Shown here: positions 1-64,000 of the stretch, in pieces
Numbering within the stretch: position 1 is the first letter of the stretch
Layout of the letters: every line of letters starts with the position of its first letter
DNA from: Pseudorhodobacter sp. E13
GTDB taxonomy: Bacteria > Pseudomonadota > Alphaproteobacteria > Rhodobacterales > Rhodobacteraceae
Assembly: GCF_003991405.1 (NCBI RefSeq)
Contig: NZ_RPEN01000158.1
Span: 1-64,000 of the forward strand
Direction: 5' to 3'
Length of the DNA stretch: 64,000 nucleotides
Program-made: the position numbers and the translations under genes
Notes under the pieces: model-generated
Databases searched by the model: none
Told to the model about the DNA's origin: nothing
Seen by the model: the letters and a program-made list of their open reading frames with translations, nothing else

Positions 1-33
1 CTGCTCGTCCGTCAGCCAGAATAGATTGCTCAT
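1..33 (-). mobile_element. IS5-type transposase, first 11 codons only (cut by window edge)
   Basis: The complement of bases 33 to 1 reads MSNLFWLTDEQ. I recognise this as the N-terminus of IS5-family (IS427-like) transposases common in Rhodobacteraceae, whose proteins open with MSNLFWLT followed by an acidic stretch. The rest of the element lies outside the window, so intactness cannot be judged. Bases 34 to about 56 contain the leader and probably the terminal inverted repeat of the element; its outer boundary cannot be fixed without the other end. Confidence 0.6.
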
Positions 34-242
34 GATCACCCCCGTAGCTAGGGGCCTTGAATCACGCAGCGACGGCAGCCTCAAGCAAATCAATGGGTCC
101 TGACCCTAGCCTGGGCCAAGCCATGCATCTGGCGCATGGCGGGATCACGGTTCTGGCCATTGTTAGCGCAAGCATTCGGGCCGATATAGGCAGCAGGAAA
201 ACGCGGCATGGGGCCGGTTTTCAGATGTATGTGAGAAGAACC
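34..242. other. IS end and leader region of the small gene at 243
   Basis: Bases 34 to about 56 belong to the transposase leader and presumed terminal repeat (CCCCGTAGCTAGGGG is visible). The remainder has an open reading frame continuous with the small gene at 243, but its composition does not look coding and no ribosome-binding site supports an upstream start. I see nothing else in it. Confidence 0.4.
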
Positions 243-404
243 ATGAAAAACCTGATCCTTCGCGCCCAGACAGCGCTGCGCAACTATGCCAAATTTGTCA
301 TCACCCGGAATGAAATTGCCCGGCTGCCGCTGGATATCGCGCTTGACCTTGGCATCTATCGCGGCGACGCCGACAAGATCGCGCGCCAATCCGTTTACGG
401 CTAA
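243..404 (+). CDS. small DUF1127-like protein (53 aa)
   Basis: A 53-residue basic protein, MKNLILRAQ... ending in Y-G. The central part (TRNEIARLPLDIALDLGIYRG) resembles the short arginine-rich DUF1127/YjiS-type proteins of Rhodobacteraceae. These are cytoplasmic and of mostly unknown role; some family members affect RNA or phosphate and stress responses. The ATG at 243 gives a family-sized product, whereas the frame is open back to 57 without a ribosome-binding site. It lies immediately downstream of an IS end, so its original promoter may have been displaced. The assignment is by resemblance only. Confidence 0.55.
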   Translation: MKNLILRAQTALRNYAKFVITRNEIARLPLDIALDLGIYRGDADKIARQSVYG

Positions 405-425
405 GGGGCCGCGCGCCCTGCCCCG

Positions 426-920
426 TTAGCGGGCATAGCGCGCGATCAACGCATCCCGCACGGCGGGGGGAACGAATTTCGACACATCGCCCCCCAGCCG
501 TGCAATCTCTTTCACCAGTTTTGACGCAATGGCCTGCCGCCGCGCATCGGCCATCATGAACACCGTCTCGATCGAGCTGTCGAGCGCGCGGTTCATGCCA
601 ACCATCTGAAATTCATATTCAAAATCGGCCACCGCGCGCAAACCGCGCACGATCACGCTGGCACCGACATCGCGGGCACAGTCGATCAGCAGGTTTTCGA
701 ACGGGTGCACGATGATCTTACCGCCGGTTTTGGCGACGATGGGGGCACATTCCGCCTCGACCATGGCGACGCGTTCTTCCAGCGAGAACAGCGGCCCCTT
801 GTCGCGGTTGATCGCCACACCAATCACCAACACATCCACCAGCGCCATGGCCCGCTGGATGATATCGGTATGACCCAAGGTGATCGGGTCAAAGGTTCCG
901 GGGTATAGTCCGGTTCGCAT
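426..920 (-). CDS. coaD: phosphopantetheine adenylyltransferase
   Basis: Catalyses the fourth step of coenzyme A synthesis, joining ATP and 4'-phosphopantetheine to give dephospho-CoA. The 164-residue product has the usual length. It opens MRTGLYPGTFDP with the nucleotidyltransferase motif T14-L-G-H17 and carries the conserved VRGLRAVADFEYE stretch in the middle. The ATG at 920 is chosen because the family starts here and a strong GGAGGAG site lies just upstream; an in-frame extension to 953 is not supported. It is a single gene on the minus strand between the small gene at 243 and the CBS protein. Confidence 0.96.
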   Translation of the reverse strand: MRTGLYPGTFDPITLGHTDIIQRAMALVDVLVIGVAINRDKGPLFSLEERVAMVEAECAPIVAKTGGKIIVHPFENLLIDCARDVGASVIVRGLRAVADFEYEFQMVGMNRALDSSIETVFMMADARRQAIASKLVKEIARLGGDVSKFVPPAVRDALIARYAR

Positions 921-1032
921 GGCGGCTCCTCCTATCGCTGCCGCACGCAACAATATTGCGCCGGGGATTGCAAGGGTGTTTTCTGCCCCCTTGGCCCCCG
1001 GCCCTGTGCCGAAAATTCAACGGCGCGCCGGG

Positions 1033-1467
1033 TCAGAAGCCTTTGATCATGCCTTCCAGCGCGTCTTTTTCCATCGCCAGTTCGGACAAGCGTGCCTTGA
1101 CCACATCACCGATAGAGATCAGGCCCACCATCGCATCGCCATCCATCACGGGCATGTGGCGGAAACGGCCATCGGTCATTTTCTGCATCACCTGATCTGC
1201 CGTGTCGTTGCGTGCGCAGGTCACAAGTTTTGTGGTCATGATGCTGTCCACCGGGTCGGACATGCACACAACGCCGCGTTTGCCCAGTTCGCGCACGATA
1301 TCGCGTTCGGACAAAATGCCCAGCGGTTTGGTGCCATCATTGGAAATCATCAGCGCCCCGATCCGCTTTTCCGACAGGACCTGCGCGGCCTCGCTGAGCG
1401 TGATACCGGGTTTGACAGTAAAAACACCTTCGCCGGGCTTGGATTTCAAGATTTGTTGCACGAGCAT
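1033..1467 (-). CDS. CBS-domain pair protein (144 aa)
   Basis: A stand-alone protein of two tandem CBS domains (roughly residues 8-60 and 75-130). Each has the family pattern, for example GALMISNDG...LGILSERDIV and HMPVMDGDAMVGLISIGDVV. CBS pairs usually bind adenosine nucleotides and act as regulatory or sensory modules. No catalytic domain is fused, so the partner is unknown. It is probably monocistronic, with a promoter candidate at 1503-1530. Confidence 0.9.
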   Translation of the reverse strand: MLVQQILKSKPGEGVFTVKPGITLSEAAQVLSEKRIGALMISNDGTKPLGILSERDIVRELGKRGVVCMSDPVDSIMTTKLVTCARNDTADQVMQKMTDGRFRHMPVMDGDAMVGLISIGDVVKARLSELAMEKDALEGMIKGF

Positions 1468-1502
1468 GATGTTTCTCCCTTGACGGTCTGCGCTGGGATC
1501 AA

Positions 1503-1530
1503 AGCGTAACCACGCGACATTTTATGTCAA
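1503..1530 (-). promoter_or_regulatory. candidate sigma-70 promoter of the CBS gene, with overlapping palindrome
   Basis: On the minus strand TTGACA (1530-1525) and TACGCT (1508-1503) are 16 bases apart, about 35 bases before the CBS-protein start. The -35 box lies inside the palindrome GACAT-AAA-ATGTC (1516-1528), a plausible repressor site. Confidence 0.45.
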
Positions 1531-1625
1531 GCACGTTGCTGAAAGTTAACGATTGTTTCGCAGGCGATGCGCGCAGGCCACGGGCGTGGAATGGGGCTTG
1601 CCTTGGCATGGAAAGGGCGCTGTAA

Positions 1626-1641
1626 CTTGGGCAAACCCAAG
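1626..1641. promoter_or_regulatory. inverted repeat CTTGGG-CAAA-CCCAAG
   Basis: A perfect 6-bp inverted repeat with a 4-base centre, ending 14 bases before the ATG of the FAD oxidoreductase. It could be an operator or an mRNA hairpin near the start. No protein can be assigned to it. Confidence 0.35.
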
Positions 1642-1655
1642 CTGACAGGCCCCGC

Positions 1656-2879
1656 ATGAATGCCCCGCTGCGCACCGACCCGCCAAAACGCAACCGCTAT
1701 GATGTGGTGATCATCGGGGGGGCGATGATGGGCAGTTCGGCGGCATGGTTTCTGGCCAACACCCCCGATTTCACCGGCTCGGTTCTGGTGGTAGAGCGGG
1801 ACCCGAGTTATGCTTTCGCCGCCACCTCGCATACCAATTCCTGTATTCGCCAGCAGTTTTCCACCGCGCTGAATGTGAAAATCTCGCAATTCGGGGCGGA
1901 ATTCGTGCAAAACCTGCCCGCCTTCATGGGGCCAGAGGCCGAAGCGCCAAAGCTGCGCATCCAGAATTTCGGCTATCTTTACCTTGCCGCGGATGACGCC
2001 TTTGCCAAAACGCTGCGCGACAGTGCCGCCGTGCAGCGCGCCGCCGGAGCCGCAACCCGGCTTTTGACGCCAGAGGAGATCAAATCCGCCTACCCGTTCT
2101 ATGCGGTGGATGATCTGGTGCTGGGCAGTATCAACACGGTGGACGAAGGCTATTTCGACGGCATCACCCTGTTCGATCTGTTTCGCCGAAACGCCCGGCG
2201 CGCTGGGGTGGACTATGTGGCGAATGAGGTTGTGTCCTTGCAGAAAAACGCCGCAGGCGACCGGGTAAACAGCGTCACGCTGGCCTCGGGGGAGGTGATT
2301 GCTTGCGGCACGGTGATCAATGCGGCAGGCACGCGCGGGGCAAGGATTGCGGGGCTGTTGGGCATCCCCCTGCCTGTTGAGCCGCGCAAACGTTATACTT
2401 GGGTGTTTTCGGCGCAAGAGCCGCTGGACAGGCCGCTGCCCCTGACCATTGACCCTTCGGGCGTGCATGTCCGGCAGGATGGCAAAACCACCTATATGGC
2501 GGGCGGGCACAGCGCTATCGACCCCGCCGCCGACCCGACAGATTTCAGCATGGACCCCGCGCTGTGGCAGGATCATATCTGGCCCGCCATCGCCACCCGC
2601 ATCCCGCAGTTTGAGACGATCAAGGTCATCCGCGAATGGGCGGGCCAATATGACATGAACACACTGGATCATAACGCGGTGGTCGGCCCGCATGATGAGG
2701 TGGGGAATTTCCTGTTCCTGAACGGGTTTTCCGGCCATGGGTTGCAGCAATCCCCTGCCATGGGCCGCGCCATTGCCGAATGGGTGACATACGGTGCCTA
2801 TCGCAGCCTTGATATGACGCCGCTGGGCTATGCCCGGATCAGACGGGGGCAACCCTACCGGGAAACCGCGATCATCTGA
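1656..2879 (+). CDS. FAD-dependent oxidoreductase, DAO family (407 aa)
   Basis: A glycine/D-amino-acid oxidase-type flavoprotein. It has an N-terminal dinucleotide-binding fold (residues 15-30, VVIIGGAMMGSSAA, where the usual GxGxxG reads GGAMMG) and the family C-terminal motif NGFSGHGLQQSPAMG. It probably oxidises an amine or amino acid; the substrate cannot be read from the sequence. The ATG at 1656 follows a weak ribosome-binding site. The downstream LysR gene is convergent, and beyond it lie a dipeptidase and a peptide importer. A role in breaking down an imported amino acid or dipeptide product is therefore possible but inferred from context only. Confidence 0.85.
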   Translation: MNAPLRTDPPKRNRYDVVIIGGAMMGSSAAWFLANTPDFTGSVLVVERDPSYAFAATSHTNSCIRQQFSTALNVKISQFGAEFVQNLPAFMGPEAEAPKLRIQNFGYLYLAADDAFAKTLRDSAAVQRAAGAATRLLTPEEIKSAYPFYAVDDLVLGSINTVDEGYFDGITLFDLFRRNARRAGVDYVANEVVSLQKNAAGDRVNSVTLASGEVIACGTVINAAGTRGARIAGLLGIPLPVEPRKRYTWVFSAQEPLDRPLPLTIDPSGVHVRQDGKTTYMAGGHSAIDPAADPTDFSMDPALWQDHIWPAIATRIPQFETIKVIREWAGQYDMNTLDHNAVVGPHDEVGNFLFLNGFSGHGLQQSPAMGRAIAEWVTYGAYRSLDMTPLGYARIRRGQPYRETAII

Positions 2880-2889
2880 CGGCGGGCCT

Positions 2890-3798
2890 TCACGCCTTTT
2901 CCGAGAACGGGTCTATCGGCGTGTGCAGCCGCAAATGCCGCATGAAGGCGCGGGCGGTGGCCGATTGGGGCCGCGCGTCAGAGGCCACGAAATAGCTGCG
3001 ATAGGTCAGATCACTGTCAAAGGCGCGGAAGGCCAGATCCTTGCTGCGATAGCTATAGATCGGGAACGGGTTTACCACCGTCAGCCCCAGCCCCGCGCTG
3101 ACCATATCCACCGCCGCAAAAGAGGTTGCCACCTCGGCCAGCACAATCGGCACGGCTGCCACGGCTTGAAAAATCGTATCGAGTTGCGCGCGGCGGGCGT
3201 GGCGATGGGTCAGCGCGATCAGCGGCTGGTCATGCAGGTCTTGCGGGCGGATCACGCTTTGCTGCGCCAGCGCATGGCCCTTGGGCAGCACACACACCGC
3301 GCTGGAGGTGCGATAGGGCGTCAACCGGATACCATCGCGCGACAGTTCCACCCCCGTCAGCCCCAGATCAAAGCGGTTTTCGACGATGCCGCGAATAACC
3401 TCATCCGATTGCGCCACCTCAAGGCTGATATAGGCGTGCGGATTGGTCTGGATGAAACTGGCGATATGCGTGGTCAAAAACCGATGCGCATAGGTCGGCG
3501 GCGCGATCAGGCGCAGGGTTTCGCGCGCGCGTTCGGGGGGGCCGGACAGCCGGTTCAGGGCCTCAAACAACGGGTCGAGCCTGTGGTTCAACTGCACCGC
3601 TTCACGCGTGGCGACGAGGCGCCCGGCATCGCGTTCAAACAGAATCTGGCCGATCCGCGCCTCCAGACTGCTGATCGACCGGCTGACCGCCGATTGCGAC
3701 AGGCCCAGCCGTGCCGCGGCAGCCGAGGTGGTGCCCGATTCCATCACCGCCCGCAGGGCCTGATATTCGGGCAAGCTGTGCCATATGCGTGCGGCCAT
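2890..3798 (-). CDS. LysR-family transcriptional regulator (302 aa)
   Basis: An N-terminal winged helix-turn-helix (about residues 8-65, with TSAAAARLGLSQSAVSRSISSLEARIG) is followed by a LysR substrate-binding domain (about 90-295). The length is typical. The gene is divergent from the M19 dipeptidase/ABC importer operon across a 109-base AT-rich gap, the classic arrangement for a LysR protein controlling its neighbour and itself. The inducer is unknown; a dipeptide or amino acid is likely from context. No strong ribosome-binding site precedes the ATG at 3798. Confidence 0.93.
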   Translation of the reverse strand: MAARIWHSLPEYQALRAVMESGTTSAAAARLGLSQSAVSRSISSLEARIGQILFERDAGRLVATREAVQLNHRLDPLFEALNRLSGPPERARETLRLIAPPTYAHRFLTTHIASFIQTNPHAYISLEVAQSDEVIRGIVENRFDLGLTGVELSRDGIRLTPYRTSSAVCVLPKGHALAQQSVIRPQDLHDQPLIALTHRHARRAQLDTIFQAVAAVPIVLAEVATSFAAVDMVSAGLGLTVVNPFPIYSYRSKDLAFRAFDSDLTYRSYFVASDARPQSATARAFMRHLRLHTPIDPFSEKA

Positions 3799-3907
3799 GC
3801 TGATTTTTTACCAAAAGGTCATAATGCTATGCGCTTTTATCATACTCTTTTTTCTGGTGCATGACAAAAAATGCCGTAGCCTTTGGCCATTCGCTATCCT
3901 TGGGGGC
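3799..3907. promoter_or_regulatory. divergent LysR/dipeptidase control region
   Basis: This 109-base gap is clearly richer in A and T than the flanking genes. It contains an imperfect dyad, ATAA-N12-TTAT, at about 3822-3841, of the size and spacing of a LysR-type site. I infer that it carries both divergent promoters. Exact boxes cannot be assigned with confidence. Confidence 0.4.
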
Positions 3908-4975
3908 ATGGCTTTGACAGATTCTCTGCATCCGCTGGTTTTTGACGGCCATAATGACGTATTGCTGAAACTCTATCGCGCGGGTGGCGTGGCGGCGGCA
4001 GAAAGCTTTGTCGCGGGCTGCCCCGGTGCGCTGGATGTGCCTGCGGCGCGCGCGGGTGGGTTTGGTGGCGGCTTCTTTGCGGTCTTTGTGCCCTCGCCCA
4101 CCGATCTGGCGGTGAAATTCGAAGAGATGACCAAGCCGGAATATCAGCTTGTGTTGCCCGATGCGATTGATTGGGAAGATGCCTTTCCCGTGGTCATGGC
4201 CCAAGCCGCGATTTTGTTTGAGTTGGAGCGGTTGGGCGCGGTGAAAATCTGCCGCACGGTGGCCGATATTCGCGCGGCGCTGGCCTCGGGCGTCATGGCC
4301 GCGATTTTCCATATCGAAGGGGCCGAGGCGATTGATGCCGATCTGCATACGCTGGAAGTGCTGTATCAGGCGGGGTTGCGGTCGCTTGGCCCGGTCTGGA
4401 GCAGGCCCACGATTTTCGGCGACGGCGTGCCTTTCCGCTTTCCCAGCAGTCCCGATACCGGGGCCGGGTTGACCGATGCAGGGCTGCGGCTGGTCAAGCG
4501 CTGCAATCAGTTGCGCATCATGCTGGACCTGTCGCATCTGAACGAGGCAGGGTTTTGGGATGTGGCCCGCCATTCCGACGCGCCTTTGGTCGCCACACAT
4601 TCAAATGCCCATGTTCTGTGCAATCACAGCCGAAATCTGACCGATAAACAACTTGCTGCAATTGCCGAGACTGATGGTATGGTGGGGTTGAACTTTGCGG
4701 TCGCCTTCCTGCGAGAGGATGGCAAAATGCTGGCAGATGTGCCGCTGACGCAGATACTACGGCACATTGACCATCTGATCGCGCAGGTCGGCGAAGATCG
4801 CGTCGGCCTTGGATCGGATTACGATGGCGCGGTTGTGCCAGAGGATGTGACGCGCGTGTCGGGGCTGCCTGCCCTGCGCCGTGCCATGCAAGACCACGGC
4901 TATGGTGACGCCTTGATTGCCAAGCTGTGCCATGAAAACTGGCTTCGGGTTCTGGAAAAAACCTGGGGGGGCTAA
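3908..4975 (+). CDS. membrane-dipeptidase-type peptidase, family M19 (355 aa)
   Basis: A zinc-dependent dipeptidase that cleaves Xaa-Xaa dipeptides, often including those with a C-terminal D-residue. Visible ligands and motifs: H15-x-D17 in VFDGHNDVLLKL, bridging E137 in FHIEGAEAI, ATHSNAH and NHSRNL in the second half, and GSDYDGA near the end. No signal peptide is present, so it is probably cytoplasmic. The ATG at 3908 matches the family start; a longer frame back to 3785 would run through the promoter region and into the LysR gene. It is the first gene of an operon with a complete peptide importer 53 bases downstream, so import and cleavage appear to be linked. Confidence 0.93.
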   Translation: MALTDSLHPLVFDGHNDVLLKLYRAGGVAAAESFVAGCPGALDVPAARAGGFGGGFFAVFVPSPTDLAVKFEEMTKPEYQLVLPDAIDWEDAFPVVMAQAAILFELERLGAVKICRTVADIRAALASGVMAAIFHIEGAEAIDADLHTLEVLYQAGLRSLGPVWSRPTIFGDGVPFRFPSSPDTGAGLTDAGLRLVKRCNQLRIMLDLSHLNEAGFWDVARHSDAPLVATHSNAHVLCNHSRNLTDKQLAAIAETDGMVGLNFAVAFLREDGKMLADVPLTQILRHIDHLIAQVGEDRVGLGSDYDGAVVPEDVTRVSGLPALRRAMQDHGYGDALIAKLCHENWLRVLEKTWGG

Positions 4976-5028
4976 CCCCCTGCCCCGACAGCCGCTCTGC
5001 AACGTCTAACAGAAAGAGGGATGTAATT

Positions 5029-6627
5029 ATGAAGATGTGGACCCAAACACTCGCCGGGGCGACGATGGCCGTCGCGCTCAGCTTTACGTCGGTCGCTGTG
5101 CTGGCCGAAACCCCTGCCAATATGCTGGTGGTGGCCAACCGGATTGACGATATTACCACGATGGACCCGGCGCAAAGCTTTGAATTTGCGGGCTCGGACG
5201 TGAACCAGAACATCTATGGCAAGCTGGTCAACTTTGACCCGCTGGATTTCGACAAGGGCTATGTGCCGGATCTGGCGGAAAGCTGGGTCGTGTCGGAAGA
5301 TGGCATGTCCATCACATTCACCATGCGCGAAGGGGTGAAGTTTCAATCCGGCAACCCGGTGACGGCACCGGATGCCGAATGGTCGCTGCGCCGCGCCGTG
5401 ATCCTGAACAAGACACCTGCGTTCATTCTGACGCAATTCGGCTTTACCCCCGAAAACGTGGCCGAGACGATCAAGGCCGATGGCAACACGCTGACCATCA
5501 AGACCGACAAGCGCTATGCGACATCTTTCGTGCTGAACTGCCTGACGGCGACCATCGGTTCCATCGTCGATATGAAAACCGCGATGGAGCATGAGGTGGA
5601 TGGCGATATGGGCAATGCCTGGCTTGCCACCAATTCCGCAGGCTCTGGCCCCTATACGCTGGTCGGCTGGAAGCCCAATGAATCCGTGACCTTGCAGGCC
5701 AACCCCGACTATTACGGCGGTGCGCCCGCAATGGAACGCGTGATCGTGCGCCATGTCGCGGAAAGCGCCAGCCAGCGTTTGCTGCTGGAGGCTGGTGACA
5801 TTGACGTGGCCCGCAACCTCAACCCCGAAGATATTGCCGGTGTGCGCAATGCGGCTGGTATCGTCGTGCAGGAGGAGCTGAAAGGCCGCCTGATGTATCT
5901 GGGCCTGAACCAGACGCATCCGGTGCTGTCCAAGCCGCAAGTGCGCCAAGCGTTCAAATATCTGGTCGATTATGAAGGCATGCAGAACAGCTTTCTGAAT
6001 GGGCAATACACGACGCATCAGAACTTCTTGCCGAAAACCTATCTGGGGGCCTCGACCGAAAACCCGTTCAGCCTGAACATCGAAAAGGCCAAGGAATTGT
6101 TGGCCGAGGCGGGTGTGGAAAATCTGGAAATCGAAGTTGGCGTGCGCGAGGCGCAGGAACGGATTGAGATTGCGCAGAGCTTCCAGAACACCGCCGCACA
6201 GGCTGGCATCAAGGTGAACATCACCGTGGGCACCGGCAAGCAGATTCTGGACCGGTATCGCGCGCGCGAACTGGATATGTCGCTGGAAGCCTGGGGCCCG
6301 GATTATCCCGATCCGCAGACCAATGCCGGCACATTCGCCTATAACCCCGACAACAGTCTGGAGGCCAAAGCCACCGGCCTGCTGGCATGGCGTCTGGCAT
6401 GGGATACCGATGGGCTGACCCCCTTGACCGAAGCCGCCGTGACCGAAGTGGACCGCGACAAGCGGATCGCCATGTATCAGGAAATTCAGGCGAAATTCCG
6501 CGAAACCTCGCCCTTTGTCATCATGTTCCAGCAGATCGAACAGGATGGCGTGCGCGACAATGTGAAAAACTTCACCACCGGTGAGGCGATCGGTTCCGCC
6601 GATTACAGCAAAGTCGTCAAGGAATGA
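5029..6627 (+). CDS. ABC transporter substrate-binding protein, DppA/OppA type (532 aa)
   Basis: A periplasmic solute-binding protein of family 5 (SBP_bac_5). A Sec signal peptide is visible, with predicted cleavage after A26 (VAVLA/ETP). The mature protein has the family layout, with VVANRIDDITTMDPA at the start and YPDPQTNAGTF near the C-terminal lobe. It captures dipeptides, oligopeptides or a related ligand for the permeases encoded next. The ribosome-binding site AGAGGG precedes the ATG. The stop overlaps the next start by four bases (ATGA), indicating coupled translation. Confidence 0.95.
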   Translation: MKMWTQTLAGATMAVALSFTSVAVLAETPANMLVVANRIDDITTMDPAQSFEFAGSDVNQNIYGKLVNFDPLDFDKGYVPDLAESWVVSEDGMSITFTMREGVKFQSGNPVTAPDAEWSLRRAVILNKTPAFILTQFGFTPENVAETIKADGNTLTIKTDKRYATSFVLNCLTATIGSIVDMKTAMEHEVDGDMGNAWLATNSAGSGPYTLVGWKPNESVTLQANPDYYGGAPAMERVIVRHVAESASQRLLLEAGDIDVARNLNPEDIAGVRNAAGIVVQEELKGRLMYLGLNQTHPVLSKPQVRQAFKYLVDYEGMQNSFLNGQYTTHQNFLPKTYLGASTENPFSLNIEKAKELLAEAGVENLEIEVGVREAQERIEIAQSFQNTAAQAGIKVNITVGTGKQILDRYRARELDMSLEAWGPDYPDPQTNAGTFAYNPDNSLEAKATGLLAWRLAWDTDGLTPLTEAAVTEVDRDKRIAMYQEIQAKFRETSPFVIMFQQIEQDGVRDNVKNFTTGEAIGSADYSKVVKE

Positions 6628-7682
6628 CATCGGCCAATCATGAAGGGGGCGCGCGGCAACGCGCGTCCCTGCCCCTTTGGGTGACGGCCTCGATCAAAAC
6701 GCTTGGTTCCATCGCAGTGACGATGCTGGGGCTGGTGTTTATCACCTTCATCATCGGGCGGGTGATGCCGATTGACCCGGTGCTGGCGATTGTGGGCGAA
6801 CGCGCTTCGCAATCCACCTATGACGCGGTGTATTACCAGCTTGGGCTGGACAAGCCGGTGATCGTGCAATTCGGCTATTACGTCTGGGATGTGATGCGCG
6901 GCGATTTCGGCATGTCCTTGCTGAACGCGCGCCCCGTGGCCGAAGATATCGCGCGGGTTTTCCCCGCCACGCTGGAACTGGCAACGCTGGGCGTGTGCTT
7001 TGGCATCGTGCTGGGCGTGCCTTTGGGCGTGGTGGCGGCGGTGCGCAAAGGGTCGTGGATTGACCAGCTTGCCCGCGTTGTGGCGCTGGTGGGATATTCC
7101 ATGCCGATTTTCTGGCTGGGGCTGATGGGGCTTTTGGTGTTCTACGGCATCTTGGGCTGGGTTGGCGGGCCGGGGCGCGTGGGCATCTTTTATGAAGATG
7201 TCGTGCCAAGTGTGACGGGCATGATCTTGGTCGACAGTATCCTTGACCGCAACTGGACCGTGCTGAAAGACGCCTTCAGCCATATCGTGCTGCCTGCTTC
7301 CCTTCTGGGCTATTACTCGCTGGCCTATATCAGCCGGATGACCCGCAGCTTCATGCTGGAACAGATGAGCGCGGAATATATCACCACTGCCCGCGTCAAA
7401 GGCATGTCGGAATGGGATGTGGTGTGGAAACACGCCTTCCGCAACATCCGCGTGCAACTGATAACCGTGATCGCGCTGTCATATGCCGGGCTCTTGGAAG
7501 GGTCGGTGCTGACCGAGATCATCTTTAGCTGGCCGGGGATCGGCAGCTATATCACCACCGCGTTGCTGTCGGCGGATATGAATGCGGTGCTGGGGGGCAC
7601 GGTGGTTGTGGGGTTGATTTTCATCCTGCTGAACATCTTTTCGGACCTGCTTTACAAGGTCTTTGACCCTCGCGCGCGCTAA
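6624..7682 (+). CDS. ABC transporter permease, DppB type (352 aa)
   Basis: The first inner-membrane permease of the peptide importer. An initial membrane segment lies at about residues 25-45 (LGSIAVTMLGLVFITFIIG). The rest is the BPD_transp_1 domain, with the EAA-type loop near ITTARVKGMSEWDVVWKHAFRN, which contacts the ATPases. A longer periplasmic stretch after residue 170 makes it slightly longer than E. coli DppB. Translation is coupled to the binding-protein gene by the ATGA overlap. Confidence 0.95.
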   Translation: MTSANHEGGARQRASLPLWVTASIKTLGSIAVTMLGLVFITFIIGRVMPIDPVLAIVGERASQSTYDAVYYQLGLDKPVIVQFGYYVWDVMRGDFGMSLLNARPVAEDIARVFPATLELATLGVCFGIVLGVPLGVVAAVRKGSWIDQLARVVALVGYSMPIFWLGLMGLLVFYGILGWVGGPGRVGIFYEDVVPSVTGMILVDSILDRNWTVLKDAFSHIVLPASLLGYYSLAYISRMTRSFMLEQMSAEYITTARVKGMSEWDVVWKHAFRNIRVQLITVIALSYAGLLEGSVLTEIIFSWPGIGSYITTALLSADMNAVLGGTVVVGLIFILLNIFSDLLYKVFDPRAR

Positions 7683-7697
7683 TTGGAAGGGAAGAGA

Positions 7698-8606
7698 ATG
7701 GCCGAGCAAACCTTGCGGCAATGGTTGCTGACCGATACGCCCACATCGCGCAGACATGCCAAGCTTTCCGCGCTGTATCAGGGCTGGTTGTCGTTTCGCG
7801 GCAATACGATGGCGATGATCGGCTTGTGGATTCTGGTGGCGCTGGTGGCGATTGCGGCGGCGGCACCGCTGATCTCGCCGCATGATCCCTTTGTGCAGGA
7901 TTTGGGCAACCGTCTGGCCCCTTTGGGGACAGACGGGCATATTCTGGGCACCGACAGCCTTGGCCGGGATATCCTGTCGCGGCTGATCTATGGCAGCCGC
8001 ATCACGCTGTATATCGTGGCACTGGTGGCCTTGATCGCGCCGATTGCGGGGCTGCTGGTGGGCACGGTGTCGGGCTATGTTGGCGGCTGGGTCGATGTGG
8101 TGTTGATGCGCATCACCGATATTTTCCTTGCCTTTCCACGCCTTGTTCTGGCGCTGGCCTTTGTGGCCGCCCTTGGTGCCGGGATTGAAAACGCCGTGCT
8201 GGCGATTTCGCTGACCGCCTGGCCCCCCTATGCCCGCATCGCGCGGGCCGAAACGCTGACCATCCGTTCCGCCGATTATATCAGCGCCATCCAGTTGCAG
8301 GGTGCGGGGGCGATGCGCATCATCACGCGGCATATCTGGCCCCTTTGTATCTCCAGCCTGATCGTGCGGGTGACGCTGGATATGGCAGGCATCATTCTGG
8401 CCGCCGCAGGGCTTGGCTTTCTGGGCCTTGGCGCACAGCCGCCCAGCCCGGAATGGGGTGCCATGATTTCCGAAGGGCGGCGGTTCATCCTCGATCATTG
8501 GTGGGTCGCCACCATGCCGGGCCTTGCCATCTTTACCGTCTCGCTCGCCTTCAACCTGCTGGGTGATGGGTTGCGCGACGTGCTGGACCCGAAGGGGGGC
8601 GAATGA
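7698..8606 (+). CDS. ABC transporter permease, DppC type (302 aa)
   Basis: The second permease of the importer. It has an N-terminal OppC_N-like membrane segment (about residues 40-62), the conserved PHDPF and LGTDSLGRDILSRLIYGSR motifs, and the BPD_transp_1 domain with the ATPase-contact loop ISAIQLQGAGAMRIITRHIWP. I chose the ATG at 7698, preceded by GGAAGGGAAG, rather than an in-frame TTG at 7683. The gene starts 15 bases after the DppB-type permease and overlaps the next gene by four bases. Confidence 0.95.
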   Translation: MAEQTLRQWLLTDTPTSRRHAKLSALYQGWLSFRGNTMAMIGLWILVALVAIAAAAPLISPHDPFVQDLGNRLAPLGTDGHILGTDSLGRDILSRLIYGSRITLYIVALVALIAPIAGLLVGTVSGYVGGWVDVVLMRITDIFLAFPRLVLALAFVAALGAGIENAVLAISLTAWPPYARIARAETLTIRSADYISAIQLQGAGAMRIITRHIWPLCISSLIVRVTLDMAGIILAAAGLGFLGLGAQPPSPEWGAMISEGRRFILDHWWVATMPGLAIFTVSLAFNLLGDGLRDVLDPKGGE

Positions 8607-9463
8607 TGGAACCCTTGCTGGATGTCGAGGACCTCTGGGTGCGGTTTCCCACCCGCCAAGGCGTGTTTGATGCGGTGCGCGGCGTGTCCTTTACCTTGGG
8701 CCGCGAGCGGTTGGGGATTGTGGGGGAAAGCGGTTCGGGCAAATCCATGACGGGCCGCGCCATCCTGCGGCTGATCCGCCCGCCGGGGATGGTTGAGGCG
8801 AAACAGATCAGCCTTGGCGGCGTCAATCTGATGGACAAGACCGAAAAAGAGATGCGCGCCGTGCGGGGGCAGCGGATTTCGATGGTGATGCAAGACCCGA
8901 AATTCTCGCTTAACCCGGTGATGACCATCGGTGATCAGATCATCGAGGCGTATCGCCAGCACAACCGCGCCAGCAAGGCGGATGCCTATGCCAAAGCGTT
9001 GGAGATGCTGGAGGCGGTTTCCATCCGCGACCCCGACCGCGTGATGCGCGCCTATCCACATGAGATGTCGGGCGGGATGGGGCAGCGGATCATGATCGCG
9101 ATGATGCTGATCCCCAATCCTGAAATTCTGATCGCGGATGAACCGACAAGCGCGCTGGATGTATCGGTGCAGCGGCAGGTTTTGGATATCATGGACAAGC
9201 TGGTCAAGGATCGTGGCATGGGGCTGATTTTCATCAGCCATGACCTGAACCTTGTGGCCGATTTCTGTGACCGCGTGCTGATCATGTATGCGGGGCGGAT
9301 CGTGGAAATATGTGAGGCGGATAAGTTGTCAGAGGCCAAACACCCCTATACGCGGGGCTTGCTGAACTCCCTGCCCCGGCTGGATGCGCCGCGCGACCAT
9401 CTGGAGGTGTTGCAACGTGACCCGGCCTGGTCCGAGGCCCCAAGTGTGAGTGGCCGGCTATGA
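8603..9463 (+). CDS. ABC transporter ATP-binding protein, DppD type (286 aa)
   Basis: The first ATPase of the peptide importer. Walker A GESGSGKS lies near residue 45, the signature MSGGMGQR near 156, Walker B ILIADEPTSALD near 176, and the H-loop HDL at about 213. The C-terminal oligopeptide-transporter extension is shorter than in E. coli DppD. The start shows tandem ATG codons at 8603 and 8606; either may be used. Overlaps on both sides (TGATG upstream, ATGA downstream) show coupled translation in the operon. Confidence 0.94.
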   Translation: MMEPLLDVEDLWVRFPTRQGVFDAVRGVSFTLGRERLGIVGESGSGKSMTGRAILRLIRPPGMVEAKQISLGGVNLMDKTEKEMRAVRGQRISMVMQDPKFSLNPVMTIGDQIIEAYRQHNRASKADAYAKALEMLEAVSIRDPDRVMRAYPHEMSGGMGQRIMIAMMLIPNPEILIADEPTSALDVSVQRQVLDIMDKLVKDRGMGLIFISHDLNLVADFCDRVLIMYAGRIVEICEADKLSEAKHPYTRGLLNSLPRLDAPRDHLEVLQRDPAWSEAPSVSGRL

Positions 9464-10200
9464 CCATGCTGGAGATCGACGCGCTGAACGTCTGGTTCGG
9501 TCATGGGCGCGACCGGGTGGATGCGGTGAAAGCGGCTTCGTTCAGCGTGGCACGGGGCGAAAGCTTCGGGCTGGTGGGGGAAAGCGGGTCGGGCAAATCC
9601 ACCATCCTGCGCGCGGTGGCAGGGCTGGCGCGCAACTGGTCGGGGCGGATGGCGGTGGATGGTGCGGCGCTGACGGCCAAGCGCCCGCGCAGCTTTTACA
9701 AAACCGTGCAGATGGTGTTTCAAGACCCCTATGCCTCGTTGCATCCGCGCCATTCGGTCGATCAGGTGCTGGGCGAAACCCTGCATCTGCATGGCTTTGC
9801 CGATATTGACGCCCGCGTGGTGAAATTGCTGGAGGATGTGGGGCTGGGCCAGAAATTCCGCTTTCGCTATCCGCATCAATTGTCAGGCGGGCAGCGGCAG
9901 CGGGTGGCCATCGCGCGGGCCTTGGCGCCGGAACCGGACCTGCTGCTGCTGGATGAACCCACCTCGGCGCTGGATGTGTCGGTGCAGGCAGAAATCCTGA
10001 ACCTGCTGGTCGATCTGCGCCGCGACCGCGGGCTGACCTATGTGATGGTATCGCATGACCTCTCCGTCGTCGGCCATATGTGCGAACGATTGGCGGTGAT
10101 GAAAGACGGTCAGATCGTCGAGGTGATGGGCGTAGAGGCGCTGCGCCGCAACGCCGCCACCCATCCTTATTCGCGCAGCCTGCTGGAAGCCTCACTTTAG
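9460..10200 (+). CDS. ABC transporter ATP-binding protein, DppF type, short (246 aa)
   Basis: The second ATPase and last gene of the importer operon. Walker A GESGSGKST is near residue 43, signature LSGGQRQR near 145, and Walker B LLLLDEPTSALD near 163. At 246 residues it is about 80 shorter than typical DppF/OppF. It ends right after the nucleotide-binding domain, so the C-terminal extension with the cysteine cluster found in many homologues is absent. The stop at 10200 is followed by only 36 bases before the convergent end of the giant gene. Confidence 0.93.
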   Translation: MTMLEIDALNVWFGHGRDRVDAVKAASFSVARGESFGLVGESGSGKSTILRAVAGLARNWSGRMAVDGAALTAKRPRSFYKTVQMVFQDPYASLHPRHSVDQVLGETLHLHGFADIDARVVKLLEDVGLGQKFRFRYPHQLSGGQRQRVAIARALAPEPDLLLLDEPTSALDVSVQAEILNLLVDLRRDRGLTYVMVSHDLSVVGHMCERLAVMKDGQIVEVMGVEALRRNAATHPYSRSLLEASL

Positions 10201-10236
10201 GTTTGGCGGGCGCGTTTGACGGCGCGCGCCAATGGC

Positions 10237-13200
10237 TTACTTCGGCCATTTATCCGTGATGCTGGCGTCGATCGTGCTGGGCACGGTGCGGTCGCGGTCA
10301 TCAAAATGGATGCAGCTCTTTTCCACCACTTTACGCAGGATGCTGCTGATCGCGGCCACCAGCTTGGGGTTCAGGTTGATCGGCACATCCACCGCCCGGC
10401 CATAAAGATGGTCCGACAGGCTGGCCGCATGTTTGACCACGATCTTCTTGAACTCCGCTTCCTCACCCGCCTTGTAATGATCTTGCAAGGCCTTGAGGAT
10501 ATCGGGGTTGCGGCGCAGATAGCCGTAAATCTCGCCGTTCTTGAGGTTGCCAACCCAGTATTTCCACATCACCCGCGCTTGATCATCGGCATCGCGCAGG
10601 CCCGAGGTGACATGAATCTTGGCCCCTTTGTAATGCGAGGAAACCGCTTTCAACACATTGAGAACATGGTCTTTCACCCCCGCAATATCACCCGTGACAT
10701 TCGGCGGATATTCGGTGGTGTCGCCATCTTCGCGCGCGGTGGGAAAGTCATCCTTCACCGCGCCCGGCCCGGCCTTCAATGCCTTGAAGGTGGTTTTGCC
10801 CGGTGAGATGACACCATCGGGTCGGATTTTCACGACAAGGCTTTGGAACAGGCGGATATTGTCGATGCAGGCTTTGTCGGCTTTGCCGTCCAGCGTCAGG
10901 GTCGGGTAGTTCAACAGCTTGCAGAAGTCGTTGAGCAAGCCTTTGATCGTGTTGACATCGGCAGGCTTGTTCGGCGCGCCGCTGCCAACGGCTTCGGCAA
11001 TTTCGCCTGCGGGGGCTGCGGGGCTTTCGGCCCCGCTGCCAGCTTCGTCGCCAGCCCCTGCGCCGCCTTCGCCGCCACCCGCCGCCGGGGCCTCGTCTTC
11101 TTCCTCGGTCGGAACGGTGCCAAGCTCATCCTGATCGGCCTCTTCTTCCTCGGCCACTTCGGCAATCGCCTCCAGCCGCAGGACGGCTTGTTTCAGATCA
11201 TCAATCCGCCCGGAAATCTCGGTCAGGGTTTTCATGCAGTCTTCGATCATCGGCCCGCCATATTCATTGACGGTCAGCAACAGCTGATCAATCTCGATGC
11301 CCAGATTCAACGCCTTGTCTTTCAGGGCTTTGATCTGGCCTGCCTCGGTGGCGTTTTCAGCTTCGGCAAGTGCGGATTCAAGCTGCTTCTCGATCTCCTT
11401 GGCCTCGCCGATGACCTCGGCGATGGCTTCCTCCAGCATTTTCTCCTCATCGGCAAAGAGCGCAATCAACGCCTTGTTCTCTGCCTTTGCCGCTTCAACG
11501 AAGGCCAGCGCCTTGGCGGTTTCCTCGCGGATGCCTTCCACCGCGCGCTGGGCATTGGTCTGGTCAATCGTGCCTTGGCTTGGGTCCAGCTTGTTGCGGA
11601 TCCGGTCTTCCAGCGTGATCAGCGAGCGATCAATATCATTGATCCAGATTTTGGTATCATTGACGCAATACATGGCATCAGAGCGGGTTTTGACCCTTGC
11701 ATCAATCAAGTCCTGATACTGGTAGATCGACTCTTTCGCGAGCGTTTCGCCAACGGTGCTGGCAAAATCGAGTTGGGCTTTCGCCGTATCCTCCGCAAGC
11801 TTGTCGCCTTCGGCCAATGCGGCCTCGATCTTGGCCAGTTCCGCCACCGCTTCGGCGCGGAATTCCTGCACCGACTTTTGCTGGCCGAACAAGGCATCGC
11901 GCACGGCATCGGTGATATTGCCGATCAGACCTTCGGCGCGCTGCTTCTTTTCGGCCAACATCCCGCTGAGTTTGTCGAACAACTTGCCCGAGGCTTTGCC
12001 AAGCCCACCCAGCACTTTTTTCTCAAAATCAATCAAGCGGTTGGCATTTTCTTGCGCATTGTCAAAAGCCCCGGCAACGAAATTGCCGATGCCGCCAAGC
12101 AAGCCCGTGGCCGCAGATTCGACCTGACCCAAAAGCGCCTCGGCCTCGGCCTGCTTGCGCGCGACCTCCGCTTCAATGGCTTGCAGCACGGCCTGGGCTT
12201 CGCGCTTTACCTCCTCTGCCCGCGTACGGGCATCGTTCAGGGCGGTTTCCGCAGCGCGCGCAGCTTCATCCGCCGCAGTTTCCGCCGCCTCGATGGCTTC
12301 TTCCGAGAAATCTTCAAGGAAGTCTTCGACCCGCTCGCGCGCCTCATCCTTCATCTTTTGAATGGCGGCACGGATTGCAGCAGCTTCGGCGGCAGCTTGA
12401 ATGGCCGCAGCGGCAGCAGCGGCGGCGGCGATCTTGGCAGCCTCCAGCGCTGTGTTGACCGTATCGCTGACCAGATCGGCGCCATCTTCCACCGCGTCCT
12501 GCGCGGCAGCTTCGGCTTCGCGCAGCAGGGCCTCGGCATCGGCTTTGGCCTGTTCGGCGCGGCGCTGTGCTTCGGCGGCGATCTGTTCGGCGCGGGCCTC
12601 GATGCGGGCAATCTTGCTGCGCACCCGCTCCTCGATCTCCAGCCGGGTGCGTTCGATGGCATCAATCGCGGTATCAACGCCTTGCTGGGTGCGGCGGCGT
12701 AATTCTTCGGCAAGGCGTGCGGCACCTTGCTGTATGCGCCCGCCCGCATTGCCGAAATCGCCCAGCAAGCCGCCAAAGAAATCGGCAATCTCACCCCCGG
12801 CGGCGGTGGCCTGATCGAGCATTTCTTTCGCTTCGTTGCCAACAACATCGGCGGCACGCCCGAGGGGGTTGGTGACGCGGTCAAACAGGGCTTGCGCCTC
12901 TTGCAGTTTGCGGTCGGCTTCGGCTTGCGCTTGGGCCAGCAGGTCCTCGGCCAGCCGTTCGGCCTCGGCCACCTTTTCCAACGCCTCGCGGGCGGCGGCT
13001 TCGGCTCTTTCGCGGGCCTGACGCGCGGCCTCCTCGGCGGCGCGGGCGGCCTCTTCGGTGGCGCGGTCAATCACCCCATCGGCGGCACGCGACACAGCTT
13101 GCGCCAGACGGGTTGCGGCCTCTGCGGCGCGGGCGGCGGCGTCTTCGGCGGCTTGGGCCGCCTCAGAGGCGGTTTGTGCTGCGGTCTGCGCTGCGGTTGC

Positions 13201-15258
13201 GGCCTGACGCGCGGCATCTGCCAGTGCGGTGCCAGCTTCCGTCGCCAGATCATTGACCTTTTGCGCAGCATCTGAGGCGCGCGAAACGGCTTCTTGCGCG
13301 ACCGAGCGCGCAGCAGAGGCCGCTTCATTCGCCGCCCGTTCGGCCTGACGCCCGGCCTCGGCCAGACGTTCGGCAATGGCGGTGACGGCGGCAATCGCCT
13401 CATCTACCTTGGCTTCGATTTCAGATTGCACCTGCCCCACAACCCCTTGCGCGGCTTCACCAATCTGGCCTGCGCGCTGTGCGGCCTGATTTGCCACCTC
13501 ACCCGCCTGACGCAGCGCATCGCGGGCCTGACCGACAAGCGATTCTGCCCCGTCTTCGGCCCCGCCCGCAACGCGCGAGATCATATCGGCAATGCCCCCC
13601 AGCAAGCCACGCGCCTTGGTTTCCACCTCTTGCGCGGCACGTTGGGCGGTATCTATGGCGGCATTGGTGGCATCTTCGACCAATTGCACGTTGTCCGTTG
13701 CCGTTTTCGCAGCCGTTTCCGCCGTTTGGCGCGCCGCTTCTGCCAGTTTGCGGGCCGCAGCGGCGGCGGCATCGGCAGCCTTGGCGGCTTTCTCATCCGC
13801 CTCATCCACGGCGGTTTGCGCGGCTTCGGCGGCGCGCTGTGCGGCAGCGGCGGCGTCTTTTGCGGCTTTTTCCGCTTCTGCGGCGGCGGTGCGGGCAGCG
13901 GCTTCGGCGGCCTCTACGGCTTCTTTGGCCTTCTTGGCAAACTCTGCTGCGGCATCACCGACCTGATCCACCGCGCGTCCGGCTTGCGCCCCGGCTGCGG
14001 CTACGGCCTGGCCTGCACCCGCCACGGCGCCTTGCGCGGTCTGGGCTGCAACCTCGGCCGCGTTTGCTGCATTTGATGCGGTTTCGGCCAGTTTGCCCGC
14101 CACTTTCGACGCTGCCCGCGCGATGCCATTGGCCGCGCCCGACACTTTGCCAAACACGCCTTTCGCCGCTTTGCCGATCTTGTCAAACACCCCTTGCGCG
14201 GTTTTCTTGGCCTCTCCGGCGCCTTTTTTCACGGCGTCACCGACGTTTTCCACGGCTTTGCCAACGCCATCGGCCACGCCCGCGGCGGCATCACCCACCG
14301 CCTTGGCACCTTTGCCCACGGCACTGCCGGCCTGTTCCAGCTTGGACACCTCGGTCTGCACAAAAGTCTTGAGCAAGGACAACACAGCCCCTGCCTTTTT
14401 CAGATCGCCCGAGACTTCTTTTTGGAACATCGCGGCCAATTGTTCGGCTTTTTTGGACACGCCTTTCTGGCCGTTTTCGACCAGCAGATCGACCTTGTCT
14501 TCAATCTCTCCGAATTCCTTGGCCAAGGCGTCGCGCAGCGCATCCGGGTTGACGGAGCCTGCTTTTTTCTTGGCCTCCTCCAGCTTGGCCTGAATTTCGG
14601 AAAGCGCGTCCTTGGCGGCGTCAAGCTTGTCCTCGACCCCGGCTTTCAGGAAATCGGCGATGGCCTCGCCCAAGGCGGCCCCGGCCTCTCCAATATTCTC
14701 GGCGGCTTTTTTGATCTCTTTTTCAAGGGCTTCTGCGCGTTTCTTCAATTCTTCGCGCTCTTGATCCTCTTTGGCTTTGGCAGCGTCATCATCGCCGCCG
14801 GTGCCTTGCGCCACGGGCGCGTCCCCGCCGCTATCGCCGCCACCCTCACTGGCAGCGGGCGCTTTGGTGTCTTCGGTGACGTCATCGTCTTCATCGTCCG
14901 CCTCACCAACGGGTTGCCCGGTTGGCCCGAACAGGATCACACGAAAGGCGATCCCCAGTTCCGAAAAGTATTTTTTCGCGACTTTTCCGAGGTTTGGCGG
15001 AAAATCTTCATCCTCGCAGGTCAGTTCGATGTTCTTGCCGCGCACATTCATCTGGCCTTGGGTGCCCTTGGGGCCGCCGCCGCGCCCCTTGGCCAATCTG
15101 CGCATGACATCCGGGCCTTTGGTCGGATGCGCCTCAAGGATCACGCCCTCTTTGGCGATCAGCAACGCGAAATTCAGCGTTTTCTTGCGCGCCTTGGCAA
15201 TATGTTCGTTGATCTCGTCGGCTTCTTTCTTGATATCGGCTGCGGATTTCTTCGCCAT
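10237..15258 (-). CDS. giant alanine-rich coiled-coil protein with peptidoglycan-binding-like and M15-type peptidase domains (1673 aa)
   Basis: Function unknown. In order: an unrecognised N-terminal domain (about 1-118) starting MAKKSAADIKKEADEIN; an acidic, Gly/Ser-rich linker (119-160); a very long helical region (about 160-1176) dominated by Ala, Glu, Lys, Arg and Gln in AAEAA-type repeats; a less repetitive helical part (1177-1362); an acidic linker (1363-1429); a peptidoglycan-binding-like segment (about 1430-1500, with IDNIRLFQ and PDGVISPGKTTFKAL); and an M15-type domain (about 1520-1660). The last has HVTSGLRDADDQ (H1549, R1555), S1615-D-H1617-x4-G-R-A-V-D1624 and I-H1651-F-D1653, matching the zinc ligands of the SxHxxGxAxD families. 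There is no signal peptide and no clear membrane span. An AAGGAG site precedes the ATG. The gene stands alone between the peptide importer and aroB. It may be a secreted or lysis-released cell-wall hydrolase, or an envelope tether; neither is shown. Confidence 0.9.
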   Translation of the reverse strand: MAKKSAADIKKEADEINEHIAKARKKTLNFALLIAKEGVILEAHPTKGPDVMRRLAKGRGGGPKGTQGQMNVRGKNIELTCEDEDFPPNLGKVAKKYFSELGIAFRVILFGPTGQPVGEADDEDDDVTEDTKAPAASEGGGDSGGDAPVAQGTGGDDDAAKAKEDQEREELKKRAEALEKEIKKAAENIGEAGAALGEAIADFLKAGVEDKLDAAKDALSEIQAKLEEAKKKAGSVNPDALRDALAKEFGEIEDKVDLLVENGQKGVSKKAEQLAAMFQKEVSGDLKKAGAVLSLLKTFVQTEVSKLEQAGSAVGKGAKAVGDAAAGVADGVGKAVENVGDAVKKGAGEAKKTAQGVFDKIGKAAKGVFGKVSGAANGIARAASKVAGKLAETASNAANAAEVAAQTAQGAVAGAGQAVAAAGAQAGRAVDQVGDAAAEFAKKAKEAVEAAEAAARTAAAEAEKAAKDAAAAAQRAAEAAQTAVDEADEKAAKAADAAAAAARKLAEAARQTAETAAKTATDNVQLVEDATNAAIDTAQRAAQEVETKARGLLGGIADMISRVAGGAEDGAESLVGQARDALRQAGEVANQAAQRAGQIGEAAQGVVGQVQSEIEAKVDEAIAAVTAIAERLAEAGRQAERAANEAASAARSVAQEAVSRASDAAQKVNDLATEAGTALADAARQAATAAQTAAQTASEAAQAAEDAAARAAEAATRLAQAVSRAADGVIDRATEEAARAAEEAARQARERAEAAAREALEKVAEAERLAEDLLAQAQAEADRKLQEAQALFDRVTNPLGRAADVVGNEAKEMLDQATAAGGEIADFFGGLLGDFGNAGGRIQQGAARLAEELRRRTQQGVDTAIDAIERTRLEIEERVRSKIARIEARAEQIAAEAQRRAEQAKADAEALLREAEAAAQDAVEDGADLVSDTVNTALEAAKIAAAAAAAAAIQAAAEAAAIRAAIQKMKDEARERVEDFLEDFSEEAIEAAETAADEAARAAETALNDARTRAEEVKREAQAVLQAIEAEVARKQAEAEALLGQVESAATGLLGGIGNFVAGAFDNAQENANRLIDFEKKVLGGLGKASGKLFDKLSGMLAEKKQRAEGLIGNITDAVRDALFGQQKSVQEFRAEAVAELAKIEAALAEGDKLAEDTAKAQLDFASTVGETLAKESIYQYQDLIDARVKTRSDAMYCVNDTKIWINDIDRSLITLEDRIRNKLDPSQGTIDQTNAQRAVEGIREETAKALAFVEAAKAENKALIALFADEEKMLEEAIAEVIGEAKEIEKQLESALAEAENATEAGQIKALKDKALNLGIEIDQLLLTVNEYGGPMIEDCMKTLTEISGRIDDLKQAVLRLEAIAEVAEEEEADQDELGTVPTEEEDEAPAAGGGEGGAGAGDEAGSGAESPAAPAGEIAEAVGSGAPNKPADVNTIKGLLNDFCKLLNYPTLTLDGKADKACIDNIRLFQSLVVKIRPDGVISPGKTTFKALKAGPGAVKDDFPTAREDGDTTEYPPNVTGDIAGVKDHVLNVLKAVSSHYKGAKIHVTSGLRDADDQARVMWKYWVGNLKNGEIYGYLRRNPDILKALQDHYKAGEEAEFKKIVVKHAASLSDHLYGRAVDVPINLNPKLVAAISSILRKVVEKSCIHFDDRDRTVPSTIDASITDKWPK

Positions 15259-15593
15259 CTCAAATCTCCTTACTCAAATAAACCATGCGACCCGAAAAAC
15301 CGGGCTGTGCTGCGATCAAAAGCATCTGAACCGACAGGTTCAAACGCGCAGGGTGACAGGGATCACAGAGCAGGACGGAGCGGGGCCAAAACGCCCGCAA
15401 GGCTGAAATATGGTTCAGATTTGCCCGGAATACGCCTGCGGCCCTCCCCCTTGGCCCGTGAAATCACCCAGTAAAAACGCATCCCCAACCGCGAAAACCG
15501 GCCCAATGACGGATGCAAAACGTCAATGCAATTAGGTTTTGTTACCACGAAAACGTGATCTGACAATCGAAGAATTCAGGTTTTGACGGTATT
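15259..15593. other. 335-base intergenic region upstream of the giant gene
   Basis: It separates the end of aroB from the giant gene; both are on the minus strand, so it should hold the giant gene's promoter. A strong ribosome-binding site (AAGGAG) lies next to the giant gene's ATG. A small inverted repeat CACG-AAAA-CGTG sits near 15546-15557. TTGACG on the minus strand at about 15518 has no convincing -10 partner. I see no strong terminator after aroB. A 67-codon frame on the minus strand lacks support as a gene. Confidence 0.5.
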
Positions 15594-16709
15594 TTAGCGC
15601 CCGCGCAGCGCGTCTTTCAGCAGGGTCAGCACCACATCCTTGGGCACATCAGCGGCTACAAAGCTGTTTCCAATGGCTTTTGCCAGAATAAAGCGAAGCT
15701 GGCCATCAACCACCTTTTTATCCTGCCCCATCAGGTCCAGCAGCGCCTCGGCCCCCGGCAGATCGCCGGGAATATCGGCAATATCCACTTTCATACCCAT
15801 CCGGCGCAGATGCGCGCGCACGCGGCTTGGGGCCTCTTGGCTGCACAGGCCCAGCCGCATCGACAGCTCAAACGCCAGCGCGCAACCGATGGCAACGCCT
15901 TCGCCATGCAGCAAACGATCCCCATATCCGGTGGCCTGTTCCAGCGCGTGGCAAAAGGTATGGCCAAGGTTCAGCAGCGCGCGGTCGCCTTCTTCGGTTT
16001 CATCGCGCGCGACAATCTCGGCCTTCATCTCGACCGAGCGGCGCACGGCATATTGGCGCGCGGCACTATCGCCTGCCGCCAGCGCCGGGCCGTTTACCTC
16101 CAGCCAGTCGAAAAAGGTTTCATCGCCCAGCAGCCCGTATTTCGCCACCTCGCCATAGCCCGACAGGAAATCGCGCGGGGTCAGCGTGCCCAACAAGCCG
16201 ATATCGGCCAGCACGAGGGTGGGTTGGTGAAAGGCGCCGATCAGGTTCTTGCCTTGCGGGGCATTGATCCCGGTTTTGCCGCCGACCGAACTGTCAACCT
16301 GCGCCAGAAGCGAGGTGGGGATTTGCACGAAGCCCACGCCCCGGCGCAACACGGCGGCGGCAAAGCCGACCAGATCGCCGATCACCCCGCCGCCAAAGGC
16401 GATGACCAGATCCTTGCGTTCCACCTTTTGGTCCAGCAACCATTCCACCGTGCGGGAAAACTGCGGCCAGCCTTTGGTGCCTTCGCCCGGTGGCAAGGCC
16501 AGCGCGCTGCTGTCGATGCCATGCGCCGACAGCGCCGCCTGAAGGCGTGCCAGATGCAGGCCGCCCACGGTTTCATCGGTGACAATTGCCACGCCGCGGC
16601 GGCGCAGGAACGGGGCGATTTCGGCCCCTGCCCGGTCGATCAAGCCATTGCCGATGCGCACGTCATAGCTGCGCGCGCCCAGATCGACACGAACGATATC
16701 GGTGGTCAT
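15594..16709 (-). CDS. aroB: 3-dehydroquinate synthase
   Basis: Catalyses the NAD- and metal-dependent cyclisation of DAHP to 3-dehydroquinate, step two of the shikimate pathway. The 371-residue length is typical. Family motifs include the GGVIGDLVGFAAAVLRRGVGFVQIPT stretch, SSVGGKTGIN, and the metal ligands E in SGYGEVAKYG, H in LNLGHTFCHALE and H in LLHGEGVAIG. The ATG at 16709 is five bases after the aroK stop, so the two are co-transcribed, the usual arrangement in proteobacteria. Confidence 0.97.
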   Translation of the reverse strand: MTTDIVRVDLGARSYDVRIGNGLIDRAGAEIAPFLRRRGVAIVTDETVGGLHLARLQAALSAHGIDSSALALPPGEGTKGWPQFSRTVEWLLDQKVERKDLVIAFGGGVIGDLVGFAAAVLRRGVGFVQIPTSLLAQVDSSVGGKTGINAPQGKNLIGAFHQPTLVLADIGLLGTLTPRDFLSGYGEVAKYGLLGDETFFDWLEVNGPALAAGDSAARQYAVRRSVEMKAEIVARDETEEGDRALLNLGHTFCHALEQATGYGDRLLHGEGVAIGCALAFELSMRLGLCSQEAPSRVRAHLRRMGMKVDIADIPGDLPGAEALLDLMGQDKKVVDGQLRFILAKAIGNSFVAADVPKDVVLTLLKDALRGR

Positions 16710-16714
16710 AGCCC

Positions 16715-17251
16715 CTATCCTTCCAACACATCAGCGCGGGTGGACAGCGCCCCCAGCACACGGCGCGCCATATCATCAATGGACAGATCCGCCTCGGCAT
16801 CCACCGCCAGATCGGCCAAGGCGTAAACCGGCACGCGCTTGTCATAAATCTCTTTCAGCGTCGCGCGCGGATTGGCCGTGCGTAACAAGGGCCGGGTGTT
16901 TTTGTGCCGCACCCGGTTCCACAGCAAGTCCAGATCGGCGCGCAACCAGACCGAGACACCTTTTTGCGCAATCATCGCGCGATTATGCTCTGACATAAAC
17001 GCCCCGCCCCCGGTGGACAGCACCGCACTTGGCCCTTCCAGCAAGCGCCCGATGACCTGCGATTCCTTCTGGCGAAAAAACGGCTCGCCATCGCGTTCGA
17101 ATATCTCGGCGATGCTGCGATTGGCGGCCAGAACGATCTCATCGTCGGAATCGATGAAGGGCACGGACAAAAGCTTGGCAAGCTGGGTGCCGATGGCGGT
17201 TTTGCCTGCCCCCATCATCCCCACCATGACGACCGATTTCTTCAACCGCAT
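16715..17251 (-). CDS. aroK: shikimate kinase
   Basis: Phosphorylates shikimate with ATP. The 178-residue protein carries the P-loop G11-MMGAGKT18, the substrate-binding SDDEI motif near residue 36 (D-x-D type), the STGGGAF glycine loop and the lid region RPLL. The ATG at 17251 is chosen because the kinase begins MRLKKSVVMVG and a purine-rich site precedes it; a longer in-frame start at 17341 would overlap unrelated sequence. First gene of aroK-aroB. Confidence 0.95.
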   Translation of the reverse strand: MRLKKSVVMVGMMGAGKTAIGTQLAKLLSVPFIDSDDEIVLAANRSIAEIFERDGEPFFRQKESQVIGRLLEGPSAVLSTGGGAFMSEHNRAMIAQKGVSVWLRADLDLLWNRVRHKNTRPLLRTANPRATLKEIYDKRVPVYALADLAVDAEADLSIDDMARRVLGALSTRADVLEG

Positions 17252-17523
17252 CCCGAAATCGCCCCCCTTGCTACGCCGTGTGCCTTTCCTTTCCCAATAG
17301 CGGGCCGGGTTGCTGCCTGTCCAGCCCCGCGCCGGGGGCATGGCGGTGTTTTTGGGCGAAGCCTTGCCGGAACATGCGCAATTTTTTGCGCGGGGGCGTG
17401 AACTCGGCTAAGAATGGCTATATAGCTGTGCAGGAGAGACCGAACAGCTTGGCTTCGCGCCGCGCCCTGCGCGCGCAAGACGGGTTAATTTCGGCGCATG
17501 AGGTTTGGCAAGAAAGCAAGAAG

Positions 17524-17658
17524 ATGAAGCTGATCGTTAAAGGGATCGCGATTTTGGTGGTTTTGGGGGCTATTGGTCTGACAGGGTTTGCCTATCTGGG
17601 CGATTTGTCGCCCATGCAGACCGATGTGACCAAACCGGTGGTTCTGGATGTCAACTGA
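17524..17658 (+). CDS. 44-residue single-pass membrane protein
   Basis: A micropeptide consisting of a short basic N-terminus, one hydrophobic helix (about residues 5-25, IVKGIAILVVLGAIGLTGFAY) and a polar tail ending VVLDVN. It is probably an inner-membrane protein with the tail outside. I do not recognise a function. Its last 11 bases overlap the start of the next gene in another frame, so translation is probably coupled and the two products may act together. An AAGAAAGCAAGAAG purine run precedes the ATG. Confidence 0.6.
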   Translation: MKLIVKGIAILVVLGAIGLTGFAYLGDLSPMQTDVTKPVVLDVN

Positions 17659-19198
17659 CGGCGCGCGCATGTGGGGCGGTGTGTCGGCCCTGCTGCTTGG
17701 CCTGATGCCCGGCCTTGCCTTGGCCGAAGAGCCCCTGTCTGCGATTGACTGGCTGTCCAGTTCGGTTTCCACGCCCGCCAAGCCCTTGCCGCCGCCCGAA
17801 CCGGGGGTGGCCAGTGCCGGGGGGGCTTTGCCGCAAAATGTCATCGTGTCCACCTTGGATGGCCCGACCCCGGATGCCGCAGGCGTTTTGCCCGCGCGGG
17901 TGACGGGTTTTCCCAATGATCTTTGGGGGTTGGGCGAAACCGAAAAGATTGCCGCGCTGATTTCGATCCGGCGAGATGACGATCTGCCCTCGCTGCAACG
18001 GCTGATGCAAACCTTGATGCTGGCGCAGGCGACGCCGCCTGCCGATTCTGCGGGGCGCGGGATTTTGCTGCGCGCCCGGATCGACAAACTGCTGGATATG
18101 GCCGCGCTGGAGGAGGCGAATGCGCTGATCGAAGCCTCGGGCAAGATGACGCCCGAGATTTTCCGCCGTTATTTTGATATCGCCATGCTGACCGGGCAGG
18201 AAGATGCCGCCTGCGCCCAGTTGCGCGACCGGCCCGATCTGGCCCCCACCTACCCGGCCCGCATCTTTTGCCTTGCCCGTTCAGGCGATTGGGGCGGCTC
18301 TGCGCTGACGCTGCGCATGGCGCAGGCTTTGGGCTATGTCAACGAATCCGAAGACGCGCTGCTGACCCGGTTTCTGGACCCGGACCTGTTCGAAGGCGAA
18401 CCGGCGTTGGAGCCACCCTCGCCCGTGACGCCTTTGGCATGGCGGATGCTGGAAGCGATTGGCGAAGGCCTGCCCACGGCCCCGCTTCCGCTGGCCTTTT
18501 CCCATGCCGAATTGCGCGAAACCGCTGGCTGGAAAGCCCAGATTGAGGCGGCAGAGCGTCTGGCCCGCGCCTCGGTGCTGGACCCGAACCGCCTGCTGGG
18601 CATCTATACCGAACGCCTGCCTGCGGCCTCTGGCGGGGTTTGGGACCGGGTAGAGGCGTTTCAGCATTTTGATACCGCCTTGCAAGCCGCAGACCCCGGT
18701 GCGGTGGCCGCAGCCTTGCCCAAGGCTTGGGCGATGATGGCCTCGGCGGCGCTGGAAGTGCCTTTTGCGGAACTCTTTGCCGAACGTCTGCTGCGCCTGC
18801 CCCTGACGGGTGAGGCCGGTGCGCTGGCGTTTCGGATTGCCTTGCTGTCGGGCCAGTATGAAACGGCGGCCAATGCCCGCACCGCCGCCGATATCAACGA
18901 GGCGTTTCTGATCGGTCTGGCGCGGGGCAACCTGCAAGGGGTGACACCGCTGGACAGCCTGTCGCGCGCCATTTCCCCCGCTTTTGTGCGCGCCACGCCG
19001 CCTGCCGATCTGATGGCGCTTTTGGCCGAAAAGCGGCTGGGAGAGGCGATCTTGCACGCCGTGGACCGGATTGAACGCGGTTTGCACGGTGATTTACGCG
19101 GTGTGACCGAGGGGCTGGCCCTGTTTCGCCATGTCGGGCTGGAGGATCTTTCGCGCCGCGTGGCGCTGGAGTTGATGCTGCTGGAACGGCGCGGATGA
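17648..19198 (+). CDS. secreted hypothetical protein, alpha-helical (516 aa)
   Basis: A Sec signal peptide is visible (MWGGVSALLLGLMPGLALA/EEP). The first usable codon is the ATG at 17648; the internal ATG at 17669 gives a more standard signal peptide. The mature protein begins with a proline-rich stretch and continues as helical, alanine- and leucine-rich sequence resembling tetratricopeptide-like repeats; no catalytic motif is apparent. I take it to be a conserved Rhodobacterales periplasmic protein of unknown role. It overlaps the micropeptide gene upstream and xerD downstream (ATGA), placing all three in one transcript. Confidence 0.8.
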   Translation: MSTDGARMWGGVSALLLGLMPGLALAEEPLSAIDWLSSSVSTPAKPLPPPEPGVASAGGALPQNVIVSTLDGPTPDAAGVLPARVTGFPNDLWGLGETEKIAALISIRRDDDLPSLQRLMQTLMLAQATPPADSAGRGILLRARIDKLLDMAALEEANALIEASGKMTPEIFRRYFDIAMLTGQEDAACAQLRDRPDLAPTYPARIFCLARSGDWGGSALTLRMAQALGYVNESEDALLTRFLDPDLFEGEPALEPPSPVTPLAWRMLEAIGEGLPTAPLPLAFSHAELRETAGWKAQIEAAERLARASVLDPNRLLGIYTERLPAASGGVWDRVEAFQHFDTALQAADPGAVAAALPKAWAMMASAALEVPFAELFAERLLRLPLTGEAGALAFRIALLSGQYETAANARTAADINEAFLIGLARGNLQGVTPLDSLSRAISPAFVRATPPADLMALLAEKRLGEAILHAVDRIERGLHGDLRGVTEGLALFRHVGLEDLSRRVALELMLLERRG

Positions 19199-20130
19199 GC
19201 GCGGAATCCGACAGATGGATTTCCAGTTTTCTGGAGGCGCAAGCCGCCGAACTGGATGCCGCTCGCAACACGCTTTTGGCCTATGGCCGCGATTTGCAGG
19301 ATTTTGCAAGCTGGCTGGAACGGCGGGCCAGCAGCTTTGACGCGGCAACCCGCGCCGAGATTGAGGACTATCTGATCTTTTGCGAGGCGCAGGGCCTGTC
19401 CAAAGCCACCCGCGCGCGCCGCTTGTCCGCGATCCGCCAGCTTTACCGCTTTGCCTTTGAAGAAGGCTGGCGCAGCGAAAACCCCGGTCTGCGGATCAAG
19501 GGGCCGGGACAGGCCGCGAAACTGCCGCAAACGCTGGAACTGGCGCAGGTAGAGGCTTTGCTGCGTGCCGCCAAAGACAGCGGGCGCACGCCCGAGGAAC
19601 AGGCCCGCAATGCATGCCTGATGGAACTGATCTATGCCACGGGGATGCGGGTGTCGGAACTGGTGGAATTGCCCGTGGCCGCCGTGCGCGGTGCGCCCGC
19701 GATGATTTTGGTGCGGGGCAAGGGCGGCAAGGAACGCATGGTGCCCCTGTCACCGCCCGCAAAACAGGCGCTTGCAGATTGGCTGATCTTGCGCGATGCG
19801 ACCGAAGAGGCCGGGGCCGCCAAGGGCAAGAAGCCGTCAAAATTCCTGTTTCCGGGGCGTGGCGCGGCGGGCCATATCACGCGGCAACAATTTTTTGTGC
19901 TGCTCAAAGGCTTTGCCGCCCAAGCCGGGCTGGACCCGGCCAGCGTGACCCCGCACACCTTGCGCCATGCCTTTGCCACGCATTTGCTGGCCGGGGGGGC
20001 AGATTTGCGGGTGATCCAGACGCTTTTGGGCCATGCAGACCTTTCCACCACCGAGATTTACACCCATGTTCTGGACGAACACCTGAAATCACTGGTGCTG
20101 GAGCATCACCCGCTGGCCCGCAAGGGATAG
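19195..20130 (+). CDS. xerD: tyrosine recombinase XerD-type
   Basis: A site-specific tyrosine recombinase for chromosome-dimer resolution at dif, working with a partner (XerC). It has an N-terminal SAM-like core-binding domain (about 5-95) and a catalytic domain with the full set R152 (ATGMRVSEL), K176 (RGKGGKER), H254-x-x-R257 (HTLRHAF), H280 (LLGHADL) and nucleophile Y289 (TEIYTHV). The 311-residue length fits. XerD rather than XerC is suggested by sequence style and by its position near aroK and a CorC-type gene, as I recall from other Rhodobacterales; this distinction is less certain than the family. Confidence 0.92.
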   Translation: MSAESDRWISSFLEAQAAELDAARNTLLAYGRDLQDFASWLERRASSFDAATRAEIEDYLIFCEAQGLSKATRARRLSAIRQLYRFAFEEGWRSENPGLRIKGPGQAAKLPQTLELAQVEALLRAAKDSGRTPEEQARNACLMELIYATGMRVSELVELPVAAVRGAPAMILVRGKGGKERMVPLSPPAKQALADWLILRDATEEAGAAKGKKPSKFLFPGRGAAGHITRQQFFVLLKGFAAQAGLDPASVTPHTLRHAFATHLLAGGADLRVIQTLLGHADLSTTEIYTHVLDEHLKSLVLEHHPLARKG

Positions 20131-20172
20131 GCAAAGGCGCTGCAACCTGCGACATGGGACAGAGACGTTATA

Positions 20173-21489
20173 ATGGGGACGGATGTGACCGATACGATGT
20201 TTGATACGGGCCTTTTGCTGACAGCAGGCGCGATTCTGGGGCTTTTGGTGATGTCAGCCTTCTTTTCCGGGTCCGAAACCGCGCTGACGGCGGCCTCGCG
20301 CGGGAAGTTGCGGGCGCAGGCGGACCGGGGGTCGAAAGGTGCGGAAAAGGCGCTGAATGTCACCGAGGACAATGAAAAGCTGATCGGCGCGCTGCTTTTG
20401 GGCAATAACGTGGTCAACATTCTGTCGGCGTCCTTGGCGACTGCGCTGATGACGCGGCTGTTTGGCGAAAGCGGCGTGGCCTTTGCGACCTTGATTATGA
20501 CCGCACTTGTGCTGATCTTTGCCGAGGTGCTGCCGAAAACCTATGCGATCACCAATGCCGAAACGGCGGCCAGCCGTGTGGCCCCGGTGATCGGGCTGAT
20601 CATCCCGATCTTTTCGCCAGTGGTGACGCTGGTGCGGGCCTTGGTGCGGGGGATTTTGTATCTGTTCGGCGTGCGCACCGATCCTGACAGCAAATTCCTT
20701 GCCCTGCGCGAAGAAATCGCCGGGGCCATCGCGCTGGGCCATTCCGAAGGCGCGGTGGAAAAGGAAGACCGCGACCGCCTGTTGGGTGCGCTGGACCTCA
20801 ACGATCGCACGGTCGAGGAAATCATGCGCCACCGCCGCGAGATCGAGATGATCGACGCCGAAAAGACCCCCGGCGATATTCTGAGCCAGGTGCTTGCCTC
20901 GCCGCATACGCGTTTGCCGGTCTATCGCGGCGATGATGAGAATATTCTGGGTGTGGTGCATGCCAAGGACCTGCTGCGCGAGGTGGACAAGCTGCTGCGC
21001 TCGGGCGCGGGGCGGATCGCCAAGCTGACCGATCTGGATATTCTGAAAGTGGCGATGAAGCCCTATTTCGTGCCGGAAACCACGCCGCTGGACGAACAGA
21101 TGCGGCAATTCCTGAAACGGCGCACGCATTTTGCGCTGGTGGTGGATGAATATGGCGCGCTGCGTGGCCTGATCACGCTGGAAGATATTCTGGAAGAAAT
21201 CGTCGGCGAGATTCGCGATGAGTTTGACACGGTGGAGAAAGATCAATCACTGGCGCGGGCCGAGAATGGTGATTTTCTGGTCGAAGGCTCGATGACGATC
21301 CGCGACCTGAACCGTATTACGGATTGGGGTCTGCCCGATGATGAGGCCAATACCATCGCCGGGCTGGTGATCCATGAGGCGCAACTGATCCCGAGCGAGG
21401 GGCAAGTGTTCAGCTTTCACGGTTTCCGCTTTGAGGTGGTGACACGCAAGGAAAACCGCCTGACCGCGCTGAAAATCCGACCGCTGTGA
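20173..21489 (+). CDS. CNNM/CorC-HlyC family transporter (438 aa)
   Basis: A membrane protein of the hemolysin-C/CorC group, implicated in magnesium or cobalt export. It has a DUF21 domain with about four membrane segments (residues 10-190), a CBS pair (about 205-335, with RLPVYRGDDENILGVVHAKDLL and FALVVDEYGALRGLITLEDILEEIVGEI), and a C-terminal CorC_HlyC domain (about 350-435, ending TRKENRLTALKIRPL). An alternative start at the ATG at 20197 would trim eight residues. The gene follows xerD by 42 bases. Confidence 0.93.
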   Translation: MGTDVTDTMFDTGLLLTAGAILGLLVMSAFFSGSETALTAASRGKLRAQADRGSKGAEKALNVTEDNEKLIGALLLGNNVVNILSASLATALMTRLFGESGVAFATLIMTALVLIFAEVLPKTYAITNAETAASRVAPVIGLIIPIFSPVVTLVRALVRGILYLFGVRTDPDSKFLALREEIAGAIALGHSEGAVEKEDRDRLLGALDLNDRTVEEIMRHRREIEMIDAEKTPGDILSQVLASPHTRLPVYRGDDENILGVVHAKDLLREVDKLLRSGAGRIAKLTDLDILKVAMKPYFVPETTPLDEQMRQFLKRRTHFALVVDEYGALRGLITLEDILEEIVGEIRDEFDTVEKDQSLARAENGDFLVEGSMTIRDLNRITDWGLPDDEANTIAGLVIHEAQLIPSEGQVFSFHGFRFEVVTRKENRLTALKIRPL

Positions 21490-21515
21490 CGCGCATAACC
21501 GGCGGCTGCGCTGGT

Positions 21516-21561
21516 CGTAGGCCGGGGCCTGCGGCGCAGGTATTTTTGCCAAGATGAAATC
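21516..21561 (+). repeat. intergenic hairpin plus GGTATTTT..CCAAGATGAAA element, copy 1
   Basis: A hairpin CGTAGGC-CGGG-GCCTGCG (21516-21533) is followed by GCAGGTATTTTTGCCAAGATGAAA. The same sequence with two changed bases recurs at 36684, also after a GC-rich hairpin downstream of a gene. The hairpin and T-run could terminate the CorC-type gene's transcript. The conserved CCAAGATGAAA tail is not explained by termination. Confidence 0.6.
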
Positions 21562-21689
21562 AGAAGCGGCGCGGGGCCTTTGACGGCGAAACTGGTGGCT
21601 GAATTGCCGCTTTAAGGCGTTGAAGCGCTTGTGATACGGCCTAGAAAGGCAGAATGGGACAGTCATGAATTCGGGCAGGAAACAATAAG

Positions 21690-23732
21690 ATGAGCGACGA
21701 CGCACTTGTGATCTTTACCCCTTCGGGCAAGCGCGGGCGCTTTGCGCTTGGCACGCCGGTTCTGGCGGCAGCGCGGTCTTTGGGGGTTGATCTGGACAGC
21801 GTTTGCGGCGGGCGCGGGATTTGTTCCAAATGCCAGATCACGCCGGGCTATGGCGAATTTGCCAAGCATGGGGTGACGGTCTCTGATGGTGCGCTGTCAG
21901 AGTGGAACGCGGTGGAGGAGCGCTATAAATCCAAGCGCGGCCTGATCGACGGGCGGCGTTTGGGCTGTCAGGCCAAGGTGCAGGGCGATGTGGTCATTGA
22001 CGTGCCACCCGAAAGTCAGGTCCACAAGCAGGTGATCCGCAAGCGGGCCGAGGCGCGGCAGATCACGCTCGACCCATCGGTCACGCTGCATTACGTCGAA
22101 GTGGCGGAGCCGGACATGCACGACCCTTCGGGGGATTTTGAGCGGCTGTCCAATGCCTTGCGCGATCAGTGGCAGATTGACGCCGTGCGCGCCGATTTGT
22201 CGGTATTGACCACCTTGCAGCCCATTCTGCGCAAGGGCGAGTGGAAGGTGACGGTGGCACTGCACCGCATTGATGACGCCGATGTGCCGCGCATCATGCA
22301 TCTGTGGCCGGGGCTTTATGAGGGCGGGATTTACGGCTTGGCGGTGGATCTGGGGTCGACCACCATCGCCGGGCATCTGTGCGATCTGCGCTCGGGCGAG
22401 GTTCTGGCCTCCTCGGGGTTGATGAACCCGCAAATCCGCTTTGGCGAAGATTTGATGAGCCGCGTCAGTTATTCCATGATGAACAAAACCGGTGCGGCGG
22501 AAATGACAGCGGCGGTGCGGGCCGGGATGAACACGCTGTTCGCGCAGATCAGCGCCGAAGCGGGGGTGGACCAGGCGCTGATCATGGATGCGGTGTTTGT
22601 CTGCAATCCGGTCATGCATCATCTGTTCCTTGGGATTGACCCGTTCGAGCTGGGGCAAGCACCTTTCGCGCTGGCGACCTCGGGCAGTTTGCATCTGACC
22701 GCCCGCGATCTGGATTTGCAGCTTCACCCATCGGCGCGGGTTTACCTGCTGCCCTGCATTGCGGGCCATGTGGGGGCGGATGCCGCCGCTGTGGCGCTGT
22801 CGGAAGCGCCGGAGAAATCCAAAGACCTGCTGTTGGTGGTGGATGTGGGCACCAATGCCGAGATTTTGCTGGGCAATACCGAAAAGGTGCTGGCCTGTTC
22901 CAGCCCTACCGGGCCTGCCTTTGAAGGTGCGCAGATCAGTTCGGGCCAACGTGCCGCCCCCGGCGCGATTGAGCGGGTGGAGATTGACCCCGTCACCAAA
23001 GAGCCGCGCTTCAAGGTGATCGGGTCGGACCTGTGGTCGGATGAGGATGGGTTTGATACCGCGATTGCCACCACCGGGATCACCGGTATTTGCGGCTCTG
23101 GCATCATTGAGATGGTCGCCGAAATGCGGATGGCGGGCATTGTGGACGGGCCGGGGCTGATCGGCTCGCCTGAGCAAACCGGGACGGCGCGCTGTTTCAA
23201 GGATGGGCGCACACATTCCTATCTGGTCTGGGATGGCACTGCCGATGGCGGGCCGCTGATCACCGTGACCAACCGCGATATCCGCGAGATTCAGATGGCG
23301 AAGGCCGCGCTTTATTCCGGTGCGCGGCTGCTGATGGATAAGTTCGGCGTCGATAAGGTGGACCGCATCGTGCTGGCCGGGGCTTTTGGTGCCCATATCA
23401 GCCCCAAACATGCGATGGTTCTGGGCATGATCCCAGATGTGCCGCTAGACAAGGTGACATCGGCGGGCAATGCGGCGGGCACGGGGGCGCGGATTGCGCT
23501 TCTGAACCGTGCGGCGCGGGCCGAAGTGGAATATACCGTCAGCCAGATTCACAAGGTTGAAACTGCTATCGAGCCGCGCTTTCAGGAGCATTTCGTCAAT
23601 GCCTCCAACATTCCCAACGCGGTCGAAGGCTTTCCGAACCTGTTTTCCATTCTCACCCTGCCCGATGTGAACTTCAACACCGGGGGCGGCGGGGCCGAGG
23701 CCGAAGGCGGGCGGCGGCGGCGGCGTGGGTAA
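21690..23732 (+). CDS. ASKHA-domain Fe-S protein, RACo/RamA-like corrinoid activator (680 aa)
   Basis: The N-terminal [2Fe-2S] ferredoxin domain has ligands C39-x5-C45-x2-C48 and C93. A linker follows, then a large DUF4445/ASKHA ATPase region (about residues 215-650) with phosphate-binding motifs YGLAVDLGSTTIAGH and LLLVVDVGTNAEILLG and the adenosine motif VLAGAFGAHI. The family uses ATP to drive low-potential electron transfer that rescues Co(II) cobalamin to Co(I) in corrinoid methyltransferases. No methyltransferase or corrinoid protein is encoded nearby, so the partner must be elsewhere. The tail is Gly/Arg-rich. An AGGAAACAATAAG leader precedes the ATG. Confidence 0.88.
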   Translation: MSDDALVIFTPSGKRGRFALGTPVLAAARSLGVDLDSVCGGRGICSKCQITPGYGEFAKHGVTVSDGALSEWNAVEERYKSKRGLIDGRRLGCQAKVQGDVVIDVPPESQVHKQVIRKRAEARQITLDPSVTLHYVEVAEPDMHDPSGDFERLSNALRDQWQIDAVRADLSVLTTLQPILRKGEWKVTVALHRIDDADVPRIMHLWPGLYEGGIYGLAVDLGSTTIAGHLCDLRSGEVLASSGLMNPQIRFGEDLMSRVSYSMMNKTGAAEMTAAVRAGMNTLFAQISAEAGVDQALIMDAVFVCNPVMHHLFLGIDPFELGQAPFALATSGSLHLTARDLDLQLHPSARVYLLPCIAGHVGADAAAVALSEAPEKSKDLLLVVDVGTNAEILLGNTEKVLACSSPTGPAFEGAQISSGQRAAPGAIERVEIDPVTKEPRFKVIGSDLWSDEDGFDTAIATTGITGICGSGIIEMVAEMRMAGIVDGPGLIGSPEQTGTARCFKDGRTHSYLVWDGTADGGPLITVTNRDIREIQMAKAALYSGARLLMDKFGVDKVDRIVLAGAFGAHISPKHAMVLGMIPDVPLDKVTSAGNAAGTGARIALLNRAARAEVEYTVSQIHKVETAIEPRFQEHFVNASNIPNAVEGFPNLFSILTLPDVNFNTGGGGAEAEGGRRRRRG

Positions 23733-23795
23733 AGCATTGACCAAAGGGGCATCGGTGTTAGGTTGGCGGGCAATGGAAATGTCGCGCGTGGCCCG

Positions 23796-24341
23796 ATGAC
23801 TGATGACCCGATCGCAGAGCTGCTGATCAAGATCGCCGCGCAAGACCGCGCGGCGTTTCGCGACATCTATTCCGCGAGCTCCTCGAAACTTATGGGCGTT
23901 CTGCTGCGTATCTTGGGAAACCGAGCAGAGGCGGAGGACGCATTGCAAGAGATTTACACCCGCGTCTGGCTGCGTGCAGGGCGCTTTGACCCGGAAAAAG
24001 GGCGTGGCATGACATGGCTGATTGCCATCGCCCGCAACCATGCGATTGACCGGTTGCGCGCCCGCCCGCCACGGGCCGGGAATGACGATGGCGAAGAAGT
24101 GGCGCAACTGGCGGATGGCAGCCGCAGCGCCTTGGCCGGGTTGGTGGCCGAGGGCGAGGCGCGGCGCGTGGTGAAATGCTTTGCCGAACTGGAGGCTGAT
24201 CGCGCGGCGGCGGTGCAAGGGGCCTATCTGGACGGCTTGTCCTATGAAGCCTTGGCGCAGCGCTTTGGCGTGCCGATCAACACGATGCGCACATGGCTGC
24301 GCCGCAGCCTGCTGAAACTGCGGGAGTGTCTGGACCAATGA
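23796..24341 (+). CDS. ECF sigma factor, SigK-like (181 aa)
   Basis: A two-domain extracytoplasmic-function sigma factor. Region 2 (about 20-85) has DAEDALQEIYTRVWL-type sequence and MTWLIAIARNHAIDRLRAR. Region 4 (about 125-178) has LDGLSYEALAQRFGVPINTMRTWLRRSLLKLRECL. The ATG at 23796 gives the usual length; the frame is open to a TTG at 23763. It overlaps the anti-sigma gene by four bases (ATGA). The order sigma, RskA-type anti-sigma, fasciclin protein mirrors the mycobacterial SigK-RskA-MPT70/83 set, hence the tentative SigK-like label. Confidence 0.92.
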   Translation: MTDDPIAELLIKIAAQDRAAFRDIYSASSSKLMGVLLRILGNRAEAEDALQEIYTRVWLRAGRFDPEKGRGMTWLIAIARNHAIDRLRARPPRAGNDDGEEVAQLADGSRSALAGLVAEGEARRVVKCFAELEADRAAAVQGAYLDGLSYEALAQRFGVPINTMRTWLRRSLLKLRECLDQ

Positions 24342-24994
24342 CCACACCCGATATCCCCAAAGAAGAAGAAACCGATGTTCTGGCCGCCGAATATGTGCTG
24401 GGCACCCTGCCCTTGGCCGAGCGCGAGGCGGCGGCCACCCGGTTGCGCCGCGATGCGCATTTCGCGCTGGCCGTGGCGCGCTGGGAACAGCGGTTGTCGG
24501 GCCTGAACGCAGGCTATGACGACGCCCCTGCCCCCGACCTGCTGCCAAAGATCGAGGCGCGGTTGTTCGGCGTGTCGCCCCAGAAAAAGCCCTTCTGGAA
24601 AAGCTGGTTTGCCGGGGCTGCTGCCGCAGCGGCGCTGGGCGTGGCGGTTCTGGTGATCTTTTCACCCGCGCCGCAACCCTTTACCCCGCTGACCACGCTG
24701 GCCGCCGAAGGCAGCGCCTTGCGCTATGAGGTGGCGTTGCGCGGGCAAGAGTTGCGCGTGGCCCGTATCGCTGGCCCCGCCGCCGAAGCTGGCCGCGTGC
24801 ATGAATTGTGGTTGATCGTGGGCGATGCGGCCCCCGTCTCGCTTGGTCTGATCGAAGGTGATGGCGTCACGCTGGCCACGGCAGCCCTTGGCGCGGGCAT
24901 GGTGCTGGCGATCAGTCTGGAACCGACAGGCGGCTCCCCCACCGGGGCGCCGACCGGGCCAGTGCTGGTGACAGGCGTGATCGAAAATATTTGA
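24338..24994 (+). CDS. anti-sigma factor, RskA type (218 aa)
   Basis: An N-terminal cytoplasmic sigma-binding part (about 1-88, with LAAEYVLGTLPLAEREAAATRL typical of the RskA/DUF anti-sigma group), one membrane span (about 91-108, FAGAAAAAALGVAVLVIF) and a periplasmic anti-sigma-K domain (about 115-218, with HELWLIVGDAAPVSLGLI and ISLEPTGGSPTGAPTGPVL). It should hold the preceding ECF sigma factor at the membrane until periplasmic proteolysis or another signal releases it. No zinc HxxxCxxC motif is seen, so it is not a ChrR/ZAS-type factor. Confidence 0.9.
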   Translation: MTTPDIPKEEETDVLAAEYVLGTLPLAEREAAATRLRRDAHFALAVARWEQRLSGLNAGYDDAPAPDLLPKIEARLFGVSPQKKPFWKSWFAGAAAAAALGVAVLVIFSPAPQPFTPLTTLAAEGSALRYEVALRGQELRVARIAGPAAEAGRVHELWLIVGDAAPVSLGLIEGDGVTLATAALGAGMVLAISLEPTGGSPTGAPTGPVLVTGVIENI

Positions 24995-25013
24995 AATTAT
25001 TTTCGGGGGTGCT

Positions 25014-25043
25014 GAAACTTCCCCCGCCCACCGCCCGTAACTC
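25014..25043 (+). promoter_or_regulatory. candidate ECF-type promoter of the fasciclin gene
   Basis: GAAACTT (25014-25020) and CGTAACTC (25036-25043) are separated by 15 bases and lie about 47 bases before the fasciclin ATG. The boxes have the look of ECF promoters (AAC-type -35, CGT-type -10), which would make the fasciclin gene a target of the adjacent sigma factor. This is by eye only. Confidence 0.35.
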
Positions 25044-25089
25044 CGAGCAGACCCAAGGGAATGGCCCTTGGCAGAACCGGAGAAACACT

Positions 25090-25641
25090 ATGATGACCAC
25101 ACGTATCGCTTCGCTGACCGCCGCTTTCGCCCTGATGTCGGGCATGGCCCTTGCTGAAAACCCGATGGTGGGTGGTGCCGCGATGTTCGAAGACAAGAAC
25201 ATCGTTGAAAATGCCGTGAACTCTGCCGATCACACCACGCTGGTTGCGGCTGTGCAGGCGGCCGGGCTGGTGGAAACGCTGCAAGGCGAAGGCCCGTTCA
25301 CCGTGTTCGCCCCGACCAATGACGCCTTTGCAGCCCTGCCCGAAGGCACGGTGGAAACCCTGCTGAAGCCGGAAAACAAGGATCAATTGACCAAAATCCT
25401 GACCTGCCATGTGGTTGCGGCCAATGCTATGTCGGACGCGATCATGAAAATGGTGGATGACGACAAAGGCGCGCATCCGGTGACGACCGTGGGTGGCTGC
25501 GAATTCACGGCGATGTATGAAGGCGACAAGATCATGATCAAGGACGGTCAGGGCAATGTGGCCAATGTGACCATCGCCGATGTGAAACAGTCCAACGGCG
25601 TGATCCATGTGATCGACAAGGTGCTTTTGCCCGCGATGTAA
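25090..25641 (+). CDS. secreted fasciclin-domain protein (183 aa)
   Basis: A signal peptide with probable cleavage after A22 (SGMALA/ENP), followed by a single fasciclin (FAS1) domain over about residues 38-181. The FAS1 motifs are visible: TLVAAVQAAGLVETLQGEGPFTVFAPTNDAFAAL near the start and NGVIHVIDKVLLP at the end. Such proteins act in adhesion or as envelope proteins. Two mature cysteines (in LTCHVV and GGCEFT) could form a disulphide. Tandem ATG codons at 25090 and 25093 follow a GGAGAAAC site. It is probably controlled by the ECF sigma/anti-sigma pair just upstream. Confidence 0.93.
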   Translation: MMTTRIASLTAAFALMSGMALAENPMVGGAAMFEDKNIVENAVNSADHTTLVAAVQAAGLVETLQGEGPFTVFAPTNDAFAALPEGTVETLLKPENKDQLTKILTCHVVAANAMSDAIMKMVDDDKGAHPVTTVGGCEFTAMYEGDKIMIKDGQGNVANVTIADVKQSNGVIHVIDKVLLPAM

Positions 25642-25733
25642 GCACCCGCGCTTTACGCAAGGCGCGCCTCCTGTCCCCCTGGTGCGTCTTGCTGGCGGGT
25701 GGGTTTGCGCAAAGGTCAGACCCAACCGCAACC

Positions 25734-25765
25734 GCCCCCGGATTTGGCTCCGGGGGCGTTTTTTT
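25734..25765 (+). terminator. intrinsic terminator after the fasciclin gene
   Basis: A perfect 9-bp stem GCCCCCGGA / TCCGGGGGC with loop TTTGGC is followed by G and seven T residues. It closes the sigma/anti-sigma/fasciclin unit and insulates the von Willebrand gene. Confidence 0.93.
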
Positions 25766-25838
25766 CATGCCTCTTGATTTGGTGCTTTCCCCAAATTAGC
25801 CTGCCCGCATTGACAGATTTATTTTGCGAGGAAGTCCA

Positions 25839-27473
25839 ATGCGGTTAATCGCGTCCTTATGTGCATTTTTTGTCCTGAGTTTTGCCTCCCCCCTGTTTGC
25901 CCAAGGCAAATCCATCATCGTGCTGGATGGGTCTGGGTCCATGTGGGGCCAGATTGACGGTCGCCCCAAGCTAGAAATCGCGCGTGAGGCGCTGGCCGGG
26001 GTTTTGGCGGGCCTGTCGCCCGATACCGAACTGGGGCTGATCGCCTATGGCCACCGCCAGAAAGGCGAATGCAGCGATATTGAACTGATTGTGCCCCCCG
26101 CCAAAGGCAGCGGGCCTGCGATTGCTGCGGCGGCCAATGCCATGCAGTTTCTGGGCAAAACGCCCTTGACCGAAGCGGTGCGCCGCGCCGCCGCTGATCT
26201 GCGCTCAACCGAAGAAAAGGCCACCGTGATCCTGATTACCGACGGCATTGAAACCTGCGAGGCCGATCCCTGCGCGCTGGGGGCCGAACTTGAAGCCTCG
26301 GGCGTGGATTTTACCGCCCATGTCGTGGGTTTTGGCCTGACCGCCGAAGAAGGCAAGCAGGTGGCCTGCCTTGCCGAGGCGACGGGCGGGCAATATATCG
26401 AGGCCAAGGATGCAGGCAGCCTGACGCAAGCGTTGCAAACCACCGTGGCCGCCGCCCCCGAAGTGGTGGCCCCGCCGGAACCTGAAAAACCCGCCGCTGT
26501 GACCGAAAATTTCGCGCCATTCGTGCGGCTGGTGGCCGGTGGCCCCGATGTGGCCGCCGAATTGCGCCCTGCGGTGGAACTGTTCTCGCTGGTCGATGGG
26601 GCGCGCGGCGATTTGGTCAGCGGCACCTATGACACCGAGCCGCGCTTTGTCGAACCCGGCACCTATTTGCTGGTCGTGACCAAAGACCTTGTTTCTGCCG
26701 AGCAAGAGGTGGTGCTGACCGCCGATGCGCTGGCCCAACCCGAGGTGATTTTGAACGCCGGGCGGCTGACGGTGCGGCCCCTTGCCGAAGCGGGGGGGGC
26801 GCCGGTTGATGGCAGCCCGGTCGATTTTACCGGCAGCGGTGGCATCAGCTCTGGCCATTACGGTGTTGAAACCCGCATCCTGCCCGTTGGTGAATATGAG
26901 GTGACGGTGCGCATGGGCAACGCTTCGGCCCGCGCTGTGGCGGTGATTGATGCAGGTGCGGATGTGACGCTGGATGTGGTGGTCGCCTCTGGGCTTGCGG
27001 TGATTGATACCTATTACACCCCCGACATGCTGATGGAGGATGTCGGCCAAGCCATCGACGTCTATGCCGCCAAGAAGGCCCTTGATGGCAGCCGCGAGCG
27101 GGTCGCGGGCGGTTATGGCGCGGCGCAAAACTTCACCCTGCCCCCCGGTGATTATGTCGCGGTGGGCGACAAGGAAGAAGCCGATGCCGAAACCGCCTTT
27201 ACCGTCAAACCGAATGAGCGGGTGGATGTGAAAATCGTGCTGAACGCCGGAGTTCTGGCCATTGCGGCCCCCGGTGCGCGGGTGATTGAAGTGTTCAAGG
27301 CCAAGCCTGATATTCAAGGCAACCGCACATCGGTGCGCTATGACTATGGCGAGGCGGCGCAAACCACCCTGCCCGCAGGCGATTACATCGCCGTGGCCGA
27401 ACGCGATGGGGTAAAATCCGAAGCGCCGGCCACCGTGATCGCGGGTGAGCGCACGGAAATCACCGTCCCTTAG
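25839..27473 (+). CDS. secreted von Willebrand factor A-domain protein with beta repeats (544 aa)
   Basis: A signal peptide (cleavage near A21, ASPLFA/QGK) leads directly into a VWA domain (about 24-200) with an intact MIDAS motif D30-G-S32-G-S34 and the TDGIETC loop. After a proline-rich linker, the second half (about 230-544) consists of three to four related modules with the pattern LNAG-x-L...GDY-x-AV...E...V. The best-matched pair ends LPPGDYVAVGDKEEAD and LPAGDYIAVAERDGVK. These look like surface beta-sandwich or PEGA-like repeats. The ATG at 25839 has a GAGGAAG site; the TTG at 25824 is not needed. Probably periplasmic or surface-exposed and metal-dependent in ligand binding; the ligand is unknown. 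Confidence 0.88.
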   Translation: MRLIASLCAFFVLSFASPLFAQGKSIIVLDGSGSMWGQIDGRPKLEIAREALAGVLAGLSPDTELGLIAYGHRQKGECSDIELIVPPAKGSGPAIAAAANAMQFLGKTPLTEAVRRAAADLRSTEEKATVILITDGIETCEADPCALGAELEASGVDFTAHVVGFGLTAEEGKQVACLAEATGGQYIEAKDAGSLTQALQTTVAAAPEVVAPPEPEKPAAVTENFAPFVRLVAGGPDVAAELRPAVELFSLVDGARGDLVSGTYDTEPRFVEPGTYLLVVTKDLVSAEQEVVLTADALAQPEVILNAGRLTVRPLAEAGGAPVDGSPVDFTGSGGISSGHYGVETRILPVGEYEVTVRMGNASARAVAVIDAGADVTLDVVVASGLAVIDTYYTPDMLMEDVGQAIDVYAAKKALDGSRERVAGGYGAAQNFTLPPGDYVAVGDKEEADAETAFTVKPNERVDVKIVLNAGVLAIAAPGARVIEVFKAKPDIQGNRTSVRYDYGEAAQTTLPAGDYIAVAERDGVKSEAPATVIAGERTEITVP

Positions 27474-27504
27474 GCGGCAAAATCCCACCAGCCGCGCAAC
27501 CCGC

Positions 27505-27533
27505 TTGACGGCGGCGCGCGGCTGGCCTATTTC
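27505..27533 (+). promoter_or_regulatory. promoter of tRNA-Gly
   Basis: TTGACG (27505-27510) and TATTTC (27528-27533) are exactly 17 bases apart and end 10 bases before the mature tRNA 5' end, as expected for a sigma-70 tRNA promoter. Confidence 0.7.
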
Positions 27534-27543
27534 AGCGCAAGAT

Positions 27544-27617
27544 GCGGGTGTAGCTCAATGGTAGAGCAGCAGCTTCCCAAGCTGAATACGAGGGTTCGAT
27601 TCCCTTCACCCGCTCCA
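27544..27617 (+). tRNA. tRNA-Gly (anticodon CCC)
   Basis: A 74-base cloverleaf: acceptor GCGGGTG pairs with CACCCGC, D-stem GCTC/GAGC, anticodon loop TTCCCAA giving anticodon CCC (reads GGG), T-loop GGTTCGATTCC, discriminator T and an encoded CCA end. No intron. The adjacent sequence shows no integrase or att-like duplication of the 3' end. Confidence 0.96.
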
Positions 27618-27702
27618 TCTTTCCTCTGCCCGTATGATCGCCCCTTTTCTTGGCCTGCGCCGCGCGTTAGGCAGGGGCATTCCATGACACGAGGAGCATC
27701 CC

Positions 27703-28053
27703 ATGGCAGAGATTACCCGCATCGGCATTGGCAAACGCATGAGCGAGGCCGTCATCCACAATGGCACCGTTTATCTGGCCGGACAGGTTGGCACGCCCGG
27801 TGCCTCCGTGACCCAGCAAACGCAGGATTGTCTGGCCGAGGTAGACCGCCTTCTGGCTGCCGCTGGCACCGACAAGACCCGGATGCTGATGGTGCAGATC
27901 TGGCTGGCCGATATGGCCGATTTCGCGGAAATGAACGCGGTTTGGGATGCGTGGGTGCCACAGGGCCACACGCCGGGCCGGGCCACGGGCGAATCAAAAC
28001 TCGCCGCCCCGGCCTATAAGGTCGAGGTGATCGTGACGGCGGCCCTGCCGTAA
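27703..28053 (+). CDS. RidA/YjgF-family protein (116 aa)
   Basis: A small cytoplasmic protein of the reactive-intermediate deaminase superfamily, which hydrolyses enamine/imine intermediates. It has the conserved YLAGQVG start strand, the LMVQIWLADMADFAEMNAVWDAWV helix and the end pattern RATGESKLAAPAYKVEVIVTA. Archetypal RidA has an arginine in the C-terminal CxxRxxVxVxxLP motif. Here this reads S-K-L-A-A-P-A-Y-K-V-E-V, so the active-site arginine is not evident. This points to a subfamily other than true RidA. GAGGAG precedes the ATG. Confidence 0.9.
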   Translation: MAEITRIGIGKRMSEAVIHNGTVYLAGQVGTPGASVTQQTQDCLAEVDRLLAAAGTDKTRMLMVQIWLADMADFAEMNAVWDAWVPQGHTPGRATGESKLAAPAYKVEVIVTAALP

Positions 28054-28177
28054 CCCCTGCGGGAACGCCTGTTCCCCAAGTGACATCGCGGCCCGCTGGT
28101 TCTGGATAACCTGTCCGGGCAAGGGCCGCGACCCTCTTTCGATCGGGGCGCCTTGTGTTTGCATAAGGACCTTTCCG

Positions 28178-28561
28178 ATGGATTACGCCTCCCCTTTCAA
28201 GGCCGCCGTTCTGGGCGCAACCACGCTTTGCGCGGCCTGTGTGCCCCCCGCCAGCGTTTCGGTCACGCGCTGCTCGGTTCTCGACAATGGGGCCTTTCGG
28301 CCTGCCCTGATCGTGACCGACGCGGGCAAACGTTCCGTCTTTCGCCTTGGTGAGGCGGGTGTCACGCAGCGCGTGCTGTTTGATACCGATGCCGCAACCG
28401 ATTGGGCGCGCGCGCGCTTTGGCAACCCGCAATTGATCGTGCGGAATTGCATATCGCCGATGAAGGACGATGGCACCCCGGCCACAGTGCTTGTGCCCCC
28501 GCCCCCCCCGCCACCTACGGGCGGCGAAACCGGGGGCTGCGGCCCGGACTACCCGGTGTAG
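28178..28561 (+). CDS. small exported protein or lipoprotein with proline-rich tail (127 aa)
   Basis: The N-terminus (MDYASPFKAAVLGATTLCAAC) is a short export signal. The cysteine at 21 could be lipidated, but the residue three before it is also cysteine, so the lipobox is imperfect. The body is unrecognised; the tail carries a run of eight prolines-and-valine type residues followed by a Gly/Cys-rich end (GGCGPDYPV). Probably in the envelope. The gene ends five bases before the next start. A ribosome-binding site AAGGACC is present. Confidence 0.65.
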   Translation: MDYASPFKAAVLGATTLCAACVPPASVSVTRCSVLDNGAFRPALIVTDAGKRSVFRLGEAGVTQRVLFDTDAATDWARARFGNPQLIVRNCISPMKDDGTPATVLVPPPPPPPTGGETGGCGPDYPV

Positions 28562-28566
28562 CCCCG

Positions 28567-29784
28567 ATGCGCCCGCGCGTGCTTTTGGCGAATGAGGCGG
28601 GGGCCGGGCGTGGCCATATCCTGACCTTGCGCAGCATTGCGCAGGCTCTTGGCCCCGGTTTCGACTATGATGCCGCCCTAGCGCGGATGGACCATGCCGC
28701 CGAGCTTGCCGATATCAACGCCACCTGCTTTCCCGGCGTGGCGCTGGCCTATGATCGCCGCCGCCGCCAAGGGCCGGGTGCTGTGCCCACTGCCACATGG
28801 GCCGATTACCTTGGCGATCTGGGCTTTGCCGACCCTGAGCGCCTGCGCGCAGCGATTGGCTGGTGGGTGACGCTGATCGTGCAGCGCGGCATAGAGGTGC
28901 TGGTCGCCGATTACGCGCCCACGGCGATGCTGGCGGCACAGGCACTGGCCGCGCGGGCCTATCCGATCCGCATCATCGCGACAGGCACAGGTTACGGTAT
29001 TTTGCCCGACACTCTGGACCGCTGCCCGCCTTTCCTACCGGAATTCACCGAAACCCTGCACAGCGAAAGCCGCTTGCTGGCCAATGTGAATGTGGCCGGG
29101 GCCGCGCATGGCCTGCCGCCGCTGCCCCGGCTTGCCGCGATCTATCGCGCTGACCTGACCTTGGTGCGCAGCCTGCCGATGCTGGACCCTTTCGCCGCCC
29201 ATCGCCACCAGCGGCATATCACGCCTTTGGCCGATATCGCCCCGCAACTGGCCAGAGATGGCACCGAGATATTCGCCTATTTCTCGACCACCGAATTTCA
29301 GAACCCTGATCTGGTTGGGGGCTTGTGCGGGCTGGACCTGCCGCTGCGCTGCTTTGTTCCGCAGATCACAAATGACTTGAAGAAACGTCTGCAAATCGCT
29401 GGAATCATTGTGGAAAGCGCGCCTGTTCCGGTGGGCCGGATTGCCGAGAAGTCACGGCTTTTGCTACATTCCGGGCAGCATGGCATTCTGTGCCTTGGGC
29501 TGTTTGCGGGCCTGCCGCAGGTCGCCATGCCGCAACATCTGGAACAGCTTTACCACGCCCGCCGCGCCAAGGAGGCAGGTGTGTGCCGGGTGATCGCATG
29601 GCAAGATCGCGGTGCGGACAGCCTGATAAATACCATCCGCGCGGCCTATGCCGACCCGCAGGCCCAAGCGGCGGCGCGGGCCACGGCCCGGACCCTGCGC
29701 ACCGCTTTGCCAGATGATCCGGCGCAAAGCCTGCGCGACCATCTGGCCCCGATCCGTCAGGCCTTTGGCGCGGTGGTCAGGTAA
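28567..29784 (+). CDS. glycosyltransferase-like protein, GT-B fold (405 aa)
   Basis: The N-terminal [17 protein letters not shown] and the C-terminal stretch [36 protein letters not shown] resemble the acceptor and donor (PSPG-like) halves of GT1/MurG-type transferases. The donor-site histidine, glycines and Gln are kept in a modified order. The acceptor is unknown and there is no signal peptide, so it acts in the cytoplasm. The gene starts six bases after the small exported protein's stop. Its last 28 bases overlap the 3' end of pgi on the other strand. Confidence 0.7.
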
Positions 29785-31370
29785 TCCACCAGCAGCTTGG
29801 TCGAGGCATCCTTGCCCTCAATCGAGGCGCGACCTTCAAGGATCGGCTGCAAGGCAACCGCCAGTTCCTTGCCCAGCTCCACCCCCCATTGATCAAAGGA
29901 GTTCAGCCCAAGGATGACCCCTTCGACAAAAACCCGATGCTCATACAGCGCGATAATCTGACCAAGCGTGAAAGGCGTCAGCTGCGGGATGGCCAAAGTG
30001 GTAGAGGGGCGATTGCCGGGGAAAACCCGGTGGCGGGCCTGGCGGTCCAATTCGGCCCCGGTCAGGCCCTTCGCTGCCATGATCCCGGTCGCCTCGGCCA
30101 AGGAACGGCCGCGCATCAGCGCCTCGGATTGGGCAAGGCAATTGGCGACCAGCAACAGATGCTGATGCGCCAGATCAGGCTCATGCCCTTGGCGGGCCAC
30201 GATAAATTCACAGGGCACAACGCGGGTGCCTTGGTGGATCAACTGATAAAACGCGTGCTGACCATTGGTGCCCGGCTCCCCCCAGACCACGGGGCCGGAC
30301 TGTTCTTCCAGATCGCTGCCATCCATGGAAACGCGCTTGCCGTTACTTTCCATTTCCAACTGCTGCAAATAGGCGGGCAGGCGCAACAAACGCTGGTCAT
30401 AGGGCAGCACGGCGCGGGTGGTATAGCCGCAAATCTGATTGTGCCAGATGCCGACCAAAGCCAGCAGGATCGGCAGGTTATGCGCCGGGGCCGCATGGCG
30501 GAAATGCGCGTCCATATCCGCGCCCCCGGCCAGAAAATCGTCAAACCCTGCAGGGCCGATGGCCAGCATCAAGGACAGGCCAATCGGCCCCCACATCGAA
30601 TAGCGCCCGCCGACCCAATCGTCGAAGCCAAACACGCGCGAGGCATCAATGCCAAAGGCCGCCGTGCGATCCGCCGAGGTGGAGACAGCGGCGAACTGGG
30701 CAGCAGGGTCGGCAACCTTGGCCGCCATCCAGTCCCGCGCGGTTTCCGCATTGGTCATGGTTTCGATGGTGGTGAAGGTTTTGGAGGCCACGATAACAAG
30801 CGTGGTTTCTGGGTTCAGCCCGCGCAACGTGTCATGGATGTGCGCACCATCGACATTGCTGACAAAATGGCAGCGCGGCCCGTCGGCATAGGGGGTCAGC
30901 GCCAGATAGGCCATCGCGGGCCCAAGGTCGGACCCGCCGATGCCGATATTCACCACATCGGTATAGGCCCCGCCCTGCCCCTTGATCTCTCCCTCGCGGA
31001 TCGCGCGGGCAAATTCGACCATGCGGGCATAGGTGGCGCGCACAGACGGCATGACGTTTTCGCCGTCCACCGTCACCGCGGCGTTCAGATTGCGCAGCGC
31101 GGTGTGCAAAACGGCGCGGCCTTCGGTGACGTTGATCTTGTCACCACGGAACATCGCTTCGCGCTTGGCTTCGACATCAGCAGCCTGCGCCAGATTCAGC
31201 AAAAGGGCCAAACCCTTGGCATCCAAAGAGGTTTTGGAAAAGTCGAACAGCATTTCCCCATGACGGGCGGAAAATTCCGCCGCCCGCGCGGGGGCTTCCA
31301 GCAGGGTAGAAATTCTGACATCCGCAAGGGTTGCGTGATGGGCGCGAAGCGCCTGCCAATGCTGTTTCAT
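29757..31370 (-). CDS. pgi: glucose-6-phosphate isomerase
   Basis: Interconverts glucose-6-phosphate and fructose-6-phosphate. The 537-residue protein shows [19 protein letters not shown] and the family signature around [19 protein letters not shown], with the catalytic Glu and His positions kept. The ATG at 31370 ([12 protein letters not shown]) is preferred; an in-frame ATG at 31388 would overlap pgl. It is the third gene of zwf-pgl-pgi and starts five bases after the pgl stop. Its 3' end overlaps the convergent glycosyltransferase gene by 28 bases. Confidence 0.97.
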
Positions 31371-31375
31371 AAGGG

Positions 31376-32047
31376 TTACTCCGCCCAATGGATCGTTGCG
31401 TCATCCAGAACCACGCGCACCGGGGCCTCGCGCGCAGGCAGGCTGGCCGCACGGGTCAGCGCCGCGCGTTTATCCGCGCCCGTGATCAGGATATGTGTGT
31501 TCAGCGCCCCGCGCAGCACCGGCGCTGTCAGGGTGATACGCGGCTCTCCCGCGCCATCGGCCCGCATCGGCAGCAACAGCGGCGCGTCATCGGCCAAAGC
31601 CTCCTCCAGCCGGTCGGCACCGGGAAACAGCGAGGCTGTGTGCATATCGGCCCCCATTCCCAGCAGCAGAACCGAGATCGGTAGATGCGGGGCAATGCCC
31701 TTGGACAGTGCCGCCATCGCGTCTTCGGGCGTCTCGGCGGGTGCATAAAGCGGCACAAGCTGCGCCACTGCGGCCTTGTTTTGCAACAGGCGCTGCCGCA
31801 ACAGCCGGGTGTTGGAGCGGGGGCTGGTTTCATCCACCCAGCGTTCGTCGTTCAGAAAGACCGAGACATTGGCCCAATCCAGATCAACCGCCGACAGCAT
31901 GTCAAACACCGGGCCGGGCGTGGTGCCACCGGGCACCGACAGGCTTGCCCGCCCGTGACTGCGCAGGGCTGTCCCCAATTCGCCGGCGATCTTGTTTGCC
32001 AGCGCCATCATCATCATTTCGCGATCTGCGTATTCGATCAGGTTCAT
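31376..32047 (-). CDS. pgl: 6-phosphogluconolactonase
   Basis: Hydrolyses 6-phosphogluconolactone. A 223-residue SugI-family protein with [16 protein letters not shown], the FLNDERWV motif and [16 protein letters not shown], the DevB-type active-site region. The start overlaps the zwf stop by four bases (ATGA), so the two are translationally coupled. Confidence 0.95.
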
Positions 32048-33498
32048 TCGCGTATCTCCCGCCAGCGGCGCCCGTCCCGGTGCATCAGCATCAACGCATC
32101 TTCGGGGCCAGAGGATCCGGCATCATAGCCTTTGGGTTTGTCGCCACGTTTTTCCCAACCCTGAATGATCGGGTCGGTCCAGGCCCATGCCGCCTCGACC
32201 TCATCGCCGCGCATGAACAGGGTCTGGTTGCCACGGATCACATCCATGATCAGCCGTTCATAGGCATCGGGAATATCGGCGCCATCTTCGCCCAAGGCTT
32301 CGGCAAAAGACATATCCAGCGGCACCTGCGTCAGGCGCATGCCGCCCGGCCCCGGTTCCTTGATCATCACCATCAGGTTCATGCCTTCATTCGGCTGCAA
32401 GCGAATGACCAGCACATTTTCGCGCCAGCCTTCGGCATCGTCAAAGATCGAATGCGGCGGCTCGCGGAAGGTGATCGCGATTTCCGAGGCCCGCGCCCGC
32501 AACCGCTTGCCGGTGCGCAGGTAAAACGGGGTGCCTTTCCAACGCCAGTTGGAAATATGCACCTTCATCGCGATATAGCTTTCGGTCTTGCTGGCAGCGT
32601 CCTCGGCATGTTCCAGATAGCCGCCCTGCCCGTTGCCCGCCAGATATTGCCCGCGCACGATGTCATCGGCAGGCACCGGGTCCAGCGCGCGAATGACCTT
32701 CAGCTTTTCATCGCGCACGGCATCGGGATCAAAGTGATAGGGCGGCTCCATCGCGATCAGGCACAAAAGCTGCATCATATGGTTTTGCACCATATCCCGC
32801 ATGGCGCCCGATTTGTCGTAATAGGCCCCGCGCCCATCGACCGAGACGGTTTCGGCCACGGTAATCTGCACATGGTCGATATATTCGGATTTCCACAGCG
32901 GTTCGAACAGGATGTTGGCAAAGCGCACCGCCATCAGGTTCTGCACGGTTTCCTTGCCCAGATAATGGTCAATCCGGTAAATCTGGGCTTCGTTGAAATG
33001 CTTGGCCAGCCCCGCGTTCAGGGCCTTGGCGCTTTCCAGATCGCGGCCAAAGGGTTTTTCCACCACGATGCGGCTGTTGGCATCGGCAATCTTGTGATCG
33101 TGCAGGCGCTGCGCCAGATCGCCAAACAGTGACGGTGCGACCGAGAAATAGAACGCCTGCACAACATCCTTGCGCACCCGCTTTTTCAGCTCGGCCCAGC
33201 CGCCCGTGCCTTTGGCATCAATCGCGACATAGCCCAGACGCGCCAGAAACGCCTCGATCATCTCGGGGTCGCGCTTGTCCTCGGCCACGAATTCCATGAT
33301 CGCGGCGCGGGCCAGATCGCGGAACCCCGCATCATCCATTTCCGAACGGGCCGCCCCGATGATCATGCTGTCCGCCGGGATTTGCCCGGCCCAGAAGCGC
33401 CGATACAATCCGGGCAGGATTTTGCGCTGCGACAGGTCGCCCGTGCCGCCGAATACCACAAGATCGAAGGGTTCAACTGGGATGACGCGCGAGACCAT
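32044..33498 (-). CDS. zwf: glucose-6-phosphate 1-dehydrogenase
   Basis: Oxidises glucose-6-phosphate with NAD(P), the entry step to the oxidative pentose phosphate and Entner-Doudoroff routes. The 484-residue length is typical. It has the cofactor motif VFGGTGDLSQRK near residue 15 and the active-site signature R-I-D-H-Y-L-G-K-E near residue 175. First gene of zwf-pgl-pgi; AGAGGAAG precedes the ATG. A palindromic operator candidate lies 42 bases upstream. Confidence 0.97.
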   Translation of the reverse strand: MVSRVIPVEPFDLVVFGGTGDLSQRKILPGLYRRFWAGQIPADSMIIGAARSEMDDAGFRDLARAAIMEFVAEDKRDPEMIEAFLARLGYVAIDAKGTGGWAELKKRVRKDVVQAFYFSVAPSLFGDLAQRLHDHKIADANSRIVVEKPFGRDLESAKALNAGLAKHFNEAQIYRIDHYLGKETVQNLMAVRFANILFEPLWKSEYIDHVQITVAETVSVDGRGAYYDKSGAMRDMVQNHMMQLLCLIAMEPPYHFDPDAVRDEKLKVIRALDPVPADDIVRGQYLAGNGQGGYLEHAEDAASKTESYIAMKVHISNWRWKGTPFYLRTGKRLRARASEIAITFREPPHSIFDDAEGWRENVLVIRLQPNEGMNLMVMIKEPGPGGMRLTQVPLDMSFAEALGEDGADIPDAYERLIMDVIRGNQTLFMRGDEVEAAWAWTDPIIQGWEKRGDKPKGYDAGSSGPEDALMLMHRDGRRWREIRE

Positions 33499-33798
33499 GG
33501 GCTTCCTCTCCGGGTGTCGGACTGTATCAATTCCGCTTTGTTAGCGCTAACGAGCAGGGGTTTACCCATTCATGCCTTACATGTCTAGCACTCAGATGTC
33601 ACAGACTGAACCGAATTTCGCGGATGCAGCAAAACTGTGCCGACGCGCAAACCGGCCTCTGAACCCGCAAAACAGCGGGAAATCCGGCGGATAGGCCGTC
33701 TCGTCAGGTCAGGATTTCGCAGCAAGAACACCGGACAAACAATCTCTTTGTGCGACTCAGAGGAAAGGCGCATATTTCTTTCGGGGATTTCCCCCGGG
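33499..33798. other. 300-base divergent intergenic region
   Basis: The zwf-proximal third holds the promoter and operator described at 33540-33587. The rest leads to the hypothetical gene at 33799 and is open in that gene's frame back to a GTG at 33637. It lacks a ribosome-binding site there, and the translated stretch (rich in Arg and Ser) does not look like a conserved domain. Nothing else is seen. Confidence 0.5.
33540..33551. promoter_or_regulatory. palindromic operator GTTAGCGCTAAC upstream of zwf-pgl-pgi
   Basis: A perfect 12-bp palindrome with a central CG, the form recognised by LacI-family repressors. It sits just downstream of a promoter candidate on the minus strand: TAGACA (33587-33582), 17-base spacer, TAAACC (33564-33559). 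Binding would block transcription initiation. No LacI-type gene is present in the window. Confidence 0.7.
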
Positions 33799-34107
33799 AT
33801 GGAGATCAGATTGCCACGTTTTCCACTTACAAATGATAAAAAGCCGATTGAAATTACGGAAATTGAAGATGAAGAGGTGAAAGCTGCAATGCGGAAATGG
33901 GTGCAGCATTATACTCAGTTCGAGCGACAATATCGCGCCATTCAAGGCGACGCGGCGAAGCTGATGCGCACCAATGTCGAATTGAATCGCCTTGCCGGAC
34001 GGCTGTCGCAATCGCGGGACTTGCCGCGACCGCAGGTCAAACCGCTTGCCGATCTGGTGAAACGAAGTGCCGCCCTGAATGACGCGCTGACGGTTATCAC
34101 GCGATAA
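33799..34107 (+). CDS. hypothetical protein, helical (102 aa)
   Basis: Function not recognised. It opens MEIRLPRFPLTNDKKPIEI and continues as charged, mainly helical sequence (EDEEVKAAMRKWVQHYTQFERQY...LNRLAGRLSQ) with no signal peptide or membrane span, so it is probably a cytoplasmic protein able to form coiled-coil contacts. The ATG at 33799 was chosen on sequence character; an in-frame GTG at 33637 would add 54 residues. The neighbouring LysR gene is convergent. Confidence 0.6.
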   Translation: MEIRLPRFPLTNDKKPIEITEIEDEEVKAAMRKWVQHYTQFERQYRAIQGDAAKLMRTNVELNRLAGRLSQSRDLPRPQVKPLADLVKRSAALNDALTVITR

Positions 34108-34119
34108 ATACGCGCCCTA

Positions 34120-35037
34120 TCACAAAAACTGGCTGGAGGGGGGTGCCGCATCGCCTGCCTCCAGCTTTTGGACTTCCTTTCGAACGCCTGTCGCCAACAA
34201 TTCGGCAAAGCGGTTAAGCCGGGCGATCTTGGCGTCATCGGCATGACGCACCAGCCAGAAGCTGCGGGTCAGGGCAAGGGCTTCGGGCAGCACATGCACC
34301 AGTTCGGGGGCGAAGGGCATCACGAAGTCATGCACCATGCCCACCCCTGCCCCCGCGCGCAGAAACTGGGTTTGCACCGACACCGAGTTTGACGAGATAT
34401 CGGGCGCAGAGGCACCGAATTCGCCCAGATAATCCAGTTCCTTGTCAAAGATCATATCGGGGATATAGCCGACAATGCGATGCGCGCGCAGATCCTCGCG
34501 CCGCTGGATCGGCGGGTGTTGCGCCAGATAGCTGCGTGAGGCGGCCAGATGCAGGCGGTAATCGGTCAGTTTCTGCACGGTCAGCCGTCCAGTTTCGGGG
34601 CGGCTGACGGCGATGGCCATGTCCGCCTCACGCTTTGACAGGTTGAAAACGCGTGGCAGCGCCACAAGCTGCACCTCCAGCCCCGGATTTTCGGCGCTGA
34701 TCTGGGTCAGCACTTGGGGCAGCAGGTAATTGGCGCTGCCATCGGGCGCGCCCAGCCGGATTTGCCCGGTCAGCGCCTCGGTATGGGTGTGCAGGCTGTC
34801 GCTGGCGGCGGCAAGGGCCGCCTCGGCGGCCAAGGCCGGGTCCATCAGGCGTTGACCATCGGCGGTCAGGGCATAGCCTTGCGGGGTTTTGGTGAACAGG
34901 CGGGCCGACAGCGTTGCTTCCAGCCGCGCAATGCGGCGGCCGACTGTAGCAGGGTCAATGCGCAAGGATTTGCCCGCGCCGGACAGGCTTTCGGCCCGCG
35001 CCACCGCCAGAAATATCCGCAGATCATCCCAATCCAT
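34120..35037 (-). CDS. LysR-family transcriptional regulator next to mmsA (305 aa)
   Basis: An N-terminal helix-turn-helix (about 1-60: MDWDDLRIFLAVARAESLSGAGKSLRIDPATVGRRIARLE) and a LysR substrate-binding domain (about 88-290). The opening resembles the AmpR/GcvA-like group with the WDDLR start. It is divergent from mmsA across 106 bases containing repeats that look like its own binding sites. It is therefore a good candidate regulator of valine catabolism. The ATG at 35037 has an AAGGTGG site; the longer frame to 35106 is not supported. Confidence 0.92.
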   Translation of the reverse strand: MDWDDLRIFLAVARAESLSGAGKSLRIDPATVGRRIARLEATLSARLFTKTPQGYALTADGQRLMDPALAAEAALAAASDSLHTHTEALTGQIRLGAPDGSANYLLPQVLTQISAENPGLEVQLVALPRVFNLSKREADMAIAVSRPETGRLTVQKLTDYRLHLAASRSYLAQHPPIQRREDLRAHRIVGYIPDMIFDKELDYLGEFGASAPDISSNSVSVQTQFLRAGAGVGMVHDFVMPFAPELVHVLPEALALTRSFWLVRHADDAKIARLNRFAELLATGVRKEVQKLEAGDAAPPSSQFL

Positions 35038-35050
35038 AGCCGCCCCACCT

Positions 35051-35106
35051 TTGCATAATTGCAAAACGCTTTTGGAATATTGCCTCTTTATCGGGCAAAA
35101 TTGCAA
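35051..35106. promoter_or_regulatory. LysR-type binding repeats between lysR and mmsA
   Basis: A perfect dyad TTGCA-TAAT-TGCAA (35051-35064) contains ATTGCAA, which recurs at 35100-35106, 42 bases further (four helical turns). A related ATATTGCC lies between them. This phased arrangement fits a recognition site plus activation site for a LysR protein. Confidence 0.55.
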
Positions 35107-35143
35107 GGCTACACTGGGGAAAATTCACTCTTGGGAGGATGCC

Positions 35144-36643
35144 ATGCAAGAACTGACCCACTGGATCAACGGCAAACATGTCAAAGGCACATCGGGACGC
35201 TTTGCCGATGTTTACAACCCGGCAACGGGTGAGGTGCAGGCGCGGGTTCCGCTGGCCTCCAAGGCGGAGCTGGATGCGGCGGTGGCGGATGCCGCCCGTG
35301 CCCAAGCGGCCTGGGCTGCGACCAACCCGCAAAAGCGGGGGCGCGTGATGATGGCGATGGTCGGCCTGATCAACCGCGATATGGACAAGCTGGCCGAGGC
35401 GCTGAGCCGCGAGCATGGCAAGACCATCCCCGATGCCAAGGGTGATGTGCAGCGTGGGCTGGAAGTGATCGAATATTGCATCAACGCCGCACAGATGCTG
35501 AAAGGCGAGTTTACCGACAGCGCCGGCCCCGGCATCGACATGTATTCCATGCGTCAGCCCTTGGGCGTGGCAGCCGGTATCACGCCGTTCAACTTCCCGG
35601 CGATGATCCCGCTGTGGAAAATGGGCCCGGCCTTGTCTTGCGGCAACGCGTTTATCCTGAAACCGTCAGAGCGTGACCCTTCGGTGCCGCTGATTCTGGC
35701 GGAACTGTTCCAGGAGGCGGGCCTGCCGGATGGCGTGTTGCAGGTGATTAACGGCGACAAGGAATCGGTCGATGCGATTCTGGACAATGAGGTCATTCAG
35801 GCCGTGGGCTTTGTCGGATCGACCCCGATTGCGGAATATATCTATGGGCGCGGCTGTTCCAACGGCAAGCGGGTGCAATGCTTTGGCGGCGCCAAGAACC
35901 ATATGATCATCATGCCCGATGCCGATCTGGACCAAGCCGCCGATGCGTTGATCGGTGCCGGCTATGGCGCTGCGGGCGAGCGTTGCATGGCGATTTCGGT
36001 GGCGGTGCCTGTGGGGGATGCCACGGCCGATGCGCTGATCGAAAAGCTGATCCCGCGGATCGAGAAGCTGAAGGTCGGGCCCTATACGGCGGGCAATGAT
36101 ATTGATTATGGCCCGGTTGTGACCGCCGCCGCCAAGGCCAACATTCTGAAGCTGGTCGAAAGCGGCGTGGCGCAGGGGGCGAAGCTGGTGGTCGACGGGC
36201 GTGATTTCAAGCTGCAAGGCTATGAGCAGGGATATTTCGTCGGGCCGCATCTTTTTGACCATGTGACCACCGATATGGACATCTATCGCAAGGAAATCTT
36301 TGGGCCGGTTCTGTCGACTGTGCGCGCCAAGACCTATGAGGAAGCCATCGGCTATGCCATGGACCATGAATATGGCAATGGCACCGCGATCTTTACCCGC
36401 GATGGTGACACTGCGCGCGATTTTGCAGCGCGGATCAATGTGGGCATGGTGGGCATCAACGTGCCGATCCCGGTGCCGCTGGCCTATCACACCTTTGGCG
36501 GTTGGAAGAAATCGGGCTTTGGCGATTTGAACCAGCACGGGCCGGATGCCTTCCGCTTTTACACGCGGACGAAAACGGTGACCTCGCGCTGGCCCAGCGG
36601 CATCAAGGAAGGTGCGGCGTTCAACTTCAAAGCGATGGATTGA
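35144..36643 (+). CDS. mmsA: CoA-acylating methylmalonate-semialdehyde dehydrogenase
   Basis: Converts (S)-methylmalonate semialdehyde with CoA and NAD to propionyl-CoA and CO2, the last step of the distal valine pathway; also acts on malonate semialdehyde. A 499-residue aldehyde dehydrogenase-fold protein with GITPFNFPAMIPLWKMGPAL, the Glu-replacing region FGGAKNHMIIMPDAD and the catalytic cysteine in AGERCMAIS, both typical of MmsA rather than general ALDHs. GGGAGG precedes the ATG at 35144. The remaining mms genes follow after a 142-base gap. Confidence 0.96.
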   Translation: MQELTHWINGKHVKGTSGRFADVYNPATGEVQARVPLASKAELDAAVADAARAQAAWAATNPQKRGRVMMAMVGLINRDMDKLAEALSREHGKTIPDAKGDVQRGLEVIEYCINAAQMLKGEFTDSAGPGIDMYSMRQPLGVAAGITPFNFPAMIPLWKMGPALSCGNAFILKPSERDPSVPLILAELFQEAGLPDGVLQVINGDKESVDAILDNEVIQAVGFVGSTPIAEYIYGRGCSNGKRVQCFGGAKNHMIIMPDADLDQAADALIGAGYGAAGERCMAISVAVPVGDATADALIEKLIPRIEKLKVGPYTAGNDIDYGPVVTAAAKANILKLVESGVAQGAKLVVDGRDFKLQGYEQGYFVGPHLFDHVTTDMDIYRKEIFGPVLSTVRAKTYEEAIGYAMDHEYGNGTAIFTRDGDTARDFAARINVGMVGINVPIPVPLAYHTFGGWKKSGFGDLNQHGPDAFRFYTRTKTVTSRWPSGIKEGAAFNFKAMD

Positions 36644-36652
36644 TGACGCGCG

Positions 36653-36709
36653 CCGGGGGGCTTCGCCGCCCCCCGGACCCCCCGCAGGTATTTTCACCAA
36701 GATGAAAAG
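36653..36709 (+). repeat. intergenic hairpin plus GGTATTTT..CCAAGATGAAA element, copy 2
   Basis: A hairpin with arms CCGGGGGG and CCCCCCGG (36653-36676) is followed by GCAGGTATTTTCACCAAGATGAAA, matching copy 1 at 21534 except for two adjacent bases. It lies just after the mmsA stop and may terminate that transcript. Confidence 0.6.
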
Positions 36710-36734
36710 CTTGAAACAGTGTTGAAAAAGTTAT

Positions 36735-36756
36735 GAATTAAACAGACGTTCAATTC
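36735..36756. promoter_or_regulatory. 22-bp imperfect palindrome upstream of the acyl-CoA dehydrogenase operon
   Basis: Arms GAATT and AATTC flank an inner AAC/GTT pair; 8 of 11 symmetric positions match. It ends 30 bases before the ATG at 36786. Size and AAC..GTT core suggest a TetR- or MerR-family acyl-CoA-responsive regulator, none of which is in the window. Confidence 0.45.
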
Positions 36757-36785
36757 TGACTGATCCCTGTTGAAAAGGCCCCGCA

Positions 36786-37931
36786 ATGAACACGTCCCTG
36801 ACCGAAGAGCAGCAAGCGATTTTTGAAATGGCGCAGGGGTTTGGCGCGGAGAAAATCGCGCCCTTTGCGCGGGCGTGGGAAAAAGCGGGCGATATTCCCA
36901 AAAGCCTTTGGCCGGACGTAGCGGCGCTGGGTTTGGGTGGAATTTATGTGTCGGAGGACTTCGGCGGCTCTGGCCTGTCGCGGCTGGATGCGACTTTGGT
37001 GTTTGAGGCTTTGTCGATGGCCTGCCCGTCGGTGGCGGCGTTCTTGTCGATCCATAACATGTGCGGCGGGATGATTGACAAGTTCGGGTCTGCCGAGGCC
37101 AAGGCGCGCTGGTTGCCCAAGATGTGCAGCATGGAGACGGTGTTTTCCTATTGCTTGACCGAGCCGGGATCGGGGTCGGATGCGGCGGCGTTGAAAACCC
37201 GTGCTGTGAAGGGCAATGAGGGCTATCGGCTGACCGGGACAAAGGCGTTCATTTCGGGGGGCGGCTATTCCGACGCCTATATCGTGATGAGCCGGACGGG
37301 TGATGCGGGGCCGAAGGGGATTTCGGCCTTGATCGTGGAGGATGGTGCGGCGGGGCTGTCGTTTGGCGGGCTTGAGGACAAGATGGGCTGGCGGTCGCAG
37401 CCGACGCGTCAGGTGCAGTTGGATGATTGTCTGGTGCCGCAAGAAAACCTGTTGGGCGAGGAAGGCCGCGGTTTCGCCTATGCCATGGCCGGGCTTGACG
37501 GGGGGCGTTTGAACATTGCGGCTTGTGCCTTGGGCGGGGCGCAGGCGGCGCTGGATGCGACCTTGACCTATATGGGCGAGCGCAAGGCCTTTGGCAAAAG
37601 CATCGATCAGTTTCAGGCGCTGCAATTCCGGCTGGCCGATATGGAGGTGCGTTTGCAAACCGCACGGGTTTTCCTGCGCCATGCGGCGGGGCTTTTGGAC
37701 GCAGGCGCGCCGGAGGCCACGAAATTCTGTGCCATGGCAAAGCTTTATGTGACGGATGCCTGTTTTGAGGTGGCCAATGGCTGCTTGCAGCTGCATGGCG
37801 GCTATGGCTACCTTGCCGATTACGGGATCGAAAAGATTGTGCGGGATTTGCGGGTGCATCAGATTTTGGAAGGCACGAATGAGATCATGCGTCTGATCAT
37901 CAGCCGTCAGATGTTGGCGGAGCGCGCATGA
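36786..37931 (+). CDS. acyl-CoA dehydrogenase, probable isobutyryl-CoA dehydrogenase (381 aa)
   Basis: A FAD-dependent acyl-CoA dehydrogenase with three usual domains. Motifs: YCLTEPGSGSDAAALKT for flavin/substrate binding, YMGERKAFGKSIDQFQ, and the C-terminal QLHGGYGYLADYGIEKIVRDLRVHQILEGTNEIMR, with the catalytic Glu of the family near E-G-T-N-E. Its operon position before 3-hydroxyisobutyryl-CoA hydrolase and mmsB points to oxidation of isobutyryl-CoA to methacrylyl-CoA. The stop overlaps the next ATG by four bases. Confidence 0.93.
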   Translation: MNTSLTEEQQAIFEMAQGFGAEKIAPFARAWEKAGDIPKSLWPDVAALGLGGIYVSEDFGGSGLSRLDATLVFEALSMACPSVAAFLSIHNMCGGMIDKFGSAEAKARWLPKMCSMETVFSYCLTEPGSGSDAAALKTRAVKGNEGYRLTGTKAFISGGGYSDAYIVMSRTGDAGPKGISALIVEDGAAGLSFGGLEDKMGWRSQPTRQVQLDDCLVPQENLLGEEGRGFAYAMAGLDGGRLNIAACALGGAQAALDATLTYMGERKAFGKSIDQFQALQFRLADMEVRLQTARVFLRHAAGLLDAGAPEATKFCAMAKLYVTDACFEVANGCLQLHGGYGYLADYGIEKIVRDLRVHQILEGTNEIMRLIISRQMLAERA

Positions 37932-38968
37932 GCGATATTGATATCCGGGTTGAGGGGCGCTGTGGCCGGGTCACGCTGAACCGGCCCGCCGCCCTGAACG
38001 CGCTGAGCGAGCCGATGTGTGTGGCACTGGATGCGGCGCTGATCGCCTGGGCCAAGGATGACGCGGTTGATCTGGTGGTGATCGACGCGGCGGGAGAGCG
38101 CGCCTTTTGTGCCGGGGGCGATATTGCGGAACTTTATGCCGCAGGCCGGGCCGGGAATTTTGCGCATGGGCAGGAGTTCTGGCGCAAGGAATACCGGATG
38201 AACCTGCGGATCGCGGGCTATGACAAGCCGATTGTCAGCCTGATGCAGGGGTTTACCATGGGCGGCGGTGTGGGCGTTGGCTGCCATGCGCGGCACCGGG
38301 TGGTCGGGAGCAGCAGCCAGATTGCCATGCCGGAATGTGGGATCGGGTTGGTGCCCGATGTGGGCGGGTCATTCCTTTTGGCTTTGGGGCCGGGGCGTCT
38401 GGGCGAATATCTGGGCACCACGGGCACCCGCATGGGGCCTGCGGATGCGATTTATGCGGGCTTTGCGGATGTGTTTGTGCCCGAGGCCGATTGGCCGCGC
38501 CTGATCGCAGCTTTGGTGCAAGACGGCGTCGAAGCCTTGCCGGCGTTTCAAGCACAGGCGCCTGATGGGGTTTTGGCCGCGCAACAGCCGCAGATCGACC
38601 AGCATTTCGGCGGTGAGACTTTGGGCGATATTCTGCGGTCGCTGCGCGGGGATGACAGCGCCTTTGCCCAAGCGGCGGCCAAGGCCTTGGGGCGCGTGTC
38701 ACCGCTGGCCGCCTGCGCCGCGATTGAGATGCAGCACCGCTTGGGCGATGCCCCCACCCTGCCCCGCGCGCTGGAACTGGAATTCCGCTATACCTACCGC
38801 GCGCAGGAACAGGGCGATTTTCTGGAAGGCATCCGGGCAGCAGTGATTGACAAGGATCGCCAGCCGAACTGGCTGCATGACAGTATTGAGGCCGTCAGCA
38901 CGGCAGAGGTTGCCGCCATGCTGAAGCCTTTGGGCAAGCAGGCCTGGACATGGGAGGATGAGGCATGA
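37928..38968 (+). CDS. 3-hydroxyisobutyryl-CoA hydrolase / enoyl-CoA hydratase family (346 aa)
   Basis: A crotonase-fold protein longer than simple hydratases, with the extended C-terminal part of the HIBCH group. Motifs: FCAGGDIAELYAAG, the oxyanion-hole stretch QGFTMGGGVGVGCHARHRV, and MPECGIGLVPDVGGSF with the catalytic Glu and Asp of HIBCH. It releases free 3-hydroxyisobutyrate for the next enzyme, MmsB. No separate hydratase for methacrylyl-CoA is encoded in this operon, so that step must be done elsewhere. Overlaps both neighbours by four bases. Confidence 0.9.
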   Translation: MSDIDIRVEGRCGRVTLNRPAALNALSEPMCVALDAALIAWAKDDAVDLVVIDAAGERAFCAGGDIAELYAAGRAGNFAHGQEFWRKEYRMNLRIAGYDKPIVSLMQGFTMGGGVGVGCHARHRVVGSSSQIAMPECGIGLVPDVGGSFLLALGPGRLGEYLGTTGTRMGPADAIYAGFADVFVPEADWPRLIAALVQDGVEALPAFQAQAPDGVLAAQQPQIDQHFGGETLGDILRSLRGDDSAFAQAAAKALGRVSPLAACAAIEMQHRLGDAPTLPRALELEFRYTYRAQEQGDFLEGIRAAVIDKDRQPNWLHDSIEAVSTAEVAAMLKPLGKQAWTWEDEA

Positions 38969-39837
38969 ACATCGGATTTATCGGTTTGGGCAATATGGGC
39001 GGGCCGATGGCGGCCAATCTGGTTGCGGCGGGGCATACGGTCACAGGGTTTGACCTTGCCGCCCCGATGCCCGCAGGTGTGGCCAAGGCCGAGACTGCGG
39101 CAGCCGTTGCCAAGGGCGCGGATGTGGTCATCACCATGCTGCCCAATGGTGCGATTTTGCGCAGCGTCGCGGCTCAGGTGATCCCGGCGATGGCTGCGGG
39201 GGCGGTGCTGTGTGATTGTTCGACTGTCGATGTGGCCTCGGCCCGCGCGGTGGCCGACGAGGCGGCAGCGGCAGGCTTGGGCGCGCTGGATGCGCCGGTT
39301 TCAGGTGGGGTTGGCGGCGCGACTGCAGGCACGCTGACCTTTATGGTCGGCGGGTCCGAGGAAGCCTTTGCCAAGGTCAAACCGCTGTTTGACATCATGG
39401 GCCAGAAGGCCGTGCATTGCGGCCATGCGGGTGCGGGCCAATCGGCCAAGATCTGCAACAACATGATCCTTGGCGTCACCATGATCGCCACCTGCGAAGC
39501 CTTTGCTTTGGCTGATAAATTGGGGCTGGACCGGCAGAAGATGTTTGATGTGGTCAGCACCTCGTCAGGCTATAGCTGGACAATGAACGCCTATTGCCCT
39601 GCCCCCGGTGTGGGGCCGAAAAGCCCTGCCGACAATGGCTATGCGCCCGGCTTTGCCTCGGAACTGATGCTGAAGGACTTGCGGCTGAGCCAGCAAGCGG
39701 CAGAGGCCGTGGATGCCGATACCCCGATGGGCCAGATGGCCGCCGCGCTTTACGCGCGCTTTGTCGAGGAAGAGGATGGCAAGGGCCGCGACTTTTCCGC
39801 CATGCTGCCCCGGTTTGAGGCGCGCGGGCGCGGTTGA
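38965..39837 (+). CDS. mmsB: 3-hydroxyisobutyrate dehydrogenase
   Basis: Oxidises 3-hydroxyisobutyrate to methylmalonate semialdehyde with NAD, feeding MmsA. Beta-hydroxyacid dehydrogenase family: N-terminal IGFIGLGNMGGPMAANL cofactor motif, DAPVSGGVGGATAGTLTFMVGG for substrate binding, and the catalytic Lys in GAGQSAKICNNMILG. The 290-residue length is typical. The stop overlaps the start of the Crp/Fnr-type gene, so that regulator is part of the same transcript. Confidence 0.95.
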   Translation: MNIGFIGLGNMGGPMAANLVAAGHTVTGFDLAAPMPAGVAKAETAAAVAKGADVVITMLPNGAILRSVAAQVIPAMAAGAVLCDCSTVDVASARAVADEAAAAGLGALDAPVSGGVGGATAGTLTFMVGGSEEAFAKVKPLFDIMGQKAVHCGHAGAGQSAKICNNMILGVTMIATCEAFALADKLGLDRQKMFDVVSTSSGYSWTMNAYCPAPGVGPKSPADNGYAPGFASELMLKDLRLSQQAAEAVDADTPMGQMAAALYARFVEEEDGKGRDFSAMLPRFEARGRG

Positions 39838-40484
39838 TGGGATGGGCGGCCAGCAGTTTCCCCGGCCTGAACGCAGGTGATCTGGCCCGGCTGGAGGCGC
39901 TGCCTGTCGCTGACATCCCCCAAGGCACCGCGATTTTCCACCCCGGCGAGACGCCTCAAGGCTTTGCCGTGGTGCTCTCGGGGCGGATTGATGTGCATCT
40001 GACAGGCCCCACCGGGCGGGAAATTTTGCTGTATGCCGTAGAGCCGGGGCAAAGCTGTGTGCAAACCACGCTGGGCCTGATGGGCGATGAACCCTATTCC
40101 GGCGAGGCAGTGGCCGCAACCGCTTGCCGCATCGCCATGATCCCCGCCCCGATGTTCCGCCGCCTGATGGATGAGGATGCAGGCTTTCGCCACTATGTCT
40201 TTCGCGCCTTTGCGCAGCGCATGGCCGATATGACCCATGTGCTGGAACGCGTGGCCTTTGCGCGGGTCGAGGCGCGGCTGGCGCAAGCGCTGCTGGACCT
40301 TGCGGTGGATGGTGCCGTGACCGCGACCCAAGCCGATCTGGCGGCGCGCATCGGTTCCGCCCGCGAGGTGATCTCGCGCAGGCTTGACGGGTTTGCCCGC
40401 AAAGGTTGGGTGACAACCGATCGCGGACGGGTGCAATTGACCGACAGCGCCGCTTTGCGCCGCCTTGCACAAACCGCCATGTGA
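39837..40484 (+). CDS. Crp/Fnr-family transcriptional regulator (215 aa)
   Basis: An N-terminal cyclic-nucleotide-binding-type beta barrel (about 10-120) and a C-terminal winged helix (about 145-205, TQADLAARIGSAREVISRRLDGFARKGWV). No N-terminal cysteine cluster for an Fe-S centre is present, so it is not a true Fnr. Two cysteines in the sensor domain (GQSCVQTT, ATACRIAMI) could sense redox or sulphur species. Translationally coupled to mmsB (TGATG) and followed by a DUF2892 gene; its role in the valine operon is unclear. Confidence 0.9.
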   Translation: MGWAASSFPGLNAGDLARLEALPVADIPQGTAIFHPGETPQGFAVVLSGRIDVHLTGPTGREILLYAVEPGQSCVQTTLGLMGDEPYSGEAVAATACRIAMIPAPMFRRLMDEDAGFRHYVFRAFAQRMADMTHVLERVAFARVEARLAQALLDLAVDGAVTATQADLAARIGSAREVISRRLDGFARKGWVTTDRGRVQLTDSAALRRLAQTAM

Positions 40485-40566
40485 CCAGATCACAGACAGC
40501 GCCGCCCGCAGGCCGTAACCTGCCGCCATACCGCCCAGAATCGGGCTGAATGGAAAGGCAGATACC

Positions 40567-40776
40567 ATGTTCAAAACCAACGTCGGCGGCATAGACCGCA
40601 TCCTGCGCATCGCAGTTGGGGTGGCCCTGCTGGCCGCTTATTTCCTGATGCCGGGGATGGGCTATCGTTGGGTGTTCATCGTGCTGGGCGTCATCGCGCT
40701 TGGCACCGGGTTGATGAAAACCTGCCCGCTTTATTCGATCTTCGGGATTTCAAGCTGCCCGCTGAGCAAACGCTGA
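40567..40776 (+). CDS. DUF2892 small membrane protein (69 aa)
   Basis: Begins MFKTNVGGIDRILRIAVG, the family signature of DUF2892/YgaP-like membrane proteins, with two membrane helices (about 15-32 and 36-55). Conserved cysteines lie in KTCPLYSIFGISSCPL. In other proteobacteria the domain is fused to or next to rhodaneses and Crp-type redox regulators, as here. Function is linked to sulphur-species handling in the membrane by family association only. Confidence 0.88.
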   Translation: MFKTNVGGIDRILRIAVGVALLAAYFLMPGMGYRWVFIVLGVIALGTGLMKTCPLYSIFGISSCPLSKR

Positions 40777-40794
40777 AACGGCAGAGGCTGGGGC

Positions 40795-41169
40795 CTATGG
40801 CTCCAGCTTCAAATCCAGATGCTTGGCCAGTTTGAAGCAATAGGTCCACCATTCGGCCAGATCGGCGCGATTGTTCGGGTCATCCCATTGGCCTTCGTCC
40901 CAACGCTGATGCCACAGATCGCGCTTCACCGCTGACACCTGCGAGACATAGCCCGCATCGGCCTGCCGCGTGGCCTCGGCCCGCATGGAAACAGCGGCTT
41001 TGGTATAGATGTCCAACATCTCATCCTGACCGGGAACAAAGCTTTGCTCGCCCAGCAGCAGTTCAACCAGAACGGCACATTCGACCAGACTTTCCTTGAT
41101 CGGCTGGCCCGCATGACCGGGGGCCGCGACCAGCGCGCCCAAGGCAGTCGTATAGATCAGTTTGCGCAT
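40795..41169 (-). CDS. secreted hypothetical protein (124 aa)
   Basis: A signal peptide (MRKLIYTTALGALVAAPGHA/GQ) is followed by a small helical, tryptophan-rich domain with two cysteines (VECAVLV and WTYCFKL) that may form a disulphide in the periplasm. I do not recognise the family. It lies downstream of the DUF4105 gene on the same strand with a 57-base gap and is probably the last gene of the uvrA-led unit. Confidence 0.7.
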   Translation of the reverse strand: MRKLIYTTALGALVAAPGHAGQPIKESLVECAVLVELLLGEQSFVPGQDEMLDIYTKAAVSMRAEATRQADAGYVSQVSAVKRDLWHQRWDEGQWDDPNNRADLAEWWTYCFKLAKHLDLKLEP

Positions 41170-41226
41170 GTCATGCCCTTTCCCTTGCTGGTATGGGCGG
41201 CACTTTGGCAGGCAAATCGGGCAATA

Positions 41227-42219
41227 TCAGGGCGTGGCCCAGGCCCGGCGCATTTGTTTGGAAAAGGCTTTGCCATCTGGCACGGCGGGGCCAAGGCTGC
41301 CCAGCCGCGCGCGTTTGCGCACCTGTGCCATATCCTGCCCTTTGGCCAGAACGCCCAGATCCTGCAAATATTCCGGCAAACGCCCCGGCAGCATCATGCG
41401 CCGATCCAGCGTCACCCGGTCAGAAAACTTCGCCACCAGAAAATAGGGCACCGTGGTGCAATTGGTCGTCAGCGTGTTATACCATTCGGCCTGTGCTGCC
41501 AGCCCATTGCCATAGTCGATGAAAGACATGAACAGGGTTTTGCGCTGCTCTGGTGTGATATCAATCGGGTAAAGGCCCACCTGCTCGCCCCGCAAATCGG
41601 TGCGCAGGCGGACAATGTCGCGTTCATCCGCCGCAATCAGCGACAGTTCGAACAGCCGGAAAAACCCGCCCAGAGTGGAATAGCTTTCGCCGTTTTCCTT
41701 GCGGGTTTCAGCCGAGAAAACAATATGTTGACCATCCTCAAAGCCAAAGCTGACAAGCGTGTGGGCAATATCGGGATGATCCCAGACCGACAGCAACATA
41801 TCGACAGAGGTAATCTTGTCGGGGTCAACCACCGCGTCATACCACGCCGGGGTCGCCTCTGTTTCACTCGTCCAGTCAAAGTTGCGGATATTGCGCACCA
41901 GCAAGCCTTCGGGCACCTCCTCGGCGGTGACGCCGCGCGACACTTCGACCATCCAGTCGCGGTCATTGCTGGGGCGCACGGTGAACCACCAGCCGAAAAT
42001 GACGATGGCGGAAAAGCCCATCCAGCGCCAGACGCCGCGCCACTTGCCGCGCCCCGCCAGAAACAAGATCACCAAGGCCACCGCCGCCAGCGCCGCAATC
42101 GCCGCAATCCGAAACGGCGGGGAGAGTTGGAAATGCACCGCCATAGCGGCCCAGAACAACAGGCCAAAGGCCAAAAGCAATTGCAGCCCGCGGCCGATAC
42201 CCGTGAAAAATCGTTCCAA
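41227..42219 (-). CDS. DUF4105 (Lnb-like periplasmic) membrane protein (330 aa)
   Basis: Two to three N-terminal membrane helices (about 10-30, 35-55, 64-80) precede a periplasmic DUF4105 domain (about 85-270). The domain shows HTLVSFGFEDGQHIVFSAETRKENGESYSTLGGFFRLFE, VRLRTDLRGEQVGLYPI and the conserved Y-N-T-L-T-T-N-C-T-T with the family cysteine. The domain name comes from a lacto-N-biosidase chaperone-like region; its general role is unknown, though the invariant Cys and His suggest an enzyme. It follows uvrA by 17 bases. Confidence 0.88.
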   Translation of the reverse strand: MERFFTGIGRGLQLLLAFGLLFWAAMAVHFQLSPPFRIAAIAALAAVALVILFLAGRGKWRGVWRWMGFSAIVIFGWWFTVRPSNDRDWMVEVSRGVTAEEVPEGLLVRNIRNFDWTSETEATPAWYDAVVDPDKITSVDMLLSVWDHPDIAHTLVSFGFEDGQHIVFSAETRKENGESYSTLGGFFRLFELSLIAADERDIVRLRTDLRGEQVGLYPIDITPEQRKTLFMSFIDYGNGLAAQAEWYNTLTTNCTTVPYFLVAKFSDRVTLDRRMMLPGRLPEYLQDLGVLAKGQDMAQVRKRARLGSLGPAVPDGKAFSKQMRRAWATP

Positions 42220-42236
42220 ACCTAAACCCCTGTGCC

Positions 42237-45089
42237 CTATTCCGCTGCCAGTTTCCGAGGTTTCAACATATCCCGCAAGTAGCGCCCAGTATGGCTTGCC
42301 TCGACCTTGGCGACATCTTCGGGGGTGCCTGTGGCAACAATATGGCCGCCGCCATCACCGCCTTCGGGGCCGATATCAATCACCCAATCGGCGGTTTTCA
42401 CGACATCGAGGTTATGTTCGATCACGATCACGGTGTTGCCTTGATCTACCAGCTCGTGCAGCACCTCCAGCAGCTTTTTCACATCTTCAAAATGCAGGCC
42501 CGTGGTGGGTTCGTCCAGAATATAAAGCGTGCGGCCCGTGGCGCGGCGGCTCAACTCCTTGGACAGTTTGACGCGCTGCGCCTCGCCGCCCGAAAGCGTC
42601 GTCGCCTGCTGGCCCACCTTGATATAGCCAAGCCCCACGCGCATCAGCGCATCCATCTTTTCACGGATGCTTGGCACGGCTTGGAAAAACGCCTGCGCAT
42701 CTTCAACCGTCATATCAAGAACGTCCGCTATACTTTTGTTCTTGAACTTTATTTCCAAGGTTTCGCGATTATAGCGCTTGCCCTTGCAAGTTTCACATTC
42801 GACATAGACATCGGGCAGGAAATGCATCTCGATCTTGATGACGCCATCGCCCTGACAGGCCTCACACCGCCCGCCCTTGACGTTGAAGCTGAACCGCCCC
42901 GGCGCATAGCCGCGCGCCTTCGCCTCGGGCAGGCCCGCGAACCAGTCGCGGATCGGGGTGAAGGCCCCGGTATAGGTCGCAGGGTTGGACCGTGGCGTGC
43001 GCCCGATGGGGCGCTGATCAATGTCGATCACCTTGTCCAGATGTTCAAAGCCTTTGATCGTCTCGCAGGGCGCGGGGGTTTCGCGGGCGCCGTTCAAACG
43101 TGTCGCTGCGGTTTTGAACAGGGTTTCAATGGTCAGGGTGGATTTGCCACCGCCCGAAACGCCCGTGACGCAGACAAACATGCCCAGCGGAAAATCGGCG
43201 GTGACGTTTTGCAGGTTGTTGCCCGTGGCCCCCACCACCGTCACCTTTTTGCCCGACCCTTTGCGCCGGACCTTCGGCACCGAGATTTCGCGCGTGCCTT
43301 GCAGATATTGCCCGGTCAGGCTGGCCGGGTCGGCCATCACCTGCGCGGGCGTGCCGTGTGAGACGACCGTGCCGCCATGCACCCCGGCCCCCGGCCCCAT
43401 GTCGAACACATAATCCGCCTCGCGGATCGCGTCTTCGTCATGTTCCACCACCAGCACCGAATTGCCCTGATCGCGCAGGTTTTTCAGCGTGGTCAGAAGG
43501 CGGTCATTGTCGCGCTGATGCAGGCCGATGCTGGGTTCGTCCAGCACATAAAGCACCCCCGTCAGCCCCGACCCGATCTGGCTGGCCAACCGGATACGCT
43601 GCGATTCCCCGCCCGACAGCGTGCCCGCATTGCGCGACAGGCTGAGGTAGTTCAAACCAACATTCACAAGGAAACCAAGGCGTTCGCGGATTTCCTTCAG
43701 GATGGCCCGCGCGATTTCGTTCTTTTGGTTGGTCAGATGCTCTGGCACGCCGCTGATCCAGTCATGCGCCTCGGCGATCGACATTTGCACCACTTGGCCC
43801 GCGTGCAGGCCGCCGATTTTCACGGCCAGTGCCTCAGGGCGCAAGCGATAGCCGTTGCAGGCCCCGCAGGGACGATTGTTCTGGTAACGCTCAAACTCCT
43901 CGCGCACCCAATTGCTATCGGTTTCGCGGAAGCGGCGTTCCATATTCGGAATGACACCTTCGAACACCCGGCTGACCTGATAAATCCGCCCGCCCTCGTC
44001 ATAGCGGAACTTGATTTCTTCCTCGCCAGAGCCGTGCAGGAACACTTGCTGGGCAAAGGCGGGCAGGTCTTTCCACTTCAGCTTTTTGTCAAACTCGTAA
44101 TGTTTGGCAATCGCATCAATGGTTTGAATGAAATACGGGCTTTTGGATTTTGCCCAGGGGGCCAGCGCGCCTTGCGCCAATGTCAGGTTCTGATCGGGCA
44201 CGATCAGGCGTTCGTCGAAAAACAGTTCAACCCCTAAACCATCGCAAACCGGGCAAGCGCCAAAGGGCGCGTTAAAGGAAAACAGGCGCGGCTCAATTTC
44301 CGGGATCGTGAAGCCAGACACCGGGCAGGCGAATTTCTCGCTGAAGGTGGTGCGCGTTGCCTCCTCATTCGCCAGTTCCAGAATGGCGATACCATCCGCA
44401 AGGTTGAGCGCGGTGCGCAGGCTGTCGGCGAGCCGCGTCTCAATCCCCTCTTTCACCACGATCCGGTCGACGACCACGTCAATGTCATGGCGGAATTTCT
44501 TGTCGAGCGTGGGCGCATCCTCCAGCTCATAGAACTGGCCATCCACTTTCACGCGCTGGAACCCTTGCTTGCGCAGGTCCAGAAACTCTTTCTTATACTC
44601 GCCTTTGCGGTCACGGATGATCGGGGCCAGCAGATAGGCGCGCGTGCCCTCCTCCATCGCCATGATGATATCAACCATGTCCTGCACCTGCTGGGCGGTG
44701 ATCGGCTTGCCCGTGGTGGGGCTGTAGGGCGTGCCGGTGCGGGCGAACAACAGGCGCATATAGTCGTAAATCTCGGTCACGGTGCCAACGGTGGACCGCG
44801 GGTTTTTCGAGGTGGTTTTCTGTTCGATCGAGATGGCAGGCGACAGGCCCGAGATGTGATCAACATCGGGTTTCCCCATCATATCAAGGAATTGCCGCGC
44901 ATAAGCCGACAGGCTTTCAACATAGCGGCGCTGACCTTCGGCATAGATCGTATCAAAGGCAAGGCTGGATTTGCCCGAGCCGGACAGCCCGGTGATCACC
45001 ACCAGCTGATCGCGCGGAATATCCACATCGACGCTTTTGAGGTTATGCTCGCGCGCGCCGCGCACCTCGATAAATTTCTGCTCGGCCAT
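42237..45089 (-). CDS. uvrA: excinuclease ABC subunit A
   Basis: The damage-recognition ATPase of nucleotide excision repair. It has two ABC modules with Walker [21 protein letters not shown] and [10 protein letters not shown], zinc-binding cysteine pairs ([32 protein letters not shown]) and two LSGGE signatures. The 950-residue length is typical. The ATG at 45089 ([18 protein letters not shown]) is the family start; the frame open further upstream is not coding. An SOS box and promoter lie directly upstream. Confidence 0.98.
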
Positions 45090-45114
45090 AAGTCGCCCCC
45101 GGTTTGACCGGGTA

Positions 45115-45143
45115 TAGATAGGCGATTGCGGATGAGTCTCCAA
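45115..45143 (-). promoter_or_regulatory. sigma-70 promoter of uvrA
   Basis: On the minus strand TTGGAG (45143-45138) and TATCTA (45120-45115) are 17 bases apart, 26 bases before the uvrA ATG. The SOS box lies 11 bases upstream of the -35 box. Confidence 0.65.
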
Positions 45144-45154
45144 TCGAAAAAGGT

Positions 45155-45169
45155 GAACGATTGGTGAAC
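45155..45169 (-). promoter_or_regulatory. LexA SOS box GTTC-N7-GTTC for uvrA
   Basis: The minus strand reads GTTCACCAATCGTTC, the direct-repeat LexA target of alphaproteobacteria (established for Rhodobacter and relatives). It lies 65 bases upstream of uvrA, a classic SOS gene. Confidence 0.85.
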
Positions 45170-45187
45170 ATCGCCGATTTAGCCGGA

Positions 45188-46366
45188 TTAATTTGGCAGG
45201 ATGCGGCGGCGATGGGCCTGATACTGGTGCAAGGCGATGCCCGCAAGGCTGGGGATCAGCACGAAAAGCGCCATCCCGGCCACGCCTTGCCCGGCGATCA
45301 GCGCCGCCAGCAAAGGCGTGCCGCTGGTGGTGCCAAGGTTGCCCAATTGCGCAATCGCACCTGCGGCACGGGCGCGGCCATCGGCGGTGGGGTTCAACTG
45401 GGCAATCGCGGCGAAACTGGCCCCTTGCACCACGCCCAAACTGGCCGCCAGCGTCAGGGCGGCGGCAACCACGGGCCAGCCCTGCCCCCAGACCGCCCAC
45501 AGCCAAAGCGTCGCCCCTGCGGCCACCGCGAACCCTGCCTGCACAATCCGCACCGCCGGGGCCTGCGACAAAAGCCAGACCCCCAAGCTAAGCGAAACGG
45601 CAATGCTGACCAGCGGCATCGCCGTGGCGATCAGTGCTTGATGCGGCCCGCCGATCATCGGGGGCAGCAGCGTCAGCAGCGCCACATAGGTCAGCGTGTA
45701 GCAAAAGAAGCCCATCGCCGGGGCTGACAAGCGGGGCGAGCGGTAGATCACCCCATGTTGCGCAACAAGGCTGGACAGGCGCGGAAAGGATGTCTCTTGC
45801 GGGCTATCTTTGGGCAAGGCCAACCAGATAAAACCAGCAAAAACAAGCATATAGGCGGCATGGGCCAGAAACAGCGCGCCATCGCCATAGGCCCGCGCCA
45901 AAGGCAGGCCAAGCGCTGCCGTCAGCGCAAATGACAGGCCGAAAAAGCTGGACCATAGCGTCATCGCAAGGCCCTGATAGCGGAGGCTGGCGGTTTGGGC
46001 GATCATCACCGGGGCGGCCACCACGATGGCCAGATGCGAGAAGCCCTCGACCACCCGCAGGGCCAGCAGCACGGGCAGCGGTGGAAACAGTGCCTGCACC
46101 GCCGACAGCGCAGCCCCCGCCGCCAGCGCCCAAAGCAGCACCCGCCGATAGCCCAAGCGCTGCACCAACAGCCCCGCCGTGGTGCCAAAGATCAGCCCGA
46201 CAAAGCCGACGACCGAGACGATCAGCCCCACCGTCACATCACCCGCGCCCGCATAATGCGCGGCGATCCGGTCAAACAGGATAGAGATTTTGCCAAATTG
46301 CGCGGCAGCCCCAAGGCCTGCGCCCCAGAGGATCAGAACGATAACAAGAGGAGAAGCGCCGCGCAT
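45188..46366 (-). CDS. MFS transporter (392 aa)
   Basis: A 12-helix major-facilitator protein with a typical loop [22 protein letters not shown] between helices 2 and 3. The substrate cannot be told. It opens [35 protein letters not shown], with a preceding AAGAGGAGAAG site. It lies upstream of uvrA on the same strand, but uvrA has its own promoter. The C-terminus runs into a short basic tail. Confidence 0.9.
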
Positions 46367-46404
46367 GTCAAAGGCTTAGCGCAAGGTTTTCGGCTTTACC
46401 ATGC

Positions 46405-46432
46405 AAAACCCGGCCCTTTTGAAGGGGCCGGG
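46405..46432 (-). terminator. intrinsic terminator of lpdA
   Basis: On the minus strand CCCGGCCC and GGGCCGGG form a perfect 8-bp stem around an 8-base loop, followed by TTTT. It lies 26 bases after the lpdA stop. Confidence 0.8.
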
Positions 46433-46457
46433 CAAGATTTTTGACCTGTTGGTCAGA

Positions 46458-47852
46458 TCACATATGGATCACTTGGCCGTAAGCATCCAGCACCGCCTCA
46501 TGCATCATTTCCGACAAGGTCGGATGCGGGAAGACGGTGTGCATCAGGTCTTCTTCGGTGGTTTCCAACTGGCGACCGATGACATAGCCCTGGATCAACT
46601 CTGTCACCTCGGCACCGATCATATGGGCACCCAGCAATTCGCCTGTCTTGGCGTCGAAGATGGTCTTGATCATGCCTTCCGCCTCGCCCAAGGCGATGGC
46701 TTTGCCGTTGCCGATAAAGGGGAAACGGCCAACCTTGATGCTGTGGCCCGCCTCTTTCGCCTTTGCTTCGGTCAGGCCGACGCTGGCGACCTGCGGGTGG
46801 CAATAGGTGCAGCCTGCGATGGAATTCGGCTTGATCGGATGCGGATGTTTGCCCGCGATCAGTTCCGCCACCATCACGCCTTCATGGCTGGCTTTATGCG
46901 CAAGCCACGGCGCGCCCGCGATATCGCCGATGGCGTAAAGCCCGTCGACGCCGGTGCGGCAATATTCATCGGTCACAACATGGGTGCGGTCAATCTTCAC
47001 GCCCAAGGCTTCCAGACCAAGGTTTTCAACATTGCCCACGATGCCCACGGCGGAAATCACGGTGTCAAATTCCATCGTCTCGGTTTTGCCGTTGCTTTCC
47101 AGATGGGCGGTGACTTTGCCCTTGGCCTTGTCCAGCTTTTTGACGGTGGTTTTCTCAAGGATCTTCATGCCTTGCTTGACAAAGGCTTTCTTGGCAAAGG
47201 CCGAGATTTCGGCATCTTCCACGGGCAGCACCCGGTCCATCACCTCTACCACCGTGGTATCTGCGCCCAAGGTGTTGAAGAAGCTGGCAAATTCAATGCC
47301 AATTGCGCCGGAACCGATGACCAGCAGCTTTTTCGGCATCCGTTTGGGTTGCAGCGCGTGGCGATAGGTCCAGACCAGATCGCCATCCGCCTCCAGCCCC
47401 GGCAGGGTGCGGGCCCGCGCGCCGGTGGCAAGGATGATGGCGGGGGCGGACAGCTCCTCGACGCCCTTATCGGTTTTCACCGATACTTTGCCCTTGGCGG
47501 GCAAGGTGGCCTCGCCCATGAACACGGTGATCTTGTTCTTCTTCATCAGATGGCCGATGCCACCCGAAAGCTGTTTGGCCACCCCGCGTGAGCGGGCAAC
47601 GACGGCATCCAGATCATAGGACAGGCCGGTTGCTGACAGACCGAATTCCTTGGCGCGGTGCATCAGATGGAACACTTCAGCAGAGCGCAGCAGCGCCTTG
47701 GTCGGAATACAGCCCCAGTTCAGGCAAATCCCGCCGAGGTTCTCGCGTTCCACGATCGCAACGGATTTGCCCAGTTGTGCGGCACGAATAGCGGCAACAT
47801 AGCCCCCCGGCCCTGCACCGATTACGACCACATCAAACGTCTTGGCTGCCAT
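46458..47852 (-). CDS. lpdA: dihydrolipoyl dehydrogenase
   Basis: The E3 flavoprotein of 2-oxoacid dehydrogenase or glycine-cleavage complexes, reoxidising dihydrolipoamide with NAD. Length 464. Visible: FAD motif VIGAGPGGYVAAIRAAQLG, redox disulphide GGICLNWGCIPTKALL, NAD motif VIGSGAIGIEFASFF and the C-terminal active-site HPTLSEMMHEAV. AGGAGGG precedes the ATG. No E1 or E2 gene adjoins, so it cannot be tied to one complex. Confidence 0.97.
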   Translation of the reverse strand: MAAKTFDVVVIGAGPGGYVAAIRAAQLGKSVAIVERENLGGICLNWGCIPTKALLRSAEVFHLMHRAKEFGLSATGLSYDLDAVVARSRGVAKQLSGGIGHLMKKNKITVFMGEATLPAKGKVSVKTDKGVEELSAPAIILATGARARTLPGLEADGDLVWTYRHALQPKRMPKKLLVIGSGAIGIEFASFFNTLGADTTVVEVMDRVLPVEDAEISAFAKKAFVKQGMKILEKTTVKKLDKAKGKVTAHLESNGKTETMEFDTVISAVGIVGNVENLGLEALGVKIDRTHVVTDEYCRTGVDGLYAIGDIAGAPWLAHKASHEGVMVAELIAGKHPHPIKPNSIAGCTYCHPQVASVGLTEAKAKEAGHSIKVGRFPFIGNGKAIALGEAEGMIKTIFDAKTGELLGAHMIGAEVTELIQGYVIGRQLETTEEDLMHTVFPHPTLSEMMHEAVLDAYGQVIHM

Positions 47853-47947
47853 GTTTTCCCTCCTCAGAAAAAGTAGTTTGCCATTAAACTATTTTTTTCG
47901 CCCCAGCAATGACATCGCCGCCCCGGGGCTATGCACTCAGCGCATAG

Positions 47948-48523
47948 CTATGCGCCCTCCCCCTGCAATTCCCGCACAATCGCGCCATAGCCGCCGTTGC
48001 GCATGAAACTGTCTTCCGCCTCGGTGGAATGTCGGCCAAGGGCGGCGTTGCGAAAGGGAAAGCGGCCAAAGCGGGCGATGATCTGCTGATGCGCGCGGGC
48101 ATGCAGGGCGGTTTCGGGGTTATCCATCCGTGTGGTGAAACAGTCCACCGCAAGCGCCTGATCGGCCGGGTCCTCGGAATGTTCAAAGGGCAGGAAGCAG
48201 AATTGCCGTTCCGGCGTGGCAATCTGCTGATCCCAGTTGGCAGCAAGGACCTTGCGCGCGGCCGCCCGCGCCTGCGGATCGGTGGCAAAGGCGCGCGGAT
48301 CGCCGCGGAACATGTTGCGGGGGAATTGATCGGTCAGGATCAGATAGGCCAGCGCACCGCGCGCGTCGCCCAGCCAGTCTTGCAGGCCGCCATCTGCCGC
48401 CCGTTGCCACAGCGCCCGAAACCGCGCGACGATTTCGGCATCAACCGCCGGGTCAACGGCATACCAGCCCTGCGGGCCGACCTTGTGCAACCAAAACTCC
48501 AGCACCTCGTCCCGGTCTGCCAT
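47948..48523 (-). CDS. DUF924 family protein (191 aa)
   Basis: Recognised by the helical repeat-like fold sequence VLEFWLHKVGPQGWYAVDPAVDAEIVARFRALW, LILTDQFPRNMFRGDPRAFATDPQA and ERQFCFLPFEHSEDPADQ, all hallmarks of DUF924. Members are cytoplasmic and of unknown function. I chose the ATG at 48523 with GGGAGG upstream over the adjoining GTG at 48526. Single gene, upstream of lpdA by about 95 bases. Confidence 0.92.
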   Translation of the reverse strand: MADRDEVLEFWLHKVGPQGWYAVDPAVDAEIVARFRALWQRAADGGLQDWLGDARGALAYLILTDQFPRNMFRGDPRAFATDPQARAAARKVLAANWDQQIATPERQFCFLPFEHSEDPADQALAVDCFTTRMDNPETALHARAHQQIIARFGRFPFRNAALGRHSTEAEDSFMRNGGYGAIVRELQGEGA

Positions 48524-48607
48524 CACGCCCCTCCCGGCTTTGCGCCCTTATGGAGGAGCGTGGCAGGTTTCCCTAAGCGTTTCAATGGGCTGATGCGCAA
48601 AGCCGCG

Positions 48608-49888
48608 CTAAACCTTGGGCGCAGCCTCAGGGGCATGGGCATGCCCCGCGCCTTCCGGGCCTTCGCCATCGGCCTCGGTCATGGCCGCTTCGACAAAGAC
48701 CACCGTGGCCGAAGGCGAGACGGCAGTGAAGCTGGAGGTGGCATCCGCGGTATGGCGGCGACGCTGCATCCGCCAGACGGCATAGATCGCCAAGGTGGCA
48801 AACAACAGCCCCATGAACAGAAAGAACCCGCGCGGGCCAACCATCCCCATCATCCAACCGGTAATGACCGGGCCGGTAATCGCGCCCAAACCATTGATGA
48901 ACAGCAACCCCGCCGAGGCCGCCGCCATGTCGGATTTATCCAGATAGTCGTTCACATAGGCCAGCAGCAGCGAATAAAGCGGGTTGGACACCGCCCCGCC
49001 CAAAGCCCCCACAAGGCAAAGCGCCCAGAACGGCACATCCCAGATCACCGGGATCATCAGGCCAACCGCACCAAGCGCGGTCACGCCCAGAATCACCTTG
49101 CGGCGGTCCATCCGGTCAGACAGCCAGCCGATGGGATATTGGAACACCATGCCGCCAATATAGATGCCCGCGATAAAGATAGAGATATCGCGCACCGACA
49201 GCCCGGCCTGCGTGCCCCAGACCGCCGCCATCCCGAATTGCGCCGAAAACACGCCGCCCAGAATGAACATGCCCACACAGCCCAGCGGTGAGGCGTCATA
49301 GAGTTTGCGAAAGCTAAGCGGTTTGGTGGATTCGAACGCCGGGGCCTGACTGACGGAAAGCAGAATCGGGGTAAAGGCCAGCGACACCAGAATCGACGGG
49401 ATCACGAACAGGATGAACCCGCCCGGATCGCCAAGGTTCAACAAGGCTTGGGCCGCGATGATGCCGATCATCTGCACGATCAGGTAAAGCGACAGCGCCT
49501 GCCCCCGGTTTTCATTGGTGGAGGCATCGTTCAGCCAGCTTTCGGCGGTGATATAGACACCCGAAAACGAAAACCCGATCAGCACCCGCATCAAGGACCA
49601 GGCGATCCAGTTCGGGGCCACGGCATACATGATCAGCACCGCCGAAATCATCGAGCCAAGGGCCGCAAACACCCGCACATGGCCGACCCGCCGGATCATA
49701 TCCGGTGCCATGCGCGAGCCGAACAGAAAGCCAAGGAAGTAGCAGGACATGACGATTGAAAGCTCAAACGTCGACATGTTTTCCTGACCGCCGCGGATAC
49801 CCAGCAAAGACCCCTGCATCCCGTTGCCCAGCATCAACAGCATCATGCCCAGCAGCAGCGCCCAAGAGTTCCGTAATACCGATATCAT
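48608..49888 (-). CDS. MFS transporter, YcaD-like (426 aa)
   Basis: A 12-helix transporter with GSRMAPDMIRRVGHVRVFAALG and the second-half loop YPIGWLSDRMDRRKVILGV, resembling the YcaD/DUF-type MFS group often annotated as CLC-associated or sugar transporters. The cytoplasmic tail is acidic with two histidines (GHAHAP). The ATG at 49888 is chosen for its AAAGG site; the codon before it is a GTG in frame. It follows queA by 82 bases on the minus strand. Confidence 0.9.
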   Translation of the reverse strand: MISVLRNSWALLLGMMLLMLGNGMQGSLLGIRGGQENMSTFELSIVMSCYFLGFLFGSRMAPDMIRRVGHVRVFAALGSMISAVLIMYAVAPNWIAWSLMRVLIGFSFSGVYITAESWLNDASTNENRGQALSLYLIVQMIGIIAAQALLNLGDPGGFILFVIPSILVSLAFTPILLSVSQAPAFESTKPLSFRKLYDASPLGCVGMFILGGVFSAQFGMAAVWGTQAGLSVRDISIFIAGIYIGGMVFQYPIGWLSDRMDRRKVILGVTALGAVGLMIPVIWDVPFWALCLVGALGGAVSNPLYSLLLAYVNDYLDKSDMAAASAGLLFINGLGAITGPVITGWMMGMVGPRGFFLFMGLLFATLAIYAVWRMQRRRHTADATSSFTAVSPSATVVFVEAAMTEADGEGPEGAGHAHAPEAAPKV

Positions 49889-49970
49889 CACATTGGCCTT
49901 TCAAGTCTTTCGGGCAATCTGCCCTGTTCGCCCCCGCAGGCGCGGGTCATCCTGCGACATTTCGCAAGCG

Positions 49971-51029
49971 TTAAGCGCCGCTGGGTATCAGCAAAGAGGC
50001 ATCTCCGTAAGAGAAGAAGCGATAGCCTTGGGCAACAGCATGGGCATAGGCGGTTTTCATGCGGTCCTGCCCCATCAGCGCCGCAACCAACATCAGAAGC
50101 GTCGATTTCGGCAGGTGGAAATTGGTCATCAGCGCATCTGTGGCTTTGAAGGCAAAGCCGGGATAGATGAAAATATCCGTCTCTCCGACCCATGGCGTCA
50201 CTTGCCCGGTCGCGCGCGCCGCCGATTCGATCAGGCGCAGCGCAGTGGTGCCGACCGGAATGATGCGCCCGCCCGCCGCGCGGGTGGCGGCGATTTCGGC
50301 GGCGGCTTGCTGGGTCACTTCGCCCCATTCGGCATGCATCTTATGGGTGGTCACATCCTCGACCTTCACCGGCAGAAAGGTGCCCGCGCCGACATGCAGC
50401 GTTACTTCCGTCATCTCTACGCCTTTGGCGCGCAAGGCGGCCAGCAGTTCCGCATCGAAATGCAATGAGGCAGTGGGCGCTGCCACCGCACCGGGGCTGC
50501 GGGCAAAGACGGTTTGATAATCGTCATTATCCTGCGCATCGGGGGCACGTTTGGCGGCGATATAGGGCGGCAAGGGCATGGTGCCTGCTGCCTGCAAGGC
50601 GGCCTCAAACGCGTCACCTTCGGCGTTGAAGACCAGCCGCAGGTCGGTTTCGGATTTCTCGGCCACGGTTGCGGTCAGCCCGCCGTTGAACAGGATCTCC
50701 TCTCCCACCGCCAGCTTGCGCAGGGGTTTGGCCAGCGCCCGCCAGCCCCCGGCGGCATGGGGTTCCATCAGGGTCACTTCGATCTTGGCCGATACCGGGC
50801 CTTGCGCGGACGCGCGGTGCCGCGCCCCCATCAACCGCGCCGGGATAACGCGGGTGTTGTTCAGGACCAACCGATCGCCTGCGCGCAACTGATCCACCAG
50901 ATCAAAAACGTGCAAATCCTGCATCCCATCCGGGCGCACCACCAGCATCCGCGCCGATGAGCGGGGGCGCGCAGGCCGCGTGGCGATCAGCGTTTCGGGC
51001 AGATCAAAGTCGAAATCATCCAGTTTCAT
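49971..51029 (-). CDS. queA: tRNA preQ1(34) S-adenosylmethionine ribosyltransferase-isomerase
   Basis: Transfers ribosyl from SAM to preQ1 in tRNA to form epoxyqueuosine, the penultimate step of queuosine synthesis. The 352-residue protein has [20 protein letters not shown] at the start, [41 protein letters not shown] and [17 protein letters not shown], all QueA signatures. Its start overlaps the AsmA-like gene's stop by four bases. Confidence 0.97.
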
Positions 51030-54000
51030 TCATTCGGGTCCAGTTGCGGCGGCGCGCTGCGGAAAATCTCGCGGAACATGCCGGGGGTAAACAGCGACAA
51101 GGGATTGACCGAGACGCTGGGCTCTTTCGCGGTGCCTTTAACGGTGTAGTTGAAGCCGAACAACCCTTCGCCCTTGCGGGTCAGAAACGCGCCAATCCCG
51201 TTAAGCAGATAGATGGGCGAAATCACGCCCTGCACATCCAGCCGCCCGCCCTGCAACACATACAACCCCGAGGCCGACACGCCCAACGAGGCCCCCACCG
51301 CCGAGGCCCGCCCGATCTGCACCGCGCGGGGCGACAGGCGGAACTGCGCCTCCACCTCGTTGAACAACAGGCCAGAGCCGTTCATCTGCTCCAAGAGCCC
51401 CACCACCGAAATCGCGTTGATCAATTCGGCAAGTGCTGGGGCTTTGCGGATGCGGATGCCTTGCATGGTCAGGTTGCCGTCATAGGTGCCCTTGGCCCCG
51501 GTCGGGCGCAGGATCAGGTCCATACTGCCGCCTTGGGCATTGGGAAACACCTTGGCCGCTGAAAACACCGACCCCGCATCCTCGGAGCGCAGGCGCACCG
51601 CTGTGCCATTGGCCGAAGGGGCAAGGCTGCCCTTGATCGGGGTTTGGCCGTTGACGCGGCCGGTGAAATCGCCCGAAACGCCGCCGCGCCCCGGTGTGAT
51701 GGTGCTGCGAAAGCCGGTCAGGGCAAGGCCGTCGGTCACGGTCAGCTGATCCAGCGCAAGGCTGATCGGGCCGCTGCTGCTTCCCGCCCCGCCGCGCGCG
51801 CCGGGCAGGCCACGCATATCCACCCGCCCGCCCGTCACCGCGACCGCAGGGGGCCGCCCCTTGCCCCGGCCCCGCAATTCGGCACGGGCATTCAACCAGC
51901 CGCCCAGCGTGACCGACGTAAACCGCGCCAATTCCAAGCCGCCATCCGCTGCAAGGCTGATGCTGCCCGTGGCCTTCAACCCGGCGGCCTCCAGCACCAC
52001 GCTGTCCACCCGCGCGGGCTTGCCCAGCGTCAGATCAAGCGCCAGGCGCCCGGTGCTGGCCGACCCCTTGGACCAGCCCAGCGAGGGTATCGCCATCTGC
52101 ACCCCCGCGAGGGAGGAGCGCAGCACCAGTTTCGGCGCTTGGCCTTGCTGCAAATCCACCGTGATATTGGCCACACCCCGCCCCGCCAGCAGCCCATCGG
52201 GCAAGCTGACACCCATATTGCTGGCGGCCTTGGCCGAAAGCTCTGCCGTGCCGGTGATGGTGGATTTGCCTTTGAATTCCGGCGCAAACTGCTTGGCATA
52301 GGTCACATCGAAGGGCACCGATTGCAGCGCGCCCTTGCCGCTGATTTCCAGCTTTTCCGGCGTCACCCGCAGGGCCAAACGATCCGCGCGCAATTCGCGC
52401 CCCGGCACCAACCGGTCAGACCGAAAGCCCGTAATCACACCGGTCACGTCGAAATCGACATCGGCAATCTTGTTGCCCTTTTTCAGCGGTAATCGCAGAT
52501 CAGCCGAAGCCTCTACCTGCCCCTGCCCCAGATCGGTCGGCAGTTTGGCCTTGGTCATGAACTGGAACGGCGGTTCATCCAGCAGCGACAGCGCCGCCGA
52601 CATATCGCCCTTGGCCTTCACGCCAATTTCGGCCCGCGCGGGTTTTTCGGTGACATCCACCACCGAAAACACCGATCCGGCAATATCAACCAGCCCCCCC
52701 GATGGCGCGGCGACCTGCCCTGCCTCCAGCACCATCTTGTAGGATTTGCCGGCCACCACCGCATAACCGCGACCGTTCTGGATGGGCGGCAAGGTTTTCA
52801 GGAACCGCACATCCGCGCCGGAATAATCATAGCCCAGCGAAAACAGCGGCTCTTGCCCCGGACGCAGGCGAAAGCCCGCGCGCACATTGGTCAACAAGCC
52901 TTCATGCACATTATCCGCCACCCAGATGCGGGTTTTGCCCACCACGCCCGCAGGCCAGAGCGCCAGCAAACGGTCATGCGCGATTTGGTCCAGATCGGCA
53001 TTAACCGCCACCGACCAGCCGCCTGCCTCTGGTTCCACCTGCCCCGAGGCTTGCAGGCGCTGGCCTTGGTGCAACAAGGTGATCTGGCCGATATCAATGC
53101 CAAAGGGGGCCAGCCGCACCCGGAAATCCAGCGCGCCTTGCTCAAACGTCACGGGTTCTTCCAGCACGCCTTGCGGGTCCAGTTGCAGGCTGTTGACCTG
53201 TATCTGCGCCAGCACCTCGCTGGGCCGCCCCGCCGTCACCCCCGGCAAATAGGCATGGCCCGAGGCCGACAGCGTGACATCGGCGCTGCGCACCGTCCAT
53301 TCGCTGACATCCAGTCGCTCGCGGGCCGGATCAAAGCTGAAAAACAGCGAGGCCCCGTCAAAGGCCACGGGGGCGGTTTGCGGCGTGGGGCGCAGCGCGC
53401 CTTGGTCGATGGTCAGTGATGCCTCCAGCCCCGACAACGCGCCCAACCGATCGAGGGTCGAGGCGATCTGCCCCGAAATCGGCGCATCCAGCACCCCAAG
53501 CCATGCCAGCGGGGCGGCCTGCGCGGCTATATCTGCAGCGGCCACCCGGTCCACCGTCACCGTCATGCGGGCGCTGGCATCTTCCTTGGCGGCGATCAGG
53601 GTCATTACGGCAGATGCGGCAGCGGTTTGCCCCCCCGTCACCGACACCCCCAATTCCATCGCCAAAGCGTCCTCGCGGTTGGAAAGCTGCATTCGCCCAT
53701 CGCCCAATTGCCAGACCCTGCCCAGCAGATCATCCTGCACGGTCAGCGTCAGGGCCTGCGCCTCGATCAGCCGGAGATGCGACAAGGCGGGCTGTTCGAA
53801 CAGCGTCACCGCCGAGCCGATCAGCCCCGAAAGCCCCTCGACCGGGCGGGGTTGGATGCCGCGGGTCAGCGCAAGGTCAAAGCGGCCATCCGCCAGCCGC
53901 CGCAGGCCCATATTGGCCCCGATCACCCGCAGGCTGCGCAGCCGCAACTGGCCCTGCGCCACCGCAGACGGGTCCAGCGCCACGCGCATTTCCGGCACCG

Positions 54001-54568
54001 ACAGCAACGAAGTGCCATCGGGTTGCAGGATGCGCACATCCTCCAGCCGCAGGCGGGGCACCCAATCTTCATCCACCACGAACACCGCACCGCCCAAAGA
54101 CAGCGCCGTCCCCGGCCCGGCAATCTCGCCCACCACGTCATTGATCCGGGCTTCCGCCTCGACCACCGCCCAGACCGGCAGGCGCAAGGGCTTGCCGCTC
54201 AGCGCGAGGGCCGCGAACAGCATGGCAAGGCTGAGGAAAATCACCGTGGGCATCAGCCAGAAACTGCCGCGCCGCACAGGTTTGCGCCGCCGGGCCAAGC
54301 GGTGCGGCTTGGGGCGTGCGGCGTCTTTGGTCGGGTGGTGATGCGGGGCCTCTGGCCCGTTGAACGCGTTTTCGCCTTCCAGAAATTCGGGATTGTCCGG
54401 GTCTGTCAGGTCGGGTGGCGGGTTGTCGGGCAGGTCGATGAAAATCGGGCTGTGGTCCACGGCCTCCGTCTGGGCACCCTCAGTCGGCGCAACCTCAGTC
54501 GCGCGCGCAGGCGCTGTTGCCTGATCGCCGGACCCGCTTTCTGTGTGATCCTTGGTCGGATCTGCCAT
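51026..54568 (-). CDS. AsmA-like/DUF3971 envelope protein (1180 aa)
   Basis: A large bacterial protein of the AsmA/YhdP superfamily, which bridges the inner and outer membranes and helps move phospholipids. An acidic cytoplasmic N-terminus (about 1-100), one membrane anchor (about 103-123, [21 protein letters not shown]) and a very long periplasmic part rich in short beta strands. The DUF3971 region is in the middle and an AsmA-like C-terminal region at about 850-1150, ending in [34 protein letters not shown]. The assignment to YhdP-type is by layout. It precedes queA with coupled translation and is divergent from the peroxiredoxin gene. Confidence 0.88.
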
Positions 54569-54693
54569 CAGCCTTTACCCTTACCCACGCCTCTTGCGCG
54601 GCCCTGCCTGCATTTGCCAAAACGGCAAGTGGCTTTACCTTTACCGCAAAAGACTTAGACCATCAGCCAGAAACTTCCCAGAAGGAGATCACA

Positions 54694-55158
54694 ATGCCGA
54701 ACGCCGGAGATGCCGCCCCCGATTTCACCTTGCCCCGTGATGGCGGCAGCACCGTTACCCTGTCGGCCCTGCGCCCTGCCCCTGTGGTTTTGTATTTCTA
54801 TCCCAAGGATGATACCAGCGGCTGCACGATCGAGGCCAAGGATTTCACCAGCCTTGGCGCGGATTTCGCGGCGGCAGGCGTCACGGTGATCGGCGTGTCA
54901 AAGGACAGCGTGAAGGCGCATGACAAGTTTATCGCCAAGCACGATCTGGGCGTCATCCTTGTCTCGGACGAGGCCGGCAGCACCTGCGAAGATTACGGCG
55001 TCTGGGTGGAAAAGCAGATGTATGGCAAAACCTATTTCGGCATTGAACGCGCCACCTTTCTGATCGGGGCGGATGGCAAAATCGCCCGGGTCTGGCGTAA
55101 AGTGAAAGCCAAGGGCCATGCAGAAGAGGTGCTGGCCGCGGTGAAAGCCCAAGCCTGA
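54694..55158 (+). CDS. bcp: peroxiredoxin, BCP/PrxQ type (154 aa)
   Basis: A thiol peroxidase reducing peroxides with thioredoxin-type donors. The peroxidatic cysteine is C44 in FYPKDDTSGCTIEAKDF. The usual resolving cysteine five residues later (as in GCTxEACDF) is lysine here. A second cysteine, C98 in GSTCEDYG, might replace it, or the enzyme works in a 1-Cys manner. The ATG at 54694 follows AAGGAG. First gene of a plus-strand series with DUF455, an M23 peptidase and bactofilin. Confidence 0.94.
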   Translation: MPNAGDAAPDFTLPRDGGSTVTLSALRPAPVVLYFYPKDDTSGCTIEAKDFTSLGADFAAAGVTVIGVSKDSVKAHDKFIAKHDLGVILVSDEAGSTCEDYGVWVEKQMYGKTYFGIERATFLIGADGKIARVWRKVKAKGHAEEVLAAVKAQA

Positions 55159-55185
55159 AGGCGGGGCGTCGGGATTGGAGGCTGT

Positions 55186-56028
55186 GTGAGCGAACTGACT
55201 TTGGCCGAAATGGCGGTGGAGGTGCTGACCACCGCCGATGGCCGCGCCAAAACCGCGCTGGGGCGCAAACATGCAGCCACATGGCTGGCCGCGCGTGAGG
55301 CGGGCACGCCTTTGCCCATCGGGCAGGCTGCCCCGCCACTGCGCCCGGCCCGGCCTGCCACGCCTGAACTTTTGTCGCCACGCGATATGCCACGCCGCAG
55401 GCCGGGGTCGCCCACCGGGCGCTTGGCGCTGTTGCATGCGGTGGCGCATATTGAACTGAACGCCGTTGATCTGCATTGGGACGTGATCGCGCGCTATACC
55501 CATGTGCCAATGCCGCTGGGCTTTTATGACGATTGGGTGCGCGCGGCCGATGATGAGGCCAAGCATTTCAACCTGATGTGCGATTGTCTGGAAGCGGCGG
55601 GCAGCCATTACGGCGCCTTGCCCGCCCATGCCGGCATGTGGCGGGCCGCCGAGGATACGGTGGATGACTTGTTTGGCCGTCTGGCCGTGGTGCCCATGGT
55701 GCTGGAGGCGCGCGGCCTTGATGTGACCCCCGGCATGATCGACATCTTTGAAAAAGCAGGCGAGGCCGGGCCGATTGCCGCGCTGCAAACCATCTATGCC
55801 GAAGAGGTCAGCCATGTGGCCTATGGTTCCAAATGGTTCAACTGGTTGTGTGGCCGCGATGGGTTGGACCCAAAGGATGCCTTTCACAGCCTTGTCCGGC
55901 GCTATTTTCACGGCACGCTCAAGCCGCCGTTCAACACCGAAAAGCGCGCCGAAGCGGGCCTGCCGCCGGATTTTTACTGGCCCTTGACCGAACGAAACAC
56001 GGATGAGGACCAAGCCGGAACGCCCTGA
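55186..56028 (+). CDS. DUF455 ferritin-like protein (280 aa)
   Basis: A four-helix, probably di-iron, ferritin-like protein. Candidate metal ligands lie in AVAHIELNAVDLHWD, ADDEAKHFNLMCDCLE and EEVSHVAYGSKWF. The family occurs widely in alphaproteobacteria and resembles tRNA hydroxylase MiaE at the fold level; its substrate is unknown. The GTG at 55186 (GTG AGC GAA) is taken as start, with GGAGG upstream. It follows bcp by 27 bases. Confidence 0.9.
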   Translation: MSELTLAEMAVEVLTTADGRAKTALGRKHAATWLAAREAGTPLPIGQAAPPLRPARPATPELLSPRDMPRRRPGSPTGRLALLHAVAHIELNAVDLHWDVIARYTHVPMPLGFYDDWVRAADDEAKHFNLMCDCLEAAGSHYGALPAHAGMWRAAEDTVDDLFGRLAVVPMVLEARGLDVTPGMIDIFEKAGEAGPIAALQTIYAEEVSHVAYGSKWFNWLCGRDGLDPKDAFHSLVRRYFHGTLKPPFNTEKRAEAGLPPDFYWPLTERNTDEDQAGTP

Positions 56029-56198
56029 TTTATCGGCGGTTTCCTGCCTGTTTTGGCTTTCCGCTGCGTCGGATTGCCCGGAAGTGGTCAAAATTCTTGC
56101 ACCCTGTGGCTGGGCTTTGTATTGCTGCCCGAGGTGGCTCGGCCTGCTTTTGGGAAAGCGGGTGCCGCTAAGGGATCAACAAGACCGGAAACAAGCCA

Positions 56199-57536
56199 GT
56201 GCTTAAACGACTTTCCTATCGGATCAACGGCGTAGTGGGTCGCTATTTCCCCGAGCAGCGCTTGTTCCTGAAATCCGATACGGAGACGCGTTTCATCCGG
56301 TTGCAACCGATGACCCAAGCCATCGCGCTGACCGGGTCGGCGCTGTTTCTGGGTTGGACGATTCTGGCGACTTCGATTCTGATGATGGAATCCATTTCCG
56401 CAGGCTCGGGCCGCGAACAGGCGCAACGGCAACAGGCGCTGTATGAAGCGCGGCTGAACGCCTTGTCGGCTGACCGCGACTTGCGCGCCGAAGAAGCCGC
56501 CCGCGCGCAGGAACGCTTCAACCTCGCGCTGAAAGAAGTCAGCGAGATGCAGGCGCGCCTGCTTGCCTCGGAAGATGGCCGCCGCGAAATGGAAACCGGC
56601 GTTGACGTGATCCAAAGCACGCTGCGCCGCACCATCAAGGAACGCGATGAGGCCCGCGCCGAGAAAGAGGCGCTGACCGCGTCCTTGCAGGAACAATCGG
56701 GCGGCAGCACGCTGGAAGGTCGCGCCCGTGACGCTGCCACCACCGTTGAAATTCTGGCCGGGGCGCTGGCTGGCACCGCCGAGCAGCGCGACAGCATGGC
56801 CGTGGTCGCCATGGCCGCCAAGGAACAGACCGATGCGATTGCCGCCCAGAAACGGGCGCTGGAAACCAAGAATGACGTGATCTTTGCCAAGCTGGAAGAG
56901 GCGGTGACGATCTCGATGGCGCCGCTGGACAAGATGTTCCGTTCGGCGGGCATGTCGCCCGATGATCTGCTGAAAGCGGTGCGGCGCGGCTATTCGGGCC
57001 AAGGCGGCCCGCTGACCCCCTTCTCGCTGTCCACCAAGGGTGAAAGCCTGAGCAATGACGAGATTCGCGCCAATGCGATTTTGCAGGGGCTGGACCGGAT
57101 GAATATGTATCGTCTGGCCGCCGCCAAATCGCCATTTGCGATGCCGGTGAAATCGGCCTTCCGCTTTACATCGGGCTTTGGCTATCGCCGCGACCCCAAG
57201 GGTGCTGGCACACGCATGCATAACGGCACCGATTTCGCCGCCAGCACGGGCACGCCGATCTATTCCACCGCTGACGGTGTTGTGACCTATGCAGGCTGGA
57301 ATTCCGGTTATGGTCGGCATGTAAAGGTGCAGCACGAGTTCGGCATTGAAACCAGCTATTCCCACATGTCGAATATCCGTGTTAAAGTTGGACAAAGGGT
57401 ATCGCGTGGCGACCGTATCGGTGATATGGGAAGCTCAGGCCGGTCTACCGGCACTCATCTTCACTACGAGGTTCGGATCGGGGGCAAACCTGTTAACCCG
57501 ATGACCTTTATCAAGGCAGCGACAGATGTTTTCTAA
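56199..57536 (+). CDS. M23-family metallopeptidase with coiled coil (445 aa)
   Basis: A membrane-anchored LytM-type peptidoglycan endopeptidase. A short cytoplasmic N-terminus, membrane helix (about 41-63), periplasmic coiled coil (about 68-200) and C-terminal LytM domain (about 320-440) with zinc ligands H341-x3-D345 (MHNGTDFA) and H420-x-H422 (THLHYEV). It appears active. The GTG at 56199 is the start. It overlaps the bactofilin gene by 11 bases; such pairs are known to work together in placing wall cleavage for cell shape (for example CcmA-Csd1 in Helicobacter). Confidence 0.94.
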   Translation: MLKRLSYRINGVVGRYFPEQRLFLKSDTETRFIRLQPMTQAIALTGSALFLGWTILATSILMMESISAGSGREQAQRQQALYEARLNALSADRDLRAEEAARAQERFNLALKEVSEMQARLLASEDGRREMETGVDVIQSTLRRTIKERDEARAEKEALTASLQEQSGGSTLEGRARDAATTVEILAGALAGTAEQRDSMAVVAMAAKEQTDAIAAQKRALETKNDVIFAKLEEAVTISMAPLDKMFRSAGMSPDDLLKAVRRGYSGQGGPLTPFSLSTKGESLSNDEIRANAILQGLDRMNMYRLAAAKSPFAMPVKSAFRFTSGFGYRRDPKGAGTRMHNGTDFAASTGTPIYSTADGVVTYAGWNSGYGRHVKVQHEFGIETSYSHMSNIRVKVGQRVSRGDRIGDMGSSGRSTGTHLHYEVRIGGKPVNPMTFIKAATDVF

Positions 57537-58062
57537 AAGCAAAATCAACGAACCCGGCCCCAAGGCCGAGGCAGACAAGACCACCCCGCCGACCACACCG
57601 GCCCGCAGCTCGATGGAGTTTACCTCCAGCGCGCCTAAAACCAAGGCCGCCGCCTCGGTGCTGTCGTCTGACCTGACGATCACCGGGAACCTGCGCACCA
57701 CGGGTGACATTCAGGTGGAAGGCACGGTCGAAGGCGATATCCGCGCGCATTTGTTGACGGTTGGCGAAACCGCCACCATTCGCGGCGAAATCGTGGCCGA
57801 TGATATCGTGGTCAATGGCCGCGTGATTGGCCGCGTGCGTGGCTTGAAAGTGCGCCTGACCTCGACCGCCCGCGTCGAAGGCGACATCATCCACAAGACG
57901 ATCGCCATCGAATCCGGTGCGCATTTCGAAGGCTCCGTGCAGCGGCAGGATGATCCTTTGGCAACGGGCCGCGCCTCTGGCTCGGCACAGGCGGCAGCCC
58001 CGGCAGCCGCCCCGCAGGCCAGCTTTACCTCGTCGCAAAAGCCAAGCGCTGATAAGGAATAA
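57526..58062 (+). CDS. bactofilin (178 aa)
   Basis: A polymer-forming cytoskeletal protein. The central beta-helix domain (about 42-140) is evident from the repeated short strands LTITGNLRTTGDIQVEGTVEGDI..., flanked by flexible proline- and alanine-rich ends, as in the family. It polymerises without nucleotide, typically at the membrane, and should recruit the M23 peptidase encoded just upstream with an 11-base overlap. Confidence 0.94.
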   Translation: MFSKSKINEPGPKAEADKTTPPTTPARSSMEFTSSAPKTKAAASVLSSDLTITGNLRTTGDIQVEGTVEGDIRAHLLTVGETATIRGEIVADDIVVNGRVIGRVRGLKVRLTSTARVEGDIIHKTIAIESGAHFEGSVQRQDDPLATGRASGSAQAAAPAAAPQASFTSSQKPSADKE

Positions 58063-58084
58063 TCTGCCCCTCACGGGACAGACT

Positions 58085-58110
58085 AAGGGCGCCCCAAGGG
58101 GCGCCCTTTT
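58085..58110 (+). terminator. intrinsic terminator after bactofilin
   Basis: AAGGGCGCCCC and GGGGCGCCCTT form an 11-bp stem around AA (or a 10-bp stem with a four-base loop), followed by further T residues. The stem is symmetric, so it might also end the convergent DUF2189 gene's transcript. Confidence 0.9.
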
Positions 58111-58144
58111 GCGTTATGGCTTGGCCTCAAAGCGACATTCGGGC

Positions 58145-58918
58145 CTAATCCAAGGCGCGGCGATACAGGTGCCATGTCGCATGGCCAAGCACCGGCAGCA
58201 CGACGAACAGGCCCAGAAACCACAGCGCCATCCCGACAAACAACAGCGCCGCAATCAGCACCCCCCAGACCAGCATAACGCGCGGATTGGTCAGAACCAC
58301 CGACACGGATGTGATCATCGCGGTCACAAAGTCAATCTCGCGGTCCAGCAGCAGCGGCAGGCTGACCACCGTCAGGGCAAACAGCACCCCGGCAAAGCCC
58401 GCGCCGACCACCGTGCCCACCATCAGCATCATCAGGCCATTCGCAGTCAGAAACACATCAAAGGATGTGCTGATATTCGTCATTGCCTGCAAACCCAGAA
58501 ACAGCGCGAAAATCATATGGGCAAGGAAGTTCCAGAACAGAAAGAACACCACAATCACCGCCGCAATGGACGGGATTTGCCGATCTTTCTGGCGAAAGAT
58601 CACGCCCAGAATCGCAGGCCAGTTCAACGGTTCCTTGGTTTCCAGTCTGCGGCTGACCTCATACAATCCGCAGGCGATGAACGGCCCCAGAATGGGAAAG
58701 CCCGCGGCGGCGGGCAGCGTCCACCAGATTTGCCCGGTCGCGGTCAGCGCGTAAATGATAAGCCAGCCCCCGGCGACATAGACCGCCGCAAAAAACAGGC
58801 CAAACACCGGGGCTGCGCGAAAATCGCGCCACCCTGCGGCCAGTGCTGCACGCAAATCCTGCATTTCCAGCAACAAGACCTCGGGCTTGGCCGGGGCCGT
58901 TGGGGCGTGATGTGACAT
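58145..58918 (-). CDS. DUF2189 membrane protein (257 aa)
   Basis: About six membrane helices, with the family-type opening LEMQDLRAALAAGWRDFRAAPVFGLFFAAVYVAGGWLI and GPFIACGLYEVSRRLETKEPLNWP. DUF2189 proteins are inner-membrane proteins of unknown function, sometimes near cytochrome oxidase genes. Here it is a single minus-strand gene following prfB, from which it is separated by 98 bases. Confidence 0.9.
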   Translation of the reverse strand: MSHHAPTAPAKPEVLLLEMQDLRAALAAGWRDFRAAPVFGLFFAAVYVAGGWLIIYALTATGQIWWTLPAAAGFPILGPFIACGLYEVSRRLETKEPLNWPAILGVIFRQKDRQIPSIAAVIVVFFLFWNFLAHMIFALFLGLQAMTNISTSFDVFLTANGLMMLMVGTVVGAGFAGVLFALTVVSLPLLLDREIDFVTAMITSVSVVLTNPRVMLVWGVLIAALLFVGMALWFLGLFVVLPVLGHATWHLYRRALD

Positions 58919-59016
58919 AGGCTCCTCCCTCTTCCGGGCAGAGCCTAACCGCTGCGGGGCGCAAACGAAAAGATGTAATTACGATGCGGCGTTTCGGGTG
59001 CAAACCGCGCGCGGGA

Positions 59017-60144
59017 TCAATCGTCCAGATTGGCCTCGGCGCGGGATTTGCCAGACACATCCATCGCCAGCGTGGCGGCCATGAACTTATCCAGATCGCC
59101 ATCCAGCACGCCTTGGCTGTCGCTGGTTTCCACCCCGGTCCGCAGGTCCTTGACCATCTGATAGGGCTGCAACACATAAGACCGGATTTGGTTGCCCCAG
59201 CCCGCATCGCCCTTGTTCTCATGGGCGGCGTTGATGGCGGCGTTGCGCTTGTCCAGTTCCAGTTGATACAGCCGTGAGCGCAGCGCGTTCATCGCCACTT
59301 CGCGGTTCTGGTGCTGCGATTTCATCGACGAGGTGACGACGATATTGGTCGGCAAGTGTGTGATCCGCACCGCCGAGTCGGTGGTGTTGACGTGCTGCCC
59401 ACCCGCACCCGAGGACCGGTAGGTATCAATCCGGATGTCCTTGTCGGGGATTTCGATCTCGATATTCTCATCCACCACCGGATAGACCCAGACCGACGAA
59501 AACGAGGTGTGACGCCGCGCCGCACTGTCATAGGGGCTGATGCGCACCAGCCGGTGCACCCCGGATTCCGATTTCAGCCAGCCATAGGCATTGGGCCCGG
59601 AAATCTTGTAAGCGGCGGATTTGATGCCCGCTTCTTCGCCTTCGGACATGGATTGCAATTCAACCTTATAGCCCTTCTTTTCCGCCCAACGCACATACAT
59701 GCGCGCCAGCATCGAGGCCCAGTCACAGCTTTCCGTGCCACCCGCGCCCGCGTTGACTTCCAGAAAGGTGTCATTGCCATCGGCCTCGCCGTTCAGCAGG
59801 GCCTCCAGCTCTTTGTTGCGGGCCAGTTCCAGCGTTTCGCGCAGGCTGGCTTCGGCTTCGGCCACCACTTCGTCATCGCCTTCGGCCTCGCCCAATTCGA
59901 TCAGGTCCACATTGTCGCGCAAACCGGTTTCGATCAGCCTGTAGGTCGACAATTGGTCCAACACCGCCTGACGGTCGCGCATCAGCTTTTGCGCTTTGGC
60001 CGGGTCATTCCACAGATCCGGGTCCTCGATCATCGCGTTGAATTCTTCCAGCCGATGCGGCGCGGTTTCCAAATCCATCCGCTGCGCCAACAGCTTCAGC
60101 GATTTGCGGATGGCTTCCACATTGGACTGGGTTTCGGCGCGCAT
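59017..60144 (-). CDS. prfB: peptide chain release factor 2
   Basis: Recognises UAA and UGA stop codons. The 375-residue protein carries the catalytic S-G-A-G-G-Q-H-V-N motif. The anticodon-like tripeptide, SPF in E. coli, reads S-P-Y here ([15 protein letters not shown]), as I recall from other alphaproteobacteria. The reading frame is continuous from the ATG at 60144 ([14 protein letters not shown]), with AAGGAAG upstream, so there is no in-frame UGA or programmed frameshift. Confidence 0.97.
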
Positions 60145-60252
60145 GAGGGTCTTCCTTGAAGTCGAGGTTCCGGGCTGCGTGATAGCGGTTTGCAGGGCAC
60201 GGGGCAAGGGTGGCCCCGCCAAGGGCCAGCCCAGCCGTGCCGAATTCTGTTG

Positions 60253-62811
60253 TCAGTAAAGCCCGCCAGAGCTGAGCGTGCCAAAGTCCGCCTTTTTCGG
60301 GATGGCTTTGGTCTTGCCGCTGGCGGTGGTGACGGTGCTGGTCGTGGGTGCATTGTTGTCATCCTCGCCATAGGCGAACAGCGGCAGGTTGGACCCCATG
60401 CCAAAGCCGCCATCGACCATCACGCCGATGCTGGTGATCGGGTCTTCGCCCTCGCGGAAATATTCCGACACCACATTGGGGCCTGAGGCGCTGTCAGGCA
60501 GCACAGCCCCGGTAAAGCGGTCGATCTTTTTGAAATAGCCGCCCGGCGGCACGCGGAACTTGGACCCGCCGTATTTCGCCACGGCCTTTTTCATGAACTG
60601 TTCAAACACCGGGCCGCAGGTGGTGCCACCATAGGCGCGCCCCATGCTGCGCGGGTTGTCATACCCGATGTAGCAGCCTGCCACGATAGTCGAGGAAAAG
60701 CCGATGAACCACACGTCCTTGGCGTCATTCGTCGTCCCGGTCTTGCCCGCAATCGGCACCGGCAGGTTGATGCCTTTGGCCGTGCCGCGCAGCACCACAC
60801 CTTCCATCATCGAGGTCAACTGATAGGCGGTGATCGCATCCATCACCCGCTCACGCGAGGAGGTGATGGCAGGCAATTCCTTGGGGTTCAGCGCGGCCAA
60901 TTGGCAATTTTCACAGACGCGCTGGTCGTGGCGATAGATGGTCTTGCCGTAGCGGTCCTGCACCCGGTCCACCAGCGTCGGCTCCACCCGCTCGCCGCCA
61001 TTTGCGAACATGGCATAGGCGGCCACCATCTTGAACAAGGTGGTTTCCTCGGACCCCAGCGAGTTGGCAAGAAACTGCCCCATCTTGTCATAGACGCCAA
61101 AACGCTCGGCGTAGCCCGCGACCACATCCATGCCGATTTCCTCGGCCAGACGGATGGTCATCAGGTTGCGCGACTGTTCGATCCCGGTGCGCACAGGTGT
61201 CGGGCCATAGAATTTGTTAGAGGAGTTGCGCGGCCGCCAGATGCCTTGCGGTGTGTTGATCTCAATCGGGGCGTCGACCACGATGGTCGCGGGCGTAAAG
61301 CCGCTGTCCAAGGCCGCCGCATAGACGAACGGCTTGAAGCTGGAGCCGGGCTGACGCTGCGCTTGCGTGGCGCGGTTGAACACCGAATGCTGATAGGAAA
61401 AGCCGCCCTGCATCGCCAGAACACGGCCCGAATCCACGTCCATCGCCATGAAGGCGCCCTGCACTTCGGGGATCTGGCGCAGGGTCCAGCGGATAAAGCT
61501 GCCGTCGCTGTCCTTGGTCATGGCGCGCACCAGCACCACATCGCCCACCGAGACCAGATCGCCCGCAACCGTGGCCTTCTTGCCCAAGCGGCCATCGGAT
61601 TGCCGCTTGCGCGCCCAGGTCACATCTTCTGGCGGGATGAAATGGCCGTCTTCATCCTCGGCCACGCCTTCGATGCCGATGCGGGCCGATTTTTCGCCCA
61701 CTTCCAGCACCACGGCAGGCATCCAGCCTTCAACATCGCGCGCCACATCCACCTCTGCCAGCGCCGCGCGCCAGCTTTCCTCGGACGAGAGTTTGGACGG
61801 GTCGATCACCTTGCGCGTCCCGGTCCAGATGCCTTGGCTGCGGTCAAACCCTTCCAGCCCGGCCTGCAACGCCTTCGCCGCCTCTTTCTGCAATTCCTGA
61901 TCGACAGTGGCGCGGATGGTCAGACCGCCGCTGAAAAACTCATCCTCGCCAAAGGTGCCGGACAATTGGCGGCGGATTTCATCGCTGAAATAGTCGCGCG
62001 GCGGCAAGGCATCGCGGAAGGCCGGGTAATCGCCGTTCTGCACCGATTTCAGCGGCAATTCCTTTTCGGACTCGTAGGTCGCCTTGTCGATATAGCCGTT
62101 CTGCCACATCTCGCGCAGCACATAGTTGCGCCGCTCGGTCACGCGCGCTTTCGCGGTGACGGGGTGGTATTTGCCCGGCGCTTGCGGCATCGACGCCAGC
62201 ATCGCGGCCTCATGCGGGGCAAGCTGGCTGAGCGTCTTGTTGAAATAGGTCTGCGCCGCAGCGGCCACCCCGTAGGAGTTCTGACCAAGGAAAATCTCGT
62301 TCAGATACAGCTCAAGGATCTTTTCCTTGTTCAGCGTCTCCTCGATCCGGGTGGCAAGGATGATTTCCTTGATCTTACGCTCGGCCTTGCGTTCGCCGCC
62401 CAGAAGAAAGTTCTTCATCACCTGCTGCGTGATGGTCGAGGCCCCGCGCACGTTTTCGCCGCGCGATTTGATCGCCTCAATCGCCGCCGCCGCGATGCCG
62501 CGTGCGTCATAACCTTTGTGGGTATAGAAGTTCTTGTCTTCGGCGCTGATGAACGCATGTTTGATCAGATCGGGAATTTCCTCGGAGCTGGCGAAAATCC
62601 GGCGTTCCTTGGCGAATTCATCCATCATGCTGCCTTCGCCCGAATAGACGCGGCTGATGGTGGGCGGGGCGTATTGGGCAAGGCTTTCGTGGCTGGGCAA
62701 GTCCCTGCTATACATGTAGAAAATCGCACCGATCGACAGGGCGACAAAGAACATCCCCATGGTCACCATGGTGAAAATGCCGCCCAATACTGAACCGATA
62801 AACCTGATCAA
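60253..62811 (-). CDS. mrcA: penicillin-binding protein 1A
   Basis: A bifunctional class A PBP, making peptidoglycan. A membrane anchor comes first (LIRFIGSVLGGIFTMVTMGMFFVALSIGAIF), then a glycosyltransferase GT51 domain with the catalytic Glu in SAEDKNFYTHKGYD and GGSTITQQ-type GASTITQQVMKNF, an OB-like insert, and a transpeptidase domain with S-x-x-K in QPGSSFKPF, SRN in EQSRNLM and K-T-G-T-T. I place the start at the TTG at 62811, giving 852 residues. The usual family start is M-I-R-F, GGGGA precedes it, and a promoter covers 62840-62868. The frame is open to a TTG at 62868. Confidence 0.93.
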   Translation of the reverse strand: MIRFIGSVLGGIFTMVTMGMFFVALSIGAIFYMYSRDLPSHESLAQYAPPTISRVYSGEGSMMDEFAKERRIFASSEEIPDLIKHAFISAEDKNFYTHKGYDARGIAAAAIEAIKSRGENVRGASTITQQVMKNFLLGGERKAERKIKEIILATRIEETLNKEKILELYLNEIFLGQNSYGVAAAAQTYFNKTLSQLAPHEAAMLASMPQAPGKYHPVTAKARVTERRNYVLREMWQNGYIDKATYESEKELPLKSVQNGDYPAFRDALPPRDYFSDEIRRQLSGTFGEDEFFSGGLTIRATVDQELQKEAAKALQAGLEGFDRSQGIWTGTRKVIDPSKLSSEESWRAALAEVDVARDVEGWMPAVVLEVGEKSARIGIEGVAEDEDGHFIPPEDVTWARKRQSDGRLGKKATVAGDLVSVGDVVLVRAMTKDSDGSFIRWTLRQIPEVQGAFMAMDVDSGRVLAMQGGFSYQHSVFNRATQAQRQPGSSFKPFVYAAALDSGFTPATIVVDAPIEINTPQGIWRPRNSSNKFYGPTPVRTGIEQSRNLMTIRLAEEIGMDVVAGYAERFGVYDKMGQFLANSLGSEETTLFKMVAAYAMFANGGERVEPTLVDRVQDRYGKTIYRHDQRVCENCQLAALNPKELPAITSSRERVMDAITAYQLTSMMEGVVLRGTAKGINLPVPIAGKTGTTNDAKDVWFIGFSSTIVAGCYIGYDNPRSMGRAYGGTTCGPVFEQFMKKAVAKYGGSKFRVPPGGYFKKIDRFTGAVLPDSASGPNVVSEYFREGEDPITSIGVMVDGGFGMGSNLPLFAYGEDDNNAPTTSTVTTASGKTKAIPKKADFGTLSSGGLY

Positions 62812-62839
62812 GGCCCTATCCCCATGTTTCCCTAAGCGC

Positions 62840-62868
62840 CCTATATACAGCATATAGGGTTTGGTCAA
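62840..62868 (-). promoter_or_regulatory. sigma-70 promoter of the PBP1A gene
   Basis: On the minus strand TTGACC (62868-62863) and TATAGG (62845-62840) are 17 bases apart. The boxes end about 28 bases before the TTG start at 62811, leaving a short leader. Confidence 0.65.
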
Positions 62869-62938
62869 AAGGTTCGCCCCGCATCAAGGCGTGATTTCGC
62901 GCATTTTTGCGTGAGAAAACGCCGCGTCACAGCGGGCT

Positions 62939-64000
62939 TCAGGGCTTTGTGGCCCCCGACAGCGCCGCCTCTTGTGCGGCCCAAGCCAGCAAGCCCGCGC
63001 GCAAGGCCCCGATCATCCGTGCCCGCCACGCAGGGTCCGTCAATCGTGCCAGATCGCGGGCCGAGGATAAAAACCCCAGTTCAATCAGAACCGACGGGAT
63101 ATCCGGTGATTTCAGCACCGAAAACCCGCCGGATTGGATGGGGTGGCGGTGCATCCGCAGCCCTTCCGCCTTGATGGCGACCTTCAGGCTTTCGGCCAGA
63201 CGGTCGACCTTGGGTGCGGTTTCGGTACGGGCCATATCCATCAGCACATTGGCAATCAGGTCGTCCTGTTCGGTCAGGTCCACCCCCGACAGCAGATCAT
63301 CGCGGTCATGGCGTTCGGCCAGCGCCTGTGTGGCCATGTCGGTGGCATCATCGGACAAGGTGTAAAGCGTGGCACCCGTGGCCTCGCCTTCGGCCAAAGC
63401 ATCGGCATGCAGCGATATCAGCACCTGCGCGCCCACCGCGCGGGCGACCGAAATCCGCGCCTCCAGCGGCACAAAAACATCATCATCGCGCGTCAGCACC
63501 ACCAAAAAATCGCCATCGCGCTGCAAGGCCTCTTTGAATTCCCGCGCGAAGGTCAGCATCAGGTCGGCTTCCTTATGGCCTTCCCGTTCCGCCCCCGGAT
63601 CAAGGCCGCCGTGGCCGGGGTCCAGCACCACAACCAAGGGCCCGCCGGTATGGGGCAGGATTTTGGGCAGGTCGGCAGGGGCTGGCAGCGCCCAGCCTTC
63701 GGGTTCGGGTTTTGCGGCAAGGGCGGCAAAAGCCTCGGCGCTGGCCGGGTCCAGCCGCAATGCGATGCGGGCGGCCCCGGTTTCGGTTTCCATCGCGGCG
63801 CTGGTCACGGCCATAGGGCCCGCCAGTTCCAGCACCAGCCGCGACCAGCCCGGACGAAACACCCCGGCCCGCAGCGCCAGAACGCTGTCACTGTCTTGCG
63901 CCACGCTGGCGATCTGGGTCCAATCCACCTCGCGCGTGTCCAGCACCAACCGCGGCGGATCGGCCAACAGCCGCACCCGCCATGGCACCGGCTGCGACAG
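62939..64000 (-). CDS. N-acetylmuramoyl-L-alanine amidase, AmiC type (3' part, cut by window edge)
   Basis: Cleaves the amide bond between MurNAc and the stem peptide during cell separation. The visible 353 residues begin inside an AMIN domain (LSQPVPWRVRLLADPPRLVLD, about the first 110) and continue into the Amidase_3 domain with zinc ligands H in LDPGHGGLDPGA, E in HKEADLML and H in SLHADA, and the catalytic Glu in SVLIELGFLS. The N-terminus and signal peptide lie beyond base 64000. It is upstream of the PBP1A gene on the same strand. Confidence 0.95.
   Translation of the reverse strand: MSQPVPWRVRLLADPPRLVLDTREVDWTQIASVAQDSDSVLALRAGVFRPGWSRLVLELAGPMAVTSAAMETETGAARIALRLDPASAEAFAALAAKPEPEGWALPAPADLPKILPHTGGPLVVVLDPGHGGLDPGAEREGHKEADLMLTFAREFKEALQRDGDFLVVLTRDDDVFVPLEARISVARAVGAQVLISLHADALAEGEATGATLYTLSDDATDMATQALAERHDRDDLLSGVDLTEQDDLIANVLMDMARTETAPKVDRLAESLKVAIKAEGLRMHRHPIQSGGFSVLKSPDIPSVLIELGFLSSARDLARLTDPAWRARMIGALRAGLLAWAAQEAALSGATKP

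Follow-up and report, generated by a model that had tools for sequence, protein, structure and literature searches.

The closest described systems are T6SS proteins that carry RIX, which is characterised in the accessible text of its source as an Arg-rich domain of ~55 residues and two helices that is restricted to the Vibrionaceae and Moritellaceae and lies outside T6SS clusters (PMC10435454). According to the same text, 97.7% of the RIX host genomes have a T6SS, the antibacterial types are accompanied by a downstream partner, and secreted-adaptor forms occur (PMC10435454). A WHIX effector is listed with PG_binding1 and Peptidase M15 in the part available of another paper (PMC12135965). In roseobacters, a T6SS of the TssCL type was reported in 2022, and in the accessible text of that report no function is known for these systems (PMC9515649). 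Effectors were predicted there by similarity to 326 validated ones, which in one strain yielded 39 matches: for the most part components of the T6SS, along with three amidases, a peptidase and proteins of housekeeping type (PMC9515649).

We analysed a window of 64,000 nucleotides from Pseudorhodobacter sp. E13 (contig NZ_RPEN01000158.1, positions 1 to 64,000), in which a minus-strand frame of 1673 codons (10237-15258) encodes a protein that we call P0001. Read directly, the frame starts with ATG and gives 1673 residues, and AGGAG stands 7 bases before the ATG. Its coding log-odds of 643 is the highest among the genes listed for the first 30 kb by our own codon script, in which the score rises with length, and its third-position GC is 0.69, compared with 0.74-0.79 in six other frames of the window. 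With this ribosome site and with M15-type zinc residues at its end, the frame is real, as had been claimed. The maximum hydrophobicity of P0001 (Kyte-Doolittle mean, 19-residue window) is 1.5 and falls on a poly-Ala segment, so there is no evident membrane anchor, and no signal peptide was seen by eye, both in agreement with the original prediction. No named family extends over the full length of P0001 in Pfam or NCBIfam. Its parts and its neighbours are as follows:

9460..10200, plus strand: ABC-transporter ATPase gene, left edge of the insertion, convergent with the P0001 gene and 36 bases from it
10237..15258, minus strand: whole P0001 gene, with N-terminal domain, acidic linker, helical rod, second linker, small module and putative M15-type peptidase
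10240..10683, minus strand: putative M15-type peptidase domain, residues 1526-1673, zinc positions H1617, D1624 and H1651
10759..10971, minus strand: small module, residues 1430-1500, with a relative in a 464-residue protein
10969..11166, minus strand: second acidic/Gly-rich linker, residues 1365-1430, sequence read directly
11167..14763, minus strand: Ala-rich amphipathic helical rod, residues 166-1364, recognised by composition and periodicity, containing the segments 236-309 and 310-425
13984..14331, minus strand: Gly/Ala-rich amphipathic stretch with GxxxG-like spacing, residues 310-425, its possible role assigned by analogy only
14332..14553, minus strand: second conserved segment, residues 236-309, with KKAGAVLSLL, also in papain-like members and short carriers
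14764..14901, minus strand: acidic low-complexity linker, residues 120-165, sequence read directly
14902..15258, minus strand: N-terminal marker domain, residues 1-119, common to 82 other open frames in the fetched stretches
15266..15270, minus strand: ribosome-binding sequence AGGAG, 7 bases before the ATG, read directly
15594..16709, minus strand: aroB (3-dehydroquinate synthase), right edge of the insertion, 335 bases from the P0001 gene

Residues from about 166 to 1364 are rich in Ala and Glu, with 19-50% Ala in the 100-residue blocks from 301 to 1000. A helical period of 3.62-3.70 exceeded the 95% shuffle level in 7/7 blocks tested, barely so in the last block (8.9 vs 8.4), and the autocorrelation had maxima at 4, 7, 11 and 18, which indicates an amphipathic helix and not a strict heptad coiled coil. 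Thus, from the Ala-rich heptad-like rod described originally, the Ala-rich helical character stands and the strict heptads do not. The rod had also been called LEA-like, a label that we dropped, as no LEA family was listed at E<=1 in a full-length Pfam scan. Matches of the LEA/apolipoprotein-like kind were rejected, since ApoLp-III (21.8 bits, cut-off 36.3) and Apolipoprotein (17.3 bits, cut-off 90) both fell under their cut-offs. The small module, for its part, had been described as peptidoglycan-binding-like; the full-length scan gave no Pfam match for it at E<=1, PG_binding_1 included, and it is similar (37% across about 73 residues) to the beginning of a protein of 464 residues from another domain-positive genome.

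The N-terminal domain is present in five copies in the genome of P0001, the P0001 copy included, and two of these stand at the head of the T6SS cluster. The searches were seeded with P0001 and its two closest paralogues, and then with their matches, without the use of any T6SS information. A first domain model, built from three loci of the same genome (~115 residues in common), found the domain in 8/101 relatives. The second, built from 23 domains, found it in 34/394 genomes of the family (a lower bound that includes one weak match, 2.2e-4, in G652), in at least 2/385 genomes of the class, namely the genome of P0001 and one of another family (G099), and in at least 1/299 genomes of the phylum, the genome of P0001 itself. 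Scoring in the searches with this second model covered the 11 to 15 best candidates of each genome, so that absences and copy numbers are to be read as lower bounds. Within the samples searched, the domain was thus seen only in its own, Rhodobacteraceae-like family and in one genome of another alphaproteobacterial family. A tblastn search with one carrier returned 22 plasmid records, all below 60% identity, from Leisingera (17), Parasedimentitalea (3), Phaeobacter and Qingshengfaniella; among the matches listed, 20/20 were annotated as hypothetical.

The domain has a mean length of 115 residues with 5.5% Arg, and shows helices and strands in a predicted model of low confidence. It has no name in Pfam or NCBIfam, and no Pfam family was found in more than 2/23 members; a match to the RapZ C-terminal model in 2/23 members (best E 7e-4) was taken as chance. 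No published description of the domain was found in the literature covered, which did not extend to preprints and most subscription papers. With five copies in its own genome and 83 frames in total, P0001 is not the orphan for which it had been taken: by sequence similarity, it belongs to a modular family that is unnamed in Pfam and NCBIfam. The original statement that no described family has this architecture holds for both databases, and the family itself exists.

The 83 frames with the domain in the fetched stretches (82 and P0001) do not include 7 of the 88 domain matches from the 394-genome search, which lay outside the fetched set, and two frames are cut at a stretch end. The domain started within 60 residues of the N-terminus in 73/83 frames, and some of the other 10 look over-extended. 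It occurs twice in six proteins, and stand-alone copies of 113-144 residues also exist. The 77 tails of at least 60 residues fell into 21 groups without BLAST links between them: 34 helical carriers, 10 proteins with HExxH, 7 papain-like proteins, 5 unnamed small proteins, 4 short carriers, 2 endonucleases, and 15 singletons, among them P0001, for which the domain bounds used in the grouping were set by hand. One of the two endonuclease-type proteins matches Endonuclease_NS_2 at 2.9e-13, over the Pfam cut-off. The HExxH and papain-like enzymes are named by motif only: HExxH is kept in 9/10 members of its group and is HQLGR in one, and by our own patterns all three papain-like motifs are present in 5/7 proteins, two in one and one in the last. 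Pfam gave nothing in the one HExxH protein scanned, nor in one papain-like protein cut at the locus end. The unnamed small group was taken as toxin by eye, and no toxin motif was seen by eye in the helical carriers (34/77 tails), a subset of which was scanned.

A group-specific downstream gene was found in 23/24 proteins of the four toxin-like groups. In the HExxH group it encodes a zinc-ribbon protein (9/10; 36/36 pairs match by BLAST), annotated by NCBI as CpXC in Leisingera; in the papain-like group, a protein of 144-205 residues (7/7; 21/21 pairs match); in the unnamed small group, a protein of 93-107 residues (5/5; 10/10 pairs match); and in the endonuclease group, an overlapping small gene (2/2, one of them cut by a stretch end). 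These arrangements resemble effector-immunity pairs, and chaperone pairs would look alike. Downstream genes matched in 26 pairs of helical carriers too, partly as T6SS-cluster genes, which makes the carriers an imperfect control. All these genes were called with our own codon-based script and not with a standard caller; it placed certain starts too far upstream and overlooked certain genes. The HExxH-group protein with HQLGR (L109:5457-8360) has retained its partner gene. Directly after one helical carrier (L045:8293-12967) comes a protein of 1028 residues that contains a protein kinase domain (1.2e-23), and other carriers have large proteins of about 480-1170 residues downstream, which suggests candidate carrier-cargo pairs. 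For P0001, no partner gene was called in the 36 bases to the ABC gene or in the 335 bases to aroB; the latter gap holds a lone 67-codon TTG frame that our script left uncalled.

The domain is tied to genomes with a T6SS marker. TssC (PF05943) was found in 101/394 genomes of the family: in 33/34 domain-positive genomes vs 68/360 others (Fisher p 9e-21, kinship ignored). In 22 genomes the domain is encoded no more than 30 kb from tssC, and in 18 of them the distance is 2.3-3.1 kb. At the loci that we read, the domain gene is divergent from tssA (L042, L034 and L040) or from tssB (L039, where our script missed tssA), and in L042 the domain copy is followed by tssB, tssC, hcp, tagJ, tssE, tssF and tssG. 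The NCBI annotation of Leisingera methylohalidivorans DSM 14336 has a matching arrangement, in which the domain gene is a 'hypothetical protein'; elsewhere, the T6SS gene names rest on inspection by eye, on PF05943 and PF05947, and on the Leisingera annotation. Two genomes with the domain had neither TssC nor TssF, G035 (98% complete) and G004 (84% complete). The clearest exception to the T6SS linkage is a 1885-residue domain protein of G035 with a zinc-ribbon partner (L038:3352-9009). As in the polymorphic effector classes, a shared N-terminal domain (73/83) is combined with diverse C-termini (21 groups), the host genomes have a T6SS (33/34, with G035 and G004 as exceptions), and the toxin types are followed by candidate cognate genes; P0001 itself has no downstream cognate gene.

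The T6SS cluster of the genome is on a different contig from P0001. It encodes ClpV, an ion-channel protein, a TssB-linker-TssC fusion, VgrG, an FHA protein, TssK, TssL and TssM, and two of its genes were placed as follows:

C157:208696-209547 (L093:3696-4547): voltage-gated-channel-like protein (Ion_trans 9.4e-38), inside the T6SS cluster and adjoining the TssCL gene
C157:209547-213485 (L093:4547-8485): TssB-TssC fusion of the TssCL kind, 1312 aa, its linker made up of near-identical repeats

An 'ion transporter' is annotated at the equivalent place in the T6SS cluster of Leisingera methylohalidivorans. By its TssB-TssC fusion, as read in the translated gene, this T6SS is of the TssCL type. 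A second, divergent TssC match was found in 32 of the 33 TssC-positive domain genomes, and in 28 of these its frame had 950 codons or more. Among the six domain-negative genomes picked as being of the same kind, one had its second TssC match in a frame of that length. This comparison covered the listed matches of the 32 domain-positive and the six hand-picked domain-negative genomes; for G706, two TssC matches were counted and one was listed. Eight genomes (G012, G030, G047, G556, G610, G612, G690 and G752) were left out of it, their second TssC matches being of another kind, either partial or separated from the first by about 1.4 kb. We read the TssB-TssC fusion itself in 4 genomes.

At the C-terminus of P0001, H1617 and D1624 (HLYGRAVD from 1617) and H1651 and D1653 (HFDD from 1651) are present as originally described. 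Three separate proteins of other genomes can be aligned with the final 173 residues at 32-35% identity, and the zinc ligands H1617, D1624 and H1651, that is, HxxxxxxD and a distal His, are aligned in 4/4 members. When the four C-terminal domains were scanned alone, Peptidase_M15_3 was matched in 4/4 (best E 4.9e-5); for P0001 the match was 2.8e-4 with 21.4 bits, below the Pfam cut-off of 23.2, and in the full-length scan Peptidase_M15_4 alone among M15 families appeared (E 0.22). A single-sequence structure model of this part had a pLDDT of 47.8, too low to be used. The zinc ligands and the sub-cut-off profile match point to a putative M15 zinc peptidase. Relatives of the P0001 C-terminus were found in 4 other genomes among 295 of the family, three of the M15 part and one of the small module, and all four genomes are positive for both the domain and TssC. 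The three M15 relatives (L157, L158 and L159) are stand-alone proteins without the N-terminal domain and without a signal peptide seen by eye. They occupy one fixed chromosomal place, between genes that we take to be nadD-like and ABC-F-like, which argues against typical mobile toxins.

The original prediction had P0001 standing alone between housekeeping genes, and the comparison with siblings bears this out. Four of the 8 siblings (G004, G005, G006 and G008) have an empty site, at which the ABC gene adjoins aroB with overlapping ends or with a gap of 3 or 46 bases. A different gene, of 237 residues, lies between the two in G002 (L177:670-1383), and the site may therefore be an insertion hot spot. 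A dipeptidase gene adjoins aroB in G001 and G007, and in the stretch of G003 that was examined, aroK alone of the other reference genes was found beside aroB. Because siblings have the flanking genes adjoining without P0001, the P0001 gene is best read as an insertion in its own lineage, and probably a recent one.

Taken together, these results make P0001 probably a cargo effector of the TssCL-type T6SS of its own genome, with an M15 wall peptidase as the putative payload, because the domain is nearly exclusive to TssC genomes, lies beside T6SS genes, and is fused to toxin-like tails with partner genes. The ~115-residue N-terminal domain would be the sorting module through which proteins of otherwise unrelated kinds are directed to the T6SS, the Ala-rich rod may carry or present the payload, the Gly-rich amphipathic start of the rod may aid crossing of, or insertion into, the target envelope, and the C-terminal zinc peptidase would cut wall peptide bonds in the recipient periplasm. 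A wall hydrolase exported independently of Sec was one proposal of the original prediction, and it gains support from the M15_3 matches in 4/4 domains and from the tie of the N-terminal domain to TssC genomes. The cargo reading is weakened by the missing partner of P0001, by G035 and G004, which have no T6SS markers, by the sub-cut-off M15_3 match, by the downstream conservation that helical carriers show as well, and by the fixed place of the M15 relatives. The missing partner would also suit an N-terminal domain that is an adaptor or other accessory fold of the T6SS, be it a scaffold, a chaperone or a spike adaptor, with P0001 as a secreted adaptor or envelope-spanning tether, the M15 domain of which trims the donor wall for machine assembly. 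For such a role speak also the stand-alone copies of 113-144 residues, the single helical carrier group that makes up 34/77 tails without a toxin motif seen by eye, the large second gene, once a protein kinase, that carriers often precede, and the RIX proteins that, in the accessible text, can be secreted adaptors (PMC10435454). We nevertheless consider it unlikely: other members have an endonuclease, a papain-like or an HExxH domain at their end and downstream genes that are specific to their group, and P0001 is probably not a core enzyme of assembly, since four siblings lack it at this site and the T6SS cluster lies on a different contig.

An effector directed against eukaryotes or differently walled bacteria, against which the producer needs no immunity protein, would fit the contrast between P0001, without a partner, and the toxin-like groups, with one in 23/24 proteins; in the text accessible, RIX proteins include predicted anti-eukaryotic effectors without a neighbouring immunity gene (PMC10435454). 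An M15 wall peptidase points to bacterial targets, however, and immunity may be encoded elsewhere or be unneeded, and we regard this possibility as distinctly improbable. Even less is to be expected of a lysis-released hydrolase or an inert long-distance tether unrelated to the T6SS. Both ideas go back to the original prediction and found no positive evidence, and the 33/34 co-occurrence, the copies beside tssA and the toxin-like fusions are against them, despite the lack of a signal peptide seen by eye in P0001, the location of the T6SS cluster on another contig and not beside P0001, and the presence of the domain in G035 without TssC or TssF. We give just as little weight to P0001 being a recently inserted but decaying or catalytically dead effector: HQLGR in place of HExxH in L109 shows that family members can decay, and P0001 has no partner gene, but its 1673-codon frame is intact, its ribosome site is good and its zinc residues are conserved.

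If P0001 is T6SS cargo, it would be a giant M15-bearing member of a class defined by a new marker domain, for a type of T6SS whose effectors are unknown, and the 'orphan giant' would become a member of an interpretable class. Little is known of roseobacter T6SS effectors, and the marker would point to dozens of candidate cargoes, of which many have a partner gene, and so open the function of the TssCL type to direct tests in cultivated strains, for instance Leisingera methylohalidivorans DSM 14336. With less assurance than for P0001 itself, we lean towards a broader view, in which the new sorting domain defines the effector/carrier repertoire of the TssCL type, long-rod cargoes of ~1200-1950 residues are a hallmark of it, and the fused TssCL sheath may have co-evolved with oversized cargo.

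The following comparison relies on the accessible text of the papers cited. The T6SS studied here is like that of the roseobacters in its TssB-TssC fusion and in a gene order resembling the Leisingera methylohalidivorans annotation; the difference is that the N-terminal domain is not mentioned in the accessible part of PMC9515649. With the MIX, PIX and FIX classes the domain has in common that they are marker domains of polymorphic T6SS effectors (PMC12135965, PMC6688995). For MIX, FIX, PIX and WHIX the comparison covered Pfam, in which no family was shared by more than 2/23 members. Like RIX, the domain is an N-terminal one, common to proteins with diverse toxic or toxin-like C-termini in hosts with a T6SS (33/34 here). 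It differs from RIX in its length of about 115 residues, its 5.5% Arg and its helices and strands (low-confidence model), and also in that many copies lie beside the T6SS cluster and that secretion is a prediction here. Membership in RIX, judged by the RIX description, was rejected, as the length of 115, the 5.5% Arg, the strands and the alphaproteobacterial hosts are all against it. WHIX offers the parallel of a T6SS sorting domain joined to an M15 wall peptidase, to which one listed protein adds a peptidoglycan-binding module, but there the M15 domain is apparently in N-terminal extensions, whereas in P0001 it is C-terminal, behind a rod of ~1200 residues. Acinetobacter Tpe14 is likewise a T6SS peptidoglycan hydrolase with Peptidase M15_3, but it has 746 aa, LysM and M23 annotations and no such N-terminal domain (PMC6833914). 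Agrobacterium Tde1 also has a GxxxG-rich stretch, a glycine zipper, in the front part of an effector, but makes use of an adaptor and a DNase domain, and a role of the Gly-rich stretch in P0001 is suggested by analogy only (PMC10240207). In its sorting domain, diverse payloads, partners and T6SS linkage, the family of P0001 would thus match the logic of RIX and WHIX, with secretion as the predicted outcome.
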